Shown: positions 1 through 64,000 of the stretch, piece after piece
Layout of the letters: each line of letters opens with the position of its first letter
Numbering within the stretch: the stretch's first letter is position 1
Assembly: GCA_027488255.1 (NCBI GenBank)
Contig: JAIYBZ010000037.1
Span: 124,001 to 188,000 of the forward strand
Source: Comamonadaceae bacterium
GTDB taxonomy: Bacteria; Pseudomonadota; Gammaproteobacteria; Burkholderiales; Burkholderiaceae_C
Direction of reading: 5' to 3'
Length of the DNA stretch: 64,000 nucleotides
The notes under the pieces: model-generated
The model's database searches: none
Told to the model about the DNA's origin: nothing
What the model saw: only the letters and a program-made list of their open reading frames with translations
Made by a program: the position numbers and the translations under genes

Positions 1-962
1 CGAATGAATTCGCGCCACCCCAGCACTTGTCGAATAAAGCCCTCCACACTGGCCAGCGGCAGTTGGCGCGCGTGGTAGGCCTGCTCGGCGGCGGCCACCA
101 CTTCGCGTGGGGACAACAGGTGCAGGTTCAGGCTGCTGGCCACCAAGGCGTGCCAGCCAAAGGGCAAGGTGGTCCACATGGCGTCTTGCCAAGTGCCAAA
201 GTGCTCCAACCGCTGGTCGATGAAGTGCTGCAAAGCCACCAAAGCGTCTTCGCGTGTGACGGGCCAAGCAAAGTGATCCAGCGAGCCGGGGTGTTGGCCA
301 AAGCGCGTGCGCACCAAGGCGATCACGTCTTGCGTCACGCGGTCGGGCGCAAATTGAGCGGGTGCGGGCACGTGGCCGGGGCCTTTGGCGCCAAAGCCTT
401 TGCGGTTTTCGGCATCAAAGTTCCACTGGCCGCCGATGGGTTTTTTGCCCTCCATCAAGACGCCGTGGCGTTGCCGCATCTCGCGGTAAAAAAACTCCAT
501 GCGCAGTTCTTTTTTCTGCCCTGCCCAGCGCGCAAATTCGGCGCGGCTGCACCAAGCGTGGGTGTCGGGGGTCCAGCGCAGGGGCACGCCGGCTTGTTGG
601 GCGGCGGCTTCGATCAGCCTTTCCATGCGCCAAGCCCCCGCCTCCATCACCTGCAGGGTGCTTGGGCGATGGAGGCTGAGCGCGTGCGCCAGGCGTTCGG
701 CAAAGCCCACGGGCCACTGGGCATCGTCCAGCCGCATATATGTACAGGGCCAGCGGCGTTGGTGGGCGGCATTGGCAAAGTGCCGCATGCCCGACAAAAA
801 GAGGGCAATGCGGGCTTGGTGGTTCCAGACTTCTTCGGCCTCGCTGTCGGCCTCGATCATCAAGAGCCGGTCTTGCAGGGGGTCAAAGTCGCTGAGGGCC
901 GAGCTGTCCCAGCCCAGTTGGTCGCCCAGCACCAGCACCAAATGGCGTATTTTTTGCGTCAT
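1..962 (-). CDS. Cryptochrome/photolyase-related protein, FeS-BCP type (C-terminus cut by window edge)
   Basis: Flavin photolyase-like protein of the PhrB / bacterial (6-4) photolyase group, expected to repair UV photoproducts in DNA using light. The visible 320 residues begin MTQKIRHLVLVLGDQLG, the characteristic N-terminal antenna-domain opening of the deoxyribodipyrimidine photolyase-related family, followed by conserved stretches such as EFFYREMR and GGQWNFDAENRK. The C-terminal FAD domain with the iron-sulfur cysteines lies off the left edge, so cofactor ligands cannot be checked. The ATG at 962 overlaps the stop of the DUF2256 gene by 4 bp (ATGA), so the two are co-transcribed leftward, divergent from the lipid and oxidative-stress operon that starts at 1227. 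Confidence 0.88.
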   Translation of the reverse strand, partial: MTQKIRHLVLVLGDQLGWDSSALSDFDPLQDRLLMIEADSEAEEVWNHQARIALFLSGMRHFANAAHQRRWPCTYMRLDDAQWPVGFAERLAHALSLHRPSTLQVMEAGAWRMERLIEAAAQQAGVPLRWTPDTHAWCSRAEFARWAGQKKELRMEFFYREMRQRHGVLMEGKKPIGGQWNFDAENRKGFGAKGPGHVPAPAQFAPDRVTQDVIALVRTRFGQHPGSLDHFAWPVTREDALVALQHFIDQRLEHFGTWQDAMWTTLPFGWHALVASSLNLHLLSPREVVAAAEQAYHARQLPLASVEGFIRQVLGWREFI

Positions 963-1153
963 AGGGCGTCTCGCTTGGGGGTGGCGCGGGCTTTGTCAGC
1001 GCGGCAGCGGTCGCTGCAGTACAAGACTTGGTCCCAGTTTTTGGCCCAGCTTTTGCGCCAAGACATGGGCCGACCGCAAACCAAACAGGGTTTTTGCGGC
1101 AAATCTTGTTTGTTGCCTTTGAATCCGGGGATTTTGGAAGGGGTTTTACGCAT
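959..1153 (-). CDS. DUF2256 domain protein, small Cys-rich
   Basis: A 64-residue protein with the DUF2256 pattern: a basic N-terminus (MRKTPSKIPGFKGNKQDLP), then CLVCGRPMSWRKSWAKNW and YCSDRCR. The four cysteines in two CxxC-like pairs suggest a small zinc ribbon. The function is unknown. It is the first gene of the leftward operon and overlaps the photolyase start by 4 bp. DUF2256 genes commonly sit next to photolyase-related genes in proteobacteria (established knowledge), which suggests a role linked to the light or oxidative-damage response (inference). Confidence 0.82.
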   Translation of the reverse strand: MRKTPSKIPGFKGNKQDLPQKPCLVCGRPMSWRKSWAKNWDQVLYCSDRCRADKARATPKRDAL

Positions 1154-1182
1154 CTTTTCGCAAAGCGTGACAAGCCAAAAAA

Positions 1183-1198
1183 ATAAGTTTAAACTAAT
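1183..1198. promoter_or_regulatory. Palindrome between divergent stress operons, possible operator
   Basis: The 73-bp gap between the DUF2256 start (1153) and the glutathione peroxidase start (1227) is AT-rich and contains the perfect 10-bp palindrome AGTTTAAACT at 1186-1195, extending imperfectly to 1183-1198 (14 of 16 positions symmetrical). Its place between two operons that look like one stress regulon makes it a candidate operator or promoter element. A LitR/CarH-type MerR regulator or an ECF sigma factor would be plausible controllers by analogy with similar clusters; neither gene is in the window. Confidence 0.35.
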
Positions 1199-1226
1199 CA
1201 GTCACAAAATGAATTTCTAAGTGCAA

Positions 1227-1844
1227 ATGAACCACTCCCGAGTTAAACATCGCTTAGGCCACCTCTTGTTGGCCTTGCTTGCCGCCGCCATGGGCTTGGG
1301 TATGGAGATGGCGCATGCCAACTCACCAGTGGCCCCGGCCTCCACTGCCGCCCAGGCGGCATGTCCACCGTTGTTGAACCACACCTTTGACCGCTTGCAA
1401 GACGAAAAGCCGCAGTCCTTGTGCCAATACGCCGGCAAGGTGGTTTTGGTGGTCAACACCGCCAGTTTTTGCGGTTTCACCTCGCAATACAAAGGCTTGG
1501 AGGCGCTGAACGGGCAATACAAAGAGCGCGGCTTGGTGGTCTTGGGCTTTCCGTCCAACGATTTCGCGCAAGAAAAAGGCAGCAACAAAGAGATCGCCGA
1601 TTTTTGTGAAAGCACCTTTGGGGTGAAGTTTCCGATGTTCACCAAAACCCAAGTGACCGGAGAAGGGGCGGCGCCTTTTTTCAAACAACTGACTGCACAA
1701 ACCGGGCAAAAGCCGCGTTGGAATTTTCACAAATACCTCATTGGCCGTGACGGCAAAGTCATCGACCAATACAGCAGCCTCACCGGGCCGGACAATAAAA
1801 CCTTGTTGGCCGCCATCGACAAAGCATTGAAAGCCAAACCATGA
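1227..1844 (+). CDS. Glutathione peroxidase, exported
   Basis: Thiol peroxidase of the glutathione peroxidase family, reducing hydrogen peroxide and lipid hydroperoxides. It has a hydrophobic signal peptide (about residues 9-31, ending AMGLGMEMAHA) and so probably acts in the periplasm. Family motifs are present: NTASFCGFT with the peroxidatic Cys at about residue 82, then FPSNDFAQEK, a later Cys in DFCEST that could act as resolving Cys, and WNFHKYLIG. An in-frame GTG lies 6 bases upstream at 1221; I chose the ATG. It is the first gene of a rightward operon and its stop overlaps the next start (ATGA). An exported lipid-hydroperoxide reductase fits the membrane-lipid theme of the genes that follow. 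Confidence 0.9.
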   Translation: MNHSRVKHRLGHLLLALLAAAMGLGMEMAHANSPVAPASTAAQAACPPLLNHTFDRLQDEKPQSLCQYAGKVVLVVNTASFCGFTSQYKGLEALNGQYKERGLVVLGFPSNDFAQEKGSNKEIADFCESTFGVKFPMFTKTQVTGEGAAPFFKQLTAQTGQKPRWNFHKYLIGRDGKVIDQYSSLTGPDNKTLLAAIDKALKAKP

Positions 1845-3172
1845 ACGGACGAATGAAGCTGGCCATTGTGGGCTCGGGTATTTCGGGCTTGGCCGTTGCC
1901 CATACCTTGAAACACCAAGCCGACATCACGGTGTTTGAGGCGGGTGATTATTTTGGCGGTCACACCCACACGGTGGACGTCACCTTGCCCACGCCACACG
2001 GCATGGTGACGCATGGTGTCGACACAGGTTTTTTGGTGTTCAACGAGCGCACCTACCCCAATTTGATCAAGCTCTTCAACGAGTTAGAAGTCGAAACAGC
2101 GCCTTCGGACATGTCGTTTTCGGTCAAGGTGCCGGGCGCCGTGAATGGCCGCACCCTGGAGTGGAGCGGCACCGATTTGGACAGCGTGTTTGCTCAGCGC
2201 GGCAATTTGGTGAACCCCCGTTTTTGGCGCATGTTGATTGATGTGTTGCGCTTCAATGCGCTGTGCACCCGCATCGCACAAGCGCAAGCAGAAGCCGAGT
2301 TGCAACAACCCTTGGCTGACTTTTTGCGCACCCACCGCTTCAGCGACGCCTTTCGCGATTGGTACTTTTTGCCCATGTTGGGCTGCATCTGGAGTTGCCC
2401 AACCGATCAGATGTTGCAATTTCCAGTGGCCACCATGATCCGGTTTTGCCACAACCACGGCCTGATTCAGGTGACCGACCGGCCGCAGTGGTTCAGTGTG
2501 GTGGGCGGGGCCCGAAACTATGTCGAGAAAATTTTGGCGGGGGTGACGGACAAGCGCTTGAACACCCCTGTGCGCTTGATTGAGCGCGATGCCATGGGGG
2601 TGCGCATCATCACCGATGGCCATGCCGAAAGATTTGACCAAGTGGTGATTGCCACGCACACCGACCAAGCTTTGGGCCTGTTGCGTCAACCCACCGAAGA
2701 CGAGTGCAGCGTGCTTGGGGCCATTCGCTACCAAGACAACCATGCGGTTTTGCACACCGATGCGCGGGTGTTGCCAAGCCAAAGCAAGGCCTGGGCCGCT
2801 TGGAATTACGAACGCGCCGCCAGCACCGAACGCGAGTCGGCGCGCGTGTGCCTGCATTACTTGCTGAACCGCTTGCAGCTCATTCCCTTCCAGCAACCGG
2901 TGGTGGTTTCGCTCAACCCGGTGCAGGCCATCGACCCGGCCACCATCGTGGGTGAATACGACTACGCCCACCCAGTTTTTGATTTGGCCGCCATCGAGGC
3001 ACAAAAGCGTTTGCCTGCTTTGCAAGGGCAGCAGAACACCTGGTTTGCCGGCGCTTGGACGGGCTATGGCTTCCACGAAGATGGCCTGAAATCAGGACTG
3101 CAAGTGGGCCGTGCTTTGCAAAAAATCATCGATGAACAGGCCCACGCTGGCCAGATGAAATTGGCCGCATGA
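1841..3172 (+). CDS. FAD-dependent oxidoreductase, amine-oxidase fold (COG2907 type)
   Basis: A 443-residue flavoprotein with an N-terminal Rossmann motif GSGISGLAVAHTL (about residues 11-23) and the downstream FEAGDYFGGHTHTVDV typical of amine-oxidase-like NAD(P)/FAD proteins. The C-terminus has the second FAD-binding stretch WFAGAWTGYGFHEDGL. Proteins of this family sit next to DUF1365 and Cfa-like genes in many proteobacteria and in the sigma-E/ChrR regulon of Rhodobacter. A role as a lipid desaturase or oxidase in making modified (for example furan) fatty acids is inferred from that context and is not shown here. It overlaps the genes on both sides by 4 bp. Confidence 0.87.
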   Translation: MNGRMKLAIVGSGISGLAVAHTLKHQADITVFEAGDYFGGHTHTVDVTLPTPHGMVTHGVDTGFLVFNERTYPNLIKLFNELEVETAPSDMSFSVKVPGAVNGRTLEWSGTDLDSVFAQRGNLVNPRFWRMLIDVLRFNALCTRIAQAQAEAELQQPLADFLRTHRFSDAFRDWYFLPMLGCIWSCPTDQMLQFPVATMIRFCHNHGLIQVTDRPQWFSVVGGARNYVEKILAGVTDKRLNTPVRLIERDAMGVRIITDGHAERFDQVVIATHTDQALGLLRQPTEDECSVLGAIRYQDNHAVLHTDARVLPSQSKAWAAWNYERAASTERESARVCLHYLLNRLQLIPFQQPVVVSLNPVQAIDPATIVGEYDYAHPVFDLAAIEAQKRLPALQGQQNTWFAGAWTGYGFHEDGLKSGLQVGRALQKIIDEQAHAGQMKLAA

Positions 3173-3945
3173 ACGCATCGACCGCACTCGTGGGTTGGGG
3201 CCAGGTGCGACACACGCGGCACCGGCCTGCACACCATGCGTTTGCTTATCCCACGGCATTTTTGATGCTGCCCATGCGCCGCTTGCAAGCCGGTCAGGGG
3301 CAACTGGCCTTGGCCCTGAACCGACCCGCTTGGTTTGCCTTTCATGATGTGGACCATGGCGATGGTCGCTCTGCTGAAGCCGGTGGCGCATTGGCCTGGC
3401 TGGACGAGTTGTTGCAGCGCGAGGGCATTGAAGATGCCACGGGCGAAGTTTGGTTGCAGGCCTTTCCCCGGGTTTTAGGCCACGCGTTCAAGCCCGTGAG
3501 TTTTTGGTACGCGCACCGACCCAACGGCAGTTTGGCGGCGATCGTGGCCGAGGTGAACAACACCTTTGGTGAACGCCATTGCTACCTGCTGCCCGAGCCG
3601 CAATACGGACAGACGCTGTTGGCCAGCAAGGTGTTTCATGTCTCGCCTTTTTGCGCTGTGCAAGGCGAATACCGCTTCCGTTTCATGCGGACGCTTCATG
3701 CTGGGCAAGAGCGCATCGTGGCGCGTGTGGACCATGCCGATGACCAGGGCCGCCTGATCGATACCAGTTGGAGCGGGGTGTTAGAACCCGCCGATGCCCC
3801 GGCCTTGCGGCGAGTGATGTGGCGTTACCCCCTGCTGACATTGGGGGTTGTGGCCCGCATCCACTGGCACGCCCTTTTGCTTTGGTGCAAAAAAGTGCCG
3901 TTCTGGCGCAAGCCGGAACCGCCCCGTGAATTTGTCACCCGTTGA
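3169..3945 (+). CDS. DUF1365 domain protein
   Basis: A 258-residue protein recognisable as DUF1365 from its HxFAYPTAFLMLPM start region, the HAFKPVSFWYAHRPNGSL stretch and VEVNNTFGERHCY-like middle (here AEVNNTFGERHCYLL). Its biochemical role is not established. The family is found almost always between the FAD oxidoreductase and a cyclopropane-synthase-like methyltransferase, as here, so a role in fatty-acyl-chain modification is inferred. It has no signal peptide, but a short hydrophobic segment near the C-terminus (LLTLGVVARIHWHALLLW) may touch the membrane. Its ATG overlaps the preceding stop. Confidence 0.85.
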   Translation: MNASTALVGWGQVRHTRHRPAHHAFAYPTAFLMLPMRRLQAGQGQLALALNRPAWFAFHDVDHGDGRSAEAGGALAWLDELLQREGIEDATGEVWLQAFPRVLGHAFKPVSFWYAHRPNGSLAAIVAEVNNTFGERHCYLLPEPQYGQTLLASKVFHVSPFCAVQGEYRFRFMRTLHAGQERIVARVDHADDQGRLIDTSWSGVLEPADAPALRRVMWRYPLLTLGVVARIHWHALLLWCKKVPFWRKPEPPREFVTR

Positions 3946-3972
3946 ACCCGTAGCCCTACTGGACGACCCCTT

Positions 3973-5220
3973 ATGAAAACCATTGAACACGCCAACGCCC
4001 TCGGCGCATCGAGCACCGCTGCAAAGTTGTCACCCATTCGGCTGCCCAAAGCGGCCAGCCGTTTGTTGGGTTTGCTCGGTCGGCTGAAAATCGGCACGCT
4101 CACGCTGTACGCGCCCGATGGCAACAGCCAAGTTTTTGGCACACACGAAGCCCCTTTCGCGGCCTTGAACATCCACCGCTGGGAGGTGTGTGCCCAGGTG
4201 CTCAAGTCGGGCGACATTGGTTTTGCCGAGGGGTACATGGCCGGCGATTGGGACACGCCCGATTTGGCCGCCTTGCTGCGCTTGTTGATTGCCAACCGCA
4301 ACCAGATTGAAGAGGCGATTTACGGCCATTGGTTGGGCCGACTGGTGTACCGCGTCAAACATTTGTTGAACCGCAACAACCGCAGCAACAGCCGCAAAAA
4401 CATCCACGCCCATTACGACTTGGGCAATGCTTTTTATGAGTTGTGGCTGGACGGCACGATGAACTATTCATCGGCTTGGTTTGAGGGTGACCACACGCGG
4501 CCCATGGCCGATGCGCAAAAAGCCAAAGTGCGCCGGGCGCTGCGCATGGCCAAGGTGCAACCTGGCGATCGGGTGTTGGAGATCGGTTGCGGTTGGGGCG
4601 CGTTGGCCGAAGCGGCCACCACCGAATTTGGTGCCCACATCACGGGCGTCACCCTGTCCACCGAGCAGTTGGCTTTTGCCAAGGCCCGCATGCGGTGGTA
4701 CAGCGTGGAAGAGCAGGCCGACTTGCGTTTGCAAGACTATCGTGACATTGACGATGGGCCATTTGATGCGGTGTGTTCGATTGAAATGATCGAAGCCGTG
4801 GGACAAGAATACTGGCCGACTTATTTCCAAACCATTGCCCGCATGCTCAAACCCGGCGGGCGGGCGTGCATCCAAAGCATCACCATTGACGATGCCTTTT
4901 TTGAGCGTTACCTCCACTCGACCGACTTCATCCAACAGTACATTTTCCCGGGCGGGTGTTTGCCCAGCCCCAGCGAGTTTCGCAAGCAAGCCCAAGCGGC
5001 GGGTTTGCAAGTGATCGACGAGTTGAAGTTTGGTCCAGATTACGCAGAGACCTTGCGCCGTTGGCGCGAGAGCTTCATGTCGCAACTCGACAGCGTGCGC
5101 ACGCTGAAGTTTGACGACCGCTTCATTCGCTTGTGGGCTTTTTATCTGGCCTATTGCGAAGCCGCTTTCGATGAAGCAAACATTGACGTGGTTCAGTTCA
5201 CTTTGGTCAAACCCGTCTGA
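3973..5220 (+). CDS. cfa: Cyclopropane-fatty-acyl-phospholipid synthase family methyltransferase
   Basis: SAM-dependent methyltransferase (415 residues) that transfers a one-carbon unit to the double bond of unsaturated phospholipid acyl chains. The SAM motif VLEIGCGWGALAE is at about residues 201-213. NYSSAWF and HAHYDLGNAFYELWLDGTMNYS match the family's substrate region, IEMIEAVGQEYW and FIQQYIFPGG follow in the usual order, and the conserved YCEAAF is near the C-terminus. Length is close to the 380-420 of the family. Whether the product is a cyclopropane or a methylated precursor of another modified fatty acid cannot be told from sequence; the operon context suggests a stress-specific paralogue. 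It lies 27 bp after the DUF1365 gene. Confidence 0.9.
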   Translation: MKTIEHANALGASSTAAKLSPIRLPKAASRLLGLLGRLKIGTLTLYAPDGNSQVFGTHEAPFAALNIHRWEVCAQVLKSGDIGFAEGYMAGDWDTPDLAALLRLLIANRNQIEEAIYGHWLGRLVYRVKHLLNRNNRSNSRKNIHAHYDLGNAFYELWLDGTMNYSSAWFEGDHTRPMADAQKAKVRRALRMAKVQPGDRVLEIGCGWGALAEAATTEFGAHITGVTLSTEQLAFAKARMRWYSVEEQADLRLQDYRDIDDGPFDAVCSIEMIEAVGQEYWPTYFQTIARMLKPGGRACIQSITIDDAFFERYLHSTDFIQQYIFPGGCLPSPSEFRKQAQAAGLQVIDELKFGPDYAETLRRWRESFMSQLDSVRTLKFDDRFIRLWAFYLAYCEAAFDEANIDVVQFTLVKPV

Positions 5221-5876
5221 TGCGCATGCCTTCAAGTTGCTTGCCCCATGCGTGTGAACGCCAAAGTGGCGTGCCCTTTTGGCGCAGTTTCGGTGCGGCG
5301 GGTGTGGCCCTGATGTTGTGTTGCGCGGTACCGGCCCACGCCTCTTTTTTGGGCTTTTTGGGGTCCTCGAAAGAGGCGCCATTGACCCGCATAGAAGAGG
5401 CTGCTGGTCGCCCTGAAATCGCCAACTTGCGCGGTGCCATCCCCACAGCGCCGGTGCGATTGAGATTCTGGGGTTTTGATGTGTACGACGCGCGCTTGTG
5501 GACGCCGCAGGGTTTTCGCCACAGCCAAGCCACCCGCTACCCGTTTGCTTTGGAGTTGCAGTATTTGAGGCGCCTGGAAGGCGGTGCCATTGCTAGCCGT
5601 TCGCTCGAAGAGATGCGGCGCTTGGCTTCCATTTCTGACGCGCAAGCGCAGACCTGGCTGAAGGCCATGCGCGAGGCCTTTCCCACGGTGAATGAGGGCG
5701 ATCGCATCACCGGCATCAACGTGCCAGGCGAAGGCGTTGAGTTTTGGGTGAATGGTGAGCGTTCAGGCGAAATCAAAGACCCGGCGTTTGCCACTTTGTT
5801 CTTTGGCATTTGGCTCAATGAGCGCACCTCTGAGCCCAAACTGCGCGCGCAACTGTTGCAGGGCATGCCGCCATGA
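5220..5876 (+). CDS. Chalcone-isomerase-like exported protein
   Basis: A 218-residue protein with the chalcone-isomerase-like core: PVRLRFWGFDVYDARLW, FALELQYLRRLEGGAIASRSLEEM and EGVEFWVNGERSGEIKDPAFATLFFGIWL. In bacteria this fold is thought to bind fatty acids or related ligands and does not make flavonoids. The N-terminus has a long hydrophobic stretch (about residues 24-41, ending PAHAS) consistent with export. Its start overlaps the stop of the cfa-like gene (TGATG), so it is translationally coupled, and it may handle the lipid substrate or product of that enzyme (inference). Confidence 0.8.
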   Translation: MRMPSSCLPHACERQSGVPFWRSFGAAGVALMLCCAVPAHASFLGFLGSSKEAPLTRIEEAAGRPEIANLRGAIPTAPVRLRFWGFDVYDARLWTPQGFRHSQATRYPFALELQYLRRLEGGAIASRSLEEMRRLASISDAQAQTWLKAMREAFPTVNEGDRITGINVPGEGVEFWVNGERSGEIKDPAFATLFFGIWLNERTSEPKLRAQLLQGMPP

Positions 5877-7201
5877 GCACGCTCGAGGGCCGTCCCGTTA
5901 TCGCGCCAAACGCCACGGCAACCCGCATGGCGCCTGCGGCCTATGGTTTGTTGGGTTTGCCTTTGGCTTTTGTTGCCTTGCCGGTGTATGTGCATTTGCC
6001 CAACCTGTATGCGCAGCAATACGCCGTGCCCTTGGCGGCTTTGGGCGGCGTGCTGTTGCTGAGTCGCAGCATTGACGCGTTGGTCGATCCTTGGCTGGGG
6101 CGCTGGGGCGATCGTTTGTACCGCCACTCTTGGCGCGCTGTGTGGGTGGCCGCCATGTTGCTGGCTTTGGCGGTGGCTTTGGGATTTGCGGCCTTGTTTT
6201 TTCCACCCGCTGCGGCTTTGTCTTCGGCGGGTTTGTTGGTGTGGGTGGCCGCGGCCCTCACGCTCAGCCACTTGGCCTACAGCGGCCTGGGGATCTTGCA
6301 CCAGGCGTGGGCGGCGCGACAGGGCGGCGGCGGTTTGGTGCAAAGCCGATGGGTGGCGTGGCGTGAAGGCTTTGCACTGGTCGGTGTGTTGCTGGCTTCG
6401 GCATTGCCGGCCTTGTGGGGTTGGGGCATGACCACCGCTTTGCTGGTGTTGTTTTTGCTGCTGGGGTTGTGGGCTTGGCAACGCACGGCCCTGCAAGCGC
6501 AGTCGGTGCCCCTGCCAGCTCCCTCTGCACAAGAAACCGCCAGTCTCTGGCAACCCTGGAAGCATGCGGGCTTTCGGCGTTTGTTGGGCGTCTTTATGTT
6601 GAATGGGCTGGCCAGTGCCGTGCCCGCCACGCTGGTGCTGTTTTTTGTGCAAGACCGCTTGCAAGCGCCCAAGGCGATGGAGCCGCTGTTTCTTGGCGTG
6701 TACTTTGCGACGGGGGCCTTGTCCTTTCCTTTGTGGCTCAAGGTGATTGACCGCATGGGCCTGTTGCGCACGTGGGCCATGGGCATGGCCTTGTCGGTGT
6801 TGGCATTCATCAGCGTGAATGCTTTGGGGCAAGGCGACAGCACCGCGTTTGTAGTGGTGTGCGCTTTGTCGGGCATCGCCTTAGGGGCCGACTTGACGGT
6901 GCCGGGCGCTTTGCTCAACCAACTGATTGACCGCTGCGGTGAGCGCGGGCGCTCTGACGGTGCCTTCATGGGTTGGTGGAACTTGGCCACCAAGTTGAAC
7001 TTGGCTTTGGCCGCTGGCCTGTCTTTGCCGCTGTTGGGTCTTTGGGGATATGCCCCGGGCCAACAAGACCCTCAAGCCGTGATGGCACTGGGATTGGCCT
7101 ATGGTCTGTTGCCCTGCTTGCTCAAGTTAATGGCCGGCATGGCCTTGTATTTCGGGCTGATGCGCCCACTTTCTTCACCTCACATCGGAACGCCATCATG
7201 A
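5873..7201 (+). CDS. MFS transporter, GPH (glycoside-pentoside-hexuronide) type
   Basis: A 442-residue inner-membrane protein with about 12 hydrophobic segments. The motif LSRSIDALVDPWLGRWGDR after the second helix is typical of the GPH cation symporter group of the major facilitator superfamily. The substrate is unknown. Comparable stress clusters in other proteobacteria also carry a GPH-type transporter (established for the Rhodobacter ChrR regulon; from memory), so a lipid or an oxidised metabolite is as likely as a sugar. It overlaps both neighbours by 4 bp (ATGA). Confidence 0.85.
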   Translation: MSTLEGRPVIAPNATATRMAPAAYGLLGLPLAFVALPVYVHLPNLYAQQYAVPLAALGGVLLLSRSIDALVDPWLGRWGDRLYRHSWRAVWVAAMLLALAVALGFAALFFPPAAALSSAGLLVWVAAALTLSHLAYSGLGILHQAWAARQGGGGLVQSRWVAWREGFALVGVLLASALPALWGWGMTTALLVLFLLLGLWAWQRTALQAQSVPLPAPSAQETASLWQPWKHAGFRRLLGVFMLNGLASAVPATLVLFFVQDRLQAPKAMEPLFLGVYFATGALSFPLWLKVIDRMGLLRTWAMGMALSVLAFISVNALGQGDSTAFVVVCALSGIALGADLTVPGALLNQLIDRCGERGRSDGAFMGWWNLATKLNLALAAGLSLPLLGLWGYAPGQQDPQAVMALGLAYGLLPCLLKLMAGMALYFGLMRPLSSPHIGTPS

Positions 7202-7788
7202 GCACTATCGACCGTCGTACCGCATTGACCCGCATGGCCTCTTGGTCGGTGGTGGCCGCTTCGCCTGCGCTGGTCAGTTGTGCCGGGCCGCAGGTGCAAA
7301 GTTATGCGCAAGAAAAACCCGTGCTGGATTTGCGCACGTATTTCAACGGCATGTTGGACGCCTGGGGCGTCTTCACCGATCGCAGTGGCCACGTGGTGAA
7401 GCGTTTCACCGTGGTCATGGACTGCAAGTGGACGGGCGATGAAGGCGTGCTGGACGAAGCCTTTGTCTATTCAGATGGCACGCAGCAGCGACGCATTTGG
7501 CGCCTCAAGGCGGGCCCCAACGGCCAATACACCGGGCGTGCAGACGATGTGGTGGGCGAGGCCTCGGGCCAAGTCAGCGGGAATGCTTTTCGCTGGGCCT
7601 ACACGCTGGCTTTGCCTGTCGATGGCCGGGTTTGGCATGTTGATTTTGACGACTGGATGTACCTGATGGATGAACGCGTCATGTTGAACAAAGCCACCAT
7701 GAGCAAATGGGGCGTCAAGTTGGGTGAAGTCACTTTGTCGTTCACGCGCCGCACGCCCTTGCCCCTGCAGACCGGGGGTGCCACATGA
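7198..7788 (+). CDS. DUF3833 lipoprotein
   Basis: A 196-residue protein with a lipoprotein signal: a hydrophobic segment after TRMASWSVVAASP, then the lipobox-like ALVSCAG placing the lipidated Cys at about residue 28. The mature part carries FNGMLDAWGVFTDRSGHVVKRF and the basic or aromatic strands typical of DUF3833, a presumed beta-barrel lipid-binding fold. Function is unknown. The start overlaps the transporter stop (ATGA), and the open frame extends further upstream, but this ATG fits both the lipobox spacing and the coupling. Confidence 0.83.
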   Translation: MSTIDRRTALTRMASWSVVAASPALVSCAGPQVQSYAQEKPVLDLRTYFNGMLDAWGVFTDRSGHVVKRFTVVMDCKWTGDEGVLDEAFVYSDGTQQRRIWRLKAGPNGQYTGRADDVVGEASGQVSGNAFRWAYTLALPVDGRVWHVDFDDWMYLMDERVMLNKATMSKWGVKLGEVTLSFTRRTPLPLQTGGAT

Positions 7789-8675
7789 CCACGCCACTGA
7801 TGGGCACCCATGCCGTGGCTTCGTCTGCGGCAGACCCGGCCATCCCCAAAGTGGGACCCGTCAGCGCGGGGGCTTCGTATGCGCAGGTGGAGACGCGCCG
7901 TTGGGGACAACTGAATGCGCCGATGACGCAATGGCAGGGCCGTCGGGTGTGGTTGGTTGGTGCCTCTACCGGCATTGGACTGGCCTGCGCGCAGGCGTTG
8001 CGCGCGGCAGGCGCGCTGGTGGTGGTGTCGGCCCGTCATCCGCAGAGCGTGCAAGACTGGGCCGCCCAAGACAAGGGCGTGCAGTGGCTTGAAATGGATG
8101 TGAGCGATCCGCTGCAAGTGCAGGCCAGTGCCCGCGCACTGTTGGCCCAAGGCCCGTTGGACATGGTGGTTTACGCCGCCGGTTATTACCGAGCGCAACG
8201 CGCCACGGCCATGAACTTGGACGAGATGTTGCAACACGCCACCGTCAATTACCAAGGGGCCCTGCAGGTGATCCACGCGGTGTTGCCCAGCATGTTGAGC
8301 CGCCAAAGCGGACACATCAGCGTGCTCAGCAGTGTGGCCGGCTGGCGCGGACTGCCCAATGGCTTGGCCTACGGCCCCACCAAAGCCGCTTTGACGCACT
8401 TGGCGGAAACGTTGTACATCGACATGCAAGACCACGGCGTGGGGGTGAGTGTGGTGAACCCGGGGTTTGTTGCAACGCCGCTGACGGCGCAAAACCAGTT
8501 CACCATGCCTGCCTTGATCAGCCCCGAGCAAGCGGCGCGTGAGATGCTCAAAGGATGGGCGCGCGGTGAATTTGATATCCATTTCCCCAAGCGCTTCACT
8601 TTTTGGTTGAAACTGCTGCGCTTGTTGCCCTACCGCTTGTACTTTCCCTTGGTTCGGAAATTCACCGGTCTGTGA
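7785..8675 (+). CDS. Short-chain dehydrogenase/reductase
   Basis: Classical SDR of 296 residues with about 45 extra N-terminal residues. The cofactor motif is VGASTGIGLACAQ (TGxxxGxG type), VYAAGYY stands in the NNAG position, a Ser of SVLSSVAGW is the likely catalytic Ser, and YGPTK provides the Tyr and Lys of the YxxxK dyad. It is probably NAD(P)H-dependent; the substrate is not evident. Operon position suggests a lipid-derived carbonyl or alcohol. Its ATG overlaps the DUF3833 stop by 4 bp. Confidence 0.87.
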   Translation: MTTPLMGTHAVASSAADPAIPKVGPVSAGASYAQVETRRWGQLNAPMTQWQGRRVWLVGASTGIGLACAQALRAAGALVVVSARHPQSVQDWAAQDKGVQWLEMDVSDPLQVQASARALLAQGPLDMVVYAAGYYRAQRATAMNLDEMLQHATVNYQGALQVIHAVLPSMLSRQSGHISVLSSVAGWRGLPNGLAYGPTKAALTHLAETLYIDMQDHGVGVSVVNPGFVATPLTAQNQFTMPALISPEQAAREMLKGWARGEFDIHFPKRFTFWLKLLRLLPYRLYFPLVRKFTGL

Positions 8676-8705
8676 GCCGCCCCGCCCTCGCCCAAAACAA
8701 GCGCC

Positions 8706-9143
8706 ATGAACACCCGTCAAGCCACCCAACAACTCGCCTCGTTTTACGAATCGCTTTCGCCCGACAGCGTGTCGCGTTTGGGTGAGCTTTACGACCCACA
8801 AGCCAGCTTCAAAGACCCCTTCAACGAGGTCAAAGGGCTGGCAGAGATTGAACGCATTTTTCGCCACATGTATGTGGCGCTGGAGCAACCCCACTTTGTC
8901 GTCATCACTCAAGTGGTCGATGGGGAGCAAGCCTTTTTGACCTGGGACTTTCGCTTTCGCTTCAAGCGCTTTGACACCGTCACTTGGCAAACCGTGCGCG
9001 GGGCCAGCCATGTGCAGTTCAATCCCCAGGGGCGGGTCACGATGCACCGCGACTATTGGGACGTGGCCGAAGAGCTGTACGAAAAACTGCCCGTTTTGGG
9101 CGGCTTGATGCGTTGGCTCAAAAGCCGCGCTCTTCAGCCTTGA
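8706..9143 (+). CDS. NTF2-like (SnoaL-type) protein
   Basis: A 145-residue single-domain protein with the NTF2/SnoaL-like pattern: an N-terminal helix (LASFYESLSPDSVSRLGELYDPQASFKDPF), then FLTWDFRFRF and HRDYWDVAEELYEKLP. Such folds act as small hydrophobic-ligand binders or isomerases. It lies 30 bp after the SDR and is probably the last gene of the nine-gene operon. An SDR plus NTF2-like pair at the end of this type of operon recurs in other proteobacteria (from memory). Confidence 0.8.
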   Translation: MNTRQATQQLASFYESLSPDSVSRLGELYDPQASFKDPFNEVKGLAEIERIFRHMYVALEQPHFVVITQVVDGEQAFLTWDFRFRFKRFDTVTWQTVRGASHVQFNPQGRVTMHRDYWDVAEELYEKLPVLGGLMRWLKSRALQP

Positions 9144-9181
9144 CAGCCTTGAGGGCCGAGCCAAAACCGTTTGAGTGACCC

Positions 9182-9796
9182 TCAGCTGGGCAAACTCTCC
9201 GCAAAGCTGGGCCGCTGCGACAGCTTGTCGTAAAGCTTGTGCAGGTTGGGACAGGGCGTGCGCCAGTCGATTTGGGGGAACCTGAAATCCAAATAGCCCA
9301 CCGCACAACCGACGGCGATGTCGGACAAGCTGAGGTGGATGCCTGAGCAATAGGGCTTCTCGCCCAAGCCATGGCTCATGGCCTTCAGGGCATGTTGAAT
9401 TTTGTCCAGCTGCCGGTCAATCCAAGCTTGGCTGCGCTCGCTGTCTTTGCGCTCGGGCCACACCGCTTCCATGCGGGCGAGCAAGGCGGCATCCAGCAAA
9501 CCATCGGCCAATGCTTCCCAAGTTTTCACTTCGGCGCGCTCGCGGCCACTGGCGGGAATCAGTTTGCCAACAGGCGACATGGTGTCCAAATATTCCACGA
9601 TGACGCGCGAGTCAAACACCGCCTCATGGCCTTCCATGATCAGGCAAGGCACTTTGCCCAAGGGGTTGGAGGCGTGGATGCTGGTGCTGCTGGACCAAAC
9701 GTCTTCGGTCACAAACTGGTAATCCAGTTTTTTTTCGGCCATGACGATGCGCACCTTGCGGACATAGGGACTGGTGACGGAGCCGATGAGTTTCAT
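9182..9796 (-). CDS. Glutathione S-transferase family protein
   Basis: A 204-residue GST with the N-terminal thioredoxin-like domain MKLIGSVTSPYVRKVRIVMAE (the SPYVRKVR motif holds the glutathione-site Ser) and a NPLGKVPCL turn with the cis-Pro, followed by an all-helical C-terminal domain containing LSDIAVGCAVGYLDFR. The start is set at the MKLIGS methionine because the open frame upstream encodes an unrelated extension. It is convergent with the NTF2-like gene and divergent from purB. The substrate is unknown. Confidence 0.88.
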   Translation of the reverse strand: MKLIGSVTSPYVRKVRIVMAEKKLDYQFVTEDVWSSSTSIHASNPLGKVPCLIMEGHEAVFDSRVIVEYLDTMSPVGKLIPASGRERAEVKTWEALADGLLDAALLARMEAVWPERKDSERSQAWIDRQLDKIQHALKAMSHGLGEKPYCSGIHLSLSDIAVGCAVGYLDFRFPQIDWRTPCPNLHKLYDKLSQRPSFAESLPS

Positions 9797-9905
9797 AAAA
9801 AAATGAATCAGAACTGTGGGTCGTTTGATTCTAGAGCTTTGCCATGCCGCCCGCACCCCTCTTGCCGAACGCCAGTCACGGCACCGTGGGAATTACAATC
9901 GATGA

Positions 9906-11306
<1,401 letters not shown>

Positions 11307-11315
11307 TGGGTTGAC

Positions 11316-11876
11316 ATGGCCCTCAAGTCCACCATTTACAAAGCCAACCTGTCCATCGCGGACATCGACCACAGCTATTACGAAGACCATGCCCTCACGC
11401 TGGCGCGTCACCCCAGCGAAACCGACGAACGCATGATGATTCGCTTGCTGGCCTTGGCCATCAATGCCTACAAATTGCAGGCGGTCTGCGGCGGCGACGG
11501 CAAACTGGCTTTTGGTGCGGGGCTGTCTGACCCCGATGACCCCGATGTCAGTCTGCGCGATTTCACCGGCCAGACCCGCCTGTGGATCGAGGTCGGCCAG
11601 CCGGAAGACAAGCCGATCATGAAGGCCTGCCAAAAGGCCGATGAAGTGCTGTTGTACTGTTTCAACCACGCCGCCGAAATTTGGTGGAAGGGCATTGAAA
11701 CCAAGCTCACCCGCCTGGACAAGTTGCAGGTGTGGCGCGTGCCCACCGAAGGCTCACAAGAGCTGGCCAAATTGGCAGAGCGCAGCATGCAATTGCAGGC
11801 CACCGTGCAAGAGGGCGAGGTCACCTTCAGCAGCGACTTGGGCAGCGTGCACCTCGAGCTGGCGCGCTGGAAATAA
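11316..11876 (+). CDS. YaeQ family protein
   Basis: A 186-residue protein with the YaeQ start MALKSTIYKANLSIADIDHSYYEDHALTLARHPSE followed by ERMMIRLLALAINA and WIEVGQPEDKPIMKAC. The fold is related to the PD-(D/E)XK nuclease superfamily, but the cellular role is unsettled (older reports of transcription antitermination by E. coli YaeQ are not well supported). It follows purB by 10 bp on the same strand. Confidence 0.9.
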   Translation: MALKSTIYKANLSIADIDHSYYEDHALTLARHPSETDERMMIRLLALAINAYKLQAVCGGDGKLAFGAGLSDPDDPDVSLRDFTGQTRLWIEVGQPEDKPIMKACQKADEVLLYCFNHAAEIWWKGIETKLTRLDKLQVWRVPTEGSQELAKLAERSMQLQATVQEGEVTFSSDLGSVHLELARWK

Positions 11877-11890
11877 AGCGCGAATGGCCC

Positions 11891-12355
11891 TTACTTGGGG
11901 CCCAAGTCCAGCTTGACTTGCGCCTCGGCGGCGGCTTTGGCCCAGTGGCGGTCTTCGGCCGCACGTTCAGCATATCGGTTGAAGCGCCAAGAGCTGCCGT
12001 CCACCGTGATGCGGTGCCACACCGCGCGTTTTTCGCCCGGTGTCATTTCGGTCCACAGTTGCACTTCTTCAAAACTGCGCCCGCAGCCTTTGCAGGTTTC
12101 ATCGCCTTGGCTGGTTGAGCAAATCGCGATGCAGGGCGTGTCAGGGGTACTGGCATACCAGTCTTGCCACGCCTCGGCGGCCGCCAAGGGCAAGGTGAAT
12201 TCGTCGGCCAAATCGTGCTTGTAATAGACCATCAGCGCATACACCTCCGCCAAAGCGCGCAACTCGCGCGGCAGCGTGACCCCATCGGGAGAGGGGTTCT
12301 TGATGCGCCAGTGGTTGATGGCGGCTTCGATGTCGGTGATGTGTATTCCGGCCAT
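11891..12355 (-). CDS. DUF3717-DUF1289 two-domain protein
   Basis: A 154-residue protein in two parts. Residues 1-65 (HITDIEAAINHWRIKNPSPDG and LAEVYALMVYY) match DUF3717. Residues about 72-125 match DUF1289, with the Cys pattern TPCIAICSTSQGDETCKGCGR that suggests a small metal site, and the usual following W-x-x-M-T-P-x-E-K. The function of neither domain is known. In many other bacteria DUF1289 is a stand-alone small protein, so the fusion is notable. It is convergent with yaeQ. Confidence 0.78.
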   Translation of the reverse strand: MAGIHITDIEAAINHWRIKNPSPDGVTLPRELRALAEVYALMVYYKHDLADEFTLPLAAAEAWQDWYASTPDTPCIAICSTSQGDETCKGCGRSFEEVQLWTEMTPGEKRAVWHRITVDGSSWRFNRYAERAAEDRHWAKAAAEAQVKLDLGPK

Positions 12356-12439
12356 GGTGTGAAAGAAGCAGGACGGCGATCATAGCGCCTCAGTAAAGCC
12401 GTTCTGCCGCAGGGGCCGTGTGATGCGCTGACGGGATCT

Positions 12440-14002
12440 TCAACGCTCGGTTTGCAAGTCGCGAATCAGTGCTTGGACTTGCCGCAAGCGGGTGTCGACA
12501 ATCGAAGCTTCGATGTGGTCGCCCGCTTGTAAGCGGTTGTTTTTGGCCCAATCTTGTGCTGCCCGGAATCGGTCAACCGCCCCTGTCCAGTCCAGTCGAG
12601 CCATTTGGGCTTCGCCCTCTGCCCGCAGCGAGAGCAGCGTTTGGCCTTGCAAGACGTAAAGCCGCGCCAAGGTGTTCCAGGCTTGTGCATCATGCGGCGC
12701 CAACACCACTTGGTCGCGCAGCTGCTGCGTGACGGCGACACGTGCGGGGTGAGGCGGCAGGCGCAACAAGACTTCGGCGGTGGCCATCAGTTCGGGGCGC
12801 GGCAGGGCTTGGGGCTGTTGTGGTGCGGTGAGCGGCGAAGCGTTCAGGCTTTGCAGCACCTGAAACGCCTGTTCAAAGCGCTCTTGCTTGACCGCCACCT
12901 CGGCCTGCAACAAGGTCGCCAAGCGTTTGGCCGGTGCATCTTGGGCCACGGTGAGGATGAGCGCTTGCAGTTGTCGTTCGGCGGCAGCCATGTCGCGCAA
13001 TTGCAAATACGACAAAGTGGCCGCATACAAAGCCCCGGCTTTTTGCGCGGGCGTGGCTTGAGGCGATGTGGCCTTGGTGTCTTGTGTCCAAGCCTTTAAA
13101 GCCTCAACGCTGTTTTGCGACAAGACCTTGGCCCGCGCTGCCAGCATGGCTTGCGACACATCGGCGGCAGGCCGCGTGGGGTTGTTGTTCAGCTGCAAGC
13201 GCGCTTGCATGTCGGCCACGCGCTCGGTGGTCAGCGGGTGGGTTCGCAAATAAGGAAAAGCCCCGCTGTCGTTCAAGCCGGCGGCTTGCTGTAATTTGCC
13301 AAACATGCCGACAAAACCTTGGGGGTCAAACCCCGCATCGGCCAGCACGCCATAGCCCACCCGGTCGGCCTCGCGTTCCATGTCGCGTGAATAGCTCAGC
13401 TGCGATTGGATGGCCGCCGCTTGCCCGCCCACAATCAGGCCCTGCGCGGCCTGCGGGTTTTTGCTCAGCGCGATGGCGCCCAAAATCATCGAGCCAATGA
13501 CCCAAGGGGTCATCTTGGACTGCTCTTCCATTGAGCGCGCAATGTGGCGCTGCGTGACGTGACTCAACTCGTGTGCCAGTACCGAGGCCAATTCGTCATT
13601 TGAGCTGACCACCGCAATCAAGCCCAAATGCACCCCCAAATAACCCCCCGGCAAGGCAAAGGCGTTCACCGATCGGTCGCGGCCCAGCAAGATACGCCAG
13701 GCAAAACGCTCTTGCAATTCGGGTGACAAATCACCCCGCGCCGCTGCCGACTTGACCAGCGGCGCCCACAAACGCTGGATGTATTCGTCCAGCACCGGGT
13801 CTTCTAAATAATCGGGGTCGCGGTACAACTCGCGGGCAACGCGGTCGCCCAATTTCCGCTCTGCAGACAGAGAAATGCCCTCGCCATTGCCGAGTGAAGG
13901 CAGCGCTTGGGTTTGCGTCCAGCCTGAGGGCCAACTCGTGGCGCCCAGCAGCAACATCAACAACAAACGAGAGGGGCGGAAAGTCTTTTTCAAAGTGATC
14001 AA
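12440..14002 (-). CDS. M48 metalloprotease with TPR-like tail, BepA-like
   Basis: Periplasmic zinc metalloprotease resembling BepA (YfgC), which helps outer-membrane protein assembly and degrades stalled beta-barrel proteins. The zinc motif HELSH is in [17 protein letters not shown], preceded by [17 protein letters not shown], with the third ligand region [17 protein letters not shown]. The C-terminal half is helical and Ala/Gln-rich, as expected for TPR repeats. The start is uncertain: no ATG fits the signal peptide ([20 protein letters not shown]), and TTG codons at 14002 and 13993 are the best candidates; I give 14002. About 520 residues, near the family length. It is divergent from moaC. 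Confidence 0.88.
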
Positions 14003-14084
14003 AGTCTCGGAGATGCAAGCTTGGGAATCGTATGATGCGCCATCCTTGTCAACCTTTTGTAAATGGCCATTTGCCAGCAGCACC

Positions 14085-14576
14085 ATGACCCAGTCTAACG
14101 ATGTCTTGACCCATTTTGACGCCCAAGGCCAAGCCCACATGGTGGATGTGGGCGGCAAATCCAGCACCCGTCGCGTGGCCGTGGCCACGGGGCGCATCGA
14201 GATGCTGCCGGCCACGCTGGCGCTCATCCAATCGGGCACCGCCAAAAAAGGCGATGTGCTGGGCATCGCCCGCATTGCCGGCATCCAAGGGGCCAAAAAA
14301 ACCAGCGACCTCATTCCGCTGTGTCATCCGATTGGCTTGACGCGCGTGGCGGTAGAGTTTGAAGTGAAAGCCGCCGAGTCGAGTGTGGTTTGCACCGCAA
14401 CCGCCGAAACCATCGGCCAGACCGGCGTTGAAATGGAAGCCCTGACCGCGGTGCAAGTTGCCCTGCTCACCATCTACGACATGTGCAAAGCCGTGGACCG
14501 GGGCATGACCATCAACGGCGTGACCTTGCTGGAAAAACATGGCGGTAAGTCGGGGAGTTTTGTGGCGGGGAAGTAG
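14085..14576 (+). CDS. moaC: Cyclic pyranopterin monophosphate synthase
   Basis: Second step of molybdenum-cofactor synthesis, converting the 3',8-cyclo-GTP made by MoaA to cyclic pyranopterin. All family motifs are present in 163 residues: [27 protein letters not shown], the signature [33 protein letters not shown], and GGKSG at the end. The ATG at 14085 gives the standard N-terminus; the open frame upstream overlaps the protease gene and is ignored. No other mo-cofactor gene lies in the window. Confidence 0.96.
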
Positions 14577-14584
14577 GCGCTGGT

Positions 14585-15511
14585 TCAGTTCGACAGCCTA
14601 TAAATGCGCCGGGCGTTCTCGCCCAAAATCGCGGCTTGTTCTTGGGCGGTCAGGCCCGCCAAGACTTGCATAGTCAATTCGCGCCAAGCGTCATACGAGG
14701 CGGCCAAATCCAGCACGGGCCAGTCGCTGCCCCACAACAAACGCTGTGGTCCCCAGATGTCCAGCAGCCGCTGGCACCAAGGGCGCACCCTGTCTTGCAG
14801 GCCTGACATTGCCGCTGCCCTTGCCCCTTCAGCAACCCACTCTGTCGAAGGCACTTCGGTCAACAAGCCCGACATTTTGCAAACCACGCGCTCTGGCGAT
14901 GTGGCGCGGGCCAAGGCCGAGAGGTCGGCCGCCCACTGCGCCATGGCGGTGGTATCGATCGCGGGCTTGGCGCCGTGGTCCACCACCACCGTCAAGTCAG
15001 GATGCGCCTGTGTCAGGGCCAAGATGCGCGGCAAGTGAACGGGCTTGATGAGTGCGTCAAACACCAAACCGCGGCGTGCTATCGCTGAGAGCACGGGCTG
15101 GATGGCTGGCTGCAAGATCCAATCGGGATCGGGCAGGTCTTGCAACATGGGGCGTAAACCCTTGAGCAAAGGTCGCTCTGCGCAGCGCTCGACTTGCGCC
15201 ACTGCGTCGGGCGCCAACATGTCGATCCAGCCCACCACACCCCATACGGCGGGGGGTGTGGGGTGCGGCTGAGCCTGTACTTGTTCCTGTGCCTGTTCCT
15301 GTGCCTTTGCTTGCGCCTGTTGCAACAAAAAATCGGTCTCTTGTGCGGTGGGCGCAGCCTGCACGAGCACCCCACCTTGAATGCCCCAGCGTTGGGCGTG
15401 GCGCTGCCATTCGGCCACGCTGACATCGCGGTAAATGGGTGACAGTTCGGGTGTGAGCCAACCGTAGTCTCCCCGCGCCAATTGCCAGCAGTGAAAGTGG
15501 GCGTCGATCAT
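14585..15511 (-). CDS. Amidohydrolase family lactonase, probable L-fucono-1,5-lactonase type
   Basis: A 308-residue TIM-barrel hydrolase starting MIDAHFHCWQLARGDYGWL, whose DAHFHxW supplies two metal-site histidines. VVDHGAKPAI and LLWGSDWPV later supply the other conserved positions. This group includes fuconolactonase and 2-pyrone-4,6-dicarboxylate lactonase. Immediate coupling (ATGA) to a sugar-dehydrogenase-type aldo/keto reductase, and the fucU gene across the divergent promoter, favour opening of an aldonolactone such as L-fuconolactone. Residues about 65-85 form an unusual Gln/Ala run (AQAKAQEQAQEQVQAQ) that looks like a recent insertion in a surface loop. Confidence 0.82.
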   Translation of the reverse strand: MIDAHFHCWQLARGDYGWLTPELSPIYRDVSVAEWQRHAQRWGIQGGVLVQAAPTAQETDFLLQQAQAKAQEQAQEQVQAQPHPTPPAVWGVVGWIDMLAPDAVAQVERCAERPLLKGLRPMLQDLPDPDWILQPAIQPVLSAIARRGLVFDALIKPVHLPRILALTQAHPDLTVVVDHGAKPAIDTTAMAQWAADLSALARATSPERVVCKMSGLLTEVPSTEWVAEGARAAAMSGLQDRVRPWCQRLLDIWGPQRLLWGSDWPVLDLAASYDAWRELTMQVLAGLTAQEQAAILGENARRIYRLSN

Positions 15512-16509
15512 GGGGCCTCCGCTGGAATCAAGCCTTCATGGCGCAGTTGTTGCCAAAACGCATCCGGAATCACTTCGCGTTCTGCGGCTCGGGCAGCCTG
15601 CCATTGGGCGGGGCTGCGCACCCCCAGCATGACAATGTGTGTGGCCGGATGCGCCAGTGCAAATTCCAAGGCGGCGGCGGGCAAGCTCACCCCGTGTTGG
15701 TCACAGACCGCCTGAATCCCCCAAGCTTTGCGCACCCATTCCGGACCAGCAGGGGCGTAGTTGAAAGTCAGCGGTCGGTCTGTTGTGAGGCGCGTGGCCA
15801 AGATGCCAGAATTGAAAACGCCGCCCAATGCCAAAGCCACTTTTCTCTCTTGCAACAGCGGCATCAATGTGGGCAGTGCCACCGTGTCCAGCAAGGTGTA
15901 GCGGCCCGCCAGCATCAAGGCATCCAGCGGCGCATGCCGCAGCACTTGCAGCACGACATCGTGGTCATTCACCCCCAAGCCGATGTGGCTGAGTAAGCCC
16001 TCTTGTTTTAAGCGCGCCAGTTCGGGCAAGGTTTCGTCCAACACTTGCCGAAGCACCTGCGCCGCGCGATCGCCCTGAGTGTGCGCGTCAATATCGTGCA
16101 CATAGACCGCATCCAATTGGGCCAAGCCCAGTCGCTGCAAACTGTCTTCGATGCTGCGGCGCACGCCACTGGCCGATAAATCCCAATGCTGCACAAAAGG
16201 CAGCGTCTGCACATAGCTGTGTTGTTCGTCTGGCACTTGGGCTTGCGGGCTCAGCAAGCGGCCCACCTTGGACGACAAGCGCCAACTGTGGCGGGGGTGA
16301 CTGCGCAATGCGTCGCCCAGCCGCCGCTCAGACAGGCCGTGGCCGTAGTGCGGTGCGGTGTCAAATGTGCGGCACCCGTCCGCCCAGGCAGCGTCGACCA
16401 CTGCGCGTGCTTCGGCGTCGCTCAGGGCTTCAAACAAATTGCCCAACGGCGCCCCGCCCAAACCCAAGCGGGAGCCATCGGTACATGGCAAGTAAACAGG
16501 TGATGTCAT
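15508..16509 (-). CDS. Aldo/keto reductase, L-fucose/D-threo-aldose 1-dehydrogenase type
   Basis: A 333-residue AKR likely to oxidise the anomeric carbon of a free sugar with NAD(P) to the lactone. Catalytic-region motifs are DTAPHYGHGLSERRLGDAL (with Asp and the catalytic Tyr), SSKVGRLL (Lys) and VYVHDIDAHTQ (His), and the C-terminus has the cofactor-loop pattern near IVMLGVRSPAQWQAA. The subfamily resembles D-threo-aldose/L-fucose dehydrogenases. The start at MTSPVYLPCTDGS is chosen over an upstream in-frame Met because the family begins there. The stop overlaps the lactonase start, so the product would pass to that enzyme. Confidence 0.84.
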   Translation of the reverse strand: MTSPVYLPCTDGSRLGLGGAPLGNLFEALSDAEARAVVDAAWADGCRTFDTAPHYGHGLSERRLGDALRSHPRHSWRLSSKVGRLLSPQAQVPDEQHSYVQTLPFVQHWDLSASGVRRSIEDSLQRLGLAQLDAVYVHDIDAHTQGDRAAQVLRQVLDETLPELARLKQEGLLSHIGLGVNDHDVVLQVLRHAPLDALMLAGRYTLLDTVALPTLMPLLQERKVALALGGVFNSGILATRLTTDRPLTFNYAPAGPEWVRKAWGIQAVCDQHGVSLPAAALEFALAHPATHIVMLGVRSPAQWQAARAAEREVIPDAFWQQLRHEGLIPAEAP

Positions 16510-16624
16510 AAAGCGCAAACCCCAAGCAAGACGGGCATCGTAGAGGGCAATCGTTGAGCTGACCAGTGCTGTGAAAAAACACGTAGGCAGGGTAACTACG
16601 GGGAACATCCAAGCCCAACTCTTC

Positions 16625-16636
16625 CTAACATGTTAG
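16625..16636. promoter_or_regulatory. Perfect 12-bp palindrome before fucU, likely GntR operator
   Basis: CTAACATGTTAG, a perfect inverted repeat, ends 6 bases before the fucU start codon, in the ribosome-binding region. It lies in the 133-bp divergent region between the aldo/keto reductase and fucU, and the island encodes a FadR-type GntR regulator at 17088. Size and symmetry suit that family. Binding here would block transcription or translation initiation of the fucU operon. Confidence 0.5.
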
Positions 16637-16642
16637 CAAGTC

Positions 16643-17083
16643 ATGCTTAAAAACATCTCACCCTTGTTGACGCCTCAGTTGCTTTATGGCCTGGCCAAAC
16701 TCGGCCACGGCGATGATGTGGCGCTGGTGGACGCCAACTTTCCGGCCGATCGCATTGCAGAGCAGGCGCAGGCCCTGCGGGTGCACTTGCCCGGTATCAG
16801 CACCACCCAAGTGCTGGAGGCGGTGCTCAGCGTTTTGCCTCTGGACACTTTTGACACCCCTTGCGCGTGGACCATGCAAGTGGTGGGCGATGCGCAAGCG
16901 GTTCCAGTACCCGTGGCCGAATTTGCGCAACATCTGCAAGCCCAAGGCGAAGCGGCGCCGGGCAGTTTGGAGCGCTTTGCGTTTTACGAACAAGCCCGCA
17001 CCGCCCGCTTGGTGGTGCAAACCGGTGACCTGCGCAAATACGCCAACATCTTGTTGCGCAAAGGCGTGATCTCTACCGATTAA
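16643..17083 (+). CDS. fucU: L-fucose mutarotase, RbsD/FucU family
   Basis: Interconverts the anomers of L-fucose (and can act on related pyranoses), supplying the form used by the dehydrogenase. The 146 residues align by eye with E. coli FucU: MLKNISPLLTPQLLYGLAKLGHGDDVALVDANFPA at the N-terminus (His of GHGD is catalytic) and RFAFYEQARTARLVVQTGDLRKYANILLRKGVI at the end. The second block, including the RFAFYE core, separates FucU from the shorter RbsD proteins. It is the first gene of a run of eight rightward genes; the GntR gene follows after 4 bp. Confidence 0.9.
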   Translation: MLKNISPLLTPQLLYGLAKLGHGDDVALVDANFPADRIAEQAQALRVHLPGISTTQVLEAVLSVLPLDTFDTPCAWTMQVVGDAQAVPVPVAEFAQHLQAQGEAAPGSLERFAFYEQARTARLVVQTGDLRKYANILLRKGVISTD

Positions 17084-17087
17084 TGCC

Positions 17088-17813
17088 ATGAGCCTCTCGC
17101 CCAACCCACAGTCTCTGCGTGCACGCGCGTATGAAAATTTTCGACAGCAAATTTTGCAGGCGAATGTGCAGCCGGGCCAATTTGTTTCACAACGCGAGTT
17201 GATGCAATTGTTGGACATGCCGCTGGGCGCGGTGCGTGAGTTGATTCCGCGACTAGAGGCCGAAGGCCTGCTGCGCACGGTGCCGCAACGCGGCTTGCAA
17301 ATCGCCCATGTTGACCTGAAGCTCATCCACAACGCCTTTCAACTCCGGGCCATGCTTGAGCGCGAAGCAGCGTTGCATTTTGTCGAGTCGGTGAGCGATG
17401 CCGATTTGAACAACATCGAACAAGCCCATTTGCACATCGTGCACACCGCGCGGCAAGGGCGCATCACCGACGAGTTGCTCACCGAGGCCACTTCGGTTGA
17501 TTGGGGCTTGCACGATTTGATGATCGACACCTTGGGCAACGAGCTCATCTCGCAGACCTACCGCATCAACAGCCTGCGGGTGCGATTGATTCACTTAGAG
17601 CGTTCGACCTTGTCGGCCGAAGTGCTGCTGCCAGCCATGCAAGAACACTTGAATTTGATCGCAGCCCTGAAAGCCCGCGATGCACAAGCGGTGGCCCAGC
17701 ATGTGGCGTTTCACATCCACAGCGCCCACCAAAGGGTGCTGGGGCAAGACCGTCGCGTGCTCAACACGCCGGCCACCTTTGAATTTTCTTCATCTTTGAC
17801 GGAGCTCACTTGA
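17088..17813 (+). CDS. GntR-family regulator, FadR (FCD) subfamily
   Basis: A 241-residue transcription factor. The N-terminal winged helix-turn-helix (about residues 8-70) has FRQQILQANVQPGQFVSQRELMQLL and GAVRELIPRLEAEGLLRTVPQRGLQI, the usual GntR pattern. The C-terminal all-helical FCD ligand domain begins near DLKLIHNAFQLRAMLE, where conserved Asp and His residues bind a metal and a small acid or sugar acid. It lies inside the island and probably represses it through the palindrome at 16625. The stop overlaps the TTG start of the next gene. Confidence 0.9.
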   Translation: MSLSPNPQSLRARAYENFRQQILQANVQPGQFVSQRELMQLLDMPLGAVRELIPRLEAEGLLRTVPQRGLQIAHVDLKLIHNAFQLRAMLEREAALHFVESVSDADLNNIEQAHLHIVHTARQGRITDELLTEATSVDWGLHDLMIDTLGNELISQTYRINSLRVRLIHLERSTLSAEVLLPAMQEHLNLIAALKARDAQAVAQHVAFHIHSAHQRVLGQDRRVLNTPATFEFSSSLTELT

Positions 17814-18742
17814 CCGCCTCGCTCACCAACAGCCGCAACGGCTTTCAGGGCATTTGGCCCGCCATGTTGACGCCGCTCGATGCACAACTGAACATCGACC
17901 ATCGCAAATTGGCCGCACACGCGCAATCGCTGATCGCCGCGGGCTGCGGCGGTGTGACGATTTTTGGCACCACCGGAGAAGGCCCCTCGTTCTCTTTCCA
18001 AGAGCGCAAAGAAGCGGTCGAGCAACTGATCGCCCATGGCGTTCCAGCTGAGCGCATCATGGTCTCCACCAGTTGCGCAGCGGTCACTGAAACTTTGGAG
18101 TTGACGCGTCACGCAGTGGATCAGGGTGTGCACGGTTGTTTGGTGTTGCCGCCGTTTTTCTTCAAAGGCATCAGCGATGAGGGCATCTTGAATGGCTACT
18201 GCCACATCATTGATGGCGTGAACCGGAAAGATTGGCGTCTTTACCTGTATCACATTCCCCAAGTGATCGGCGTCAGCTTGACGCATGGTGTGATTGCCGA
18301 ATTACTCAAACGCTACCCCGGCACCATTGCGGGCATCAAAGACAGCAGTTGTGACCGTGCCCATTCGGTGGCTCTGGCCCAAGCCTTCATGCCGCCCCTG
18401 ACGGTGTATGTGGGCTTCGAGCCCGACCTGCCCACAATGGGCCCAATGGGAAGCACCGGCGCCATCAGCGGATTGGCCAATTTCATGCCTCGCATCGTGC
18501 ACCGCATGGTGCTCGATCCGCATGCCCCGGGTACCGCGCACGATGCGCAGCGCGTGGACAGCATGCTCAACATGTTGAAACCCCATTCTCTGATGCCTGC
18601 ACTGAAAAGTGTCATGGCGACCCTGCACCAAGACCCCAGTTGGTTGCGCGTTCGCGCGCCGTTGGTGGCCATGACGGCCGAGGCCCATGCGGCATTTGCC
18701 AAAGAAGTGCTGCAGTTCAACATCGACCCGAAACACGAATAA
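17810..18742 (+). CDS. Dihydrodipicolinate synthase (DapA/NAL) family aldolase
   Basis: A class I, Schiff-base-forming TIM-barrel lyase of 310 residues. It has GTTGEGPSFSFQER, a catalytic-Tyr motif in LYLYHIPQVIGV, and the Schiff-base Lys in GTIAGIKDSS. In this sugar-acid context it is more likely a 2-keto-3-deoxy-sugar-acid aldolase or dehydratase than a lysine-synthesis enzyme. The TTG start at 17810 is supported by GGAG at 17801-17804 (5-nt spacing) and by overlap with the GntR stop (TTGA); no ATG would give a full N-terminus. Confidence 0.86.
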   Translation: MTASLTNSRNGFQGIWPAMLTPLDAQLNIDHRKLAAHAQSLIAAGCGGVTIFGTTGEGPSFSFQERKEAVEQLIAHGVPAERIMVSTSCAAVTETLELTRHAVDQGVHGCLVLPPFFFKGISDEGILNGYCHIIDGVNRKDWRLYLYHIPQVIGVSLTHGVIAELLKRYPGTIAGIKDSSCDRAHSVALAQAFMPPLTVYVGFEPDLPTMGPMGSTGAISGLANFMPRIVHRMVLDPHAPGTAHDAQRVDSMLNMLKPHSLMPALKSVMATLHQDPSWLRVRAPLVAMTAEAHAAFAKEVLQFNIDPKHE

Positions 18743-18774
18743 CCCGTTTCACTCACCACCCCAAGGAGACAAGC

Positions 18775-19785
18775 ATGAAATCAGTATCTCATCTGCGCCG
18801 TGGCCTGCTGGCCGCCAGCGTGACCGCCATCGCTTTGTGCGGTGTGGGCGGCCAAGCCCTGGCCCAGACCAAAATCCCGATGCGCATTTCCACCCCGGCG
18901 GTGCCCGATGACTGGCACGCCAAGATGTGGACCGTCTTCAAGGACAGTCTCGACAAAGCCTCACCTGACCAGTTTGACACCCAAATCAACCTGAACGCCT
19001 CTTTGTTCAAGCAAGGCACAGAGCCCGCCGCGATGGCCCGTGGCAACTTGGAGTTGTCGGCCATTTCGGCCTTTGACATGGCCAAATTGGTGCCCGAGTT
19101 TTCTATCTTCACGGCCGGTTATGTGGTGCGAGATCCCGCACACCAACAAAAAGTGTTCAACGGTCCCATCGGTGAAGGGCTGTTCAAAAGCGTCTCTGAA
19201 AAAATGGACGTGACCATTTTGGCCACCGCCTATTTGGGCACCCGACAGGTCAATTTGCGCGAGGCCCGCAACGTCAGAACGCCAGCCGACCTCAAAGGCG
19301 TCAAGCTGCGCATGCCGGGCACCAAAGAATGGTTGTTCTTGGGTGAAGCCTTGGGCGCCACCGCCACGCCGCTGGCTTTTGGTGAGGTGTATCTGGGCCT
19401 GAAGACGGGCACCATCGATGGCCAAGACAACCCGCTGCCCACTGTGCGTGCGGCCAAGTTCTATGAGGTGACCAAGCAACTGGTGTTGACCAACCACTTG
19501 GTGGACAGCATCTTCATTGCCATCTCCAACAAAACTTGGAATGCCCTGACCTCTGCACAAAAGCAAAACGTCAAGGCCGCTGCACAAGCCGCAGCGCAAT
19601 ACAACAATGAGAACCGCATCAAAGAAGAAGGTCAGATTGTCGACTTCTTCAAGCAGCAAGGCCTGCAGGTGACCACGCCCGATTTGGAGGCCTTCCGCAA
19701 GTCGGTGCAAGACACGTATGCCAAGTCCGACTACGCCAAAGTGTGGCCCGCCGGTTTACTTGACCGCATCAACAACACCCGTTGA
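18775..19785 (+). CDS. dctP: TRAP transporter substrate-binding protein DctP
   Basis: Periplasmic solute receptor of a tripartite ATP-independent transporter (336 residues). A clear signal peptide (RRGLLAASVTAIALCGVGGQALA) precedes the mature protein. The family region with the carboxylate-binding Arg is present (GVKLRMPGTKEW, MRIST at the start, GEVYLGLKTGTIDGQDNPL near the hinge). AAGGAG at 18763-18768 is a good ribosome-binding site for the ATG at 18775. TRAP receptors mostly bind organic and sugar acids, so the imported substrate may be an aldonate such as L-fuconate or the free sugar. Confidence 0.9.
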   Translation: MKSVSHLRRGLLAASVTAIALCGVGGQALAQTKIPMRISTPAVPDDWHAKMWTVFKDSLDKASPDQFDTQINLNASLFKQGTEPAAMARGNLELSAISAFDMAKLVPEFSIFTAGYVVRDPAHQQKVFNGPIGEGLFKSVSEKMDVTILATAYLGTRQVNLREARNVRTPADLKGVKLRMPGTKEWLFLGEALGATATPLAFGEVYLGLKTGTIDGQDNPLPTVRAAKFYEVTKQLVLTNHLVDSIFIAISNKTWNALTSAQKQNVKAAAQAAAQYNNENRIKEEGQIVDFFKQQGLQVTTPDLEAFRKSVQDTYAKSDYAKVWPAGLLDRINNTR

Positions 19786-19787
19786 GC

Positions 19788-20267
19788 ATGCGCGGCTTCA
19801 AAAGAGCCGCCGATACCTTCGGCGGCCTGATTTTTCTGTGCCTGTTCCTGACGTTTCTGGTGCAGATCGCGGCACGGTTTGTTTTCAACAAACCGCTGCC
19901 GTGGACCGATGAGTTGGCCGTCATTTTGTACCTCTGGGCGATCTTGTGGGCCTCGGCCTTCATGGTGCCCGAGCGCGAACAGGTGGTCTTCGATCTGATC
20001 TGGAACAGCGTGGGCCAAGGCACTCGGCGCGCCATGCGCATCGTGGGCAACCTGATGGTCGGAGGCTTGGCTTTGCTGGCCATTCCGGCCAGTTGGGACT
20101 ATGTCCAATTCATGGCGCGCGAATCGTCCCCGGTGTTGGACATTTCATTCCAGTGGGTGTTTTTACCGTTTGTGCTGCTGCTGGTGGCATTGGTTTTGCG
20201 CAGTGCATGGGGCATTTGGCAGGCCATTCGCGGACAGGGCCTTGAAGCCCAAGGACTTCCAACATGA
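19788..20267 (+). CDS. dctQ: TRAP transporter small permease DctQ
   Basis: A four-helix inner-membrane protein (about 159 residues) with the DctQ hallmark FVFNKPLPWTDELAVILYLWAILWASAFMVPEREQVVFD after the first helix. It links the receptor and the large permease. The ATG at 19788 is used; a TTG at 19782, overlapping the dctP stop, is the alternative and would add two residues. The stop overlaps the dctM start by 4 bp. Confidence 0.88.
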   Translation: MRGFKRAADTFGGLIFLCLFLTFLVQIAARFVFNKPLPWTDELAVILYLWAILWASAFMVPEREQVVFDLIWNSVGQGTRRAMRIVGNLMVGGLALLAIPASWDYVQFMARESSPVLDISFQWVFLPFVLLLVALVLRSAWGIWQAIRGQGLEAQGLPT

Positions 20268-21571
20268 CGATGGCTTTGTGGACGCTGGTGGGCGTGGTGG
20301 TGGCGGGCATGTTGTTGCGCATGCCCATTGGGTTTTCCATGCTGGTGGCCGGTGTGGCTTATTTGTCGGTCAAAGGGCAAGACCTGGGTTTGGTGGCTGA
20401 ACAAGTGAGCAACGGCCTTTACAACAGCTATGTGTTGTTGGCCGTGCCTTTGTTTGTGTTTGCAGCCAACATCATGAATGCGGGCACGGTGAGTGAGCGC
20501 ATTTTCGACTTTTGCCGCATCTTGGTCGGACGCATGCGTGGGGGCTTGGCGCAAGTGGACATTTTGGTCAGCGTGATTTTCTCGGGCATGAGCGGCAGCG
20601 CCATTGCCGATGCCGCCGGACCAGGATTGGTGACGATCAAGCAGATGCTCAAAAAACCAGAGTATTCCCGCGGCTTTGCCGGTGCCGTGGTGGTGGCCAG
20701 CGCCACTTTGGGGCCCATCATTCCGCCGTCCATCCCGATGGTGATTTATGCACTGGTTTCGGGTGCATCGGTGGGTGCCTTGTTTTTGGGCGGTGTGATG
20801 CCTGGCGTCTGCATGACCTTGCTCATGATGGTGGTGGTGCACTACATCGCGCGCAAGCGCAACATGCCCCGCGAAGAACCAATTCCTCTCAAAGAGTGGC
20901 CAGCGATTTTGTTCCGAGGTGCACTGCCCTTGTCCATGCCTGTTGTTTTGTTGGGAGGCATTTATTCGGGGGCTTTCACCCCCACCGAAGCCGCCGCAGT
21001 GGCGGCATTGCACGCCTTGGTGCTGGCAGCGTTTGTGTTCAGAGCGCTCAATTGGCGTGCCTTTTGGGGCGTGGTACTCGAGTCCACCCGCGCCAGCGCG
21101 GTGATCACCATCATCTTGGCGGGCTCCTTCATGTTGAACTACGCCTTCACTTCGGAAGGCGTGCCGCAAGCCATGGCTGCTTGGGTCGACAACTTGCACC
21201 TGAGCCGGCTGCAATTTTTGTTCATGGTCAACGCCTTGTTTTTGATCTTGGGATGCTTCTTGGATGTCTCGGTTTTGCTTTTGGTGTTTGTGCCCATGCT
21301 TTTGCCCGCGGCCAAATTGCTGGGCGTGGATTTGGTGCACTTTGGCGTGTTGGTGGTGCTGAACATGATGATCGGCCTGATTCACCCACCCTTTGGCATG
21401 CTGCTGTTTGTGACCAAGGCGCTGACCGGCATCCCCATTGGCGAGATGATGCGCGAGGGGTGGCTGTTTTTGGTCATGCTGTTGGGCTTGCTGGTGGCCA
21501 TCACGGTGTTTCCTGAGATTGTTTTGTGGCTGCCCCGCACCATGGGTTACGGCACACCCGGAGCCGGTTGA
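20264..21571 (+). CDS. dctM: TRAP transporter large permease DctM
   Basis: The 435-residue transport subunit with about 12 membrane segments. Family motifs are visible: LLAVPLFVFAANIMNAG, SVIFSGMSGSAIADAAGPGLVTI (the substrate/Na site region), LGPIIPPSIPMVIYALVSGASVGALFLGGVMPG, and GVLVVLNMMIGLIHPPFGMLLFV. It uses a sodium gradient to import the substrate captured by DctP. It overlaps dctQ by 4 bp and the kinase gene by one base (TGATG). Confidence 0.92.
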   Translation: MTMALWTLVGVVVAGMLLRMPIGFSMLVAGVAYLSVKGQDLGLVAEQVSNGLYNSYVLLAVPLFVFAANIMNAGTVSERIFDFCRILVGRMRGGLAQVDILVSVIFSGMSGSAIADAAGPGLVTIKQMLKKPEYSRGFAGAVVVASATLGPIIPPSIPMVIYALVSGASVGALFLGGVMPGVCMTLLMMVVVHYIARKRNMPREEPIPLKEWPAILFRGALPLSMPVVLLGGIYSGAFTPTEAAAVAALHALVLAAFVFRALNWRAFWGVVLESTRASAVITIILAGSFMLNYAFTSEGVPQAMAAWVDNLHLSRLQFLFMVNALFLILGCFLDVSVLLLVFVPMLLPAAKLLGVDLVHFGVLVVLNMMIGLIHPPFGMLLFVTKALTGIPIGEMMREGWLFLVMLLGLLVAITVFPEIVLWLPRTMGYGTPGAG

Positions 21572-22473
21572 TGGCGGTCGAAGTGGTCTGCGTGGCCAGT
21601 TGGAATGTCGACTTGATTGCCCACATTGCCAGCCCCTTGCAGCGTGGCCAAACCCAGCTGGCCCAAGGCTTTGAGCGGTTGCCTGGCGGCAAGGGCAGCA
21701 ACGCGGCGATTGCGGCGGCTCGGCAAGGGGCGCAGGTGGGATTGATTGCCCGCATTGGCGGTGACGACTTCGGACAAATGGGCTTGGACTTGTGGGCGAA
21801 AGAGGGCATTCACAGTCAGTTTGTGGTGCGTGGCGAGGGTGAGGTCAATGGCACCGCGCTCATCTTGGTCTATGCCGATGGCGACAACTCGATTGCCGTC
21901 TATCCGGGCGCCGGCGCGGGCTTGAGCCCTGTGCATGTGAGCGCGGCCCAATCGCTGCTGAGCCAAGCCCGCGTGGTCATGGCCTCGTGCGAAGTGCCCT
22001 TGGCGGCGACCCGATTGGCCTTTGAAATCGCCAAAAGCCACGGCGCTTTGACCCTCTTGAACCCCGCGCCAGCTATGCCATTGCCCGCAGACTTGTGGCC
22101 CTGCATTGACGTGCTCACGCCCAACGAAGGCGAGTTGTTGATGCTGGCCCAAGCCACCGATGTGGCCACGGCCGCGCGCACCCTGTTGTCGCGCGGTGTG
22201 GGCGCCGTGGTGGTCACGTTGGGTGAGCGTGGTTGTGCTTTGTATCGACGCGATGAAGCGCCGCTGCATGTGGCCGGTCACGCGGTCAAAGTGGTCGACA
22301 CCATTGGTGCAGGCGATACCTTCACTGGCACTTTGGCCGCGGCATTGTCACAGTCTTGCGCTTGGCCTGAAGCGCTGCGCTGGGCCAATGCGGCAGCAGC
22401 CTTGTCCACACAAGCGCGTGGGGCGGTCACGGCCATGCCCTCGCGGACTCAGGTTCAGACTTGGTTGGGGTGA
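21571..22473 (+). CDS. PfkB-family carbohydrate kinase, ribokinase-like
   Basis: A 300-residue sugar kinase with both PfkB signatures: LPGGKGSNAAIAAARQG near the N-terminus and DTIGAGDTFTGTLAAAL near the C-terminus, where the Asp is the catalytic base. NPAPAMPLPADL and TPNEGEL match ribokinases and KDG kinases alike, so the substrate (ribose, a keto-deoxy sugar acid or another sugar) is open. Translational coupling to dctM (TGATG at 21569-21573) makes it part of the TRAP operon. It is the last gene before a convergent hydrolase. Confidence 0.86.
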   Translation: MAVEVVCVASWNVDLIAHIASPLQRGQTQLAQGFERLPGGKGSNAAIAAARQGAQVGLIARIGGDDFGQMGLDLWAKEGIHSQFVVRGEGEVNGTALILVYADGDNSIAVYPGAGAGLSPVHVSAAQSLLSQARVVMASCEVPLAATRLAFEIAKSHGALTLLNPAPAMPLPADLWPCIDVLTPNEGELLMLAQATDVATAARTLLSRGVGAVVVTLGERGCALYRRDEAPLHVAGHAVKVVDTIGAGDTFTGTLAAALSQSCAWPEALRWANAAAALSTQARGAVTAMPSRTQVQTWLG

Positions 22474-22479
22474 TCGCCC

Positions 22480-23457
22480 TCACCGTCCTTGACGGTAACG
22501 ATCGATGTCATCCAGCAGTTTGTTTTTGGCACTCGCATCGCCGCCTACCCAGGCAAAGCGGCGCAGATTCACCCCGTAAGTGATCATGTTTTTTTGTAAT
22601 GGCACCAAAAACATGCCGTGTGCCGCGTTGTCATAAAACCAAATGTCGATGTCGGCACCTTTGCTTTTCTGCTGCTCGTACCAACTGAACACACTCTGCG
22701 TCAATCCGAATGGATTCAGCGCGCCATTGCAGTTCTTGGAGGTGCCGCTGGGGTGGTTGAATTCGATCACGTTGAGCAAGCAGATCTCTTGTCGAAGCCA
22801 AATCATGTCGTCCTCAGTCTTGTCGGCGTAGTTGTCTAATTTGCCGTAAACCAGACGCAAGGGCACATTGAACTTATCGGGCATGCCCAATCCAACGCTG
22901 GGTCCACCCTCCGCAAAAATACCTTTGACATGGTTGGGTGAGACGACACCCGCAATATTGAAAAGAACCGTCGCCCCATTGGACAGCCCGTGAAAGTAGA
23001 TCTGGCTCGAGTCGATGTCGGTGCGTTTGAGGGCCCATTCGTAAGCGCTCAAAGCCACCTTGTAGATCATTCGTTGGCGCGCTTCATTGGTGCCCTTGGA
23101 GGCCCAAAATTGGGGGCCTTGGTAAAAGCCATTGTGCTCATACGCATCAAAAATCAAGCTCGCAAAGCCCTTGCTGCGAAACGCTTCGGCCGCATTGCGG
23201 GTGGCGCCGTCAAGGCCCGCACCCCCATGCAGCACCATCATCAAAGGCGGCTTGGGGTTGTTGCGCGGCATTTGAAATTGGCTTGAGCGGTGGCACGGGT
23301 CAAAGTCAGCCAGCGGGCCTTCCACGGAGAAAGACTGTGGCCGCACCTCTTTTAGAGTGGCCACGTTGGCAGGTGCAGGGTTGCAGTTTTGGGCCCAAGC
23401 AGTTGCCCAGCCGAATGCAAGCAGACCCGCAGTGAAGACAAGACGGGGGGTTTTCAT
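22480..23457 (-). CDS. Exported alpha/beta hydrolase, dienelactone-hydrolase-like
   Basis: A 325-residue hydrolase with a signal peptide (MKTPRLVFTAGLLAFGWATAWA, cleavage before QN). The fold markers are MMVLHGGAGLDGATR (oxyanion region), the nucleophile elbow HGLSNGA, an acid candidate in YGKLDNYADKT, and the catalytic His in DNAAHGMFLVP. There are several Cys in the mature part (QNCNPAP, FDPCHRSS, EICLL, KNCNGA), consistent with disulfides in an exported protein. The substrate is unknown; ester or lactone is expected. The start was moved 16 codons inward to the Met that begins the signal peptide. It lies downstream of another exported serine hydrolase. Confidence 0.8.
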   Translation of the reverse strand: MKTPRLVFTAGLLAFGWATAWAQNCNPAPANVATLKEVRPQSFSVEGPLADFDPCHRSSQFQMPRNNPKPPLMMVLHGGAGLDGATRNAAEAFRSKGFASLIFDAYEHNGFYQGPQFWASKGTNEARQRMIYKVALSAYEWALKRTDIDSSQIYFHGLSNGATVLFNIAGVVSPNHVKGIFAEGGPSVGLGMPDKFNVPLRLVYGKLDNYADKTEDDMIWLRQEICLLNVIEFNHPSGTSKNCNGALNPFGLTQSVFSWYEQQKSKGADIDIWFYDNAAHGMFLVPLQKNMITYGVNLRRFAWVGGDASAKNKLLDDIDRYRQGR

Positions 23458-23514
23458 GGGCAAACTCCAAAAATGGCAAAACTTGATAGTTCCAATTTTT
23501 ACCACTAATTCGAT

Positions 23515-23532
23515 AAAACCCGCCCATCGGGT
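23515..23532 (-). terminator. Weak intrinsic terminator candidate between the two exported hydrolases
   Basis: On the minus strand a 5-bp ACCCG/CGGGT stem with a 5-base loop is followed directly by TTTTA. It lies in the 146-bp gap between the serine hydrolase (stop at 23604) and the downstream hydrolase. Two more 7-bp inverted repeats without U-tracts lie in the same gap (23552-23573 and 23584-23605, the latter spanning the serine hydrolase stop). Together they suggest the genes are not one tight transcript. Confidence 0.35.
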
Positions 23533-23603
23533 GATTTTTAAGCTTCGAGCACATCCCAGATTTCAATGGGATGCGAAATGAACGATGCCCATGTCGGCGG
23601 GCA

Positions 23604-24860
23604 TCAACCCAGCGTCGCAATCGAGGCCTTGAAGAGGTCGTTATAGGCTTGGGCGTTGTTGTTGACGCTCAGAATCACCAGCACGGTCCCTGATTTTTGG
23701 TCGATGTAAATGGCTTGACCTAAGTCGCCCCCGAAACGCAGCCAATCGGGGTTGTCATGGGGAATGTGGACAAAGTTTTTGTAGCCTTCTTTGTTGGCAA
23801 TGTTTCCGGGTTTGAGATAGGTCTCATCTGGTTTGAAATTTCGGTATTGGCTGAACCAAGATTCGGAAAGAATCTGTTTGCCATTGGCGGCCCCTTTGTG
23901 CGCGACCAACAGCCCAATTCGTCCCCAGTCTCTGAGGGTGGCGCAGAAACTTCCGGCCACTTCTTCGGACAACTTGGAGTCCGTGAACCACATCGCATCG
24001 GCTTGTGCGCCGAGGGGTTGCCACAGCATTTTTTCAGTGAAGGCCGCGATGGACATTTTGGCGCTGCCCCGTATCGCCATGCTCACCAAATGGGGGTCAA
24101 CGCTCGAATAATTGAAAGCAGTTCCGCTGGGATTTTTAAATCCCCATGGCCATTCAATGGCCGTTTTGTCGGCATCCGTATTCAGTGTTCGCAGGCGTCC
24201 CAGCACCCGGTCGACCCTCCCTAGGCCGGCAAACGAAGCTTCTTCCCAACGCTCGTAATCGTTGCGTTGGCCACATTGGAGTTGGCAAATATCCACCCCG
24301 CTGGACATGTTCAGCGCTTGTTGAATTTTGACGGCTCCCAAGGGCTTGCCTTTGAGGCGGTCATCGTACTTTTCAATCGGGTCGTCCAGACTCTGAATGA
24401 CGCCGTTTTCCAAGGCCAAACCGGTCAGCAATCCCAGCACGCTTTTGGCCATGGACTTGCTGTAAAAACGCATGTTGGCGTTGCGTTCAAACTCATAGTT
24501 TTCGTAATGTAGGGTGTCAGCGCGTGCGACCAGCATCGCAGGCTTGCCCATTTGCTTTTGATAGTCTTCAAAAGTCGTGTTGAAGTTGAGCTTGAAGCGG
24601 GTTTTTTGGGTCTTCAAGGCAGAAGGTGTGCTGGAAGCCTTGACCACCGCATGTTTAAAAAGCGGCTCCATGCCGCCCGACATGTTATTGACCAAGTAAT
24701 CTTGATTCACCCATGGCAATGGTTGTCCGCCGCGCTCATTCAGAGGGGGCCAACCGCCAGGAAAGCCTTTTGAGGCGCCAAAGTCATTGGCCATCCCGGA
24801 AGATAAAAATCCGAGTGCTGAAAAAGACAAACCTGTTTGAATGAACATCCGGCGTTTCAT
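23604..24860 (-). CDS. Exported serine hydrolase, class C beta-lactamase fold
   Basis: A 418-residue member of the beta-lactamase/esterase (AmpC-like) family. The nucleophile motif SMAK is at residues 136-139 (FYSKSMAKSVLG), NYSSVDPH supplies the YxS-type Tyr, and the C-terminal part has FGGDLGQAIYID in the HxG region. The N-terminus MKRRMFIQTGLSFSALGFLSSGMA is a signal peptide with a near-Tat layout. Relatives include esterases, D-aminopeptidases and 6-aminohexanoate-oligomer hydrolases rather than true beta-lactamases. No good ribosome-binding site precedes the ATG on this strand (CTCCCTCCT). Confidence 0.82.
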   Translation of the reverse strand: MKRRMFIQTGLSFSALGFLSSGMANDFGASKGFPGGWPPLNERGGQPLPWVNQDYLVNNMSGGMEPLFKHAVVKASSTPSALKTQKTRFKLNFNTTFEDYQKQMGKPAMLVARADTLHYENYEFERNANMRFYSKSMAKSVLGLLTGLALENGVIQSLDDPIEKYDDRLKGKPLGAVKIQQALNMSSGVDICQLQCGQRNDYERWEEASFAGLGRVDRVLGRLRTLNTDADKTAIEWPWGFKNPSGTAFNYSSVDPHLVSMAIRGSAKMSIAAFTEKMLWQPLGAQADAMWFTDSKLSEEVAGSFCATLRDWGRIGLLVAHKGAANGKQILSESWFSQYRNFKPDETYLKPGNIANKEGYKNFVHIPHDNPDWLRFGGDLGQAIYIDQKSGTVLVILSVNNNAQAYNDLFKASIATLG

Positions 24861-24909
24861 AGGAGGGAGTCTTTCTTGGAAAGATTGCGGAGACGCTTGC
24901 GCTCAAAAA

Positions 24910-26409
24910 TTATGGCATCACCGGCACCGGAACATTCGGAAATGCGGCTTGCCATCGGGCTCTGTGCAGGTCCACCAGATCCTGTCGTCCCAGCAGGTGA
25001 GCGCTGAGCATCAGTTGTTGCACCACCTTCGGCTCGGGCGAGTAATGCAGCATTTGCAAGCTGGTGTCCAACACCCATGCCGCATTTTCAGGGCCCACGC
25101 GGGTCATGCTCAGTTCAGCAAAAGTGGCCGAGCGGCCAAAAAACCAGCTGCTGTAAGCAGCGCCCAACGGGTCTTTGCGCCAAATGCCCCAACGTTCTTG
25201 GGGCGGGGAATAAATTTGATGCACTCGCGCATAGTCCACTCCAACCACGCAGACCCCCGCTAACATCAGCATGCCGATGCCTTGCACAATTCGCCTGGCC
25301 TTCTGAGTGAGGGGGGTGAGGCTGATTTCGGGTGTGAGCCACATCGCAGCACACAACAACACCGCCATTTGGAATGGGCCATACCAAAGAGGAAACTCCA
25401 ACAGGCTGTGCAAGCCGATCACCAGCAACACCGAGCCCGCCAAGGGCAACGAGGGGTTTCGGTTTTGCCACGGGCGCGCCATCCACAGCAGGGCAGCAAG
25501 GGCGATGAGCAAAACGACGGCCACGGGCAAGCCCAGCGTGACGGCCAAATGCAAAGGCAAGTTGTGGGCGTTGCCCAAAATGTCGCAAAACCGTTGCTCT
25601 GGCCCGCCGAGGTAAGGGGTGATGTAGTGGGCATATTTGAGTTCACCCCAGCCCCAACCTGTCCAAGGCTTTTGGCCGATCAACTCGATCACATTGGCCC
25701 ACAACACACGGCGACTGCCGCAACCTTCGTTGTGGCCCATGCGGGTCCAGGCGTCGACCACGTCTTGTCCATACAAAGCGCTCAAGCTCCAAGGCAAGGC
25801 CGCATTGGCCAAGAAGTAAACGGCCAAAGCCCAGATTGCCAAAAAGCGGGATGCATCGGGGCGGTGCCGTTGATTTTCCCGTGTGCACAAGGCGCCGAAC
25901 AACGCCAGGGCCGTGACCAAACCCATGTGCAACAACCCTGTGCGCGAGGCGGTGGCGGCGTTGCCCACGGCCAGCAAGGCCAGCATCCACAGGGCATGAC
26001 GGCGGTCTAGCCCATGGGCTTGCCACCACAGCACCGCCAAGATGCCGATGGCCAGCAAGGTGGCGAGTTGGTTGCGCTGCCGCAGGTTGGCGTTGGCCTC
26101 GCCCAAGGCGGCGATGTGCACCGCATCGTGGAAGAAAGAAGCGGCGCCAAAATACTGAATCAAGCCCATCACGCTGCTCAACAAAGCGGCGATGGCCCAT
26201 GCGCGGGCGATGTCCAAGGCCGTGATGCGCAGGCCCAGCACCAGCAGCCCTCCGATGCAGGCCCAACTGATCAGCAAAGGCACGGTGTTGGCTTGTGGCG
26301 GTGGCGACCAAGGCGCAATCCAAGGCAGCACCATGAGCAAGCCCAGCCAGACCGAATGGCCACGCCCGGCGGTGTCCCATGCGGTGGACGATCGGAAGTT
26401 CAACGCCAT
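24910..26409 (-). CDS. pglL: PglL/TfpO-type O-oligosaccharyltransferase (Wzy_C family)
   Basis: A 499-residue polytopic membrane protein with about 10-12 helices, a Wzy/WaaL-type domain, and a large periplasmic loop containing the family motif around WTGWGWGELKYAHY and DILGNAHNLPLHLAVTLG, where the His is the usual catalytic position. The C-terminal extension (VDYARVHQIYSPP onward) matches the pilin-glycosylation subgroup. It would move a lipid-linked glycan onto Ser or Thr of periplasmic proteins. The gene directly follows the major pilin (62 bp, with a terminator between), the arrangement known for pilin-specific enzymes. The start is set at MALNFRSS, just past the terminator. Confidence 0.87.
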   Translation of the reverse strand: MALNFRSSTAWDTAGRGHSVWLGLLMVLPWIAPWSPPPQANTVPLLISWACIGGLLVLGLRITALDIARAWAIAALLSSVMGLIQYFGAASFFHDAVHIAALGEANANLRQRNQLATLLAIGILAVLWWQAHGLDRRHALWMLALLAVGNAATASRTGLLHMGLVTALALFGALCTRENQRHRPDASRFLAIWALAVYFLANAALPWSLSALYGQDVVDAWTRMGHNEGCGSRRVLWANVIELIGQKPWTGWGWGELKYAHYITPYLGGPEQRFCDILGNAHNLPLHLAVTLGLPVAVVLLIALAALLWMARPWQNRNPSLPLAGSVLLVIGLHSLLEFPLWYGPFQMAVLLCAAMWLTPEISLTPLTQKARRIVQGIGMLMLAGVCVVGVDYARVHQIYSPPQERWGIWRKDPLGAAYSSWFFGRSATFAELSMTRVGPENAAWVLDTSLQMLHYSPEPKVVQQLMLSAHLLGRQDLVDLHRARWQAAFPNVPVPVMP

Positions 26410-26424
26410 GGCCAAGGCACCATG

Positions 26425-26451
26425 AAAAACGCCCTGGCTTGAGCAGGGCGT
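26425..26451 (-). terminator. Rho-independent terminator after the pilin gene
   Basis: Minus-strand 8-bp perfect stem (ACGCCCTG/CAGGGCGT; plus coordinates 26429-26436 and 26444-26451) with a 7-base loop and a run of Ts (plus A-run 26425-26429). It lies 20 bases after the pilin stop and just before the pglL start, so pglL would receive only read-through unless it has its own promoter. Confidence 0.75.
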
Positions 26452-26470
26452 GGTGTGAGGCTTGTGTGAC

Positions 26471-26953
26471 TCAGCTTGCTTTGCATGAAGCCGGCAAATA
26501 CTTTGCGGGCAAGCCGTTGCTGGAGGCGGGGCCGCAGCGCCATCCGGTGATGGTTTTGCCGCCATCGGTGCTGCCATTGAGGGCGGTGTCGCCGCTCAGC
26601 AGTGGCGTCAGTGCCAGCGTGTTGGCCGATGCACTGGTGTTGCCGCGCAGGGCTTCATGCTGGCCTACTACCGTGATCACCCCATTGCCATCAACCGCCA
26701 CACTGGCCACGTATTTGCTGGCTTGGCTGGCGCAAGCCGTGGGCAAAGCCGCTGCCACGCTCGCATCCGACGAGGCGCTGACCGCTTCGCTCACGGCGGT
26801 TTTGCAGCCGTTGGCGGCCAACAGCATTTCTGCCACTTTGGCCCGGATGGTGTAGTCCTGGTAGGCCGGCAGCGCCAGCGCGCCCAAAATGCCAATGATC
26901 GCGATCACGATCATCAGCTCAATCAGCGTCAAGCCTTGTTGCTTCTTGTTCAT
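26471..26953 (-). CDS. pilA: Type IV major pilin (PilA)
   Basis: A 160-residue prepilin. The 7-residue leader MNKKQQG is cleaved by prepilin peptidase before L8; mature Glu5 (E12) is present in [27 protein letters not shown]. The C-terminal disulfide loop is C140-C157 (WRC...PASC), and a second Cys pair is C50/C74. The protein ends in Ser160, the position glycosylated by TfpO in Pseudomonas aeruginosa 1244 and Acinetobacter pilins, and an oligosaccharyltransferase gene follows directly. GGGAG sits 5-6 bases before the ATG. Upstream lies a strong hairpin (26965-26994) and then terC. Confidence 0.93.
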
Positions 26954-26964
26954 GGTGACTCCCT

Positions 26965-26994
26965 GTGAATGGACTTCGATGGTAGTCCATTCAC
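26965..26994 (-). promoter_or_regulatory. Perfect 11-bp hairpin just upstream of the pilin ribosome-binding site
   Basis: GTGAATGGACT (26965-26975) and AGTCCATTCAC (26984-26994) form an 11-bp perfect stem with an 8-base loop. On the minus strand it starts 22 bases after the terC stop and ends 2 bases before the pilin GGGAG. No T-run follows, so it is not a standard terminator. It may protect or process the 5' end of the pilin mRNA, or act as an operator. Confidence 0.6.
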
Positions 26995-27016
26995 ATCAAA
27001 AGCCGCTTGACGCCCA

Positions 27017-27733
27017 TCAGGCGCTGGCGTCTTCCGCGGGCGCTTGGCGGCGCGCCATGATGAATTTGCCCAGTCCCAAGACCAGCAAAGCGCCTGCGAT
27101 ACCCAAGCCGTAGCCCCACACTTTTTCTTGCGGGATGTAGGCGGTCAGGCCGGGGTCGGTTTGCATCATGGTGCCGGCAATCCAGCCCAGCAGCATGCCA
27201 CCGGCGGTGATGATGATGGGGAAGCGGTCCATCAATTTCAGGACCAGTTGGCTGCCCCACACAATGATTGGAATGCTCACCAACAGGCCAAAGATGACCA
27301 ATGGCATTTGGTGATCGGCATTGCCCGAAGTTTGGGCCGCGCCGGCGATGGCAATCACGTTGTCCACGCTCATCACCAAGTCGGCAATGATCACGGTTTT
27401 GACAGCGCCCCACAGCTTGTCGCTGCCTTGGATGTTGCTGTGATCGTCGTCTTCATCGGGGGTCAGCAGCTTCACGCCGATCCAAATCAGCAGCACGGCG
27501 CCGACAAACTTCAAGAAGGGAATGGCCAACAAGGTGAGCGCAAAGAAGATCAAGATCACGCGCAACACGATGGCACCCGCGGTGCCCCAAATGATGCCTT
27601 TGCGGCGTTGGTGGTCAGGCAGTTGACGGCAAGCCAGCGCGATCACCACCGCGTTGTCGCCGCCAAGCAAGATGTCGATCATGATGATCTGGCCAACGGC
27701 GAACCAGAAATGGGGGGTCAGAAATTCTTCCAC
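27017..27733 (-). CDS. TerC family integral membrane protein (YjbE/MeeF type)
   Basis: A 238-residue protein with about seven membrane helices. It carries the two Asp-containing family motifs LLGGDNAVVIAL (first helix) and VMSVDNVIAIAG (middle), which are the presumed metal-binding sites. TerC proteins export manganese, in some cases to load exported metalloenzymes, or confer tellurite resistance. Manganese export is the best guess for this short YjbE-like branch. I saw no yybP-ykoY riboswitch-like leader in the 128 bp upstream. The C-terminus is short and cytoplasmic. Confidence 0.88.
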   Translation of the reverse strand: MEEFLTPHFWFAVGQIIMIDILLGGDNAVVIALACRQLPDHQRRKGIIWGTAGAIVLRVILIFFALTLLAIPFLKFVGAVLLIWIGVKLLTPDEDDDHSNIQGSDKLWGAVKTVIIADLVMSVDNVIAIAGAAQTSGNADHQMPLVIFGLLVSIPIIVWGSQLVLKLMDRFPIIITAGGMLLGWIAGTMMQTDPGLTAYIPQEKVWGYGLGIAGALLVLGLGKFIMARRQAPAEDASA

Positions 27734-27787
27734 GGTGTTCCTTTGCGGCCAGAGCGGGCTCGGCCATTTTTGAGGTCAAAAAGCGCA

Positions 27788-27818
27788 AAGCCGGATTGTC
27801 CTGCAGGACATCCGGCTT
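27788..27818 (-). terminator. Hairpin downstream of sucD, probable terminator
   Basis: AAGCCGGA (27788-27795) pairs with TCCGGCTT (27811-27818), and the enclosed 14 bases are themselves a perfect palindrome (TGTCCTGCAGGACA), giving a long stem with one bulged base. On the minus strand a TTTGCGCTTTTT tract follows. It lies 43 bases past the sucD stop and before terC, so it most likely ends the sucCD transcript. Confidence 0.6.
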
Positions 27819-27861
27819 CGATATTGTGGCAAACCACAGCCGCCAGTGAGCGGCACACATT

Positions 27862-28758
27862 TTACTTCAGCTGAGCTTTGAGCAGTTTGCCCAATTCAGA
27901 GGGGTTGCGTGTGACGACAAAGCCGCACTCTTCCATGATGGCCAGCTTGGCATCGGCCGTGTCGGCGCCACCAGAGATCAAGGCACCGGCGTGGCCCATG
28001 CGCTTGCCGGGAGGGGCAGTCACACCGGCAATAAAGCCGACCACGGGTTTCTTCATGTTGGCTTTGCACCATTGAGCCGCTTCGGCTTCGTCGGGACCGC
28101 CGATTTCGCCAATCATGATGACGGCGTCGGTGTCGGGATCGTCGTTGAAAGCTTTCATCACATCGATGTGCTTCAGACCGTTGATCGGGTCGCCACCAAT
28201 GCCCACGGCGCTGGACTGGCCCAGACCCACTTCGGTCAACATCGCCACGGCTTCATAGGTCAAAGTGCCCGAACGGGACACCACGCCAATGCGGCCTTTG
28301 CGGTGGATGTGACCGGGCATGATGCCGATCTTGATTTCGTCAGGCGTGATCAAGCCTGGGCAGTTGGGGCCGAGCAACAAGGTTTTCTTGCCGCCTTTGG
28401 CCTCTTTTTGCTTCATCTTGTTGCGCACTTCCAGCATGTCACGAACGGGAATGCCTTCGGTGATGCAAATCGCCAAATCGAGGTCGGCTTCCACGGCTTC
28501 CCAGATCGCAGCGGCTGCACCTGCTGGGGGCACGTAAATCACGGACACGGTCGCGCCGGTTTGTGTGGCAGCTTCCTTGACGGTGGAATAAATTGGGATA
28601 TTGAAGATGGACTCGCCCGCCTTCTTGGGGTTCACACCCGCGACGAAGCAGTTCTTGCCGTTCGCGTATTCCTGGCACTTCTCAGTGTGGAATTGACCGG
28701 TCTTGCCGGTGATACCTTGGGTGATGACTTTGGTGTCTTTGTTGATGTAGATCGACAT
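27862..28758 (-). CDS. sucD: Succinyl-CoA ligase, alpha subunit
   Basis: The ADP-forming TCA-cycle enzyme subunit that binds CoA and carries the phosphohistidine. The 298 residues show the CoA-binding [73 protein letters not shown], and the active His in [11 protein letters not shown]. It is the second gene of sucCD. The 94-bp gap to sucC is unusually long for this pair and contains the palindromic tandem repeat at 28768-28849. Confidence 0.97.
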
Positions 28759-28767
28759 GGATTTTCC

Positions 28768-28849
28768 TAATCAGTTGGGGGCAGCGCTTGAGACCTGTCC
28801 CGCAAAGTTAATCAGTTGGGGACAGAGCTGAAGATCTGCCCCACAAAGA
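28768..28849. repeat. 41-bp imperfect tandem repeat, REP-like palindromes, between sucC and sucD
   Basis: Two copies (28768-28808 and 28809-28849) share 33 of 41 positions, both starting TAATCAGTTGGGG. Each copy contains an internal inverted repeat (GGGGCAG-type arm and CTGTCCCC-type arm), so the sucC-sucD mRNA can form two consecutive hairpins, each with a single bulged base. The GGGGACAG core resembles repeats linked to REP-associated transposases in proteobacteria (from memory). No transposase is in the window. Confidence 0.7.
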
Positions 28850-28852
28850 CAT

Positions 28853-30013
<1,161 letters not shown>

Positions 30014-30200
30014 GAGGTCTTCTCTCAGAGGGGTGGTAATTCGACCGGTCCGCCGAGGTGCCTTCCGTGAAAAAGGCGCCCGCCAGCAGGCTCTGGACAC
30101 TGCAGCGTGCGACTGTATCATGCTGCAATGCACAATCCTGATCCTTGCGTCTTACATTGACATGACGATGGACCCCCGGATTCTTGAGAAAGTAGTACCC

Positions 30201-31124
30201 ATGGCTCATATATTCATTGACGGCGAGGCGGGCACCACCGGCTTGCAAATTCGTGAACGGCTGGCACGCATGCCGCAGATTCAAGTGCTCAGCATCGACC
30301 CGGCTCGGCGCAAAGACCCCGAAGCCAAGCGAGAGTTGATGGCGCAGGCCGATTTGGTGGTCTTGTGCCTGCACGACGAGGCCTCGATCGAGTCGGTCGC
30401 CATGATCGACAGCTTGCCCGGCCGCAAGCCCCGCATCGTAGACGCCTCGACCGCGCACCGTTGTCACCCCGACTGGGTGTTTGGCTTTCCAGAGTTGGCG
30501 GCCGACCAGTTGAATGCGGTGCGCCAAGCGCAGCGCGTGGCCAACCCCGGTTGCTACGCCACAGGAGCAATTGCGATTTTGCGGCCGCTGATTGATGCGC
30601 AATTGTTGCCAAGCGATTTCCCGGTCTGTTTGCCCTCGGTCAGCGGGTATTCGGGGGGTGGCCGCACCATGATTGAAGACTACGAGGCGGGCAAAGCCCC
30701 CTTGTTTGAGTTGTATGCACTGGGGCTGAAGCACAAACACATTCCCGAAATCATGCGCTACACCGGTTTGACTCGCCGGCCTTTGTTTGTGCCGTCGGTG
30801 GGCAACTTCCGGCAAGGCATGTTGGTGCAATTGCCACTGCATTTGGATGCGCTGCCCGGTCAGCCCAAAGCCGCCGACTTGCACGAGGCGCTGAAGGCGC
30901 ACTACGCGGCCAGTCAGGCGGCGGGCGGTTGGGTCAGTGTCGAGCCGGCAACCGAAAACCTCAAGCTGGATGCGATGGCCTTGAATGACACCAACAAACT
31001 TGAAATCCGGGTGTTTGCGAACGAAGAAGCCCGTCAAGCGGTGGTCGTGGCGCGGCTGGACAATTTGGGCAAAGGGGCCAGCGGCGCCGCGGTACAAAAC
31101 ATCGAGTTGATGTTGGGGCTGTGA
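30201..31124 (+). CDS. argC: N-acetyl-gamma-glutamyl-phosphate reductase, short (type 2) form
   Basis: NADPH-dependent reduction of N-acetylglutamyl phosphate to the semialdehyde in arginine synthesis. The 307 residues match the short ArgC type rather than the 340-350-residue enzyme. [18 protein letters not shown] is the nucleotide-binding start, [12 protein letters not shown] holds the catalytic Cys, and [17 protein letters not shown] follows. The ATG at 30201 is chosen; the frame remains open 63 codons upstream across the sucC leader without similarity to the family. Burkholderiales often carry both ArgC types. Confidence 0.92.
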
Positions 31125-31148
31125 TGGGCCCAGGGCGGCAAGCCCGGG

Positions 31149-31604
31149 TCAGGGCTCGTCGAGCCCCTGCACAATTTTGCGGACCACTTCGGCCTTGAAG
31201 CCGCGGGTCAACAAAAACCGCGCCTGTTTGGCCCGCTCTTGGGCATCGGCTGCGGGACGGTCAAACTTTTTTCGCCACACCGCTTGAGCGCGGCTGAGCT
31301 CGGTCTGCAGCAAATCCGCCATCGCGGCTTCCACGGCCTCGCCTGACAGGCCTTTTGCGGCCAGCTCTTGCTTGACCCGTGCGGCGCCCAACTTGCCGGC
31401 ACGGCGGTGCACCACCGACTCCACCACGCGGCCCTCGTTGATGAAGTCGCGCGCTTGCAACTCGTCCAGCGCCTGGGCCAATTCGCCGGGCACTTGCTCG
31501 TGAGCGCTCAGCTTGCGCTCGAGCTCTGTGCGCGAGTGTTCACGCTGGCTCAAAAGGCGCAGCGCGCGCCCTTTGAGCGAGGGTTGAAAACCGGGCTTGT
31601 TCAT
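31149..31604 (-). CDS. recX: RecA regulator RecX
   Basis: A 151-residue helical protein of RecX type, which limits or modulates RecA filament growth. It contains ALRLLSQREHSRTELERKL, LDELQARDFINEGRVVESVVHRRAGKLGAARVKQELAAKGL and RKKFDRPAADAQERAKQARFLLTRGF, the three tandem three-helix repeats. It sits 22 bp downstream of recA on the same strand, the usual recA-recX order, and is convergent with argC. The start at MNKPGF follows the recA stop. Confidence 0.92.
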   Translation of the reverse strand: MNKPGFQPSLKGRALRLLSQREHSRTELERKLSAHEQVPGELAQALDELQARDFINEGRVVESVVHRRAGKLGAARVKQELAAKGLSGEAVEAAMADLLQTELSRAQAVWRKKFDRPAADAQERAKQARFLLTRGFKAEVVRKIVQGLDEP

Positions 31605-31626
31605 GCGCTCAGACAGGACCTGAGGC

Positions 31627-32664
31627 TCAGTCGCCCTTGGCTTCGGCAATCGCCGATTCGAGCAAACGGATGCCCAGCGATTCGCGCACTTTGTTTTCGA
31701 TTTCGCGGGACAAGGCGGGGTTTTCGCGCAAAAATTCACGGGCGTTGTCACGGCCTTGGCCAATTTTTTCGCCCTGATAGGCATACCAAGCGCCCGATTT
31801 GTCGACGATTTTGGCGGTCACCCCCATGTCGATCACTTCTCCCTCGCGACTGATGCCCTCGCCAAACAAGATATCGAACTCGGCCGTCTTGAAGGGCGGT
31901 GCCACTTTGTTTTTCACCACCTTGACTTTGGTCTCGTTGCCGATCGCGTCGTCGCCTTTTTTGATGGTGCCGGTGCGGCGAATGTCCAAACGGACCGAGG
32001 CATAAAACTTCAGCGCATTGCCGCCGGTGGTGGTTTCGGGGCTGCCAAACATCACGCCGATCTTCATGCGAATTTGGTTGATGAAGATGACGGTGCAGTT
32101 GGTCTTTTTGATGGTGGCGGTCAATTTGCGCAGGGCTTGGCTCATCAAGCGGGCTTGCAGGCCGGGCAGGCTGTCGCCCATGTCGCCCTCGATTTCGGCC
32201 TTGGGGGTGAGTGCGGCCACCGAGTCGATGACCACCAAGTCCACGGCCCCTGAGCGCACCAAGCTGTCGACGATTTCTAAGGCCTGCTCGCCGGTGTCGG
32301 GCTGGCTGACCAGCAGGTCTTGCAGGTTGACCCCCAAGTTTTGCGCGTATTGCACATCCAGGGCGTGCTCGGCATCGACAAAGGCGCAGGTGCCGCCCAA
32401 GCGTTGCATTTCAGAGATGACTTGCAAAGTCAGGGTGGTTTTGCCCGAAGACTCGGGGCCGTAAATCTCGATCACCCGGCCGCGCGGCAAGCCGCCCACG
32501 CCCAAGGCGATGTCCAAGCCCAAAGAGCCGGTGGAGACGACCTGAATGTCGGCGATGACTTCGCCCTCACCCAGACGCATGATGGTGCCTTTGCCGAATT
32601 GTTTTTCGATTTGGGCCAGGGCAGCTTGCAGGGCTTTGGACTTTTCGCTGTTGTCGTCGCTCAT
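31627..32664 (-). CDS. recA: Recombinase RecA
   Basis: ATP-dependent strand-exchange protein and SOS co-protease (345 residues). Walker A is GPESSGKTT at about residues 67-75, the L1 and L2 DNA-binding loops lie around [23 protein letters not shown] and [28 protein letters not shown], and [11 protein letters not shown] and KNKVAPPFK are also conserved. GGAGA lies just before the ATG at 32664. A LexA box at 32723-32742 upstream indicates SOS control. recX follows. Confidence 0.98.
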
Positions 32665-32722
32665 GAGAATCTCCTTGAATATCAATAGGTTGGAACATCA
32701 GCTGCAACAAAAATGTGTTGTT

Positions 32723-32742
32723 TACTGGATGTGTGAACAGTA
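32723..32742 (-). promoter_or_regulatory. LexA (SOS) box upstream of recA
   Basis: TACTG-N10-CAGTA forms a symmetrical 20-bp site with a CTGG-N8-ACAG core, one base off the proteobacterial CTGT-N8-ACAG consensus. It is 59-78 bases upstream of the recA start, in the 141-bp gap shared with the divergent MarR gene, and so could also touch that promoter. Confidence 0.7.
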
Positions 32743-32805
32743 CTGTAAATGAGCTGTATAAACAAGTAAACAGATATTTTGGTCAGTTTGCCTTATCATT
32801 TAGGC

Positions 32806-33309
32806 ATGTCTGAAACCCCCCTCAACACCGGCCCTCAGGCGAGCGATTGGACCGATGACCGCTGGCGCCAAACCCATTTGGGTCGCCTGCTGGGCCATGC
32901 CATGCGGCGCTTTGACGAGCGTGTGCTGGTTTTGATGGCTGGCAACGAAGGCGTGCCGTTGGCTTTGGCCAACTTGGCTGCGCGCGACCAAATCAGCGCT
33001 GCGCATGTGCACATCACGCGGCATTTGGCCTTACAAGGGTCGCGCTTGACCGATTTGGCGCGTGCCGCCGGCATGAGCAAACAAGCGATGGGCGATTTGG
33101 TGGACCAGTGCACCGCGTGGGGACTGGTGCAGCGCGAGCCCGATCCGCTGGACGCGCGGGCCCGCCGTGTGGTGTTCACGCCCGTTGGCTTGGCGTGGTT
33201 ACAAGCCTTCAAAGATGCGGTGGCCCAAGCGGAGGCCGAGTTTCGCGCGGCCGTTGGCAAAGACGTGGCCACTGTGGTGGCCTTGGGTTTGGAGGCCTAC
33301 GCCCATTGA
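32806..33309 (+). CDS. MarR-family transcriptional regulator
   Basis: A 167-residue winged-helix repressor. The DNA-binding domain covers about residues 60-125: ISAAHVHITRHLALQGSRLTDLARAAGMSKQAMGDLVDQCTAWGLVQREPDPLDARARRVVFTPVG shows the recognition helix and the DxRxRxV wing. The target is unknown. It is divergent from recA and precedes a two-component system by 112 bp on the same strand, though nothing shows that it controls it. The start at MSETPLN is preferred over an upstream GTG. Confidence 0.85.
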   Translation: MSETPLNTGPQASDWTDDRWRQTHLGRLLGHAMRRFDERVLVLMAGNEGVPLALANLAARDQISAAHVHITRHLALQGSRLTDLARAAGMSKQAMGDLVDQCTAWGLVQREPDPLDARARRVVFTPVGLAWLQAFKDAVAQAEAEFRAAVGKDVATVVALGLEAYAH

Positions 33310-33421
33310 GGCGGTGGCAAAAACTCGTCGTCGCTTGCGTCAGAAAACTCTGGGCCTGACACTAAAATCGACAGGACCGGTCAGACCCGACGAGCCGCCC
33401 GCACAACTACAGGAGACAGAC

Positions 33422-34096
33422 ATGCGAATTCTGATTGCCGAAGACGACCAGGTGCTGGCCGATGGCCTGTTGCGCACCTTGCGCAGTGCGGGTGCGGCGG
33501 TGGACCATGTGGCGAGCGGCAGCGAGGCGGACGCGGCCCTGATGACCAACAACGAATTTGACTTGTTGATTCTGGATTTGGGCTTGCCCAAAATGCACGG
33601 GCTGGAAGTGCTGAAACGGTTGCGTGCCCGTGGCTCCACTTTGCCGGTGTTGATTCTCACGGCCGCTGACAGCGTTGAAGAGCGCGTCAAAGGTTTGGAC
33701 TATGGCGCCGATGACTACATGGCCAAACCCTTCAGCTTGCAAGAGCTTGAAGCCCGGGTGCGCGCCCTGACGCGACGCGGCATGGGCGGTGCGACTTCGC
33801 AGATCAAACATGGTCCTTTGATTTATGACCAGTCGGGTCGAGTGGCCACCATCGACGGCAAGATGGTCGAGCTGTCCGCACGCGAGCTGGGCCTGCTCGA
33901 GGTCTTGTTGCAACGCGCGGGCCGGCTGGTCAGCAAAGACCAGTTGGTCGAGCGTCTGTGTGAGTGGGGTGAAGAAGTCAGCAACAACGCCATTGAGGTC
34001 TACATTCACCGCCTGCGTAAAAAAATCGAGAAGGGCCCGATCCGCATCGCCACCGTGCGCGGCTTGGGTTATTGCCTTGAAAAAATCCCTGGCTGA
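33422..34096 (+). CDS. OmpR-family response regulator (TctD/QseB type)
   Basis: A 224-residue regulator. The receiver domain has the acidic pair in IAEDDQVLADGL, the phospho-accepting Asp in LLILDLGLPKMHGL at about residue 51, Thr in LILTAADSVEERV, and Lys in ADDYMAKPFSLQELEAR. A C-terminal winged helix (SARELGLLEVLLQRAGRLVSKDQLVERL ... VEVYIHRLRKKIE-like) follows. AGGAGA at 33411-33416 precedes the ATG. The cognate kinase gene is 50 bp downstream. Confidence 0.93.
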   Translation: MRILIAEDDQVLADGLLRTLRSAGAAVDHVASGSEADAALMTNNEFDLLILDLGLPKMHGLEVLKRLRARGSTLPVLILTAADSVEERVKGLDYGADDYMAKPFSLQELEARVRALTRRGMGGATSQIKHGPLIYDQSGRVATIDGKMVELSARELGLLEVLLQRAGRLVSKDQLVERLCEWGEEVSNNAIEVYIHRLRKKIEKGPIRIATVRGLGYCLEKIPG

Positions 34097-34146
34097 GCCG
34101 CGGGTGATGTGAACCCCAGCCCCCAACACGAGCGGATGCCACGACC

Positions 34147-35610
34147 ATGAAGTCCAGTGGATGGAGTGTGCGCATCTTCAAGCGGGAACAGCGTTCGTTG
34201 TTCGGGGAAATCCTCGACTGGATGCTCACCCCCTTGCTCTTGCTGTGGCCCATCAGTTTGGCCCTCACTTGGTTGGTGGCGCAGGGTTTGGCCAACAAGC
34301 CGTTTGACCGTGCCTTGGTTTACAACGTGCAAGCGCTGGCCCAACAGGTCAAGTTGGGGCCTGACCAGCGGGTGCAGTTCAGCTTGCCGCAACCGGCCAG
34401 TGAGCTGTTGCGTGCCGATGAAACCGACTTGGTTTACTACCAAGTGAAAGGGACTCTGGGCGAGCATTTGAGCGGTGAGCGGGACTTGCCACAGCCCCCC
34501 AAAGAAGCCGACAAAGGCAGCAGTTACGTCGTGCACATTCGCGACGACGAAATGCGCGGCTTTGAAGTGCGTGTGGCCTACACCTGGATTCGTTTGGACG
34601 CCGAGGGCAAAAACCCCGCCTTGGTGCAAGTGGCAGAGACCCGCGAAAAGCGTTCGGTGTTGGCCGCAGAAATCATCAAGGGCGTGATGTTGCCGCAGTT
34701 TGCCTTGTTGCCCTTGGCGGTGCTCTTGGTGTGGTTGGCTTTGGTGCGGGGCATCAAGCCTTTGTCAGAGCTTGAAGACCGTATCCGAGCCCGCAAACCT
34801 GATGACCTCAGCCCCTTGGACGACAAGGCGGTGCCCATGGAAGTGGCCCCTTTGGTGGTCTCGGTGAATGATTTGCTCGAGCGCCTGAAAGACTCCATCG
34901 TCACGCAAAAGCGCTTTTTAGCGGACGCGGCGCACCAACTCAAAACGCCTTTGGCGGGTTTGCGCATGCAGGCCGATTTGGCGCAGCGCTCGGGCTCCAG
35001 CGAAGACGATTTGAAAAAATCGTTGAAACAAATCGGCCGCGCCAGCGTGCAGGCCACGCACACCGTCAACCAGTTGCTGTCTTTGGCGCGGGCCGAAGGG
35101 GGCGGTGCGCATTTGCCACAGCAACGCTGTGACATGGTCAGCTTGGCCAGCGAAGTGCTGCAAGACAGCTTGCCGTGGGCCATGGACAAAGGCTTGGACT
35201 TGGGCTACGAAGGGGTCGATGCCGGAACACCCGGGGTCCAAGTGGAAGGCAACCCGACCTTGCTGAAAGAAATGCTGCGCAATTTGGTCGAGAACGCCCT
35301 GCTCTACACCCCGAGTACGCCCGACAACCAAGGCGTGGTGACGGTGCGGGTGTTGGTCGACCCCTACAGCAAAGCCCTTGTGATGCAGGTCGAAGACAAC
35401 GGACCGGGCATTCCGGTGGCCGAGCGCGACATGGTGTTTCAGCCTTTTTATCGGGCCTTGGGCACCAACGTCGATGGCTCGGGTTTGGGGCTGCCCATCG
35501 TCAAAGAAATTGCACAGCAGCACGGCGCCACGGTCAACGTGGATGCGGCCTTCCCGGGCCAGACGCCAACGGGCACTTGTTTCACCTTGCGCTTTAAGCC
35601 GCCAGGTTGA
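34147..35610 (+). CDS. Sensor histidine kinase, TctE-like (2CSK_N domain)
   Basis: A 487-residue membrane kinase. Helix 1 (LTPLLLLWPISLALTWLVAQGL, about residues 26-48) and the ANKPFDRALVYNVQALAQQV region are typical of the 2CSK_N sensor domain of TctE-like kinases. Helix 2 is FALLPLAVLLVWLALV (about 183-198). HAMP follows, then the H-box FLADAAHQLKTPLAGLRMQ, N-box NLVENALLYTP, and G-boxes VEDNGPGIP and GSGLGLPIVKEI. TctE relatives often control carboxylate uptake, but no Tct transporter lies nearby. The 3' end overlaps the convergent GST gene by 17 bp. Confidence 0.92.
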   Translation: MKSSGWSVRIFKREQRSLFGEILDWMLTPLLLLWPISLALTWLVAQGLANKPFDRALVYNVQALAQQVKLGPDQRVQFSLPQPASELLRADETDLVYYQVKGTLGEHLSGERDLPQPPKEADKGSSYVVHIRDDEMRGFEVRVAYTWIRLDAEGKNPALVQVAETREKRSVLAAEIIKGVMLPQFALLPLAVLLVWLALVRGIKPLSELEDRIRARKPDDLSPLDDKAVPMEVAPLVVSVNDLLERLKDSIVTQKRFLADAAHQLKTPLAGLRMQADLAQRSGSSEDDLKKSLKQIGRASVQATHTVNQLLSLARAEGGGAHLPQQRCDMVSLASEVLQDSLPWAMDKGLDLGYEGVDAGTPGVQVEGNPTLLKEMLRNLVENALLYTPSTPDNQGVVTVRVLVDPYSKALVMQVEDNGPGIPVAERDMVFQPFYRALGTNVDGSGLGLPIVKEIAQQHGATVNVDAAFPGQTPTGTCFTLRFKPPG

Positions 35611-36247
35611 GCTGCAAGCGCTCGCGCTCGATCACGCGAGCCACAGCAGGCTCTGCCGCCACTTTTTGCACAAAGGCCCACAACTCGGGGTGCACCTCTG
35701 GCTTGATGCCCGCGATGGTGCCCCAACGGGTGAGGGTCAGGGCATAGGCGTCCAAGGGACCAAAATGGGCGCCGCTCAGCCAAGCTTGCCCTTTCGCGGC
35801 AGCTGCCTTCACCAACGATTGCAGTTCACCCAACATGCCTTGAAAGAGCTGGACGTTGTAGGGCTTGAGGGCCGCTTGCACATCGGGCTGGTCCGAGAAC
35901 TTTTGCGGCATGAAGATGTGCGTGAAGGTCGGGTGCACGGTGTTGTTCATCCAAGCCAGTGTCGAGATGGCCTGGGCGCGGGCCAGCGCCTCAGTGGGCA
36001 AGAAACCCGCTTGAGGGAACAACTGGTCCAGATGCAAAACGATGGCCACAATTTGCGTGACCGCTTGGCCGTTGTTCACCAACACGGGCACTTGACCCCG
36101 CGGGTTGATGGCTTTGTAGTCGGCACTGTTTTGCTCACCTTTGTGCAGTTTCACCATGCACGGCTCAAACTCGGCGCCGCTCATTTCAAGCAGCACATGG
36201 GGCACAAACGAACAAGCGCCAGGGGCAAAATAAAGTTTCAGGCTCAT
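35594..36247 (-). CDS. Glutathione S-transferase, beta-class-like
   Basis: A 217-residue GST starting MSLKLYFAPGACSFVPHVLLEMSG; the Cys-Ser pair in APGACSFVPH is the beta-class (GstA-like) active site. INPRGQVPVLV gives the cis-Pro turn, and the C-terminal helical domain has LDAYALTLTRWG. The substrate is unknown. The start is set 12 codons inside the longest open frame at the family-typical Met. It is convergent with the histidine kinase gene and overlaps its end. Confidence 0.9.
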   Translation of the reverse strand: MSLKLYFAPGACSFVPHVLLEMSGAEFEPCMVKLHKGEQNSADYKAINPRGQVPVLVNNGQAVTQIVAIVLHLDQLFPQAGFLPTEALARAQAISTLAWMNNTVHPTFTHIFMPQKFSDQPDVQAALKPYNVQLFQGMLGELQSLVKAAAAKGQAWLSGAHFGPLDAYALTLTRWGTIAGIKPEVHPELWAFVQKVAAEPAVARVIERERLQLNLAA

Positions 36248-36279
36248 GGACAAGACTCCGGTGGTGTGGGGTTGCAGGG

Positions 36280-36567
36280 TCAAGGTTTGCGGGGCAGGGG
36301 TGCAGGGGCCGCAGCGGGTGAAGACGCTTCAGAGGCAGCCGGCGCTGCGGCGGCAGAGGCCTCGGCGGCGGCCCGCTCGGCGGCCATGCGCTGCTCGGCC
36401 ACAGCGGGGCTTTCTATTTTCAGGGCATCGGGCCGGATTTGTTGCGACAGGCGTTCGGGTTCGCGTGCCGTGTTGGGCCCATAACCCCATGAGGCAAAAG
36501 CGTCCCACTGCCACGCCAGCGTGAGCGCATTCAGCACCAACAAAAGAGCCAAGATCCATCGCATCAT
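36280..36567 (-). CDS. Hypothetical membrane-anchored Ala/Pro-rich protein
   Basis: Not recognised. The 95 residues consist of one N-terminal membrane helix (MRWILALLLVLNALTLAWQW), a short middle (RPDALKIESPAVAEQRMAAERAAAE), and an Ala/Ser/Pro-rich tail ending PLPRKP. It looks like an inner-membrane-anchored periplasmic peptide. The start overlaps the birA stop (ATGA), so it is translationally coupled to birA. The tail resembles a truncated linker that in related proteins may lead to a further domain; I cannot confirm that. Confidence 0.6.
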   Translation of the reverse strand: MMRWILALLLVLNALTLAWQWDAFASWGYGPNTAREPERLSQQIRPDALKIESPAVAEQRMAAERAAAEASAAAAPAASEASSPAAAPAPLPRKP

Positions 36568-37355
36568 TGAATTCGATCCTCTAATTGATCTGCTGTGGGA
36601 AAAGGCCGCACGCTGACTTCAGCGCTGTTGATCGCTTGCAGTCCCGCCTCGGTTTGCAGTTGAAACTCGCCATTTTCGCCAACCCCTGCGGTCCAACCCT
36701 CCCGGCCATCGCTGGTGTGCACGCGCCGGCCCTTGAGCACATCGCGCTCGGAAAATCGTTTTTGCAGCGGTGCAAAGCCTTGCCGCTCAAACGCCAAAAG
36801 CGTCTGAACCAAGGGCAAAGCCACCGCGGCCAAGCAAGAGGCCGCGCTCAGTTCGGGGCGCAATTCGGTCAGCGCTGCCGGCGGCGTGTTCAGTCCCTCA
36901 GCAGGCCGAGGCCGGATGTTCAGGCCCACCCCCACCACCACTTGGCTGTGCTCGCCCATGCTGGCGGCTTCGATCAATATGCCCCCCAGCTTGCGGTCTT
37001 CCCACCACAAATCATTGGGCCATTTCAGGCCAATTTGTGGGTGCAGGCTTTCGGCCAGGCTGAGCCCCACGGCCAGCGACAGGCCCGACCAGTTGCGGGG
37101 TGACAGTGGCAGGCTGAGTGAAAAGGTCAAGGAGTCCCCGGCCTGGCTTTGCCAGACACGCCCCATACGGCCTCGCCCGGCGGTTTGGCGCTCGGCCACC
37201 AGCAGGGTGGGTTCGGTTTGCCCTGCGCGCGCGCGGCGCATGAGCTCGCTGTTGCTCGAGTCAATCTCGGGCAAGACCTCCACCGTGAAGTGGGGCAACA
37301 GCGGGAATATTTGCTCCCAAACGGCTTCAGAAGGCCAAGCGGTGGGGGCGTTCAT
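36564..37355 (-). CDS. birA: Biotin--[acetyl-CoA-carboxylase] ligase
   Basis: Attaches biotin to the BCCP subunit of acetyl-CoA carboxylase by way of biotinyl-AMP. The 263 residues lack the N-terminal helix-turn-helix of E. coli BirA, so this is a type I, enzyme-only ligase. Motifs are EIDSSNSELMRRA, the adenylate-binding AERQTAGRGRMGRVW, SLSLPL, and the catalytic LKWPNDLWWEDRKLGGILIEA. It lies 16 bp downstream of the SET-domain gene on the same strand and is coupled to the small hypothetical gene. Confidence 0.92.
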   Translation of the reverse strand: MNAPTAWPSEAVWEQIFPLLPHFTVEVLPEIDSSNSELMRRARAGQTEPTLLVAERQTAGRGRMGRVWQSQAGDSLTFSLSLPLSPRNWSGLSLAVGLSLAESLHPQIGLKWPNDLWWEDRKLGGILIEAASMGEHSQVVVGVGLNIRPRPAEGLNTPPAALTELRPELSAASCLAAVALPLVQTLLAFERQGFAPLQKRFSERDVLKGRRVHTSDGREGWTAGVGENGEFQLQTEAGLQAINSAEVSVRPFPTADQLEDRIQ

Positions 37356-37371
37356 GCAGCGCCAGGGCGAA

Positions 37372-38118
37372 TCAGCGGGTACGGGCCTTCGAGCCCTTGG
37401 ACGATTGGCTTATGGCATCCGCTTGGGTTTTGTCGCCGTCCTTTTGCTTGTCCTTGGCCTTGGCCTTAGCTTTGGCCTTGTCCTTGGTCTTTGAATCGGC
37501 CTTGGCTTTGTCTTTCTTTTTGGCCTTCACCTTCGCATCGGCTTTTTTCTCGGCCTTGGCCTGGGTCTCTGCCTTGGCTTTGGCTTTGGCTTTTTTCTGG
37601 CTGGGGATTTTGGGTGTGTCTTCGCGGTCTTTCGGCGACAACAAGGTGCCACGGCAGTTGGCGCTGCCGCACCAGCAGGGGTATTCGGCCTTCAGCTTCT
37701 TGGTGTAGGGCTCGTCAATGATCAAGCCGTAGTCGTAGCTCAACTCTTCACCCGCTTTGATGTTGCGCAGGGCCTTGATGAAAATGCGGTCGTTCACTTC
37801 ATCGGCTTCGCAGTTGGGGTTGCAGCTGTGGTTGATCCAGCGTGACGAGTTGCCGCCGTGCAATGCGTCAATGACCCGGTCTTCGTTCACATGGAAGTAA
37901 AAGGTGTGGTTCGGGTCGTTCGGGTCGTGCGGGTGGCGATCTTGGGCTTCGTCCCAAGTGATCACTTCGCCAACGTACTCGATCAAGGTCTCGCCTTCAG
38001 CCAAGTCTTGCAACGCAAAAACGCCCTTGCCGTGCACGCCCGAGCGTCTGACTTGAATGCGTTTGCCGGAGGCGATGGGGGTGACGGCGTTGGGAGAAAA
38101 AACGGAGGTTTTGGCCAC
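37372..38118 (-). CDS. SET-domain protein-lysine methyltransferase with histone-H1-like tail
   Basis: A 248-residue protein. Residues about 18-135 are a SET domain: RRSGVHGKGVFA, then RWINHSCNPNCEA (SAM-site and pseudoknot, residues 93-105), then EELSYDYG with the catalytic Tyr at about 128-130. Post-SET cysteines CWCGSANC (148-155) with C103 complete the zinc site. From residue 171 to the end it is a low-complexity Lys/Ala/Asp tail with many KAKA-type repeats, like a histone H1 tail. The start is GTG (38118); an in-frame TAA lies upstream. It is divergent from topB, which also has a Lys/Ala-rich segment. Substrate unknown; self, the TopB linker or a histone-like protein are candidates. Confidence 0.88.
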   Translation of the reverse strand: MAKTSVFSPNAVTPIASGKRIQVRRSGVHGKGVFALQDLAEGETLIEYVGEVITWDEAQDRHPHDPNDPNHTFYFHVNEDRVIDALHGGNSSRWINHSCNPNCEADEVNDRIFIKALRNIKAGEELSYDYGLIIDEPYTKKLKAEYPCWCGSANCRGTLLSPKDREDTPKIPSQKKAKAKAKAETQAKAEKKADAKVKAKKKDKAKADSKTKDKAKAKAKAKDKQKDGDKTQADAISQSSKGSKARTR

Positions 38119-38152
38119 AGCGTAAAAAATTTGTTATGGTGAATTCATGTGG

Positions 38153-38191
38153 GCGTGCGCGCGAGCGTGCCCGGGCGCGTGCGCACACGCG
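38153..38191. other. Alternating purine-pyrimidine GC tract upstream of topB
   Basis: The 93-bp gap between the SET gene and topB holds 38153-38163 (11 bases) and 38175-38191 (17 bases) of strictly alternating purine-pyrimidine sequence, nearly all GC/GT/GCAC steps and including the self-complementary GTGCGCAC. Such tracts can flip to Z-DNA or extrude under negative supercoiling. Position before a topoisomerase gene makes supercoil-sensing plausible. Confidence 0.45.
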
Positions 38192-38211
38192 AGACAACGG
38201 ATTGTAATGAC

Positions 38212-41130
38212 ATGAAGACATTGGTAATTGCAGAGAAGCCTTCAGTGGCTCAAGACATCGTCAAAGCATTGACGCCGACCTCCGGCAAATTCGACAAACA
38301 CGATGACCATTTTGAGAACGACAAATATGTCGTGACCAGCGCCGTGGGGCACTTGGTCGAGATCCAAGCCCCCGAGGCCTACGACGTGAAGCGTGGCAAG
38401 TGGAGCTTTGCCAACTTGCCAGTCATTCCGCCGCACTTTGAGCTGAAACCTGTCGACAAAACCAAGAGCCGCCTGAGTGCGGTGGTGAAACAGGCCAAGC
38501 GCAAAGATGTCAGCGCCTTGATCAACGCCTGCGACGCGGGCCGCGAGGGCGAGTTGATCTTTCGCTTGATCGAACAATACGCGGGTGGCAGCAAGGGCCT
38601 GGACAAACCGGTGCAGCGCCTGTGGTTGCAGTCGATGACGCCGCAAGCCATTCGCGACGGCTTTGAGCACTTGCGCAGCAACCAGCAGATGCAAGGTTTG
38701 GCCGATGCGGCACGCAGCCGCTCGGAGGCCGATTGGCTGGTGGGCATCAATGGCACCCGTGCCATGACGGCCTTTAACTCGCGCGACGGCGGCTTTTTCT
38801 TGACCACAGTCGGGCGGGTGCAAACGCCCACGTTGGCGGTGGTGGTGGAGCGCGAAGAACAAATCCGCAAGTTTGTCAGCCGCGACTATTGGGAGATCCA
38901 TGCCGAGTTCGCAGCCGCTGCCGGCACTTATCCCGGCAAATGGTTTGACCCCGCTTGGAAGAAAGAAGAAGACGGTGAAAAGAAGGCCGACCGCAAGTGG
39001 TCTGCCGCCGAGGCCCAAGCCATTGTGGAGGCTGTGCGTGGCAAAACCGCCAGCGTGACCGAAGAAGCCACGCCCACCACGCAAGCCAGCCCGGGCTTGT
39101 TTGACCTGACCAGTTTGCAGCGCGAGGCCAACAGCAAGTTTGGTTTTTCGGCCAAGACCACCTTGGCCTTGGCGCAAAGTCTCTACGAGCGTCACAAGGC
39201 CCTGACCTATCCGCGAACCGATTCGCGCCACCTGCCCGAAGACTACGTGCCGGTGGCCAAGCAGACTTTTGAAATGTTGGCCGACAGCGGCATGAAGCAT
39301 TTGGCGCCCCATGCCCTGACAGCGTTGAACAACAGCTACGTGCGCAAAATCCCGCGCGTCTTCGACAACAAAAAAGTCTCAGACCACTTTGCCATCATCC
39401 CTACACTGCAAGCCCCCAGCGGCTTGTCCGAGGCCGAGCAAAAACTCTACGACTTGGTGGTGCGCCGTTTCATGGCCGTGTTCTTCCCCAGCGCCGAGTA
39501 CCAGGTGACCACCCGCATCAGCGTGGCGGCGGGCCACAGCTTCAAAACTGTGGGCAAAGTCTTGGTGAAACCCGGTTGGCTGGCTATTTACGGCAAAGAA
39601 GCGGCAGAAGAAGTGGCCGATGCCAAAGACGGTGACAAGGGACAAAACCTGGTGCCTGTGCAAGCGGGTGAAAAGGTCGGCGTGGAATCCGTCGAGGCCA
39701 AAGGTCTGAAAACGCGCCCGCCCGCACGCTACTCAGAAGCCACCTTGTTGGGCGCCATGGAAGGCGCAGGCAAGATGGTGGACGACGACGAATTGCGTGA
39801 AGCCATGCAAGAAAAAGGGCTGGGCACACCCGCCACACGCGCCGCCATCATTGAAGGGTTGATCAACGAGAAATACATGCTGCGCGAAGGCCGCGAGATG
39901 ATCCCGACCGCCAAGGCCTTTCAGTTGATGACGCTGTTGCGCGGCTTGCAAGTGGAAGAACTCTCCAAGCCCGAATTGACAGGGGAGTGGGAGTACAAGC
40001 TGGCCCAAATGGAGCAAGGCAAATTGAGCCGTGCCACCTTCATGGCCGAAATTGCCGCCATGACCGAGCACATCGTCAAGAAGGCCAAAGAGTACGACCG
40101 CGACACGGTGCCGGGCGACTACGCCACCTTGGCGGCGCCTTGCCCCAACTGTGGTGGCGTGGTCAAAGAAAACTACCGCCGCTACGCTTGCACGGGCGCG
40201 CAGGGCGCTTCCGAAGGCTGTGGTTTTTCGTTTGGCAAATCGCCTGCCGGCCGCACCTTTGAGCCCGCTGAAGTCGAGCAATTCATGCGCGACAAGAAGA
40301 TTGGTCCCTTGGACGGTTTCCGCTCCAAAGCCGGCTGGCCCTTCGTGGCTGAAATGGCGTTGAAGTACAACGAAGAAGAGAAAAACTGGAAGCTCGAATT
40401 CGACTTTGGCGACGACAAGAAAAACGACGACAGCGGCGAGATTGTCGAGCTGAGCGACGAGGCGTTGGGCGCTTGCCCCAAGTGCGGCAGCCCGGTGCAC
40501 GAGCATGGCAGCAACTACGTTTGCAGCAAAGCCGTGCCCACCCATGCCCAGGCCACCCCCAGCTGCGATTTCAAGACCGGCAAAATCATCTTGCAGCAAT
40601 CGGTGGAGCGGGAACAAATGGTGAAACTGCTGACCGCTGGCAAGACCGATTTGCTCGACAAATTCATCAGCAACCGCACACGCCGCAGCTTCAAGGCCAT
40701 GCTGGCATGGAACCCCGAAGAAGGCAAAGTGACGTTTGAGTTTGAGCAGCGCGAGGGGGGCAAAAAGTACCCTTCGCGCAAAACCGCCGCCAAGAAAACC
40801 CCATTCGGCAAAGTGGCTGCCAAGAAAACAGCTGCGGCCAAAACCCCTGCCGCCAAAAAAGCCGCCAAAGTGGCTGCGCCCAAAGCCCCGCGCAAGGCGG
40901 CTGTGGGCACCTTGAAGCCCAGTGCCGCATTGGCCGCTGTCATTGGCGACGGCACGTACGCACGCACCGAAGTGGTGAAAAAAATCTGGGACTACATCAA
41001 GGCCAACAACTTGCAAGACCCGGCGGACAAACGCGCCATCAAAGCCGATGCCAAGTTGCAGGCCGTGTTTGGCAAAGAACAAGCCACCATGTTTGAGTTG
41101 GCCGGGATCATTGGGAAACACCTGAGCTGA
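38212..41130 (+). CDS. topB: DNA topoisomerase III with C-terminal Lys/Ala linker and SWIB domain
   Basis: Type IA topoisomerase of 972 residues, much longer than E. coli TopB (653). The Toprim domain is at 1 to about 145 (VIAEKPSVAQDIVKAL, INACDAGREGELIFRLI), the active Tyr is at about 333 in LTYPRTDSRHLPED, and two C4 zinc-ribbon regions lie at about 644-675 (CPNCGGVV) and 755-790 (CPKCGSPV). Residues about 850-896 are a Lys/Ala/Pro-rich linker (KKTAAAKTPAAKKAAK). Residues about 898-972 are a SWIB/MDM2 domain (TEVVKKIWDYIKANNLQDP and KLQAVFGKEQATMFEL). The start at MKTLVIAEKPS is standard. It is divergent from the SET gene. Confidence 0.94.
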   Translation: MKTLVIAEKPSVAQDIVKALTPTSGKFDKHDDHFENDKYVVTSAVGHLVEIQAPEAYDVKRGKWSFANLPVIPPHFELKPVDKTKSRLSAVVKQAKRKDVSALINACDAGREGELIFRLIEQYAGGSKGLDKPVQRLWLQSMTPQAIRDGFEHLRSNQQMQGLADAARSRSEADWLVGINGTRAMTAFNSRDGGFFLTTVGRVQTPTLAVVVEREEQIRKFVSRDYWEIHAEFAAAAGTYPGKWFDPAWKKEEDGEKKADRKWSAAEAQAIVEAVRGKTASVTEEATPTTQASPGLFDLTSLQREANSKFGFSAKTTLALAQSLYERHKALTYPRTDSRHLPEDYVPVAKQTFEMLADSGMKHLAPHALTALNNSYVRKIPRVFDNKKVSDHFAIIPTLQAPSGLSEAEQKLYDLVVRRFMAVFFPSAEYQVTTRISVAAGHSFKTVGKVLVKPGWLAIYGKEAAEEVADAKDGDKGQNLVPVQAGEKVGVESVEAKGLKTRPPARYSEATLLGAMEGAGKMVDDDELREAMQEKGLGTPATRAAIIEGLINEKYMLREGREMIPTAKAFQLMTLLRGLQVEELSKPELTGEWEYKLAQMEQGKLSRATFMAEIAAMTEHIVKKAKEYDRDTVPGDYATLAAPCPNCGGVVKENYRRYACTGAQGASEGCGFSFGKSPAGRTFEPAEVEQFMRDKKIGPLDGFRSKAGWPFVAEMALKYNEEEKNWKLEFDFGDDKKNDDSGEIVELSDEALGACPKCGSPVHEHGSNYVCSKAVPTHAQATPSCDFKTGKIILQQSVEREQMVKLLTAGKTDLLDKFISNRTRRSFKAMLAWNPEEGKVTFEFEQREGGKKYPSRKTAAKKTPFGKVAAKKTAAAKTPAAKKAAKVAAPKAPRKAAVGTLKPSAALAAVIGDGTYARTEVVKKIWDYIKANNLQDPADKRAIKADAKLQAVFGKEQATMFELAGIIGKHLS

Positions 41131-43029
41131 TCAAGGCTCAAGCAATTTCAATGGGGCCGGCAAGGCATTGAGCAGGGGCTTTAGCTGGGCCCAATCGCTG
41201 GGTGGCGTGTGGCGGGCATCGACCGTGACTGGCCCATCCCCTTCCGCATTCACCAGTGGCCACTGTGTTTTTGGCGTGGGCAAAAGGGCGAAGACCCGCT
41301 CAGTCAGGCTTTGTACCACAGCGGCTGTCGCCAGTGTGCGCAATTCGGGCTTATAGATCTTGCCGACATTCGTCACTGGCATGCGCTCCAGCAGCGTGAT
41401 GGATTTCGGCTTGGCGGGGGCCTCGTCGACGCGCTCGGCCGTGAAGGCCAACAAGTCTTCGGCGCTGACTTGCAAGCCCGGTTTGAGCGTGGCAAAGGCC
41501 ACGGGCAGTTCGCCGGCATAGGCATCGGGTGCGCCCACGGCCGCGCAAAGTGCCACGGCCGGGTGTGCGCCCAGTGCGTCTTCGATCACCTTGGGGTCGA
41601 TGTTGTGACCGCCGCGAATGATCAGGTCTTTGGCGCGGCCCGACAGGTGCAAGCGGCCTTCGTCGTCGACAAAGCCCACATCGCCCGTGATCAGCCAGCC
41701 GTCGGGCGTGAAACTGCGTTGGGTGGCTTCAGCGTCCAGATAACCCGAAAACAGGTTGGGGCCTTGGTACAGCACCATGCCTTTTTCAAGCGTGGGCAAT
41801 TCGTGCTGGCTGGCTTGATCATCAGAAGTCAACGCCACGATGCGCACACGTGCATAGGGCAGCGGCCAGCCCACACAGCCGGCCGGCGCGCGCAGGCCCG
41901 GTGGCGCGACGGTGCTGAGGCCCGCGGTTTCGGTCATGCCCAAGCTTTCATGAATCTGCAAGCCGAAGGTCTGTTCAAAACGCAAGGCCAATTCAGGTGG
42001 CAGCGGCGCAGCGCCGGTGCGCACCGCACGCAAGCGAGAGATATCGGCGCCTTGCAGGGGCACGCCTGCCAAAGCCGAGAGCACCGTGGGCACGCCCGAC
42101 ATCAGGGTGCACCCGTGGTGTTCCGCCAAGCGCCAATAGTTTTGTAAAACCTCTCGTTCACGAAACAGCGCGGCAGTGGGAATGACCACATGCATGCCGA
42201 TCGCCAATGAGCACAAGGCCCCGGGCAACACCCCGGCCACATGAAACAAGGGGTAACCATTGATCGTCACATCGCTCGGCTGAAAGCCTTGCATGGTGGC
42301 ATTGGCCCAAGCGGTGAACACCTGCGCGCGGTGGCTGTGCCGCGCCAACTTGGGTGAGCCGGTGGTGCCTCCGGTGTGAAAGTAGGCCGCGATATCATCG
42401 GCATGGAAGACCCGCTCACTCAGCAAGCGATCGGCTCTTTGTTGATGACGCAAGGCATGAAAATCATGCACGCCTTCTGGCCATGAAGAGGGCAACGGGT
42501 CCATTGGCCGTCCATCGGGGTGCACCAGCAATACCGTTTGGAGGTGTGGCAAATGGGCCTGCAAGCGCAAGGCTTTGTCACGCATGTGGCTGTCATCGTC
42601 CAGGCCATGGGCGATCAGCACTTTGGCTTGGCTGGCTTGCAACAAAGCGTGCAGTTTTTCCTCGCTGAGCAAGGGGTTCAGCGGTTGCACGATGCCTGCA
42701 GCTTCGCCGCCCCACAAGGCCAAGTGGTAGGCCAGTCCCCCCGGCAGCAAGATGGCCACCACGTCTTGGGCGCCCACCTGCAGGCTGTGCAGCAGATTGG
42801 CCGTTTGGTGAATGCCTTTTAACAAGGCGCGGTAGGTCCAGCGGGTGGCAGGGCCGCCCGGCTTGGCGGTGTGTAAATAGGTCAGCGCCGGCCGATCGGC
42901 ATGCACCTGCGCGCTGGCCGCGATCAATGCGTAGGTGCTGTCCCAGGGCAGGGCCTGGGACAAAGGCTGAGATTCAATCCGCCGAATGTCGGCCAGAGAT
43001 TGAACGGGCGATGAAACAGTCAAGTGCAT
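41131..43029 (-). CDS. AMP-forming acyl-CoA synthetase
   Basis: A 632-residue ANL-superfamily enzyme that activates a carboxylic acid by way of an acyl-AMP and forms the CoA thioester. The P-loop is AYFHTGGTTGSPKLARH, LGMTETAG is the A5-type motif, and GWLITGDVGFVDDEGRLHLSGRAKDLIIRGGHNIDPKVIE is the hinge region. The catalytic Lys is in NVGKIYKPEL. The last 50 residues extend past the usual end. Substrate is unknown; the layout resembles medium- or long-chain acyl-CoA synthetases of the Burkholderiales. Its stop abuts the convergent topB stop. Confidence 0.88.
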   Translation of the reverse strand: MHLTVSSPVQSLADIRRIESQPLSQALPWDSTYALIAASAQVHADRPALTYLHTAKPGGPATRWTYRALLKGIHQTANLLHSLQVGAQDVVAILLPGGLAYHLALWGGEAAGIVQPLNPLLSEEKLHALLQASQAKVLIAHGLDDDSHMRDKALRLQAHLPHLQTVLLVHPDGRPMDPLPSSWPEGVHDFHALRHQQRADRLLSERVFHADDIAAYFHTGGTTGSPKLARHSHRAQVFTAWANATMQGFQPSDVTINGYPLFHVAGVLPGALCSLAIGMHVVIPTAALFREREVLQNYWRLAEHHGCTLMSGVPTVLSALAGVPLQGADISRLRAVRTGAAPLPPELALRFEQTFGLQIHESLGMTETAGLSTVAPPGLRAPAGCVGWPLPYARVRIVALTSDDQASQHELPTLEKGMVLYQGPNLFSGYLDAEATQRSFTPDGWLITGDVGFVDDEGRLHLSGRAKDLIIRGGHNIDPKVIEDALGAHPAVALCAAVGAPDAYAGELPVAFATLKPGLQVSAEDLLAFTAERVDEAPAKPKSITLLERMPVTNVGKIYKPELRTLATAAVVQSLTERVFALLPTPKTQWPLVNAEGDGPVTVDARHTPPSDWAQLKPLLNALPAPLKLLEP

Positions 43030-43118
43030 GCGCGATGTTAGCCATGCGCTTCGCCGCACTTTGTCACCCAGGCGGCAAGGCCGAGTGCGTGGCCAATGGA
43101 CCCCAAGGAAGGCCTTGC

Positions 43119-44906
43119 CTAAGGTCTGCAGCGGCGGTAACTGTCGGCCAAGGCTTGGAAGCCGAGCTTGCGGGTGCGCTTGTCTTCGGCAATCACCCCT
43201 TTTCTGTTGAAGCCGCCATTGAAGACTGTGTGTCTGCGCTCAGAGCGAAAGTCGTAAAGCAGCCAAGGTGCAATGCCACAAATGAAGGGTTTGCTGGCAC
43301 TGATGCGCACCTGCTCACTCAGGATGCGGGCTTGGCACTCTTCGGTGAACAACTCGTCTTCGCGCCCATGGTGTCCAGCTTGGGCATCGGCACCGGTCTC
43401 GGTGATCAGCACCGGCCGGTCGGGCTTGGAGTTGTCCAAGAGACGTTGTAGCCCTTCAAAGCCCGGCTCATACCAGCCAAAGTATTCGTTGATGCCGATC
43501 ACATCCAGGTACTGCGTCAATCGGTCTTCAATGCGAAAGTGTTCTCGGTTGATCAAACAGGCGGCACTGATGAGTCGGCTCGAGTCCCATGCCCGCGCTG
43601 ACTCTGCCAGTGTGCGCATGAAGCTCAGGCGCTCATCGCTGTCTTCGTTTTCGTTGCCCACGCCCCAAAAAATCACGCTGGCGCGGTTGTGGTCTCGCAA
43701 GATCAATTCATGAAGCTGATTGCGGGCATCGGCCAAGGTGCGGGGATTGCCAAAGTCAATGGCCCAATAAACCGGGATTTCTTCCCACAACAGCATGCCC
43801 ACCTCATCGGCAATGCGGGCCACGTGTTCATGGTGTGGATAGTGCGACAGCCGCAAGAAATTGCAGCCCATGGCCCGAGCGTCTTCAAAGCGTTGCCGAA
43901 CATCGGCCTCGGTCGACACCTTGCCCAGATGCAGGTCGTCTTCATGCACACAGATCCCGCGCAAGAACAGCGGGCGACCATTCAGAAGAATCTGTGTCCC
44001 TGAAACGGCAATGTGGCGCAGACCGATTCGATCTTCCAAATGGTCGTCGCCGCACTCAAAACGCACGCTGTAGAGATGTGGATCTTCGGGGCACCACAAA
44101 CGAGGATGACAGGCCACACGGGCTTCGCCCTCGCCACCCTGCACGGCGATCGTCACCTGCAGGTTTAAGGCTTCAATGTGGCACTGCGCTTGCGTGTCCA
44201 CCGCTTCACTCAGCCGGATGCGAACGCGCAAGCCTTGCTCAGGCGTCCAATCCACTTGGGTGTTGCGAATATGGACAGCCGGCAATCGCAGCACATCGAC
44301 CTCGCGGTAAATGCCGCCATGGTTGAACCAATCAAAGTGCCGCATTGGCACACGCTCAAGTTCACGCCGATTGTCGACTTGGATTTGCAGACGATTGGGA
44401 CCTTCTTGCAGTCCAGCACTCAGGTCCAAACAAAATGGCGTTGAACCGCCAAGGTGTGTGCCCATAAACTGGCCATTGAGAAAGATGCGCGATTGGTAGT
44501 TGGCCGCGCCAACGCGCAGGACCGTGACCGGACGCTGTGGATCAGGCACATGATCAATCACACGGGTGTACCACCCGCCGCCCTCAAAATGCAGCCACTC
44601 TGGCTTGTGCATGGACCAGTTGCTGGGCAGCTCAAGGGTCTGTCCGGCGTAGGGGTCGTAATCCTGGGGATGGGTCCACGCGCCCGGAGGTGCTGGTTCC
44701 AGCTTGAACCATTTTTGCCGCAACCCCTCATCAAAGAGATCCAGCGTGAAGTGCCATGCACCGTTCAGACTGGTGCGAGGCCGCTCACCCAGCGCGACCA
44801 GGGTGTTTGCCTCAATTCGGGGGGTGTCGTATGCCGCACTGTAGCTTTCGTCATGCAGGTGGTGGAAGGGGTCTTTCGGCGTGTCGGGTTTCGCGATGTC
44901 GGTCAT
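43119..44906 (-). CDS. Glycoside hydrolase family 2 (beta-glucuronidase/beta-galactosidase type)
   Basis: A 595-residue retaining glycosidase without a signal peptide, so it acts in the cytoplasm on imported glycosides. The N-terminal sugar-binding jelly-roll contains LELPSNWSM and WYTRVIDH, NHGGIYREVDVL is the typical GH2 stretch, and the barrel has the acid/base Glu in FWGVGNENEDS and the nucleophile Glu in VLITETGADAQ. The sugar cannot be decided from sequence. The start at 44906 overlaps the stop of the preceding gene (ATGA). It is the last gene of the ABC operon. Confidence 0.88.
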   Translation of the reverse strand: MTDIAKPDTPKDPFHHLHDESYSAAYDTPRIEANTLVALGERPRTSLNGAWHFTLDLFDEGLRQKWFKLEPAPPGAWTHPQDYDPYAGQTLELPSNWSMHKPEWLHFEGGGWYTRVIDHVPDPQRPVTVLRVGAANYQSRIFLNGQFMGTHLGGSTPFCLDLSAGLQEGPNRLQIQVDNRRELERVPMRHFDWFNHGGIYREVDVLRLPAVHIRNTQVDWTPEQGLRVRIRLSEAVDTQAQCHIEALNLQVTIAVQGGEGEARVACHPRLWCPEDPHLYSVRFECGDDHLEDRIGLRHIAVSGTQILLNGRPLFLRGICVHEDDLHLGKVSTEADVRQRFEDARAMGCNFLRLSHYPHHEHVARIADEVGMLLWEEIPVYWAIDFGNPRTLADARNQLHELILRDHNRASVIFWGVGNENEDSDERLSFMRTLAESARAWDSSRLISAACLINREHFRIEDRLTQYLDVIGINEYFGWYEPGFEGLQRLLDNSKPDRPVLITETGADAQAGHHGREDELFTEECQARILSEQVRISASKPFICGIAPWLLYDFRSERRHTVFNGGFNRKGVIAEDKRTRKLGFQALADSYRRCRP

Positions 44907-46090
44907 TCTGAAGATCCACAAGATGAAGGGGCCATGGCGTAGCCGATACCGATCATGCGTCGAAAACGCCAGTTGCCCTCAAAGGCTTGCCAGTGGGGCC
45001 AGAGGCAGCGTGCCGTCATGGCAATTGCAATCCACCGGAACCAAGTGGAAAAAGTGTTCGACAGACCCTGTGGCTCAGCATAGCCGCCGACCCACCCATC
45101 TTGTTTGCGCACGCCTTGGCTGGCCTGTGCCGGTTCATCAGGGAAGCCGCCATCTTCTGCTTGCAGGGCCAGCAATGCCACCAGCAATTGCCGCAGCCAA
45201 GCCTCAATCTCTGTTCTGCGGTAGTTCAAACAAGCATGGCCATGGATCAAAAGGTCGACCAGATCGACGTCGATGCAGGCACTGTGGATGGTGGCTGGGC
45301 GAGACAGTGCGTAATCGATGGCACGCTCTTGGTAGTTGAGGCGTCGGCCCGTGACGTACCAAAGGTGGTAGTTGTGCATAGAGCCTGCCATAGCATGCAG
45401 CAAAGCTGTCTCGTCGTGGGCCTGACCCACGCCCCAAAAACCGGTGGAGGGCTCTTGTAAGCGGTCATGCCAAGCGAAGAGCAACTCTAAGGCCTGCTGG
45501 GCGGAGGCTTTGTCACCTTGCTCGGACAAGCCCAACAGGAAGCTGCCCAAGTTCACGATGTTGTTGCCTTCTTGCCAAGGGTCGCGCAAGTCGCGTTCAC
45601 TCAGCCAAGCCTTGAGGTGCGTGGGGTCAAGGAAAGGGCGTGCAAACGCCAAAACCGCAGGCCGTTCAGGGCACAGCGCCTGCACAGCGCCCTGACTGTA
45701 GTTGCTCACATGAAAATCGATGTATTCCCAGGTGTCACGCAACAGAGGTTTTTTGTAGACAGCGTCGTCGGACATGCCCGGAATGCGAAAGATGCCATCC
45801 GCCCTGCGGTGGCTCTCTAGCCAATTTGCCAGCGATTGCCGTTGTTCCTCTGTCCAGCCCGTCAAGTCGCCCAGAAGATCGCGCAAGATCACGGCGTTGT
45901 AGGTGCCGGGCAACAACATGCCGGGCCAGCGAAGGGGGTCTTGTGCGGCGCTGATGCGACTGACGCCTAGCGGCAGTCCTGGCGCTTTTAGGCTGGACAG
46001 CCAGTGCAGGCTGCGGCGGCGTGCTGAGACGATGCCAGATTGCAATGCCAGGTCGGCTGTGGAGCGTTCAAGCGGGCTCATGCTTGTCAT
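44903..46090 (-). CDS. Unrecognised protein with alpha/alpha-toroid (QW-like) repeats
   Basis: No named family recognised. The 395 residues are helical with repeated motifs of the kind found in alpha/alpha-toroid proteins (prenyltransferase or terpene-cyclase repeats and six-hairpin glycosidases): WLESHRRADGIFRIPG, LQEPSTGFWGVG, and LLALQAEDGGFPDEP. There is no signal peptide. It sits between the ABC permease (3 bp upstream) and the GH2 glycosidase (4-bp overlap), so it belongs to the same sugar operon; a glycosidase, lyase or sugar epimerase-like function is inferred. A Met three codons downstream is an alternative start. Confidence 0.7.
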   Translation of the reverse strand: MTSMSPLERSTADLALQSGIVSARRRSLHWLSSLKAPGLPLGVSRISAAQDPLRWPGMLLPGTYNAVILRDLLGDLTGWTEEQRQSLANWLESHRRADGIFRIPGMSDDAVYKKPLLRDTWEYIDFHVSNYSQGAVQALCPERPAVLAFARPFLDPTHLKAWLSERDLRDPWQEGNNIVNLGSFLLGLSEQGDKASAQQALELLFAWHDRLQEPSTGFWGVGQAHDETALLHAMAGSMHNYHLWYVTGRRLNYQERAIDYALSRPATIHSACIDVDLVDLLIHGHACLNYRRTEIEAWLRQLLVALLALQAEDGGFPDEPAQASQGVRKQDGWVGGYAEPQGLSNTFSTWFRWIAIAMTARCLWPHWQAFEGNWRFRRMIGIGYAMAPSSCGSSE

Positions 46091-46093
46091 CCA

Positions 46094-46930
46094 TCACCCT
46101 TTCACTGCGCCTGCGGTCATGCCGGTCATCACACGGCGCTGGGTTAAGAGGAAGAAAAAGATCACGGGCAAAGTGGTCAAGGCGGACAGGGCCATGATGC
46201 CTTGGAAGTTCACGCCCAGTTCGCCGTTGAGGTTCATCAGCGCCACGGGCAATGTGTAGGTGGCTGGCGACTTGGAGACCACCAGCACGGGCAACCATTG
46301 CGACCAATTCAGCAGAAAGGTGATGATCGAAGCCGTCGCTACCGCCGGGGCGGCCATGGGCATGACCACTTGAAACAGGATCTGCCGCTCGGTGGCCCCG
46401 TCCACGACTGCCGCCTCCAAAACCGAACGCGGCAATGTGCGGAAAAATTGCTCGAACAAAAAAAACTGGATCGGACCCACGGCCAAGAAAAGCACGATAC
46501 CTGCATAACTGCCCAGCAAGCCAATTTTGTACATCACCAAGTACACCGGGATCACCAGCAACATGTAGGGATACATGATCGTGGCCATAAACCCCATGCG
46601 CAGAGCCTTGAAGAGCCAAAAGTCAGGCCGGCGTACCAAGGCGTAGGCGCCCAGCGCGGTGATCAACACGCTGAGCATCGTGGAGGCCGTGGTGATCAAC
46701 ACCGAGTTGCTGGCATAGACCCAAAGCGGTGTCCCCCCAATTTGGGCCAAATCAGAAAAGACGGCGAGAGAAAAACTCTCGGGCCAAGGGTGCAACGGTG
46801 ATGCCAAGATGGCCTTGCTGGTGCGGAATGCACTGACCACCATCCAGAAGAAGGGGTAGAGGCAAATCAGACTCACCAAGATGGCCGTGGCATAGGCCAA
46901 TACTTTGAGCAACAGCGACTCGCGGCGCAT
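46094..46930 (-). CDS. Carbohydrate ABC transporter permease, MalG-like
   Basis: Inner-membrane subunit of a CUT1 sugar importer (278 residues, six helices). It starts MRRESLLLKVLAYATAILVSLICLYPFFWMVVSAF, and the coupling-helix EAA loop is EAAVVDGATERQILFQVVMPMAAPA. The C-terminal half has the expected NWSQWLPVLVVS. The start is the ATG 2 bases after the preceding permease stop; an open frame further upstream is not used. Confidence 0.92.
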   Translation of the reverse strand: MRRESLLLKVLAYATAILVSLICLYPFFWMVVSAFRTSKAILASPLHPWPESFSLAVFSDLAQIGGTPLWVYASNSVLITTASTMLSVLITALGAYALVRRPDFWLFKALRMGFMATIMYPYMLLVIPVYLVMYKIGLLGSYAGIVLFLAVGPIQFFLFEQFFRTLPRSVLEAAVVDGATERQILFQVVMPMAAPAVATASIITFLLNWSQWLPVLVVSKSPATYTLPVALMNLNGELGVNFQGIMALSALTTLPVIFFFLLTQRRVMTGMTAGAVKG

Positions 46931-46932
46931 CG

Positions 46933-47832
46933 TCACCGCCCCCCCTGAGATTGCAGTCGCATGGCTACCCAAGCCAACAGCAGAACCAGCGCAAAAAGCA
47001 CTGTCGCCATGGCCGTCGCCTCGCCGTAGCGACCTTGGTCGAAAAGTTGATACGCGTAGTAGCTGATGAAATTTGTACTCTCGTTGGGGCCGCCCTTGGT
47101 CATCACCGCCACCACTGTGAAGGTCTTGAGGTATTGGATCAATGCATACACCGTGTTGACCAAAAGTGCGGGACGCAGTTGGGGCAACAGCACATGCCAA
47201 AAATGCTGCCATGCGTTCGCGCCGTCAATTTGAGCGGCTTCGCTTTGCCCTTTGTCACACAGCGCCAAGTTGGCCAAAAAAATAATCACATAGAAGCCAA
47301 CGTGGTGCCACAACTCGGCAATCAGCACAGCACTCAACACGGTCGAGACCGAAGCGATGCCTCCAAACACGGGCAATCCCAGTGCCTCAAGGGCGGTGTT
47401 GATGGCGCCAAAGCTTTGGTCAAACAGCCAGCGCCAGACCACATAGCCGGCAATATCGGGCGCCACCACAGGCATGAAGATGGCCACCTTAAAAAACAAC
47501 TTGCCGCGGCCCAGCCATTGGGAATGCAGCAGCATCGCGTAAAGCAAAGCGCAGGCAATGGTGCTTACCACCGCAAGCCCGGTGTAAAGCAGCGTTCGGC
47601 CCAAAGACTTCATGAACACCGGATCTGCCCACAAGGACAGGTAATTGGCCCAACCCACCCACTTGGCTTGGGCCTGCAAGGCACTGGAAGACTCGGTGAA
47701 AGAAGTCTGAATCGCCAGAGCGATGGGCCAGACACCAAAGACCATGGTCAACAAGGCAAAGGGCGCGATGAACCACCAGAACACCCCGATCGGGAGAGAC
47801 TCTTTGCGGTAGAACCGACCGTCCATCAGCAT
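46933..47832 (-). CDS. Carbohydrate ABC transporter permease, MalF/UgpA-like
   Basis: Companion CUT1 permease (299 residues, six helices), with FIAPFALLTMVFGVWPIALAIQTSF at the N-terminus and the EAA loop EAAQIDGANAWQHFWHVLLPQLRPALL. GGPNESTNFISYYAYQLF is the conserved stretch before the last helix. Two ATG codons are possible: 47832, with a GGGGGA stretch 3 bases ahead, or 47826, which overlaps the ATPase stop as TGATG. Confidence 0.91.
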   Translation of the reverse strand: MLMDGRFYRKESLPIGVFWWFIAPFALLTMVFGVWPIALAIQTSFTESSSALQAQAKWVGWANYLSLWADPVFMKSLGRTLLYTGLAVVSTIACALLYAMLLHSQWLGRGKLFFKVAIFMPVVAPDIAGYVVWRWLFDQSFGAINTALEALGLPVFGGIASVSTVLSAVLIAELWHHVGFYVIIFLANLALCDKGQSEAAQIDGANAWQHFWHVLLPQLRPALLVNTVYALIQYLKTFTVVAVMTKGGPNESTNFISYYAYQLFDQGRYGEATAMATVLFALVLLLAWVAMRLQSQGGR

Positions 47833-48902
47833 CGTTCCCCCGTCCCCACTTGAAAGGCTTGCAATTGCCGAGGGTCGATGGAGATTTCCAAATGGTCACC
47901 CAGCTTCACTTCCAAGTCGGCATCGGCACGGCAGATCAGCGCTTGTTCTCCGATGGTGAGCGTCACCAGGGTCTCGGAGCCCAATGGCTCAAGCATTTGA
48001 ACCTGACCATGGCCTCGCAACGAATGACCAGCGACCGATCCCAGCTTGACATGCTCTGGCCGTATGCCTAGCACCAGTGGTGTGCCCTCGGGCCAGTCGG
48101 GCAGGCTTTCGGCTGGGCGTGCCCACACCGCTCCGTTGCCCCAGTTGATCGCGCTTGGCTCAAGGCTGGCCTGAAGCCGATTCATGGGGGGTGAGCCCAT
48201 GAAACCCGCGACAAACAGGTTGTGGGGCTCGCGATAAATCCGTGTGGGCGTGTCGTATTGCTGAAGCCGACCAGCGTGAAGCACCGCAATGCGATCGGCC
48301 AAGGTCATGGCCTCCACTTGATCGTGCGTGACATAAATGATGGTCGCGCCCAAGCGCTGGTGCAGTCGCTTGATCTCGGCCCGCATCTCCGTGCGAAGTT
48401 GTGCATCGAGGTTGGACAGCGGCTCATCAAATAAAAATACCTTGGGTTGTCGCACGATGGCTCGGCCAATGGCCACCCGCTGGCGCTGGCCCCCGGACAA
48501 TCCGGCCGGCTTGCGCTCCAGCAAATGCTCGATCTGAAGCAGCTGCGCTGCCTCGCCAACTCGTTTTTTTATTTCGTGCTGCGGAGTGCCTCGCAGCTTT
48601 AGACCAAAGGCCATGTTGTCCCACACCGACTTGTGGGGGTACAAGGCATAGTCTTGAAACACCATGGCGATGTCGCGCTCGCGGGCGGGCTTGTCGTTCA
48701 CGCGCTGGCCATCTATCCGAACCTCTCCGTCGGTGATGCCTTCGAGGCCAGCAATCATCCTCAGCAAAGTGGACTTGCCACATCCCGAGGGTCCAACAAA
48801 AACCGCCAACTCGCCATCCGGGATGTTCAGCGACACCTCTTGGACTGCCAATTGCCGGCCGTCATAGGACTTGCTGACCGAATGGAGTTGAACATCTGCC
48901 AT
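47826..48902 (-). CDS. Sugar ABC transporter ATPase, UgpC/MsmK-like
   Basis: A 358-residue MalK-family ATPase. Walker A is GPSGCGKSTLLRM, the signature LSGGQRQRVAIGRAI, Walker B KVFLFDEPLSNLDA, and the switch His is in IYVTHDQVEAMTLAD. The C-terminal regulatory beta-domain (GIRPEHVKLG) is present. It energises the two permeases downstream. It lies 14 bp after the binding-protein gene. Confidence 0.94.
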   Translation of the reverse strand: MADVQLHSVSKSYDGRQLAVQEVSLNIPDGELAVFVGPSGCGKSTLLRMIAGLEGITDGEVRIDGQRVNDKPARERDIAMVFQDYALYPHKSVWDNMAFGLKLRGTPQHEIKKRVGEAAQLLQIEHLLERKPAGLSGGQRQRVAIGRAIVRQPKVFLFDEPLSNLDAQLRTEMRAEIKRLHQRLGATIIYVTHDQVEAMTLADRIAVLHAGRLQQYDTPTRIYREPHNLFVAGFMGSPPMNRLQASLEPSAINWGNGAVWARPAESLPDWPEGTPLVLGIRPEHVKLGSVAGHSLRGHGQVQMLEPLGSETLVTLTIGEQALICRADADLEVKLGDHLEISIDPRQLQAFQVGTGERC

Positions 48903-48916
48903 GGTGTAAAGCCTGC

Positions 48917-50206
48917 TTACTTGCGTGCGCTGGCCAATCGGCCGGCCAGTTCGCGCATTTCATTGGCTGTCTCAGTGATGAAGGCCTTCCAGTTGGCTGG
49001 TGGCTTTGCCAAAGCGCCCATCAACTTGCGATGGTAAGCGGCCTCAAGCTCAGGGTAGAAGGGGTGTACGGCTTCTGGGAAATCATAAGCAGCCAGGGTC
49101 CAGTTCGGCGCTGCGAACAGCTTTTGGCGTTCGGACAAGGCACTGATATCCAGATCTTTTCGCACACCTGAGCCCACGTTGTCCAGCGAAGCCTGTTGGG
49201 CTGGCTTGGTCAGCATGAACTTGGCAAACTCAATAGCGATGGCCCGGTTGGGCGAATTTTCGGGAACGGCCACACCGCGCATACCCCCAATCACCACCGA
49301 GTTCTTGCGCCCGTCAAAAGCCGGCCAAGGGCCCACCAAAAAGTCACCGCCCAAGACCGACGCTTGATCCCATTTCTTCACGTTCCAGTCGCCGACTCGG
49401 AACATGCCTGCCTTGCTGCCCTCGATCACTTGGTACATCTCAGGGAAAGAGTGGTTGATGGTGTCCGGTGGGGTGTAGCGGTACTCGGTGTAGGCCTTCA
49501 GCACTTCCTCAAGCACCTTGGCCCGTGCGGGCTCATCGATGACGATTTTTCCTTGAGGGTCAATGACCGTGTGACGCAGGCCCGAGCCAAACATGAACAG
49601 ATCGATCATGTGTACCAAGTCGCGGGGCTTGGCCGCTTGCAACCCCATACCGAAAGTATTGGCACGTCCATCACCATCGGGATCGTTGTCACGGAACTTG
49701 ACGGAGACGCGTTGCACATCGGCCCAAGTGGCTGGGAACTTTTCGCCGACCTTGTCGAGCCAGCTTTTACGCACACCAAAACCCATCTGGACTCGCTGGA
49801 TGGGCAAGATGATCATCTTGTTGGCATGGGTGGCGACGCGCAGGTCATCTTCGCTGAGAAAGGCTTTGTCCGTTACTGTGGCCAACACCGGGCGCATGTC
49901 GACCAGTTTGTTGGTCTGGTCGGCCACGCGGATCACTCGCTCATAGTTGTTGAAGATCAGATCCGGGGCCGTGTTGGTGTTGATGGCCGAAATGGACCGT
50001 CCGAACCATTGGTCAGTGGGGTAGTTGATGGAGCGAATGGTCACGCCAGGCCGTGTTTTGGCGAACTCCGTGCTCAGGGCCTGGAACCATTTGATGCCGT
50101 TTTCTCCAAGGTCGTGCCACACCACGAGTTCTTGCGCCTTGATGGGCCCGGCAAGGACCAATGAAGTGGTCAGAGCCACCGCTTGCAATACCGATTTCAG
50201 TTTCAT
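48917..50206 (-). CDS. Sugar ABC transporter substrate-binding protein (CUT1)
   Basis: A 429-residue periplasmic receptor with signal peptide MKLKSVLQAVALTTSLVLAGPIKA. The mature part shows family features: ELVVWHDLGENGIKWFQALSTEF, PTDQWFGRSISAIN, and PAQQASLDNVGSG near the end. The ATG at 50206 is chosen because AGGAG lies 6 bases ahead; the upstream ATG at 50212 is too close to that site. It is the first gene of the ABC operon, under the LacI operator at 50263. Confidence 0.92.
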   Translation of the reverse strand: MKLKSVLQAVALTTSLVLAGPIKAQELVVWHDLGENGIKWFQALSTEFAKTRPGVTIRSINYPTDQWFGRSISAINTNTAPDLIFNNYERVIRVADQTNKLVDMRPVLATVTDKAFLSEDDLRVATHANKMIILPIQRVQMGFGVRKSWLDKVGEKFPATWADVQRVSVKFRDNDPDGDGRANTFGMGLQAAKPRDLVHMIDLFMFGSGLRHTVIDPQGKIVIDEPARAKVLEEVLKAYTEYRYTPPDTINHSFPEMYQVIEGSKAGMFRVGDWNVKKWDQASVLGGDFLVGPWPAFDGRKNSVVIGGMRGVAVPENSPNRAIAIEFAKFMLTKPAQQASLDNVGSGVRKDLDISALSERQKLFAAPNWTLAAYDFPEAVHPFYPELEAAYHRKLMGALAKPPANWKAFITETANEMRELAGRLASARK

Positions 50207-50262
50207 GAGCATCTCCTGCTTGGGTTGGATTGGATTGACGTGACGGAAAAGGGATGAATTTG

Positions 50263-50276
50263 GGTAATCGTTTACC
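50263..50276. promoter_or_regulatory. LacI-family operator between divergent lacI-type and ABC genes
   Basis: GGTAATCGTTTACC is a near-perfect palindrome around a central CG, the classic LacI/GalR-family pattern (AANCGNTT core). It lies 57 bases upstream of the binding-protein start and 65 bases upstream of the regulator start in the 134-bp divergent gap, so the regulator probably controls both directions. Confidence 0.75.
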
Positions 50277-50340
50277 TTATTTCAACATTGTGTTCGTGGA
50301 TTGGCAATAATTGGAAACCCTGATCCGCCAACCCTGCCCC

Positions 50341-51366
50341 ATGCCCAGCACCCCCACGCCAATGAACCACAAAGAATCTCCTGCAAAGGGATCGGTGTCC
50401 ATTGCAGAAGTGGCCGCCCGTGCGGGGGTGTCAATTGCCACCGTCTCACGCGTCATCAATGGGATTTCCAGCAAGTTTTCTCCCGCAACACAAGACCGAG
50501 TGATGCAAGCTGTGGCCAGCTTGGGATATCGGCCAACGGTGGCGGGGCGTTCCCTGCGCAGCGGACAAAGCCGCTTGGTGGCCGTATTGGCCTCCAACCT
50601 GACCAACCCCTCCATGGCGGCCATTGCGGCAGCAGCGGAAGTGGCCTTGCGCAAGGCGGGTTATGTCATGGTGCTGTGCGACACCCATGACCAACCCGAA
50701 CTGCAAGACGAGTATTTGCTCGAGATGAGCTCCCACTATGCCCGGGGCTTGGTGCTGTTGGGCGCGGTGGAAAGCCCGGAGCTGTCGAGGTTGGCCAAGC
50801 GACCCGGTCGGCTTGTTTTTGTTAACCGACGCTCCCCCGTGCCGCTGTCTAAGTCGCGCTTTGTGGGCATCGACAATTTGTCCGCAGTTCAAACCGTGGC
50901 CAAGTGGATGACCGACCAGGGCCCGGGCAAACTGGCCTTGCTGCACGGCGATGTGCGTTCTTCTGCGACCCGAGCGCGCGTAGACGGATTTTTAGAAGCA
51001 TGTCTCGCGCTAAACCGACCCCTGGAGCGTTCCAGCATCCGCACCGTCCCAGGTCTGTCGCACCTTGAGATCGGCTTCGAAGGCATGCGCCATTTGATGG
51101 CGTTGAAAAAAGCACCCGTCGCCGTGTTCTGCACCAGTGACTTGATAGCCTATGGCGCTCACCGCTGCCTGAGGGAGCACTATCCGCAACTGTTGGACAA
51201 GGTGCGCTTGGTGGGCTTTGATCACAGCCCACTCAACTCTTGGGTGGCGCCTTGGCTCAAGGGGATCCGGGTGCCTTATGGCGAGTACGGGGAAGCCATC
51301 GTGCGCGCGCTCGACGCCGAGGCGCCTCTGGAGATTTTGTTGCCTTATCAGTGGATGGATGCCTGA
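50341..51366 (+). CDS. LacI-family transcriptional regulator
   Basis: A 341-residue repressor. The helix-turn-helix with hinge is VSIAEVAARAGVSIATVSRVINGISSKFSPATQDRVMQAVASLGYRPTVAGRSLRSG, followed by the periplasmic-binding-like effector domain (LVAVLASNLTNPSMAAIAAAAE, CTSDLIAYGAHRCLRE, VGFDHSPLNSWVAPWL). It likely releases the operator at 50263 when the imported sugar or its breakdown product is present. The start could also be the Met at 50362, which is closer to the DNA-binding domain. Confidence 0.92.
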   Translation: MPSTPTPMNHKESPAKGSVSIAEVAARAGVSIATVSRVINGISSKFSPATQDRVMQAVASLGYRPTVAGRSLRSGQSRLVAVLASNLTNPSMAAIAAAAEVALRKAGYVMVLCDTHDQPELQDEYLLEMSSHYARGLVLLGAVESPELSRLAKRPGRLVFVNRRSPVPLSKSRFVGIDNLSAVQTVAKWMTDQGPGKLALLHGDVRSSATRARVDGFLEACLALNRPLERSSIRTVPGLSHLEIGFEGMRHLMALKKAPVAVFCTSDLIAYGAHRCLREHYPQLLDKVRLVGFDHSPLNSWVAPWLKGIRVPYGEYGEAIVRALDAEAPLEILLPYQWMDA

Positions 51367-51608
51367 ACATGGCAACAAATATGACCACGAGTTTGCGAGC
51401 CCCACTCTCATGTCGGAGTTATTTGATTGAACTGGGACTGTGCAAAATTTGACCAGAATGCACAGAAGTATTCTGGGCTTGCGCTCCGGGCTCCTTGTGA
51501 ATTCACATCGATATTTGCAGGAATCGTGCTTTGGCAACCACCCGCGGTGCGAGAAACTTGGACCTATGCGGTGATGGAAGAAGTCAAAAACACCACCGCT
51601 TTGCTCCT

Positions 51609-52025
51609 ATGAACATGCCCATGAAGCCCGCTCGCTTGGTGGTGGTTTTTGACGCGCAGTGCCTGCTGTGCAGTGCGTGGGTGCGGTTTTTGTTACGCCA
51701 CGATACGCAAGCCATTTTCAGTTTTGCATCCATCCAAGGCCGCACCGGACAGGCGCTGCTGCAGCAAGCGGGTTTGCCGTTGGAAGGCTTGCAAACCCTG
51801 TTGCTGGTGGACGGCCCACAGCATTGGCAAAACACTTCGGCGATCTTTCGAATTTTGCACGCGCTGGGCTGGCCATGGCGCACGGCTTGGGTGCTGTGGG
51901 GTGTGCCCTCGTTCTTGCGCGATGCCATTTATCGCACCTTGGCGCGGCACCGCTACAAGTTGTTTGGCCGCTCAGACGCATGCCTAGTGCCACCACCCGA
52001 AGCGGCATCGCGCTTTTTGGACTGA
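51609..52025 (+). CDS. DCC-family (DUF393) thiol-disulfide oxidoreductase-like protein
   Basis: A 138-residue protein with the family-naming motif DxxCxxC: VVVFDAQCLLCSAWVRFLL near the N-terminus. ASIQGRTGQALLQQAGLP and SDACLVPPPE follow as in other DUF393 members. Oxidoreductase function is only predicted. The 242 bp between the lacI-type gene and this start contain nothing I can name and are somewhat AT-richer than the surroundings. It is convergent with gap (16 bp between stops). Confidence 0.85.
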   Translation: MNMPMKPARLVVVFDAQCLLCSAWVRFLLRHDTQAIFSFASIQGRTGQALLQQAGLPLEGLQTLLLVDGPQHWQNTSAIFRILHALGWPWRTAWVLWGVPSFLRDAIYRTLARHRYKLFGRSDACLVPPPEAASRFLD

Positions 52026-52041
52026 ATGGCCCGTGCCGGGC

Positions 52042-53133
<1,092 letters not shown>

Positions 53134-53339
53134 ATGGTTTGCACGGTGCCCGAGTTTGTTCTGGTTTTGTAACTGGGACGATGCACAGCGCAGCTGTTCA
53201 AAGCGTCCACTCAACGCTGTTGTGAAGTCTTGGAGATCGCACAAAATGAGGGAGGTCGACTTGCCGCTCAGAGGCAAAAAGGCGCCATCGGTCACTTTTG
53301 AATAGTTTATATTTCACTTTTTCAATTCGGGAGACAAAC

Positions 53340-54944
53340 ATGGGCCGTTTGGAGTTTGACTACGTGGTCATTGGCGGCGGTTCTGCCGGCTGTGTTTTGG
53401 CCGGTCGCTTGAGCGAAGACCCGACGGTGCAAGTGGCGCTGTTGGAGGCCGGTCCCCCCGATACCAGCGCCATGATCCATTGCCCTGCCGGTATTGCCTT
53501 GATGGCGCGCACCGAATGGGTCACCGAGGGCATGACCACGGTGCCGCAAAGTGGCCTGCTGGGCCGCACAGGCTTTCAGCCCCGAGGGCGCACGCTGGGC
53601 GGCTCCAGCTCCGTCAATGCGATGGCCTACATCCGGGGTCAGCAGGGCGATTACGACACCTGGTCGGACATGGGCTGTCCGGGTTGGTCGTGGGCCGATG
53701 TCTTGCCCTATTTTTTGAAGTCAGAGCACAACGAGCGCATCGCCAATGAATGGCATGGCCAAGAGGGCCCCTTGAATGTGGCCGATTTGCAAAGCCCCAA
53801 TGTTTTTTCTCATCGCTTTGTTGAGGCCGCGATTCAGTCGGGTCTGCCCCGCAACGCGGACTTCAATGGGCCCACGCAAGAGGGTGCCGGCTTGTACCAA
53901 GTCACGCAACGCGCCGGCGAGCGTTTCAGTGCGGCCAAAGCCTACCTGACCCCCCACCTGGGCCGTGCCAATTTGCATGTGATGACCCATGTGACGGTGG
54001 ACCGCATTGGGCTGGTGGATGGCGTGGCGCGAGAGGTGCATTTTTTGCAGGAGGGTCAGGCCAAAACCATGACCGCTCGCCGAGAAATCATCGTGAGTGC
54101 CGGCGCCTTTCAATCGCCCGCCATCTTGATGCGCTCCGGCATTGGACCGGCCGCCCATTTGCGCCGTTTGGGCATTGACTTGCAGCACCATTTGCCCGGC
54201 GTGGGAGAGAACCTGCACGACCATCCCGATGTGGTGTTGGTGGCCGATGCGCCGGGTCAAAGCGATTTGATTGGCTTGTCGCCCCGTGGGATTTGGCACA
54301 CCTTGAAAGCCATGTGGGAATGGCGCCAACACCGTCGGGGCCGCCTGACCACCAATTTTGCAGAGGGTGGCGCTTTTTACAAAAGCAGTGCCGAGGTGGC
54401 CGAGCCCGATATTCAGCTCCATTTTGTGGTCGCCAAGTTGGTCGACCATGGCCGCCAAATGACGCTGGGGCATGGCTACTCACTGCATGTGTGTTTGTTG
54501 CAACCGCACAGCCGGGGCCGCTTGTTGTTGCGTGACCGCGATCCCCGAAGCGCCCCCCTGATTGACCCTCAGTTTTTGAGCGATCCGCGCGACATGGAGC
54601 GCTTGCGCAACGGCGTTCGCCAAGCCCAAAGCATCTTGGCTCAACCCGCTTTGGCGGCCTATGGGCGTGAGTGGCCGGCATCGGCCAATGCCCGCACCGA
54701 TGAACAACTGGCGCATTGGATTCGCCAACATGCCGACACGGTCTACCACCCCGTCGGCACGTGCCGTATGGGCCAAGACGACATGGCGGTGGTGGACGAG
54801 CAGCTGCGCGTTCGCGGGGTGCCCGGCTTGCGGGTGGTCGACGCTTCGGTGATGCCGCGCATTGTGAGCGGCAACACCAACGCACCGACCATCATGATTG
54901 GCGAGAAGGCGGCCGACCTGATTCGGCAAGCGGCCCGGGCCTAA
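53340..54944 (+). CDS. GMC-family oxidoreductase (choline/alcohol dehydrogenase-like)
   Basis: A 534-residue flavoprotein. The FAD motif is YVVIGGGSAGCVLAGRLSE at the N-terminus; the GMC signature 1 is GRTLGGSSSVNAMAYIRG, signature 2 GAFQSPAILMRSGIGP, the catalytic His is in YHPVGTCRMG, and the C-terminus has VVDASVMPRIVSGNTNAPTIMIGEKAADLI. It oxidises an alcohol; substrate unknown. Cytoplasmic (no signal peptide). GGGAGA lies ahead of the ATG. Lying between the two gap genes, it shares its 5' region with the operator pair at 53098 and its 3' end with a bidirectional terminator. Confidence 0.92.
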   Translation: MGRLEFDYVVIGGGSAGCVLAGRLSEDPTVQVALLEAGPPDTSAMIHCPAGIALMARTEWVTEGMTTVPQSGLLGRTGFQPRGRTLGGSSSVNAMAYIRGQQGDYDTWSDMGCPGWSWADVLPYFLKSEHNERIANEWHGQEGPLNVADLQSPNVFSHRFVEAAIQSGLPRNADFNGPTQEGAGLYQVTQRAGERFSAAKAYLTPHLGRANLHVMTHVTVDRIGLVDGVAREVHFLQEGQAKTMTARREIIVSAGAFQSPAILMRSGIGPAAHLRRLGIDLQHHLPGVGENLHDHPDVVLVADAPGQSDLIGLSPRGIWHTLKAMWEWRQHRRGRLTTNFAEGGAFYKSSAEVAEPDIQLHFVVAKLVDHGRQMTLGHGYSLHVCLLQPHSRGRLLLRDRDPRSAPLIDPQFLSDPRDMERLRNGVRQAQSILAQPALAAYGREWPASANARTDEQLAHWIRQHADTVYHPVGTCRMGQDDMAVVDEQLRVRGVPGLRVVDASVMPRIVSGNTNAPTIMIGEKAADLIRQAARA

Positions 54945-54967
54945 AAAAAAGCGCCCGAAGGCGCTTT
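54943..54967. terminator. Bidirectional terminator between GMC oxidoreductase and gap paralogue 2
   Basis: AAAGCGCC and GGCGCTTT form an 8-bp perfect stem with a 4-base loop (CGAA on plus, TTCG on minus). On the minus strand it is followed by a run of eight Ts, a strong terminator for the second gap gene; on the plus strand only TTTCAT follows, weaker for the oxidoreductase gene. Confidence 0.8.
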
Positions 54968-54991
54968 CATCACAGGCCCTGCCCGCGTGGT

Positions 54992-55999
54992 TTATTTTTT
55001 CTTGGCCACGACCCGAATCATCTCCAGGCACTGCTTGGCGTAGCCCCATTCGTTGTCGTACCAGGCCACAATTTTGACGAAATGCTTGTCCAGCGCAATG
55101 CCGGCGGTCGCGTCAAAAACGCTGGCGCAGGATTCGCCGCGGAAGTCGGTGGAGACCAGCTTTTCGTCGGTGTAGCCCAGCACGCCTTTCAAAGCGCCTT
55201 CGCTTTGCGCTTTCATTTCGGCGCAGATCTCGGCGTAACTGGCTTCGCCATTCAGCTCCACCGTCAGGTCCACCACCGAGACATCCGAGGTGGGCACGCG
55301 AAACGCCATGCCGGTGATCTTGCCTTTGATCTCTGGAATCACCACGCCCACCGCTTTGGCCGCGCCCGTGCTGCTGGGGATGATGTTTTCCAAAATGCCA
55401 CGGCCGCCGCGCCAGTCTTTGCGCGAAGAGCCATCAACCGTCATTTGGCTGGCGGTGGCGGCGTGCACGGTGGTCATCAGGCCGCGCTTGATGCCCCATT
55501 TGTCGTTCAGCACTTTGACCACAGGGGCCAGGCAATTGGTGGTGCAACTCGCGTTCGAGACAATCGCTTCGCCGGCGTATTTTTTGTGGTTCACGCCATA
55601 GACAAACATCGGAATGCTGTCTTTTGAAGGCGCAGAGATCACCACTTTTTTGGCGCCTGCGGCCAAGTGCATCTGGCTGGTGGGCTCGGTCAGGTAGTGG
55701 CCGGTGCACTCCAGCACGATGTCCACGCCCATCTGGCCCCAGCGCAGGTTGTGCGCGTCACGCTCGTGCGAGAGTTTGATCTTTTTGCCGTTCACGATGA
55801 GGGTGTCTTCGGTGAAGTCCACCGTGCCGTCAAAGCGGCCGTGCACGCTGTCGTACTTCAGCATGTAGGCCAAATAATCAGAGGGCTTGGGGTCGTTGAT
55901 GCCAACGATCTGAATGTCGTTGAACCCGTGTTTGAGTGCGGCACGGAGAGCCAAGCGGCCAATGCGCCCGAATCCATTGATGCCCAACTTGATGGTCAT
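54992..55999 (-). CDS. gap: Glyceraldehyde-3-phosphate dehydrogenase, paralogue 2
   Basis: A second full-length type I GAPDH (335 residues) with [20 protein letters not shown], Asp36 in GINDPKPS, catalytic Cys152 in [22 protein letters not shown] and a C-terminal VVAKKK. It follows tkt on the same strand, 137 bp downstream, a gap holding a hairpin and GTTAC/GTAAC half-sites 21-41 bases before the start. Pairing with transketolase suggests a Calvin-type, pentose or sugar-linked role, while the other copy may serve glycolysis or gluconeogenesis (inference). Confidence 0.96.
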
Positions 56000-56019
56000 G
56001 GTGAAAGCCTCAGGGAAAA

Positions 56020-56040
56020 GTTACTAAACCGTTACGTAAC
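56020..56040. promoter_or_regulatory. GTTAC/GTAAC half-sites upstream of gap paralogue 2
   Basis: GTTAC (56020-56024), and the perfect 10-bp palindrome GTTACGTAAC (56031-56040), with direct repeats 11 bp apart (one helical turn). These are the same half-sites as at 53098-53133 before the first gap gene but in a different arrangement. The position 21-41 bases before the start codon suits a repressor or activator at an internal gap promoter downstream of tkt. Confidence 0.5.
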
Positions 56041-56085
56041 CGGATTTGAAACCAGAACCCTTGCGCGAGCCTGATCGCAGAACCC

Positions 56086-56112
56086 GAATCTGCGCCCTGC
56101 AGGCGCAGATTC
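56086..56112 (-). other. Strong hairpin between tkt and gap paralogue 2
   Basis: GAATCTGCGCC (56086-56096) and GGCGCAGATTC (56102-56112) make a perfect 11-bp stem around a 5-base loop, 24 bases after the tkt stop. No T-run follows on the minus strand, so it is more likely an mRNA-stability or processing hairpin, or a Rho-dependent end, than an intrinsic terminator. Confidence 0.6.
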
Positions 56113-56136
56113 AGGCCATCCGGTCAGTGGGCCTTG

Positions 56137-58179
56137 TTAGGCCTTGAGCAGTGCGGCGTGGACCGTGTCGGCCACGTTTTCTGCAGTGAAACCAAAGTGT
56201 TTGAACAGCACCGGTGCGGGGGCCGACTCGCCATAGGTGTCAATGCCGACCACCGCAGCGCAGCCGTACTTCCACCAGCCGTCGGTCGAGCCCATTTCCA
56301 CCGCCACGCGGGGCAAACCTGCGGGCAAGACCTGCTGTTTGTAGGCCACTTCTTGGCGGTCAAAGACGGTGGTGCTGGGCATGGAGACCACGCGCACCCC
56401 AATTTTGCGGTCGGCCAAGAGCTTTTGCGCCGCCAGTGCCAGTTGCACTTCTGAGCCGGTGGCGATGATCACGCCGTGCGTTTTTTGCATGCCCACTTCG
56501 CTGGGCTCGGCCAACACATAAGCGCCACGGCTGATGTCCCCCAGATCGCTCTTGGGCGCGTAGCTCAGGTTTTGGCGCGACAACAACAGGGCCGATGGGC
56601 GGCTGGCGTTTTGCAAGGCCACAGCCCAAGCCACCGTGGTTTCAGCGGTGTCGGCGGGGCGCCAAACGTCCAAGCCGGGGATCAAGCGCAAGCTGGCCGC
56701 GTGTTCAATCGACTGGTGGGTGGGACCGTCTTCGCCCAAGCCAATCGAGTCGTGGGTGAACACATGCACCACGCGCTGCTTCATGAGTGCCGCCATGCGG
56801 ATGGCATTGCGGCTGTAATCGCTGAAGGTCAAGAACGTGCCGCCGTAGGGGATGTAACCGCCATGCAAGGCCACGCCGTTCATGATGGCGGCCATGCCGA
56901 ACTCGCGCACACCGTAGTTGATGTGACGGCCGATGGCGCCGTCTTCGGTTTTGACCACATCGCCAGCCAAGTCGACGCGGAACGCGGGGGTGCTCTTGGT
57001 GTTGGTCAGGTTCGAGCCGGTCAGGTCGGCCGAGCCACCCAACATTTCAGGCAAGGCGGCGGTGAAGGCTTCCAGGGCCAACTGGCTGGCTTTGCGGCTG
57101 GCCACAGTTTCGGCCTTGGTGTGGGCGGCCACCACCGCGTCAAAGGCGACTTGGTTGAAGTTTTTCGGCAACTCGCCCTTCATGCGGCGCAAGAACTCTT
57201 TGGCTTGCGCGGGGAAGGCGGCTTTGTAAGCGGCAAATTTTTTGTTCCATGCCTCTTCGCGGGCTTGGCCAGCGACTTTTGCGTCCCAGTCGGCGTAGAT
57301 CTCTTTAGAGATTTTGAAGGGCTCGGCGGTCCAACCCAAGGCCGCGCGGGTGAGCTTGATTTCTTCCGCGCCCAAAGGCTCGCCGTGCGCTTTGGAGGTG
57401 CCGGCCCGGTTGGGCGAACCTTTGCCGATGGCGGTTTTGCAGACGATCAGTGTCGGGCCTGTCGAGCCGTTGTGGGCGCTGACTTTGGCCGCGGCAATGG
57501 CTTTGGAGACAGCCGCTGCATCGTGGCCGTCTACCGCGTCGATCACGTTCCAGCCGCACGCCGCAAAGCGTTGGGGGGTGTTGTCGATGAACCAAGGCGC
57601 CACTTTGCCGTCGATGGAAATGCCGTTGTCGTCGTACAAAGCAATCAGCTTGTTCAGTTTCCAAGCGCCAGCCAAAGCCACGGCTTCGTGGCTGATGCCT
57701 TCCATCAGGCAACCATCGCCCAAGAACACATAGGTGTGGTGGTCGACCACGGTGTGGCCGGGTTGGTTGAACTCGGCAGCCAGCATTTTTTCAGCCAGTG
57801 CCATGCCCACGGCGTTGGTGATGCCTTGGCCCAAGGGACCGGTGGTGGTCTCCACGCCGGGGGTCACGCCCACTTCGGGGTGGCCGGCGGTTTTGCTGTG
57901 CAAAGTGCGGAAGTTTTTGATTTCTTCGATCGGCAGTTTGTAGCCTGTCAGGTGCAACACCGCGTAAATCAGCATCGAGGCGTGACCGTTCGACAACACA
58001 AAGCGGTCGCGGTTGGCCCAATGGGGGTTTTTCGGGTTGTGTTGCAGGTGGTCACCCCAAAGTGCCACAGCCATGTCGGCCATGCCCATGGGGGCGCCGG
58101 GGTGACCGGAGTTGGCTTGTTGAACAGCGTCCATTGCGAGGGCGCGGATGGCGTTTGCCATGTGTTGTTGATTGGCCAT
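56137..58179 (-). CDS. tkt: Transketolase
   Basis: Thiamine-diphosphate enzyme of the pentose phosphate pathway that moves two-carbon ketol units between sugar phosphates. The 680 residues include [40 protein letters not shown], the TPP-binding [55 protein letters not shown], and the domain II stretch [22 protein letters not shown]. Length and order are standard. It probably forms a unit with the second gap gene downstream. Confidence 0.96.
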
Positions 58180-58301
58180 GGGGTCAGCTCCGGGGAAGTA
58201 TTCTGGTAAACCCGAGATTTTAGCGGTTTAGCCAGCCGACTCGGCCAGCCGACGGGGCCCTTGGGGGCGTTGTCAGTGCCCTGTGCCGGGCAGGGAGGCG
58301 G

Positions 58302-59396
58302 TCAGTCCTGTGCCTCTTTTTGTTGCCGGCTGAGCACATAGCGGCGCATGGCCACCGCGGGCGCATCGGCGGACACTGAAAACTCGTACAACTCTTCTGG
58401 GGGTGTCGCGGCCAAGGCTTGTTCTTGCAGGGCCAAGCCGTCCACATCTTCTTGGAAGGCCACAAACAACTGGTCGTGCATGAAGCGGGTGGTGGCCGGG
58501 TCGTCTTGCACGAAGTCACGCCCATGCACGATGAAATAGTGGGTGCGGGTGGCGCTTTCCGGGGTGGGCATGTGGGCCGTGCGGATGCGGAATTCAGGCC
58601 GGTCTTTTTCAGGCAAATGGCAGTCGTAAAAAGTCACCGAGACCTCGTGCAAGCCCAAGCTGCGGAACTCCGAGCGCACCATGCGCGCGGCTTGCCCTGG
58701 GCCAGTCAGCCCGGTCGGTATGGCCCAGACCGGCGGCAAGGTGGTGGGCACCACCTGGCGCACCAAGGCAAATTGGCCCTCGCCAATCTCGGATTCAAAG
58801 GCGGCCTTGGCGTAGTCGGGGGTGCCAAAACTTTTGGCATGCAAAAAGCTCAAATGCGTCAGGTCGAGCAGGTTTTCGTGCAGCCGCACATAACTTGCTT
58901 GCAAGGCCAAATAGCCCTGTGAGCGCTCCCACTTGTCGTCCTCCATCCAGTCTTGTGGCGGCAGTTTGGACACATCGGCTTGATCGGCTTCGCCCATCCA
59001 GATCCAGACCACCGGGCCGCGCTCGAGCGTGCGATACGTTTTGACGCCGACATTTTTGGGGCAGCTGCTTTGCGAGGGCACTTCGATGCAATCCCCCTCG
59101 CTGTTGAAGCGAAACCCGTGGTACCCGCAGACCACCGTGTCCTCTTGCAATGTGCCCGCTGACAAGGGCATCGAGCGGTGCGGACAGCGGTCTTCGAGGG
59201 CCACCACGCGGTGGTCGGTGGTTCTGAAAAAGACCAAGCGTTTGCCCAACAAAGTCCGGGCCAACAACTCGCGTTGGATCTCCGCGCCAAAAGCGGCCAC
59301 GTACCATTCGTTCATGACCAACGGCGTGTGCCGATCAGCCAAGCGAAGGGACGCGTTTTGGGCCGCTGCAATGACATTTTGTGGGGGCCGGGTCAT
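58302..59396 (-). CDS. Rieske non-heme iron oxygenase, VanA-like alpha subunit
   Basis: A 364-residue oxygenase. The Rieske [2Fe-2S] motif is CPHRSMPLSAG (CxH) and CGYHGFRF (CxxH). The mononuclear iron site lies around HENLLDLTHLSFLH, with the two His and a later Asp. N-terminal NEWYVAAFGAEI and the overall size match vanillate O-demethylase and related aryl-ether demethylases. No reductase (VanB-like) gene is adjacent, so electrons must come from elsewhere. The ATG at 59396 has AGGAGA upstream and leaves about 27 extra residues before the usual family start. Confidence 0.86.
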   Translation of the reverse strand: MTRPPQNVIAAAQNASLRLADRHTPLVMNEWYVAAFGAEIQRELLARTLLGKRLVFFRTTDHRVVALEDRCPHRSMPLSAGTLQEDTVVCGYHGFRFNSEGDCIEVPSQSSCPKNVGVKTYRTLERGPVVWIWMGEADQADVSKLPPQDWMEDDKWERSQGYLALQASYVRLHENLLDLTHLSFLHAKSFGTPDYAKAAFESEIGEGQFALVRQVVPTTLPPVWAIPTGLTGPGQAARMVRSEFRSLGLHEVSVTFYDCHLPEKDRPEFRIRTAHMPTPESATRTHYFIVHGRDFVQDDPATTRFMHDQLFVAFQEDVDGLALQEQALAATPPEELYEFSVSADAPAVAMRRYVLSRQQKEAQD

Positions 59397-59513
59397 CGGA
59401 CTGTTCTCCTGGTGCAAGGGGGCGATCGGGGGCGGTGAAGGCTTCTCAAAGTTGACTTTAGCCGAGCCCAGGCTGGCCGTCTGTCGCCTGCAATTACATG
59501 GCAACATTCGGGC

Positions 59514-60311
59514 ATGAACGCCGCCCCAAATTCCGCCCCAAATTCCGTAACCACCACGTCCGCTTCTTTCAAGGCCCACGCCATGGTGTTGGCCGCGGGT
59601 CGGGGCGAACGCATGCGCCCCTTGACCGATGTACTGCCCAAGCCTTTGTTGCCGGTGCAGGGCCAACCGCTCATGCAATGGCCCATGCAGGCGCTGGCTC
59701 GCGGCGGCTTTCACCGGCAACTGGTCAACACCGCTTGGCTGGGTGAAAAAATTTCGGACCATTGGGGAGACCAGGTGCATTGGCCGGGTTTGCCGGCGGT
59801 GCAGTTGGCTTACTCGCACGAAGGCCGTGACTTTGGCCGGGCTTTGGAAACGGCCGGGGGCATCGTGCGCGCCTTGCCGCAATTGGCCGAAGTGTTTTGG
59901 GTGGTGGCCGGTGATGTGTTTGCCCCTGATTTTGTGTTTTCACCCGAGGCCGTGCAGCGCTTTATGCAGCGCGACACCTTGGCCCATTTGTGGCTGGTGC
60001 CCAACCCCGAACACAACCCGGCCGGCGACTTTGGGCTCTCGCCCCAAGGCCAAGTGCTGAACTTGCCCAAAGGTTCGCCCGGTTGCGACTTCACTTTCAG
60101 CACCATCGCGCTCTACAAACAGGCTTTTTTTGAGTCTTGTGGCCTGCCCCACGGCAACCCCAACGGCGTGGCGCTGGCGCTGGCGCCTTTGTTGCGCGCG
60201 GCCATGGATCGGGGCCAAGTCTCGGGGGAGACTTATGCGGGCGCTTGGACCGATGTGGGCACGCCCGAACGCTTGGCGCAACTGAACCCCCCTCCTACAA
60301 TGAAACCATGA
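59514..60311 (+). CDS. murU: Nucleotidyltransferase, MurU-like
   Basis: A 265-residue sugar-1-phosphate nucleotidyltransferase. The N-terminal MVLAAGRGERMRPLTDVLPKPLLPVQGQPLMQW is the nucleotide-binding signature with catalytic Arg and Lys; VAGDVFAPDFVF supplies the metal-site Asp and WTDVGTPERLAQL the second. It matches MurNAc-alpha-1-phosphate uridylyltransferase of cell-wall recycling, whose kinase partner AmgK is not adjacent here. About 20 Asn/Ser/Thr-rich residues (APNSAPNS repeat) precede the domain, so the Met at 59583 is a possible later start. The stop overlaps the next gene (ATGA). Confidence 0.85.
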   Translation: MNAAPNSAPNSVTTTSASFKAHAMVLAAGRGERMRPLTDVLPKPLLPVQGQPLMQWPMQALARGGFHRQLVNTAWLGEKISDHWGDQVHWPGLPAVQLAYSHEGRDFGRALETAGGIVRALPQLAEVFWVVAGDVFAPDFVFSPEAVQRFMQRDTLAHLWLVPNPEHNPAGDFGLSPQGQVLNLPKGSPGCDFTFSTIALYKQAFFESCGLPHGNPNGVALALAPLLRAAMDRGQVSGETYAGAWTDVGTPERLAQLNPPPTMKP

Positions 60312-61696
60312 ACGATTCCACCCTCTACGCCCAACGCCGCGCCCGTCTTGCCGCCCAATTGGGCGCAGGCGGCATTGCCATCATTCCCACTGCACCCGAG
60401 CGTCCGCGCAACCGCGACAGCGATTACCTGTACCGGCACGACAGTTACTTTTATTACCTGACCGGATTCAGCGAGCCGCAGGCCACGCTGGTGATCACCG
60501 CCGATGGCGAAACCACCTTGTTTTGCCAGCCTAAAGACAAAGAGCGTGAAATTTGGGACGGCATCCGCTTGGGCCCCGATGCCGCGCCAGCCGCCTTGGG
60601 CGTGAGTCGGGCTTTCTCGTCCACAGAATTGGCCACGCACATGCCCAAGCTGCTGGAAAACCGCAGCACGGTCTGGTACCCATTTGCCATTCACTCGGGC
60701 TTGGAGTCGCGCATCGATGGCTGGTTGCAGTCGGTGCGCGCACGCGTGCGCTATGGGGCTTTGTGCCCCGACCAACAACGCGACTTGTGCAGCCTGCTCG
60801 ATGAAATGCGTTTGGTCAAAGACGCGCACGAGCAAGACATCATGCGGCGCGCCAGTGCCATCAGTGCGCGTGCGCACATTCGGGCCATGCAGCGCAGTGC
60901 CGCCATGTTGCGCGCTGGACAAGAGGTGCGCGAGTACCACCTCGATGCCGAGTTGTTGCACGAGTTCCGTCAGCACGGTTCGCAATACCCCGCCTATGGC
61001 TCCATCGTCGCCGGCGGCGCCAATGCCTGTGTGTTGCATTACCGCGCCGACAAGGCCCTGATTCGCGATGGCGACTTGGTGTTGATCGATGCGGGGTGCG
61101 AGTTGGACGGCTATGCCAGCGACATCACGCGCACCTTTCCAGCCAACGGCCGCTTCACCGGGCCGCAGCGCGCGTTGTACGACTTGGTGTTGGCATCGCA
61201 AGACGCTGCCGTGGCGGCGACCCATGCCGGCGCCCGTTTTGTGGGCCCGCACGAGGCCGCTGTGGCGGTGCTCGCGCAGGGCATGCTCGATGTGGGATTG
61301 CTCGACGCCAACCAAGTTGGCAATGCCCAAGATGTGATTGAAAACCGCAGTTACTTTCAGTTTTACATGCACCGCACGGGCCACTGGTTGGGCATGGATG
61401 TGCACGATTGCGGCAGCTATGTTGAGCCCTCGCAAGTGGGGCAGATCAGCGAGCGCCGTGACCCTTTGAGTGGCGAGACCATCAAAGACCGCCCCAGCCG
61501 TATTTTGCAAGCGGGCATGGTCTTGACCCTCGAGCCTGGGGTGTATGTGCGTCCTGCCGCGGGCGTGCCGGAAAAGTTTCACAACATCGGCATTCGCATC
61601 GAAGACGACGCCATCGTGACCGCCACCGGCTGCGAGCTGATCACGCGGGGCGTGCCCGTCAAGGCCGATGAAATAGAAGCCTTGATGAAGGGCTGA
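60308..61696 (+). CDS. pepP: Xaa-Pro aminopeptidase (aminopeptidase P)
   Basis: A metallopeptidase (462 residues) that removes the N-terminal residue before proline. The AMP_N domain contains RDSDYLYRHDSYFYYLTGFSEP. The pita-bread catalytic domain has metal ligands in LIDAGCELDGYASDITRTFP (two Asp), HRTGHWLGMDVHD (His), LEPGVYV (Glu) and IGIRIEDDA (Glu). It is translationally coupled to murU by a 4-bp overlap and is followed after 3 bp by the MOSC gene. Confidence 0.94.
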   Translation: MNDSTLYAQRRARLAAQLGAGGIAIIPTAPERPRNRDSDYLYRHDSYFYYLTGFSEPQATLVITADGETTLFCQPKDKEREIWDGIRLGPDAAPAALGVSRAFSSTELATHMPKLLENRSTVWYPFAIHSGLESRIDGWLQSVRARVRYGALCPDQQRDLCSLLDEMRLVKDAHEQDIMRRASAISARAHIRAMQRSAAMLRAGQEVREYHLDAELLHEFRQHGSQYPAYGSIVAGGANACVLHYRADKALIRDGDLVLIDAGCELDGYASDITRTFPANGRFTGPQRALYDLVLASQDAAVAATHAGARFVGPHEAAVAVLAQGMLDVGLLDANQVGNAQDVIENRSYFQFYMHRTGHWLGMDVHDCGSYVEPSQVGQISERRDPLSGETIKDRPSRILQAGMVLTLEPGVYVRPAAGVPEKFHNIGIRIEDDAIVTATGCELITRGVPVKADEIEALMKG

Positions 61697-61699
61697 GGC

Positions 61700-62326
61700 A
61701 TGGCCCACGCGGCTGTCGTCCCCTCGGGGGCTGGGTCTTCCCGTCTCACGGGTCGTTTGCTGTCTATTCAAACAGGCCGCGTTCGGCCTTTGCAGGTCGG
61801 CGAGCGCAAGATCCAGTCGGCCATTGGCAAAACCCACGCGGTGGAATCGGTGGCCGTGGGTGTCTTGGGCTTAGAAGGCGATGAGCAAGCCGACTTGACG
61901 GTGCATGGCGGTTTGAGCAAAGCCGTTTACGCCCTGCCCGCCGAGCACCTGCCTTGGTGGCAGGCCCAACGCCAAGAACAGGGCACCTTTTTGTTTGACG
62001 ACCCCTTGACGCCGGGTTTGTTGGGTGAAAACCTGAGCCTGCAAGGCGTGAGTGAAGCCGATTTGTACATTGGCGATGTTTTGATGTTTGAGTCGGTGCA
62101 GTTGCGCGTGACCCAGCCGCGCGAACCTTGTGGCAAATTCAACGCGGTCATGGGCTACAGCCAAGCCGGTCGTGACATGGTGAAAAGTGGCCGAAGCGGT
62201 TTTTATTTGGCGGTGGACGTGCCCGGCGTTTTGCGCATCGGTTCGGTCTTTGAGGTGCTCCCTGGGCCGCGCTCGATCGGTGTGGTGCAAGCCTTGCAGC
62301 ACAAAGCGGGAAAGCATTTGCGCTGA
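61700..62326 (+). CDS. MOSC domain protein (YiiM-like)
   Basis: A 208-residue protein with a MOSC domain, a Moco-carrier-like fold. Motifs are GLEGDEQADLTVHGGLSKAVYALPAEHLPWW, GLLGENLSLQGVSEADLYIGD and the conserved Cys in VTQPREPCGKF. A short C-terminal segment (RSIGVVQALQHKAG) may be the 3-alpha extension of YiiM-type proteins, which reduce N-hydroxylated compounds. It follows pepP by 3 bp. The first Met has about 15 non-conserved residues; the Met-less run after it leaves no better start. Confidence 0.87.
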   Translation: MAHAAVVPSGAGSSRLTGRLLSIQTGRVRPLQVGERKIQSAIGKTHAVESVAVGVLGLEGDEQADLTVHGGLSKAVYALPAEHLPWWQAQRQEQGTFLFDDPLTPGLLGENLSLQGVSEADLYIGDVLMFESVQLRVTQPREPCGKFNAVMGYSQAGRDMVKSGRSGFYLAVDVPGVLRIGSVFEVLPGPRSIGVVQALQHKAGKHLR

Positions 62327-62425
62327 ATGGACGGCCCAAAAATCGCCCACATTTGTGCACAAAAGTCAAAAGCTTCCTCACTCTGCATGTGGGTTTCCGC
62401 AGTCAGTTGCCCTGCCGCCGGGGTC

Positions 62426-62461
62426 TACAATGAAATCGACACCAGCCGGGTTTTGGACCCG
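62426..62461 (+). promoter_or_regulatory. Possible promoter and leader hairpin of maeB
   Basis: In the 198-bp gap before maeB, TACAAT (62426-62431) is a good -10 hexamer, though no clear -35 lies at the right distance. It is followed by a 5-bp CGGGT/ACCCG hairpin (62447-62461). I see no known riboswitch in the remaining leader. Confidence 0.3.
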
Positions 62462-62524
62462 TCCCATCAGGCCGGTCGCTGAATTGCAGCGGGCCCAGCC
62501 TTCATTCCCATAACGGAGCACAAG

Positions 62525-64000
62525 ATGACCAACAAGGTTCAAGCCGAAGTGAAACGCGCCCAATTGCGCAAAGCGGCTTTGGAATACCACGAGTTTCCCA
62601 CCCCCGGAAAAGTGGCCATCGCTGCCACCAAGCAGTTGGTCAACCAGCACGATTTGGCTTTGGCCTATTCCCCCGGCGTTGCGGCGCCCTGCGAAGAAAT
62701 CGTCAAAGACCCCTCCAATGCTTTCAAGTACACCAGCCGCGGCAACTTGGTCGGTGTGGTGACCAACGGCACCGCCGTGCTGGGGTTGGGCGACATCGGC
62801 CCACTGGCCAGCAAGCCGGTGATGGAAGGCAAGGGCGTGTTGTTCAAGAAGTTCTCGGGCATTGACGTGTTCGACATCGAGATCAACGAAAAAGACCCCG
62901 ACAAATTGGTCGAAATCATCGCGTCGTTGGAGCCCACATTTGGGGGCATCAACTTAGAAGACATCAAAGCGCCCGACTGCTTCTACATCGAGCGCAAATT
63001 GCGCGAGCGCATGAAGATTCCGGTCTTCCATGATGACCAACACGGCACCGCCATCGTGGTGGGCGCGGCCATTTTGAACGGCTTGAAAATCGTCGGCAAA
63101 GACCCGAAAAAGATCAAGCTGGTCACCTCCGGCGCGGGTGCGGCCGCACTGGCTTGCTTGGGTTTGTTGGTCAAGCTGGGCATTCCTCGCGAGAACATTT
63201 GGGTCACCGATTTGGCCGGTGTGGTCTACGAAGGCCGCACCGAGTTGATGGACGAAGACAAGATCCAGTTTGTGCAAAAAACCGACCACCGCACGCTGGC
63301 GCAGGTGATTGCCGGCGCCGATGTGTTCTTGGGCTTGTCGGCAGGCGGTGTGCTCAAGCAAGACATGGTCAAGTCAATGGCCGCCAAGCCCTTGATTTTT
63401 GCCTTGGCCAACCCCAACCCAGAAATCGATCCGGACGATGTCAAAGCCGTGCGCGACGACGCCATCATGGCGACCGGCCGCACCGACTATCCCAACCAAG
63501 TCAACAACGTCTTGTGCTTCCCCTACATCTTCAGGGGCGCTTTGGACAGTGGCGCCACCACCATCACCCTCGAGATGGAAATTGCTGCGGTGCATGCAAT
63601 TGCCGAGTTGGCGCAAGCCGAGCAAAGCGAAGTGGTGGCGGCCGCCTATGCCGGTGAGCCTTTGGCCTTTGGCCCGGAGTACCTCATTCCTAAGCCGTTT
63701 GATCCGCGCCTGATGATGAAGATTGCGCCTGCCGTGGCGCAAGCAGCGGCGGACAGCGGCGTGGCCCTGCGCCCCATCAAAGACCTGGAGGCTTATCGCG
63801 AAAAGCTGCAAGGCTTTGTCTACGCCTCGGGCACCATGATGAAGCCGATCTTCACCGCCGCCAAACGCGCCTTGAAAAAGCGCATCGCCTACAGCGAGGG
63901 CGAAGAAGAGCGCGTGTTGCGTGCGGCGCAAATCGTGGTGGACGAGGGCATTGCCCGGCCGACCCTGATTGGTCGCCCCGCCGTGATCGCCGAGCGCATC
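62525..64000 (+). CDS. maeB: NADP-dependent malic enzyme, MaeB type (C-terminus cut by window edge)
   Basis: Oxidative decarboxylation of malate to pyruvate with NADP. 492 codons are present with no stop before the right edge. The malic domain shows [37 protein letters not shown], the metal site [18 protein letters not shown] and [21 protein letters not shown]. The NAD(P) domain has [16 protein letters not shown] and ALANPNPEI. After about residue 435 begins the phosphotransacetylase-like domain ([26 protein letters not shown]) that marks the long MaeB form of about 760 residues. ACGGAG precedes the ATG. Confidence 0.95.

What the first reader, a model, noticed from the sequence alone, without database searches (positions are those of the whole stretch)
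37372..41130. SET methyltransferase facing a SWIB-tailed topoisomerase III: a chromatin-like gene pair in a bacterium
Divergent neighbours separated by 93 bp encode a SET-domain lysine methyltransferase with a Lys/Ala-rich histone-H1-like tail (residues 171-248) and a TopB that ends in a Lys/Ala/Pro-rich linker (about 850-896) and a SWIB domain (about 898-972). SET and SWIB are typical of eukaryotic chromatin. The best-known bacterial parallel is Chlamydia, where a SWIB domain is fused to topoisomerase I and a SET protein methylates histone-H1-like Hc1. Seeing both features in one divergent locus suggests a dedicated module in which lysines of the AK-rich tails (TopB linker, the enzyme itself, or a histone-H1-like protein encoded elsewhere) are methylated to tune DNA binding or topology. 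Domain calls are read from the sequence; the functional link is inference.
Basis: partly seen in the sequence, partly recalled or inferred. Interest (0 to 1): 0.8.

Follow-up and report, generated by a model that had tools for sequence, protein, structure and literature searches.

The report
Methylase-topoisomerase pair with Z-prone promoter
In a large family of freshwater and soil bacteria, a histone-methylase-like gene sits head-to-head with a DNA-untwisting-enzyme gene that often carries a chromatin-type domain, and the short stretch between them usually holds a DNA sequence prone to flip into left-handed form, so the pair may sense and tune DNA twisting.

Summary
Observation confirmed: a SET methyltransferase (Pfam 1.2e-25, intact motifs, Lys-rich tail) lies 93 bp from a divergent TopB with AK-rich linker and SWIB domain (6.5e-26), in a Limnohabitans genome (Comamonadaceae). 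The pair is family-wide: SET is divergent from topB in 111 of 114 genomes listed for both genes (the other 3 topB lie at contig ends) and in 80 of 80 named loci. The link is SET-topB rather than SET-SWIB: SWIB-less TopB keep the pair; the simplest count gives one SWIB gain and five losses; the SET Lys tail is a recurrent late addition. SET and SWIB do co-occur across the order (odds ratio 12) and H1-like HC2 proteins over cut-off are absent from 13 SET-less genomes (83 of 207 with SET); neither test is tree-corrected. New: the SET-topB gap usually holds a long alternating purine-pyrimidine (Z-DNA-prone) tract: runs of 20 nt or more number 54 in 12.5 kb of gaps, 0 in 1.23 Mb of flanks; in 32 of 36 genomes picked for long tracts it is the only run of 28 nt or more found. 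In this window the tract is short (17 nt) and unexceptional. Methylation of AK tails and Z-DNA formation remain inference.

The parts
37372..38118 (-). SET-domain protein lysine methyltransferase, 248 aa, GTG start
   Evidence: Pfam SET 1.2e-25; nearest solved chains by sequence KMT2A/MLL1, 8.8e-25
37726..38031 (-). SET domain with NHSCxPN and GEELxYDYG motifs
   Evidence: match place; conserved columns
37645..37677 (-). post-SET cysteine motif CxCGxxxCRGT
   Evidence: direct reading; cysteines invariant in the alignments
37375..37632 (-). Lys/Ala-rich C-terminal tail of SET, variable in the family
38119..38211 (.). 93-bp shared intergenic region
38132..38140 (+). TGTTATGGT, extended -10-like motif pointing to topB (inferred promoter element)
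   Evidence: TGnTAnnnT found upstream of ATTGTA in 87 of the 123 loci that have ATTGTA; weak -35 signal at spacer 16; the simple sigma-70 scan found no promoter in 37900-38400
38175..38191 (.). 17-nt perfect alternating purine-pyrimidine tract, the short local form of the tract that is long in much of the family
38201..38206 (.). ATTGTA motif (TACAAT on the SET strand), conserved; possible -10 of SET (inferred)
   Evidence: 123 of 141 loci, about 4 in shuffles; -35 support weak
38212..41130 (+). topB, DNA topoisomerase III with C-terminal SWIB, 972 aa
40738..40911 (+). Lys/Ala/Pro-rich (histone-H1-like) linker of TopB
   Evidence: direct reading; weak HC2 hit; Lys/Ala-rich tails also in the 54 SWIB-less TopB read
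40912..41124 (+). SWIB domain of TopB
   Evidence: nearest solved chain by sequence UAF30, 5.9e-14
36564..37355 (-). birA, biotin-protein ligase, 16 bp after SET, same strand (conserved neighbour)
   Evidence: on the SET strand within 492 bp of the SET match in 141 of 141 SET loci

Best explanation
A family-wide (Comamonadaceae) locus birA-SET-|-topB in which an active-type SET lysine methyltransferase and DNA topoisomerase III share one divergent control region. Most likely the SET enzyme methylates lysines in the AK-rich, H1-like basic tails of nucleoid proteins (the HC2-type H1-like protein, the solo AK-SWIB protein, the TopB tail), lowering or reshaping their DNA binding, while TopB resolves topological problems on the same DNA; SWIB, added later to TopB, is a docking domain to that nucleoprotein. 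In much of the family the shared promoter carries a Z-DNA-prone tract that would flip when divergent transcription and cell-wide negative supercoiling are high, tying expression of both genes to DNA topology. Shown: gene order, domains, conservation, tract. Inferred: substrate, SWIB docking, promoter positions, Z-DNA formation and its regulatory effect.
For: SET has the catalytic and post-SET motifs and by sequence is nearest to KMT2-type histone methylases. Divergent SET-topB in 111 of 114 family genomes listed for both and 80 of 80 named loci. Outside the family SET lies within 20 kb of topB in 15 of 72 SET-bearing genomes of six families, in differing orientation; only 24 of the 72 have both genes on one contig. 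SET and SWIB co-occur: 63 of 81 SET genomes versus 49 of 219 others; by taxonomic family 17 both, 6 SET only, 4 SWIB only. HC2 over cut-off in 83 of 207 SET genomes, 0 of 13 SET-less; among genomes of 3.1 Mb or less and at least 90% complete 15 of 25 versus 0 of 10. AK tails on TopB, solo SWIB, HC2-type protein. Alternating tract: at least 14 nt in 124 of 141 SET loci, median 24-25 versus about 10 expected; runs of 20 nt or more 54 in 12.5 kb versus 0 in 1.234 Mb; in 32 of 36 genomes picked for long tracts all 28-nt matches fall in it; alternation z 3.7 under a dinucleotide model versus -0.5 for RNA folding.
Against: No methylation or Z-DNA datum. AK tails of TopB persist in SET-less genomes (G429, G336, G370, G471). 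birA, with no obvious topological role, shares the synteny, so gene order may simply be inherited. Co-occurrence tests are not tree-corrected; independent-pair tests on the tree were uninformative. HC2 is a low-complexity model, and some of its weaker hits are TopB tails. 17 of 141 SET loci have no run of 14 nt. In the window itself the tract is 17 nt and two 18-nt runs lie elsewhere in the 64 kb. The z-scores were taken on windows centred on the longest run, which favours alternation.
Confidence: 0.42

Rival explanations
1. Inherited synteny without functional link: birA, SET and topB simply stayed together in Comamonadaceae; SET methylates something unrelated (for instance a ribosomal protein or translation factor).
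For: birA shares the block in 141 of 141 SET loci; where SET is missing, birA and topB still face each other (5 loci; at least 4 changes of SET presence on the tree); outside the family 9 of the 24 SET genomes with both genes on one contig have them more than 20 kb apart.
Against: Nearness of SET and topB recurs in six other families with other orientations; SET co-occurs with SWIB; KMT2-like sequence.
Confidence: 0.33
2. Dedicated SET-SWIB module as first read: SET methylates the TopB linker (or itself) and SWIB reads it.
For: SET tails with 10 or more Lys: 26 of 85 SWIB-bearing loci versus 1 of 48 SWIB-less ones; 13 tail gains on SWIB-bearing branches versus 1, crude p 0.024.
Against: Pair conserved without SWIB in 50 loci; SWIB kept without SET in G324 and G445; tails variable; independent pairs not significant.
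Confidence: 0.12
3. SET is an exported effector aimed at histones of protist grazers or hosts, like LegAS4/NUE-type proteins.
For: SET domain matches the LegAS4 model weakly (41.6 bits, cut-off 550); related Burkholderia and Bordetella proteins have been described as effectors (PMC3980110, passages).
Against: Far below the equivalog cut-off; a SET match in 207 of 220 genomes of a largely free-living family (lifestyle recalled); housekeeping neighbourhood. Secretion signals were not tested.
Confidence: 0.08
4. The alternating tract is not a Z-DNA element but a site for a protein, an RNA hairpin of the leader, or a mutational microsatellite.
For: Tracts are G+C-rich and partly self-complementary; RNA folding z -1.9 against mononucleotide shuffles; conserved motifs flank them.
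Against: Alternation exceeds folding once dinucleotides are kept; tracts are mixed, longest single-dinucleotide run median 6 nt, about 20% of the tract; sequences differ between genera while alternation stays.
Confidence: 0.3

Closest known systems
Chlamydial TopA-SWIB (CtTopA), solo SWIB (CT460) and SET protein (NUE/cpnSET)
   Same: A type IA topoisomerase with C-terminal SWIB, a solo SWIB protein, a SET protein and Hc1/Hc2 histone-like proteins in one organism; a chromatin-like complex was proposed (PMC6426960, passages); cpnSET reported to methylate Hc1, NUE not (PMC3980110, passages).
   Different: Here topoisomerase III, not I; betaproteobacteria; SET and topB are neighbours sharing a control region; the fused SWIBs form one clade among the SWIBs compared (chlamydial SWIBs were not in that tree, so separate origin is likely but not shown). 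[quoted passage not shown]
NCBIfam NF011313 / PRK14724 DNA topoisomerase III (TopB+SWIB)
   Same: Same protein, 1930 bits over the full model.
   Different: The model names the enzyme only; nothing on SET, the shared promoter or the role of SWIB.
KMT2A/MLL1-type SET domains
   Same: Best solved-structure relatives by sequence, with post-SET.
   Different: Here a stand-alone 248-aa bacterial enzyme without the accessory domains of KMT2 proteins (those recalled).
Supercoiling-sensitive topoisomerase promoters (gyrA, gyrB, topA; recalled)
   Same: A topoisomerase gene whose promoter might respond to supercoiling.
   Different: Here a Z-prone alternating tract in a divergent promoter; [quoted passage not shown]

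Membership tests
SET-domain protein lysine methyltransferase | SET profile above curated cut-off | tested here: met
   90.4 bits versus 22.4
SET-domain protein lysine methyltransferase | SAM/catalytic motifs (GxG, NHSCxPN, GEELxxDY) and post-SET cysteines | tested here: met
   present, and invariant or nearly so (meaning of the motifs recalled)
SET-domain protein lysine methyltransferase | lysine methylation activity | not testable with these tools
   needs enzyme assay or proteomics
TopB + SWIB fusion (PRK14724) | full-length match over cut-off including SWIB | tested here: met
   1930 bits versus 1088, positions 2-988 of 988; SWIB 90.3 bits
Chlamydia-type SET/SWIB/histone chromatin system | SWIB fused to topoisomerase I (TopA) | tested here: not met
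   fused to topoisomerase III
Chlamydia-type SET/SWIB/histone chromatin system | histone-H1-like HC2 protein in the genome | tested here: met
   HC2 55.2 bits, cut-off 40, in the own genome; low-complexity model, so a compositional match
Chlamydia-type SET/SWIB/histone chromatin system | SET methylates the H1-like protein | not testable with these tools
   needs enzyme assay; reports for Chlamydia conflict (PMC3980110, passages)
LegAS4/AnkI-type exported SET effector | equivalog model over cut-off (NF043024) | tested here: not met
   41.6 bits versus 550
Z-DNA-forming regulatory element | long alternating purine-pyrimidine tract beyond expectation | tested here: met
   met for most of the family; in the window only 17 nt, not exceptional
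Z-DNA-forming regulatory element | B-Z transition in vivo and effect on transcription | not testable with these tools
   needs chemical probing and reporters

The most novel reading that the evidence does not exclude
In many Comamonadaceae the most Z-DNA-prone site of the chromosome is a topological sensor in the divergent promoter of topoisomerase III and a SET methyltransferase: negative supercoiling left behind by the two divergent transcripts flips the tract, which sets expression of both, and the methyltransferase then adjusts the DNA affinity of AK-rich H1-like proteins and of TopB. This would be a bacterial circuit joining DNA topology, Z-DNA and methylation of nucleoid proteins.
Probability: 0.25. 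Interest if true: 0.86.

Novelty: new variant of a known kind. Interest (0 to 1): 0.62.

Why it matters
Whether bacteria use lysine methylation to control nucleoid proteins, and whether Z-DNA has a natural regulatory role in bacteria, are open questions as far as I know (recalled). This locus offers one conserved, short system, found also in free-living strains, in which both can be tested with simple deletions and a promoter reporter. The SWIB-on-topo-III fusion also shows that SWIB-bearing type IA topoisomerases are not only chlamydial (the published claim concerns TopA).

Tried and rejected
1) SET-SWIB as the conserved unit: rejected, because the pair is kept in 50 SWIB-less loci. With the root set to SWIB-less, the count is 1 gain and 5 losses at equal costs and at gain costs 2 and 5; with losses costing twice a gain it is 7 gains and 2 losses, and at gain cost 5 a SWIB-bearing root would be cheaper. 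2) SET tail as a defining part: rejected (median 12 aa over 133 loci; 8 of 141 SET loci lacked the regular post-SET pattern and were dropped from the tail counts). 3) Tail-SWIB link on the tree: suggestive only; independent pairs gave no signal. 4) TopB AK tail depending on SET: not seen, SET-less genomes keep it. 5) SET-topB nearness beyond the order: of 74 class genomes outside the own family with SET I took the 44 best-scoring; none has a topB over the cut-off within 20 kb on one contig, and one (G738) has a below-cut-off topoisomerase hit about 17 kb away. In one search I left out topB hits under about 509 bits, except a split copy in G217. 6) The simple sigma-70 scan of 37900-38400 found nothing; -35 signals for the two inferred -10 motifs are weak. 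7) The AlphaFold model of SET had mean pLDDT 58 and was not used. 8) RNA-hairpin reading of the tract: weaker than alternation. 9) Tract upstream of topB or SET outside the family: none over 13 nt in the 350 bp upstream of the matches in 18 loci. 10) Plasmid TopB relatives: the 15 listed matches end at or before residue 857, i.e. before SWIB (5000-record limit reached, the rest not seen).
Full report
Identity and observation. The window lies in a 2.62-Mb, 38-contig genome. The closest named locus is Limnohabitans parvus II-B4 (SET 92% over residues 1-163); its contig length, 787537, equals that of contig C4 of G481, which is of the window's genus, so the genus is Limnohabitans. The SET ORF (37372-38118, -) and topB (38212-41130, +) are as reported, 93 bp apart. 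Pfam gives SET 1.2e-25 and, on TopB, Topoisom_bac, Toprim, two Toprim_Crpt stretches and SWIB 6.5e-26. NCBIfam NF011313, a TopB+SWIB model, matches over its full length. By sequence the SET is nearest to KMT2A/MLL1 among solved chains (8.8e-25) and the SWIB to UAF30 (5.9e-14). Catalytic and post-SET residues are conserved among the relatives aligned.

Other parts in the genome. There is a second SET ORF (173 aa, no Lys tail, right after an ORF that by eye is glmS-like), a solo SWIB protein with an AK-rich N-terminus (144 aa) and an HC2-type histone-H1-like protein (171 aa ORF, over the family cut-off).

Conservation of the pair. In 220 genomes of the family, 212 have a match over the cut-off of the TopB model (219 have any match, which may be topoisomerase I) and 207 have SET. 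The outputs list places in 150 genomes each; 114 genomes are in both lists; in 111 SET is divergent and directly upstream of topB, and in the other 3 topB starts within about 230 bases of a contig end, with SET on another contig. Of the 111, 82 have SWIB on TopB and 29 do not. In the separate named set 80 of 80 loci show the same arrangement (63 with a SWIB hit); some species are in both sets. I fetched 149 loci, to which the window adds one: 141 of the 150 carry SET, all 141 with topB on the opposite strand and birA on the SET strand within 492 bp of the SET match. In five SET-less loci where both are visible, birA and topB face each other directly.

Order of assembly. With topB of other families as outgroup and the root set to SWIB-less, SWIB was gained once (a 111-row clade) and lost five times at equal costs (other cost settings are told in Tried and rejected). 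The 96 fused SWIBs lie on one side of a branch (99*) against 28 solo SWIBs (few columns, few resolved forks). The 54 SWIB-less TopB read end in Lys/Ala-rich tails (at least 4 Lys, 13% Lys or more). Fused TopB-SWIB, judged by frame length, was seen only in the own family (8 of its 9 genomes) in a 300-genome sample of the order. Outside the family, SET lies within 20 kb of topB in 15 of 72 SET-bearing genomes from six families, or 15 of the 24 with both on one contig: convergent and adjacent in all 4 of one family, same strand 2.4 kb away in another, 5-17 kb in the rest. The simplest order is: AK tail and SET-topB nearness first, then the divergent pair, then SWIB, then Lys tails on SET.

SET tail. 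Tails with 10 or more Lys occur in 26 of 85 SWIB-bearing and 1 of 48 SWIB-less loci. Fitch counting on a midpoint-rooted tree gives 13 gains on SWIB-bearing and 1 on SWIB-less branches (crude p 0.024), but independent pairs are uninformative. I treat this as a hint only.

Co-occurrence. In the order sample 63 of 81 SET genomes have a SWIB, against 49 of 219 without SET (odds ratio 12; 10 without the own family). By taxonomic family: 17 both, 6 SET only, 4 SWIB only, 22-24 neither (p about 4e-5; the total number of families, 49-51, is inferred from the codes). HC2 over its cut-off: 83 genomes in the listed places (84 in the tally), all with SET, i.e. 83 of 207 against 0 of 13 SET-less; among genomes of 3.1 Mb or less and at least 90% complete 15 of 25 versus 0 of 10; by genus 12 of 18 versus 0 of 7. 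Two SET-less genomes (G384, G396) have a single weak HC2 match each (8.6e-6, 8.9e-8), the latter marked below cut-off. None of this is corrected for the tree; on the tree only 2-4 independent SET differences exist.

The Z-prone tract. The gap between the two genes often holds an unusually long run of perfect purine-pyrimidine alternation. In 141 SET loci the median longest run is 24 (SWIB) or 25 (no SWIB) nt against about 10 in Markov shuffles; 124 reach 14 nt, 95 reach 20, 48 reach 28, the longest is 56; 17 stay under 14. In the 80 named loci there are 54 runs of 20 nt or more in 12.5 kb of gap and none in 1.234 Mb of flanking DNA; the gap run is the longest of the locus or ties with it in 75 of 80, and in 39 of 40 loci longer than 20 kb; three loci have no gap run of 14 nt. 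I then searched 39 whole genomes, 36 chosen because their gap run was long and 3 of the own genus, for a 28-nt alternating pattern: 36 had matches, and in 32 of them the match counts in both phases are accounted for by the gap tract, so no other such run was found in the held genome; in G368, G133, G305 and G340 others exist (places were listed only for part of the genomes, the rest is deduced from counts). The tracts are mixed in sequence rather than simple repeats. Two motifs flank them: ATTGTA on the topB side (123 of 141, about 4 expected) and TGnTAnnnT on the SET side (87 of those 123; about 15 of 141 expected anywhere in shuffles). Read as -10 elements they would start both transcripts into the tract from opposite sides, but -35 support is weak. 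SET-less loci have shorter runs (11, 17, 17, 6, 6, from three genera; p 0.003 untreed), and no run over 13 nt lies within 350 bp upstream of the topB or SET matches in 18 loci of other families. In the own genus the run is only 17 nt (3 of 3 genomes), and in this window two 18-nt runs exist elsewhere, so the signal belongs to the family, not to this window.

Mechanism. Between divergently transcribed genes negative supercoils accumulate (twin-domain model, recalled), and alternating GC/GT runs of this length flip to Z-DNA near native superhelicity (recalled). A Z-prone run over the start sites of a topoisomerase gene would therefore be a plausible topology sensor or buffer. Betaproteobacteria are among the groups in which such patterns are most under-represented (PMC4060949, passages), which makes retention at one site more telling. 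The SET product, by motif and relatives, should be an active lysine methylase; AK-rich tails are the obvious substrate by analogy with cpnSET and Hc1 (PMC3980110, passages), an analogy weakened by the report there that NUE did not methylate Hc1.

Prior art. The idea that SET, SWIB and topoisomerase form a chromatin-like complex is in print for Chlamydiae (PMC6426960, passages). PMC12445093 (abstract and one section) describes SWIB on TopA as chlamydial. Searches for SWIB with topoisomerase III (none), SWIB with SET domain and topoisomerase (two papers), SET with betaproteobacteria and topoisomerase (none), SWIB with Chlamydia and topoisomerase (three), Z-DNA with topoisomerase and promoter (listings seen only, apart from PMC4060949), topB with Z-DNA and promoter (one review, three passages seen, none relevant) and lysine methylation with nucleoid proteins (listing only) showed no description of this pair or tract in the held library; most subscription papers are missing from it.

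Verdict. Observation confirmed; interpretation partly supported; a new variant of a known kind, with an unexpected promoter feature that is the best handle for a test.

Noticed in passing
L002 (G000:C7:37381-37686): Second SET protein of the same genome (173 aa, no Lys tail) directly after an ORF that by eye is glmS-like; role unknown.
   Followed up: partly
L004 (G000:C5:72311-72526): Solo SWIB protein with an AK-rich N-terminal tail; the same layout, with an AK part of very variable length, in the 9 family solos read.
   Followed up: partly
L319:1447-1962: HC2-type histone-H1-like protein (171 aa, largely AAKKP-like repeats) beside an ORF that by eye is nrdB-like (ribonucleotide reductase).
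   Followed up: partly
L008, L009, L012, L013, L017, L030: SET proteins of other families carry Lys-rich tails at the N- or C-terminus, so basic tails were probably added to SET several times.
   Followed up: no
window 17116-17133 and 60734-60751: Two other 18-nt perfect alternating purine-pyrimidine runs in the window; genes around them not examined.
   Followed up: no
L246, L288: Records titled Brevundimonas and Akkermansia hold Comamonadaceae-type SET-topB loci, most likely mislabelled or contaminated assemblies.
   Followed up: no
window 43119-47832: By eye, a GH2-type glycosidase-like ORF near ORFs resembling sugar ABC transporter permeases; a probable sugar-use cluster beside the acyl-CoA synthetase.
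   Followed up: no
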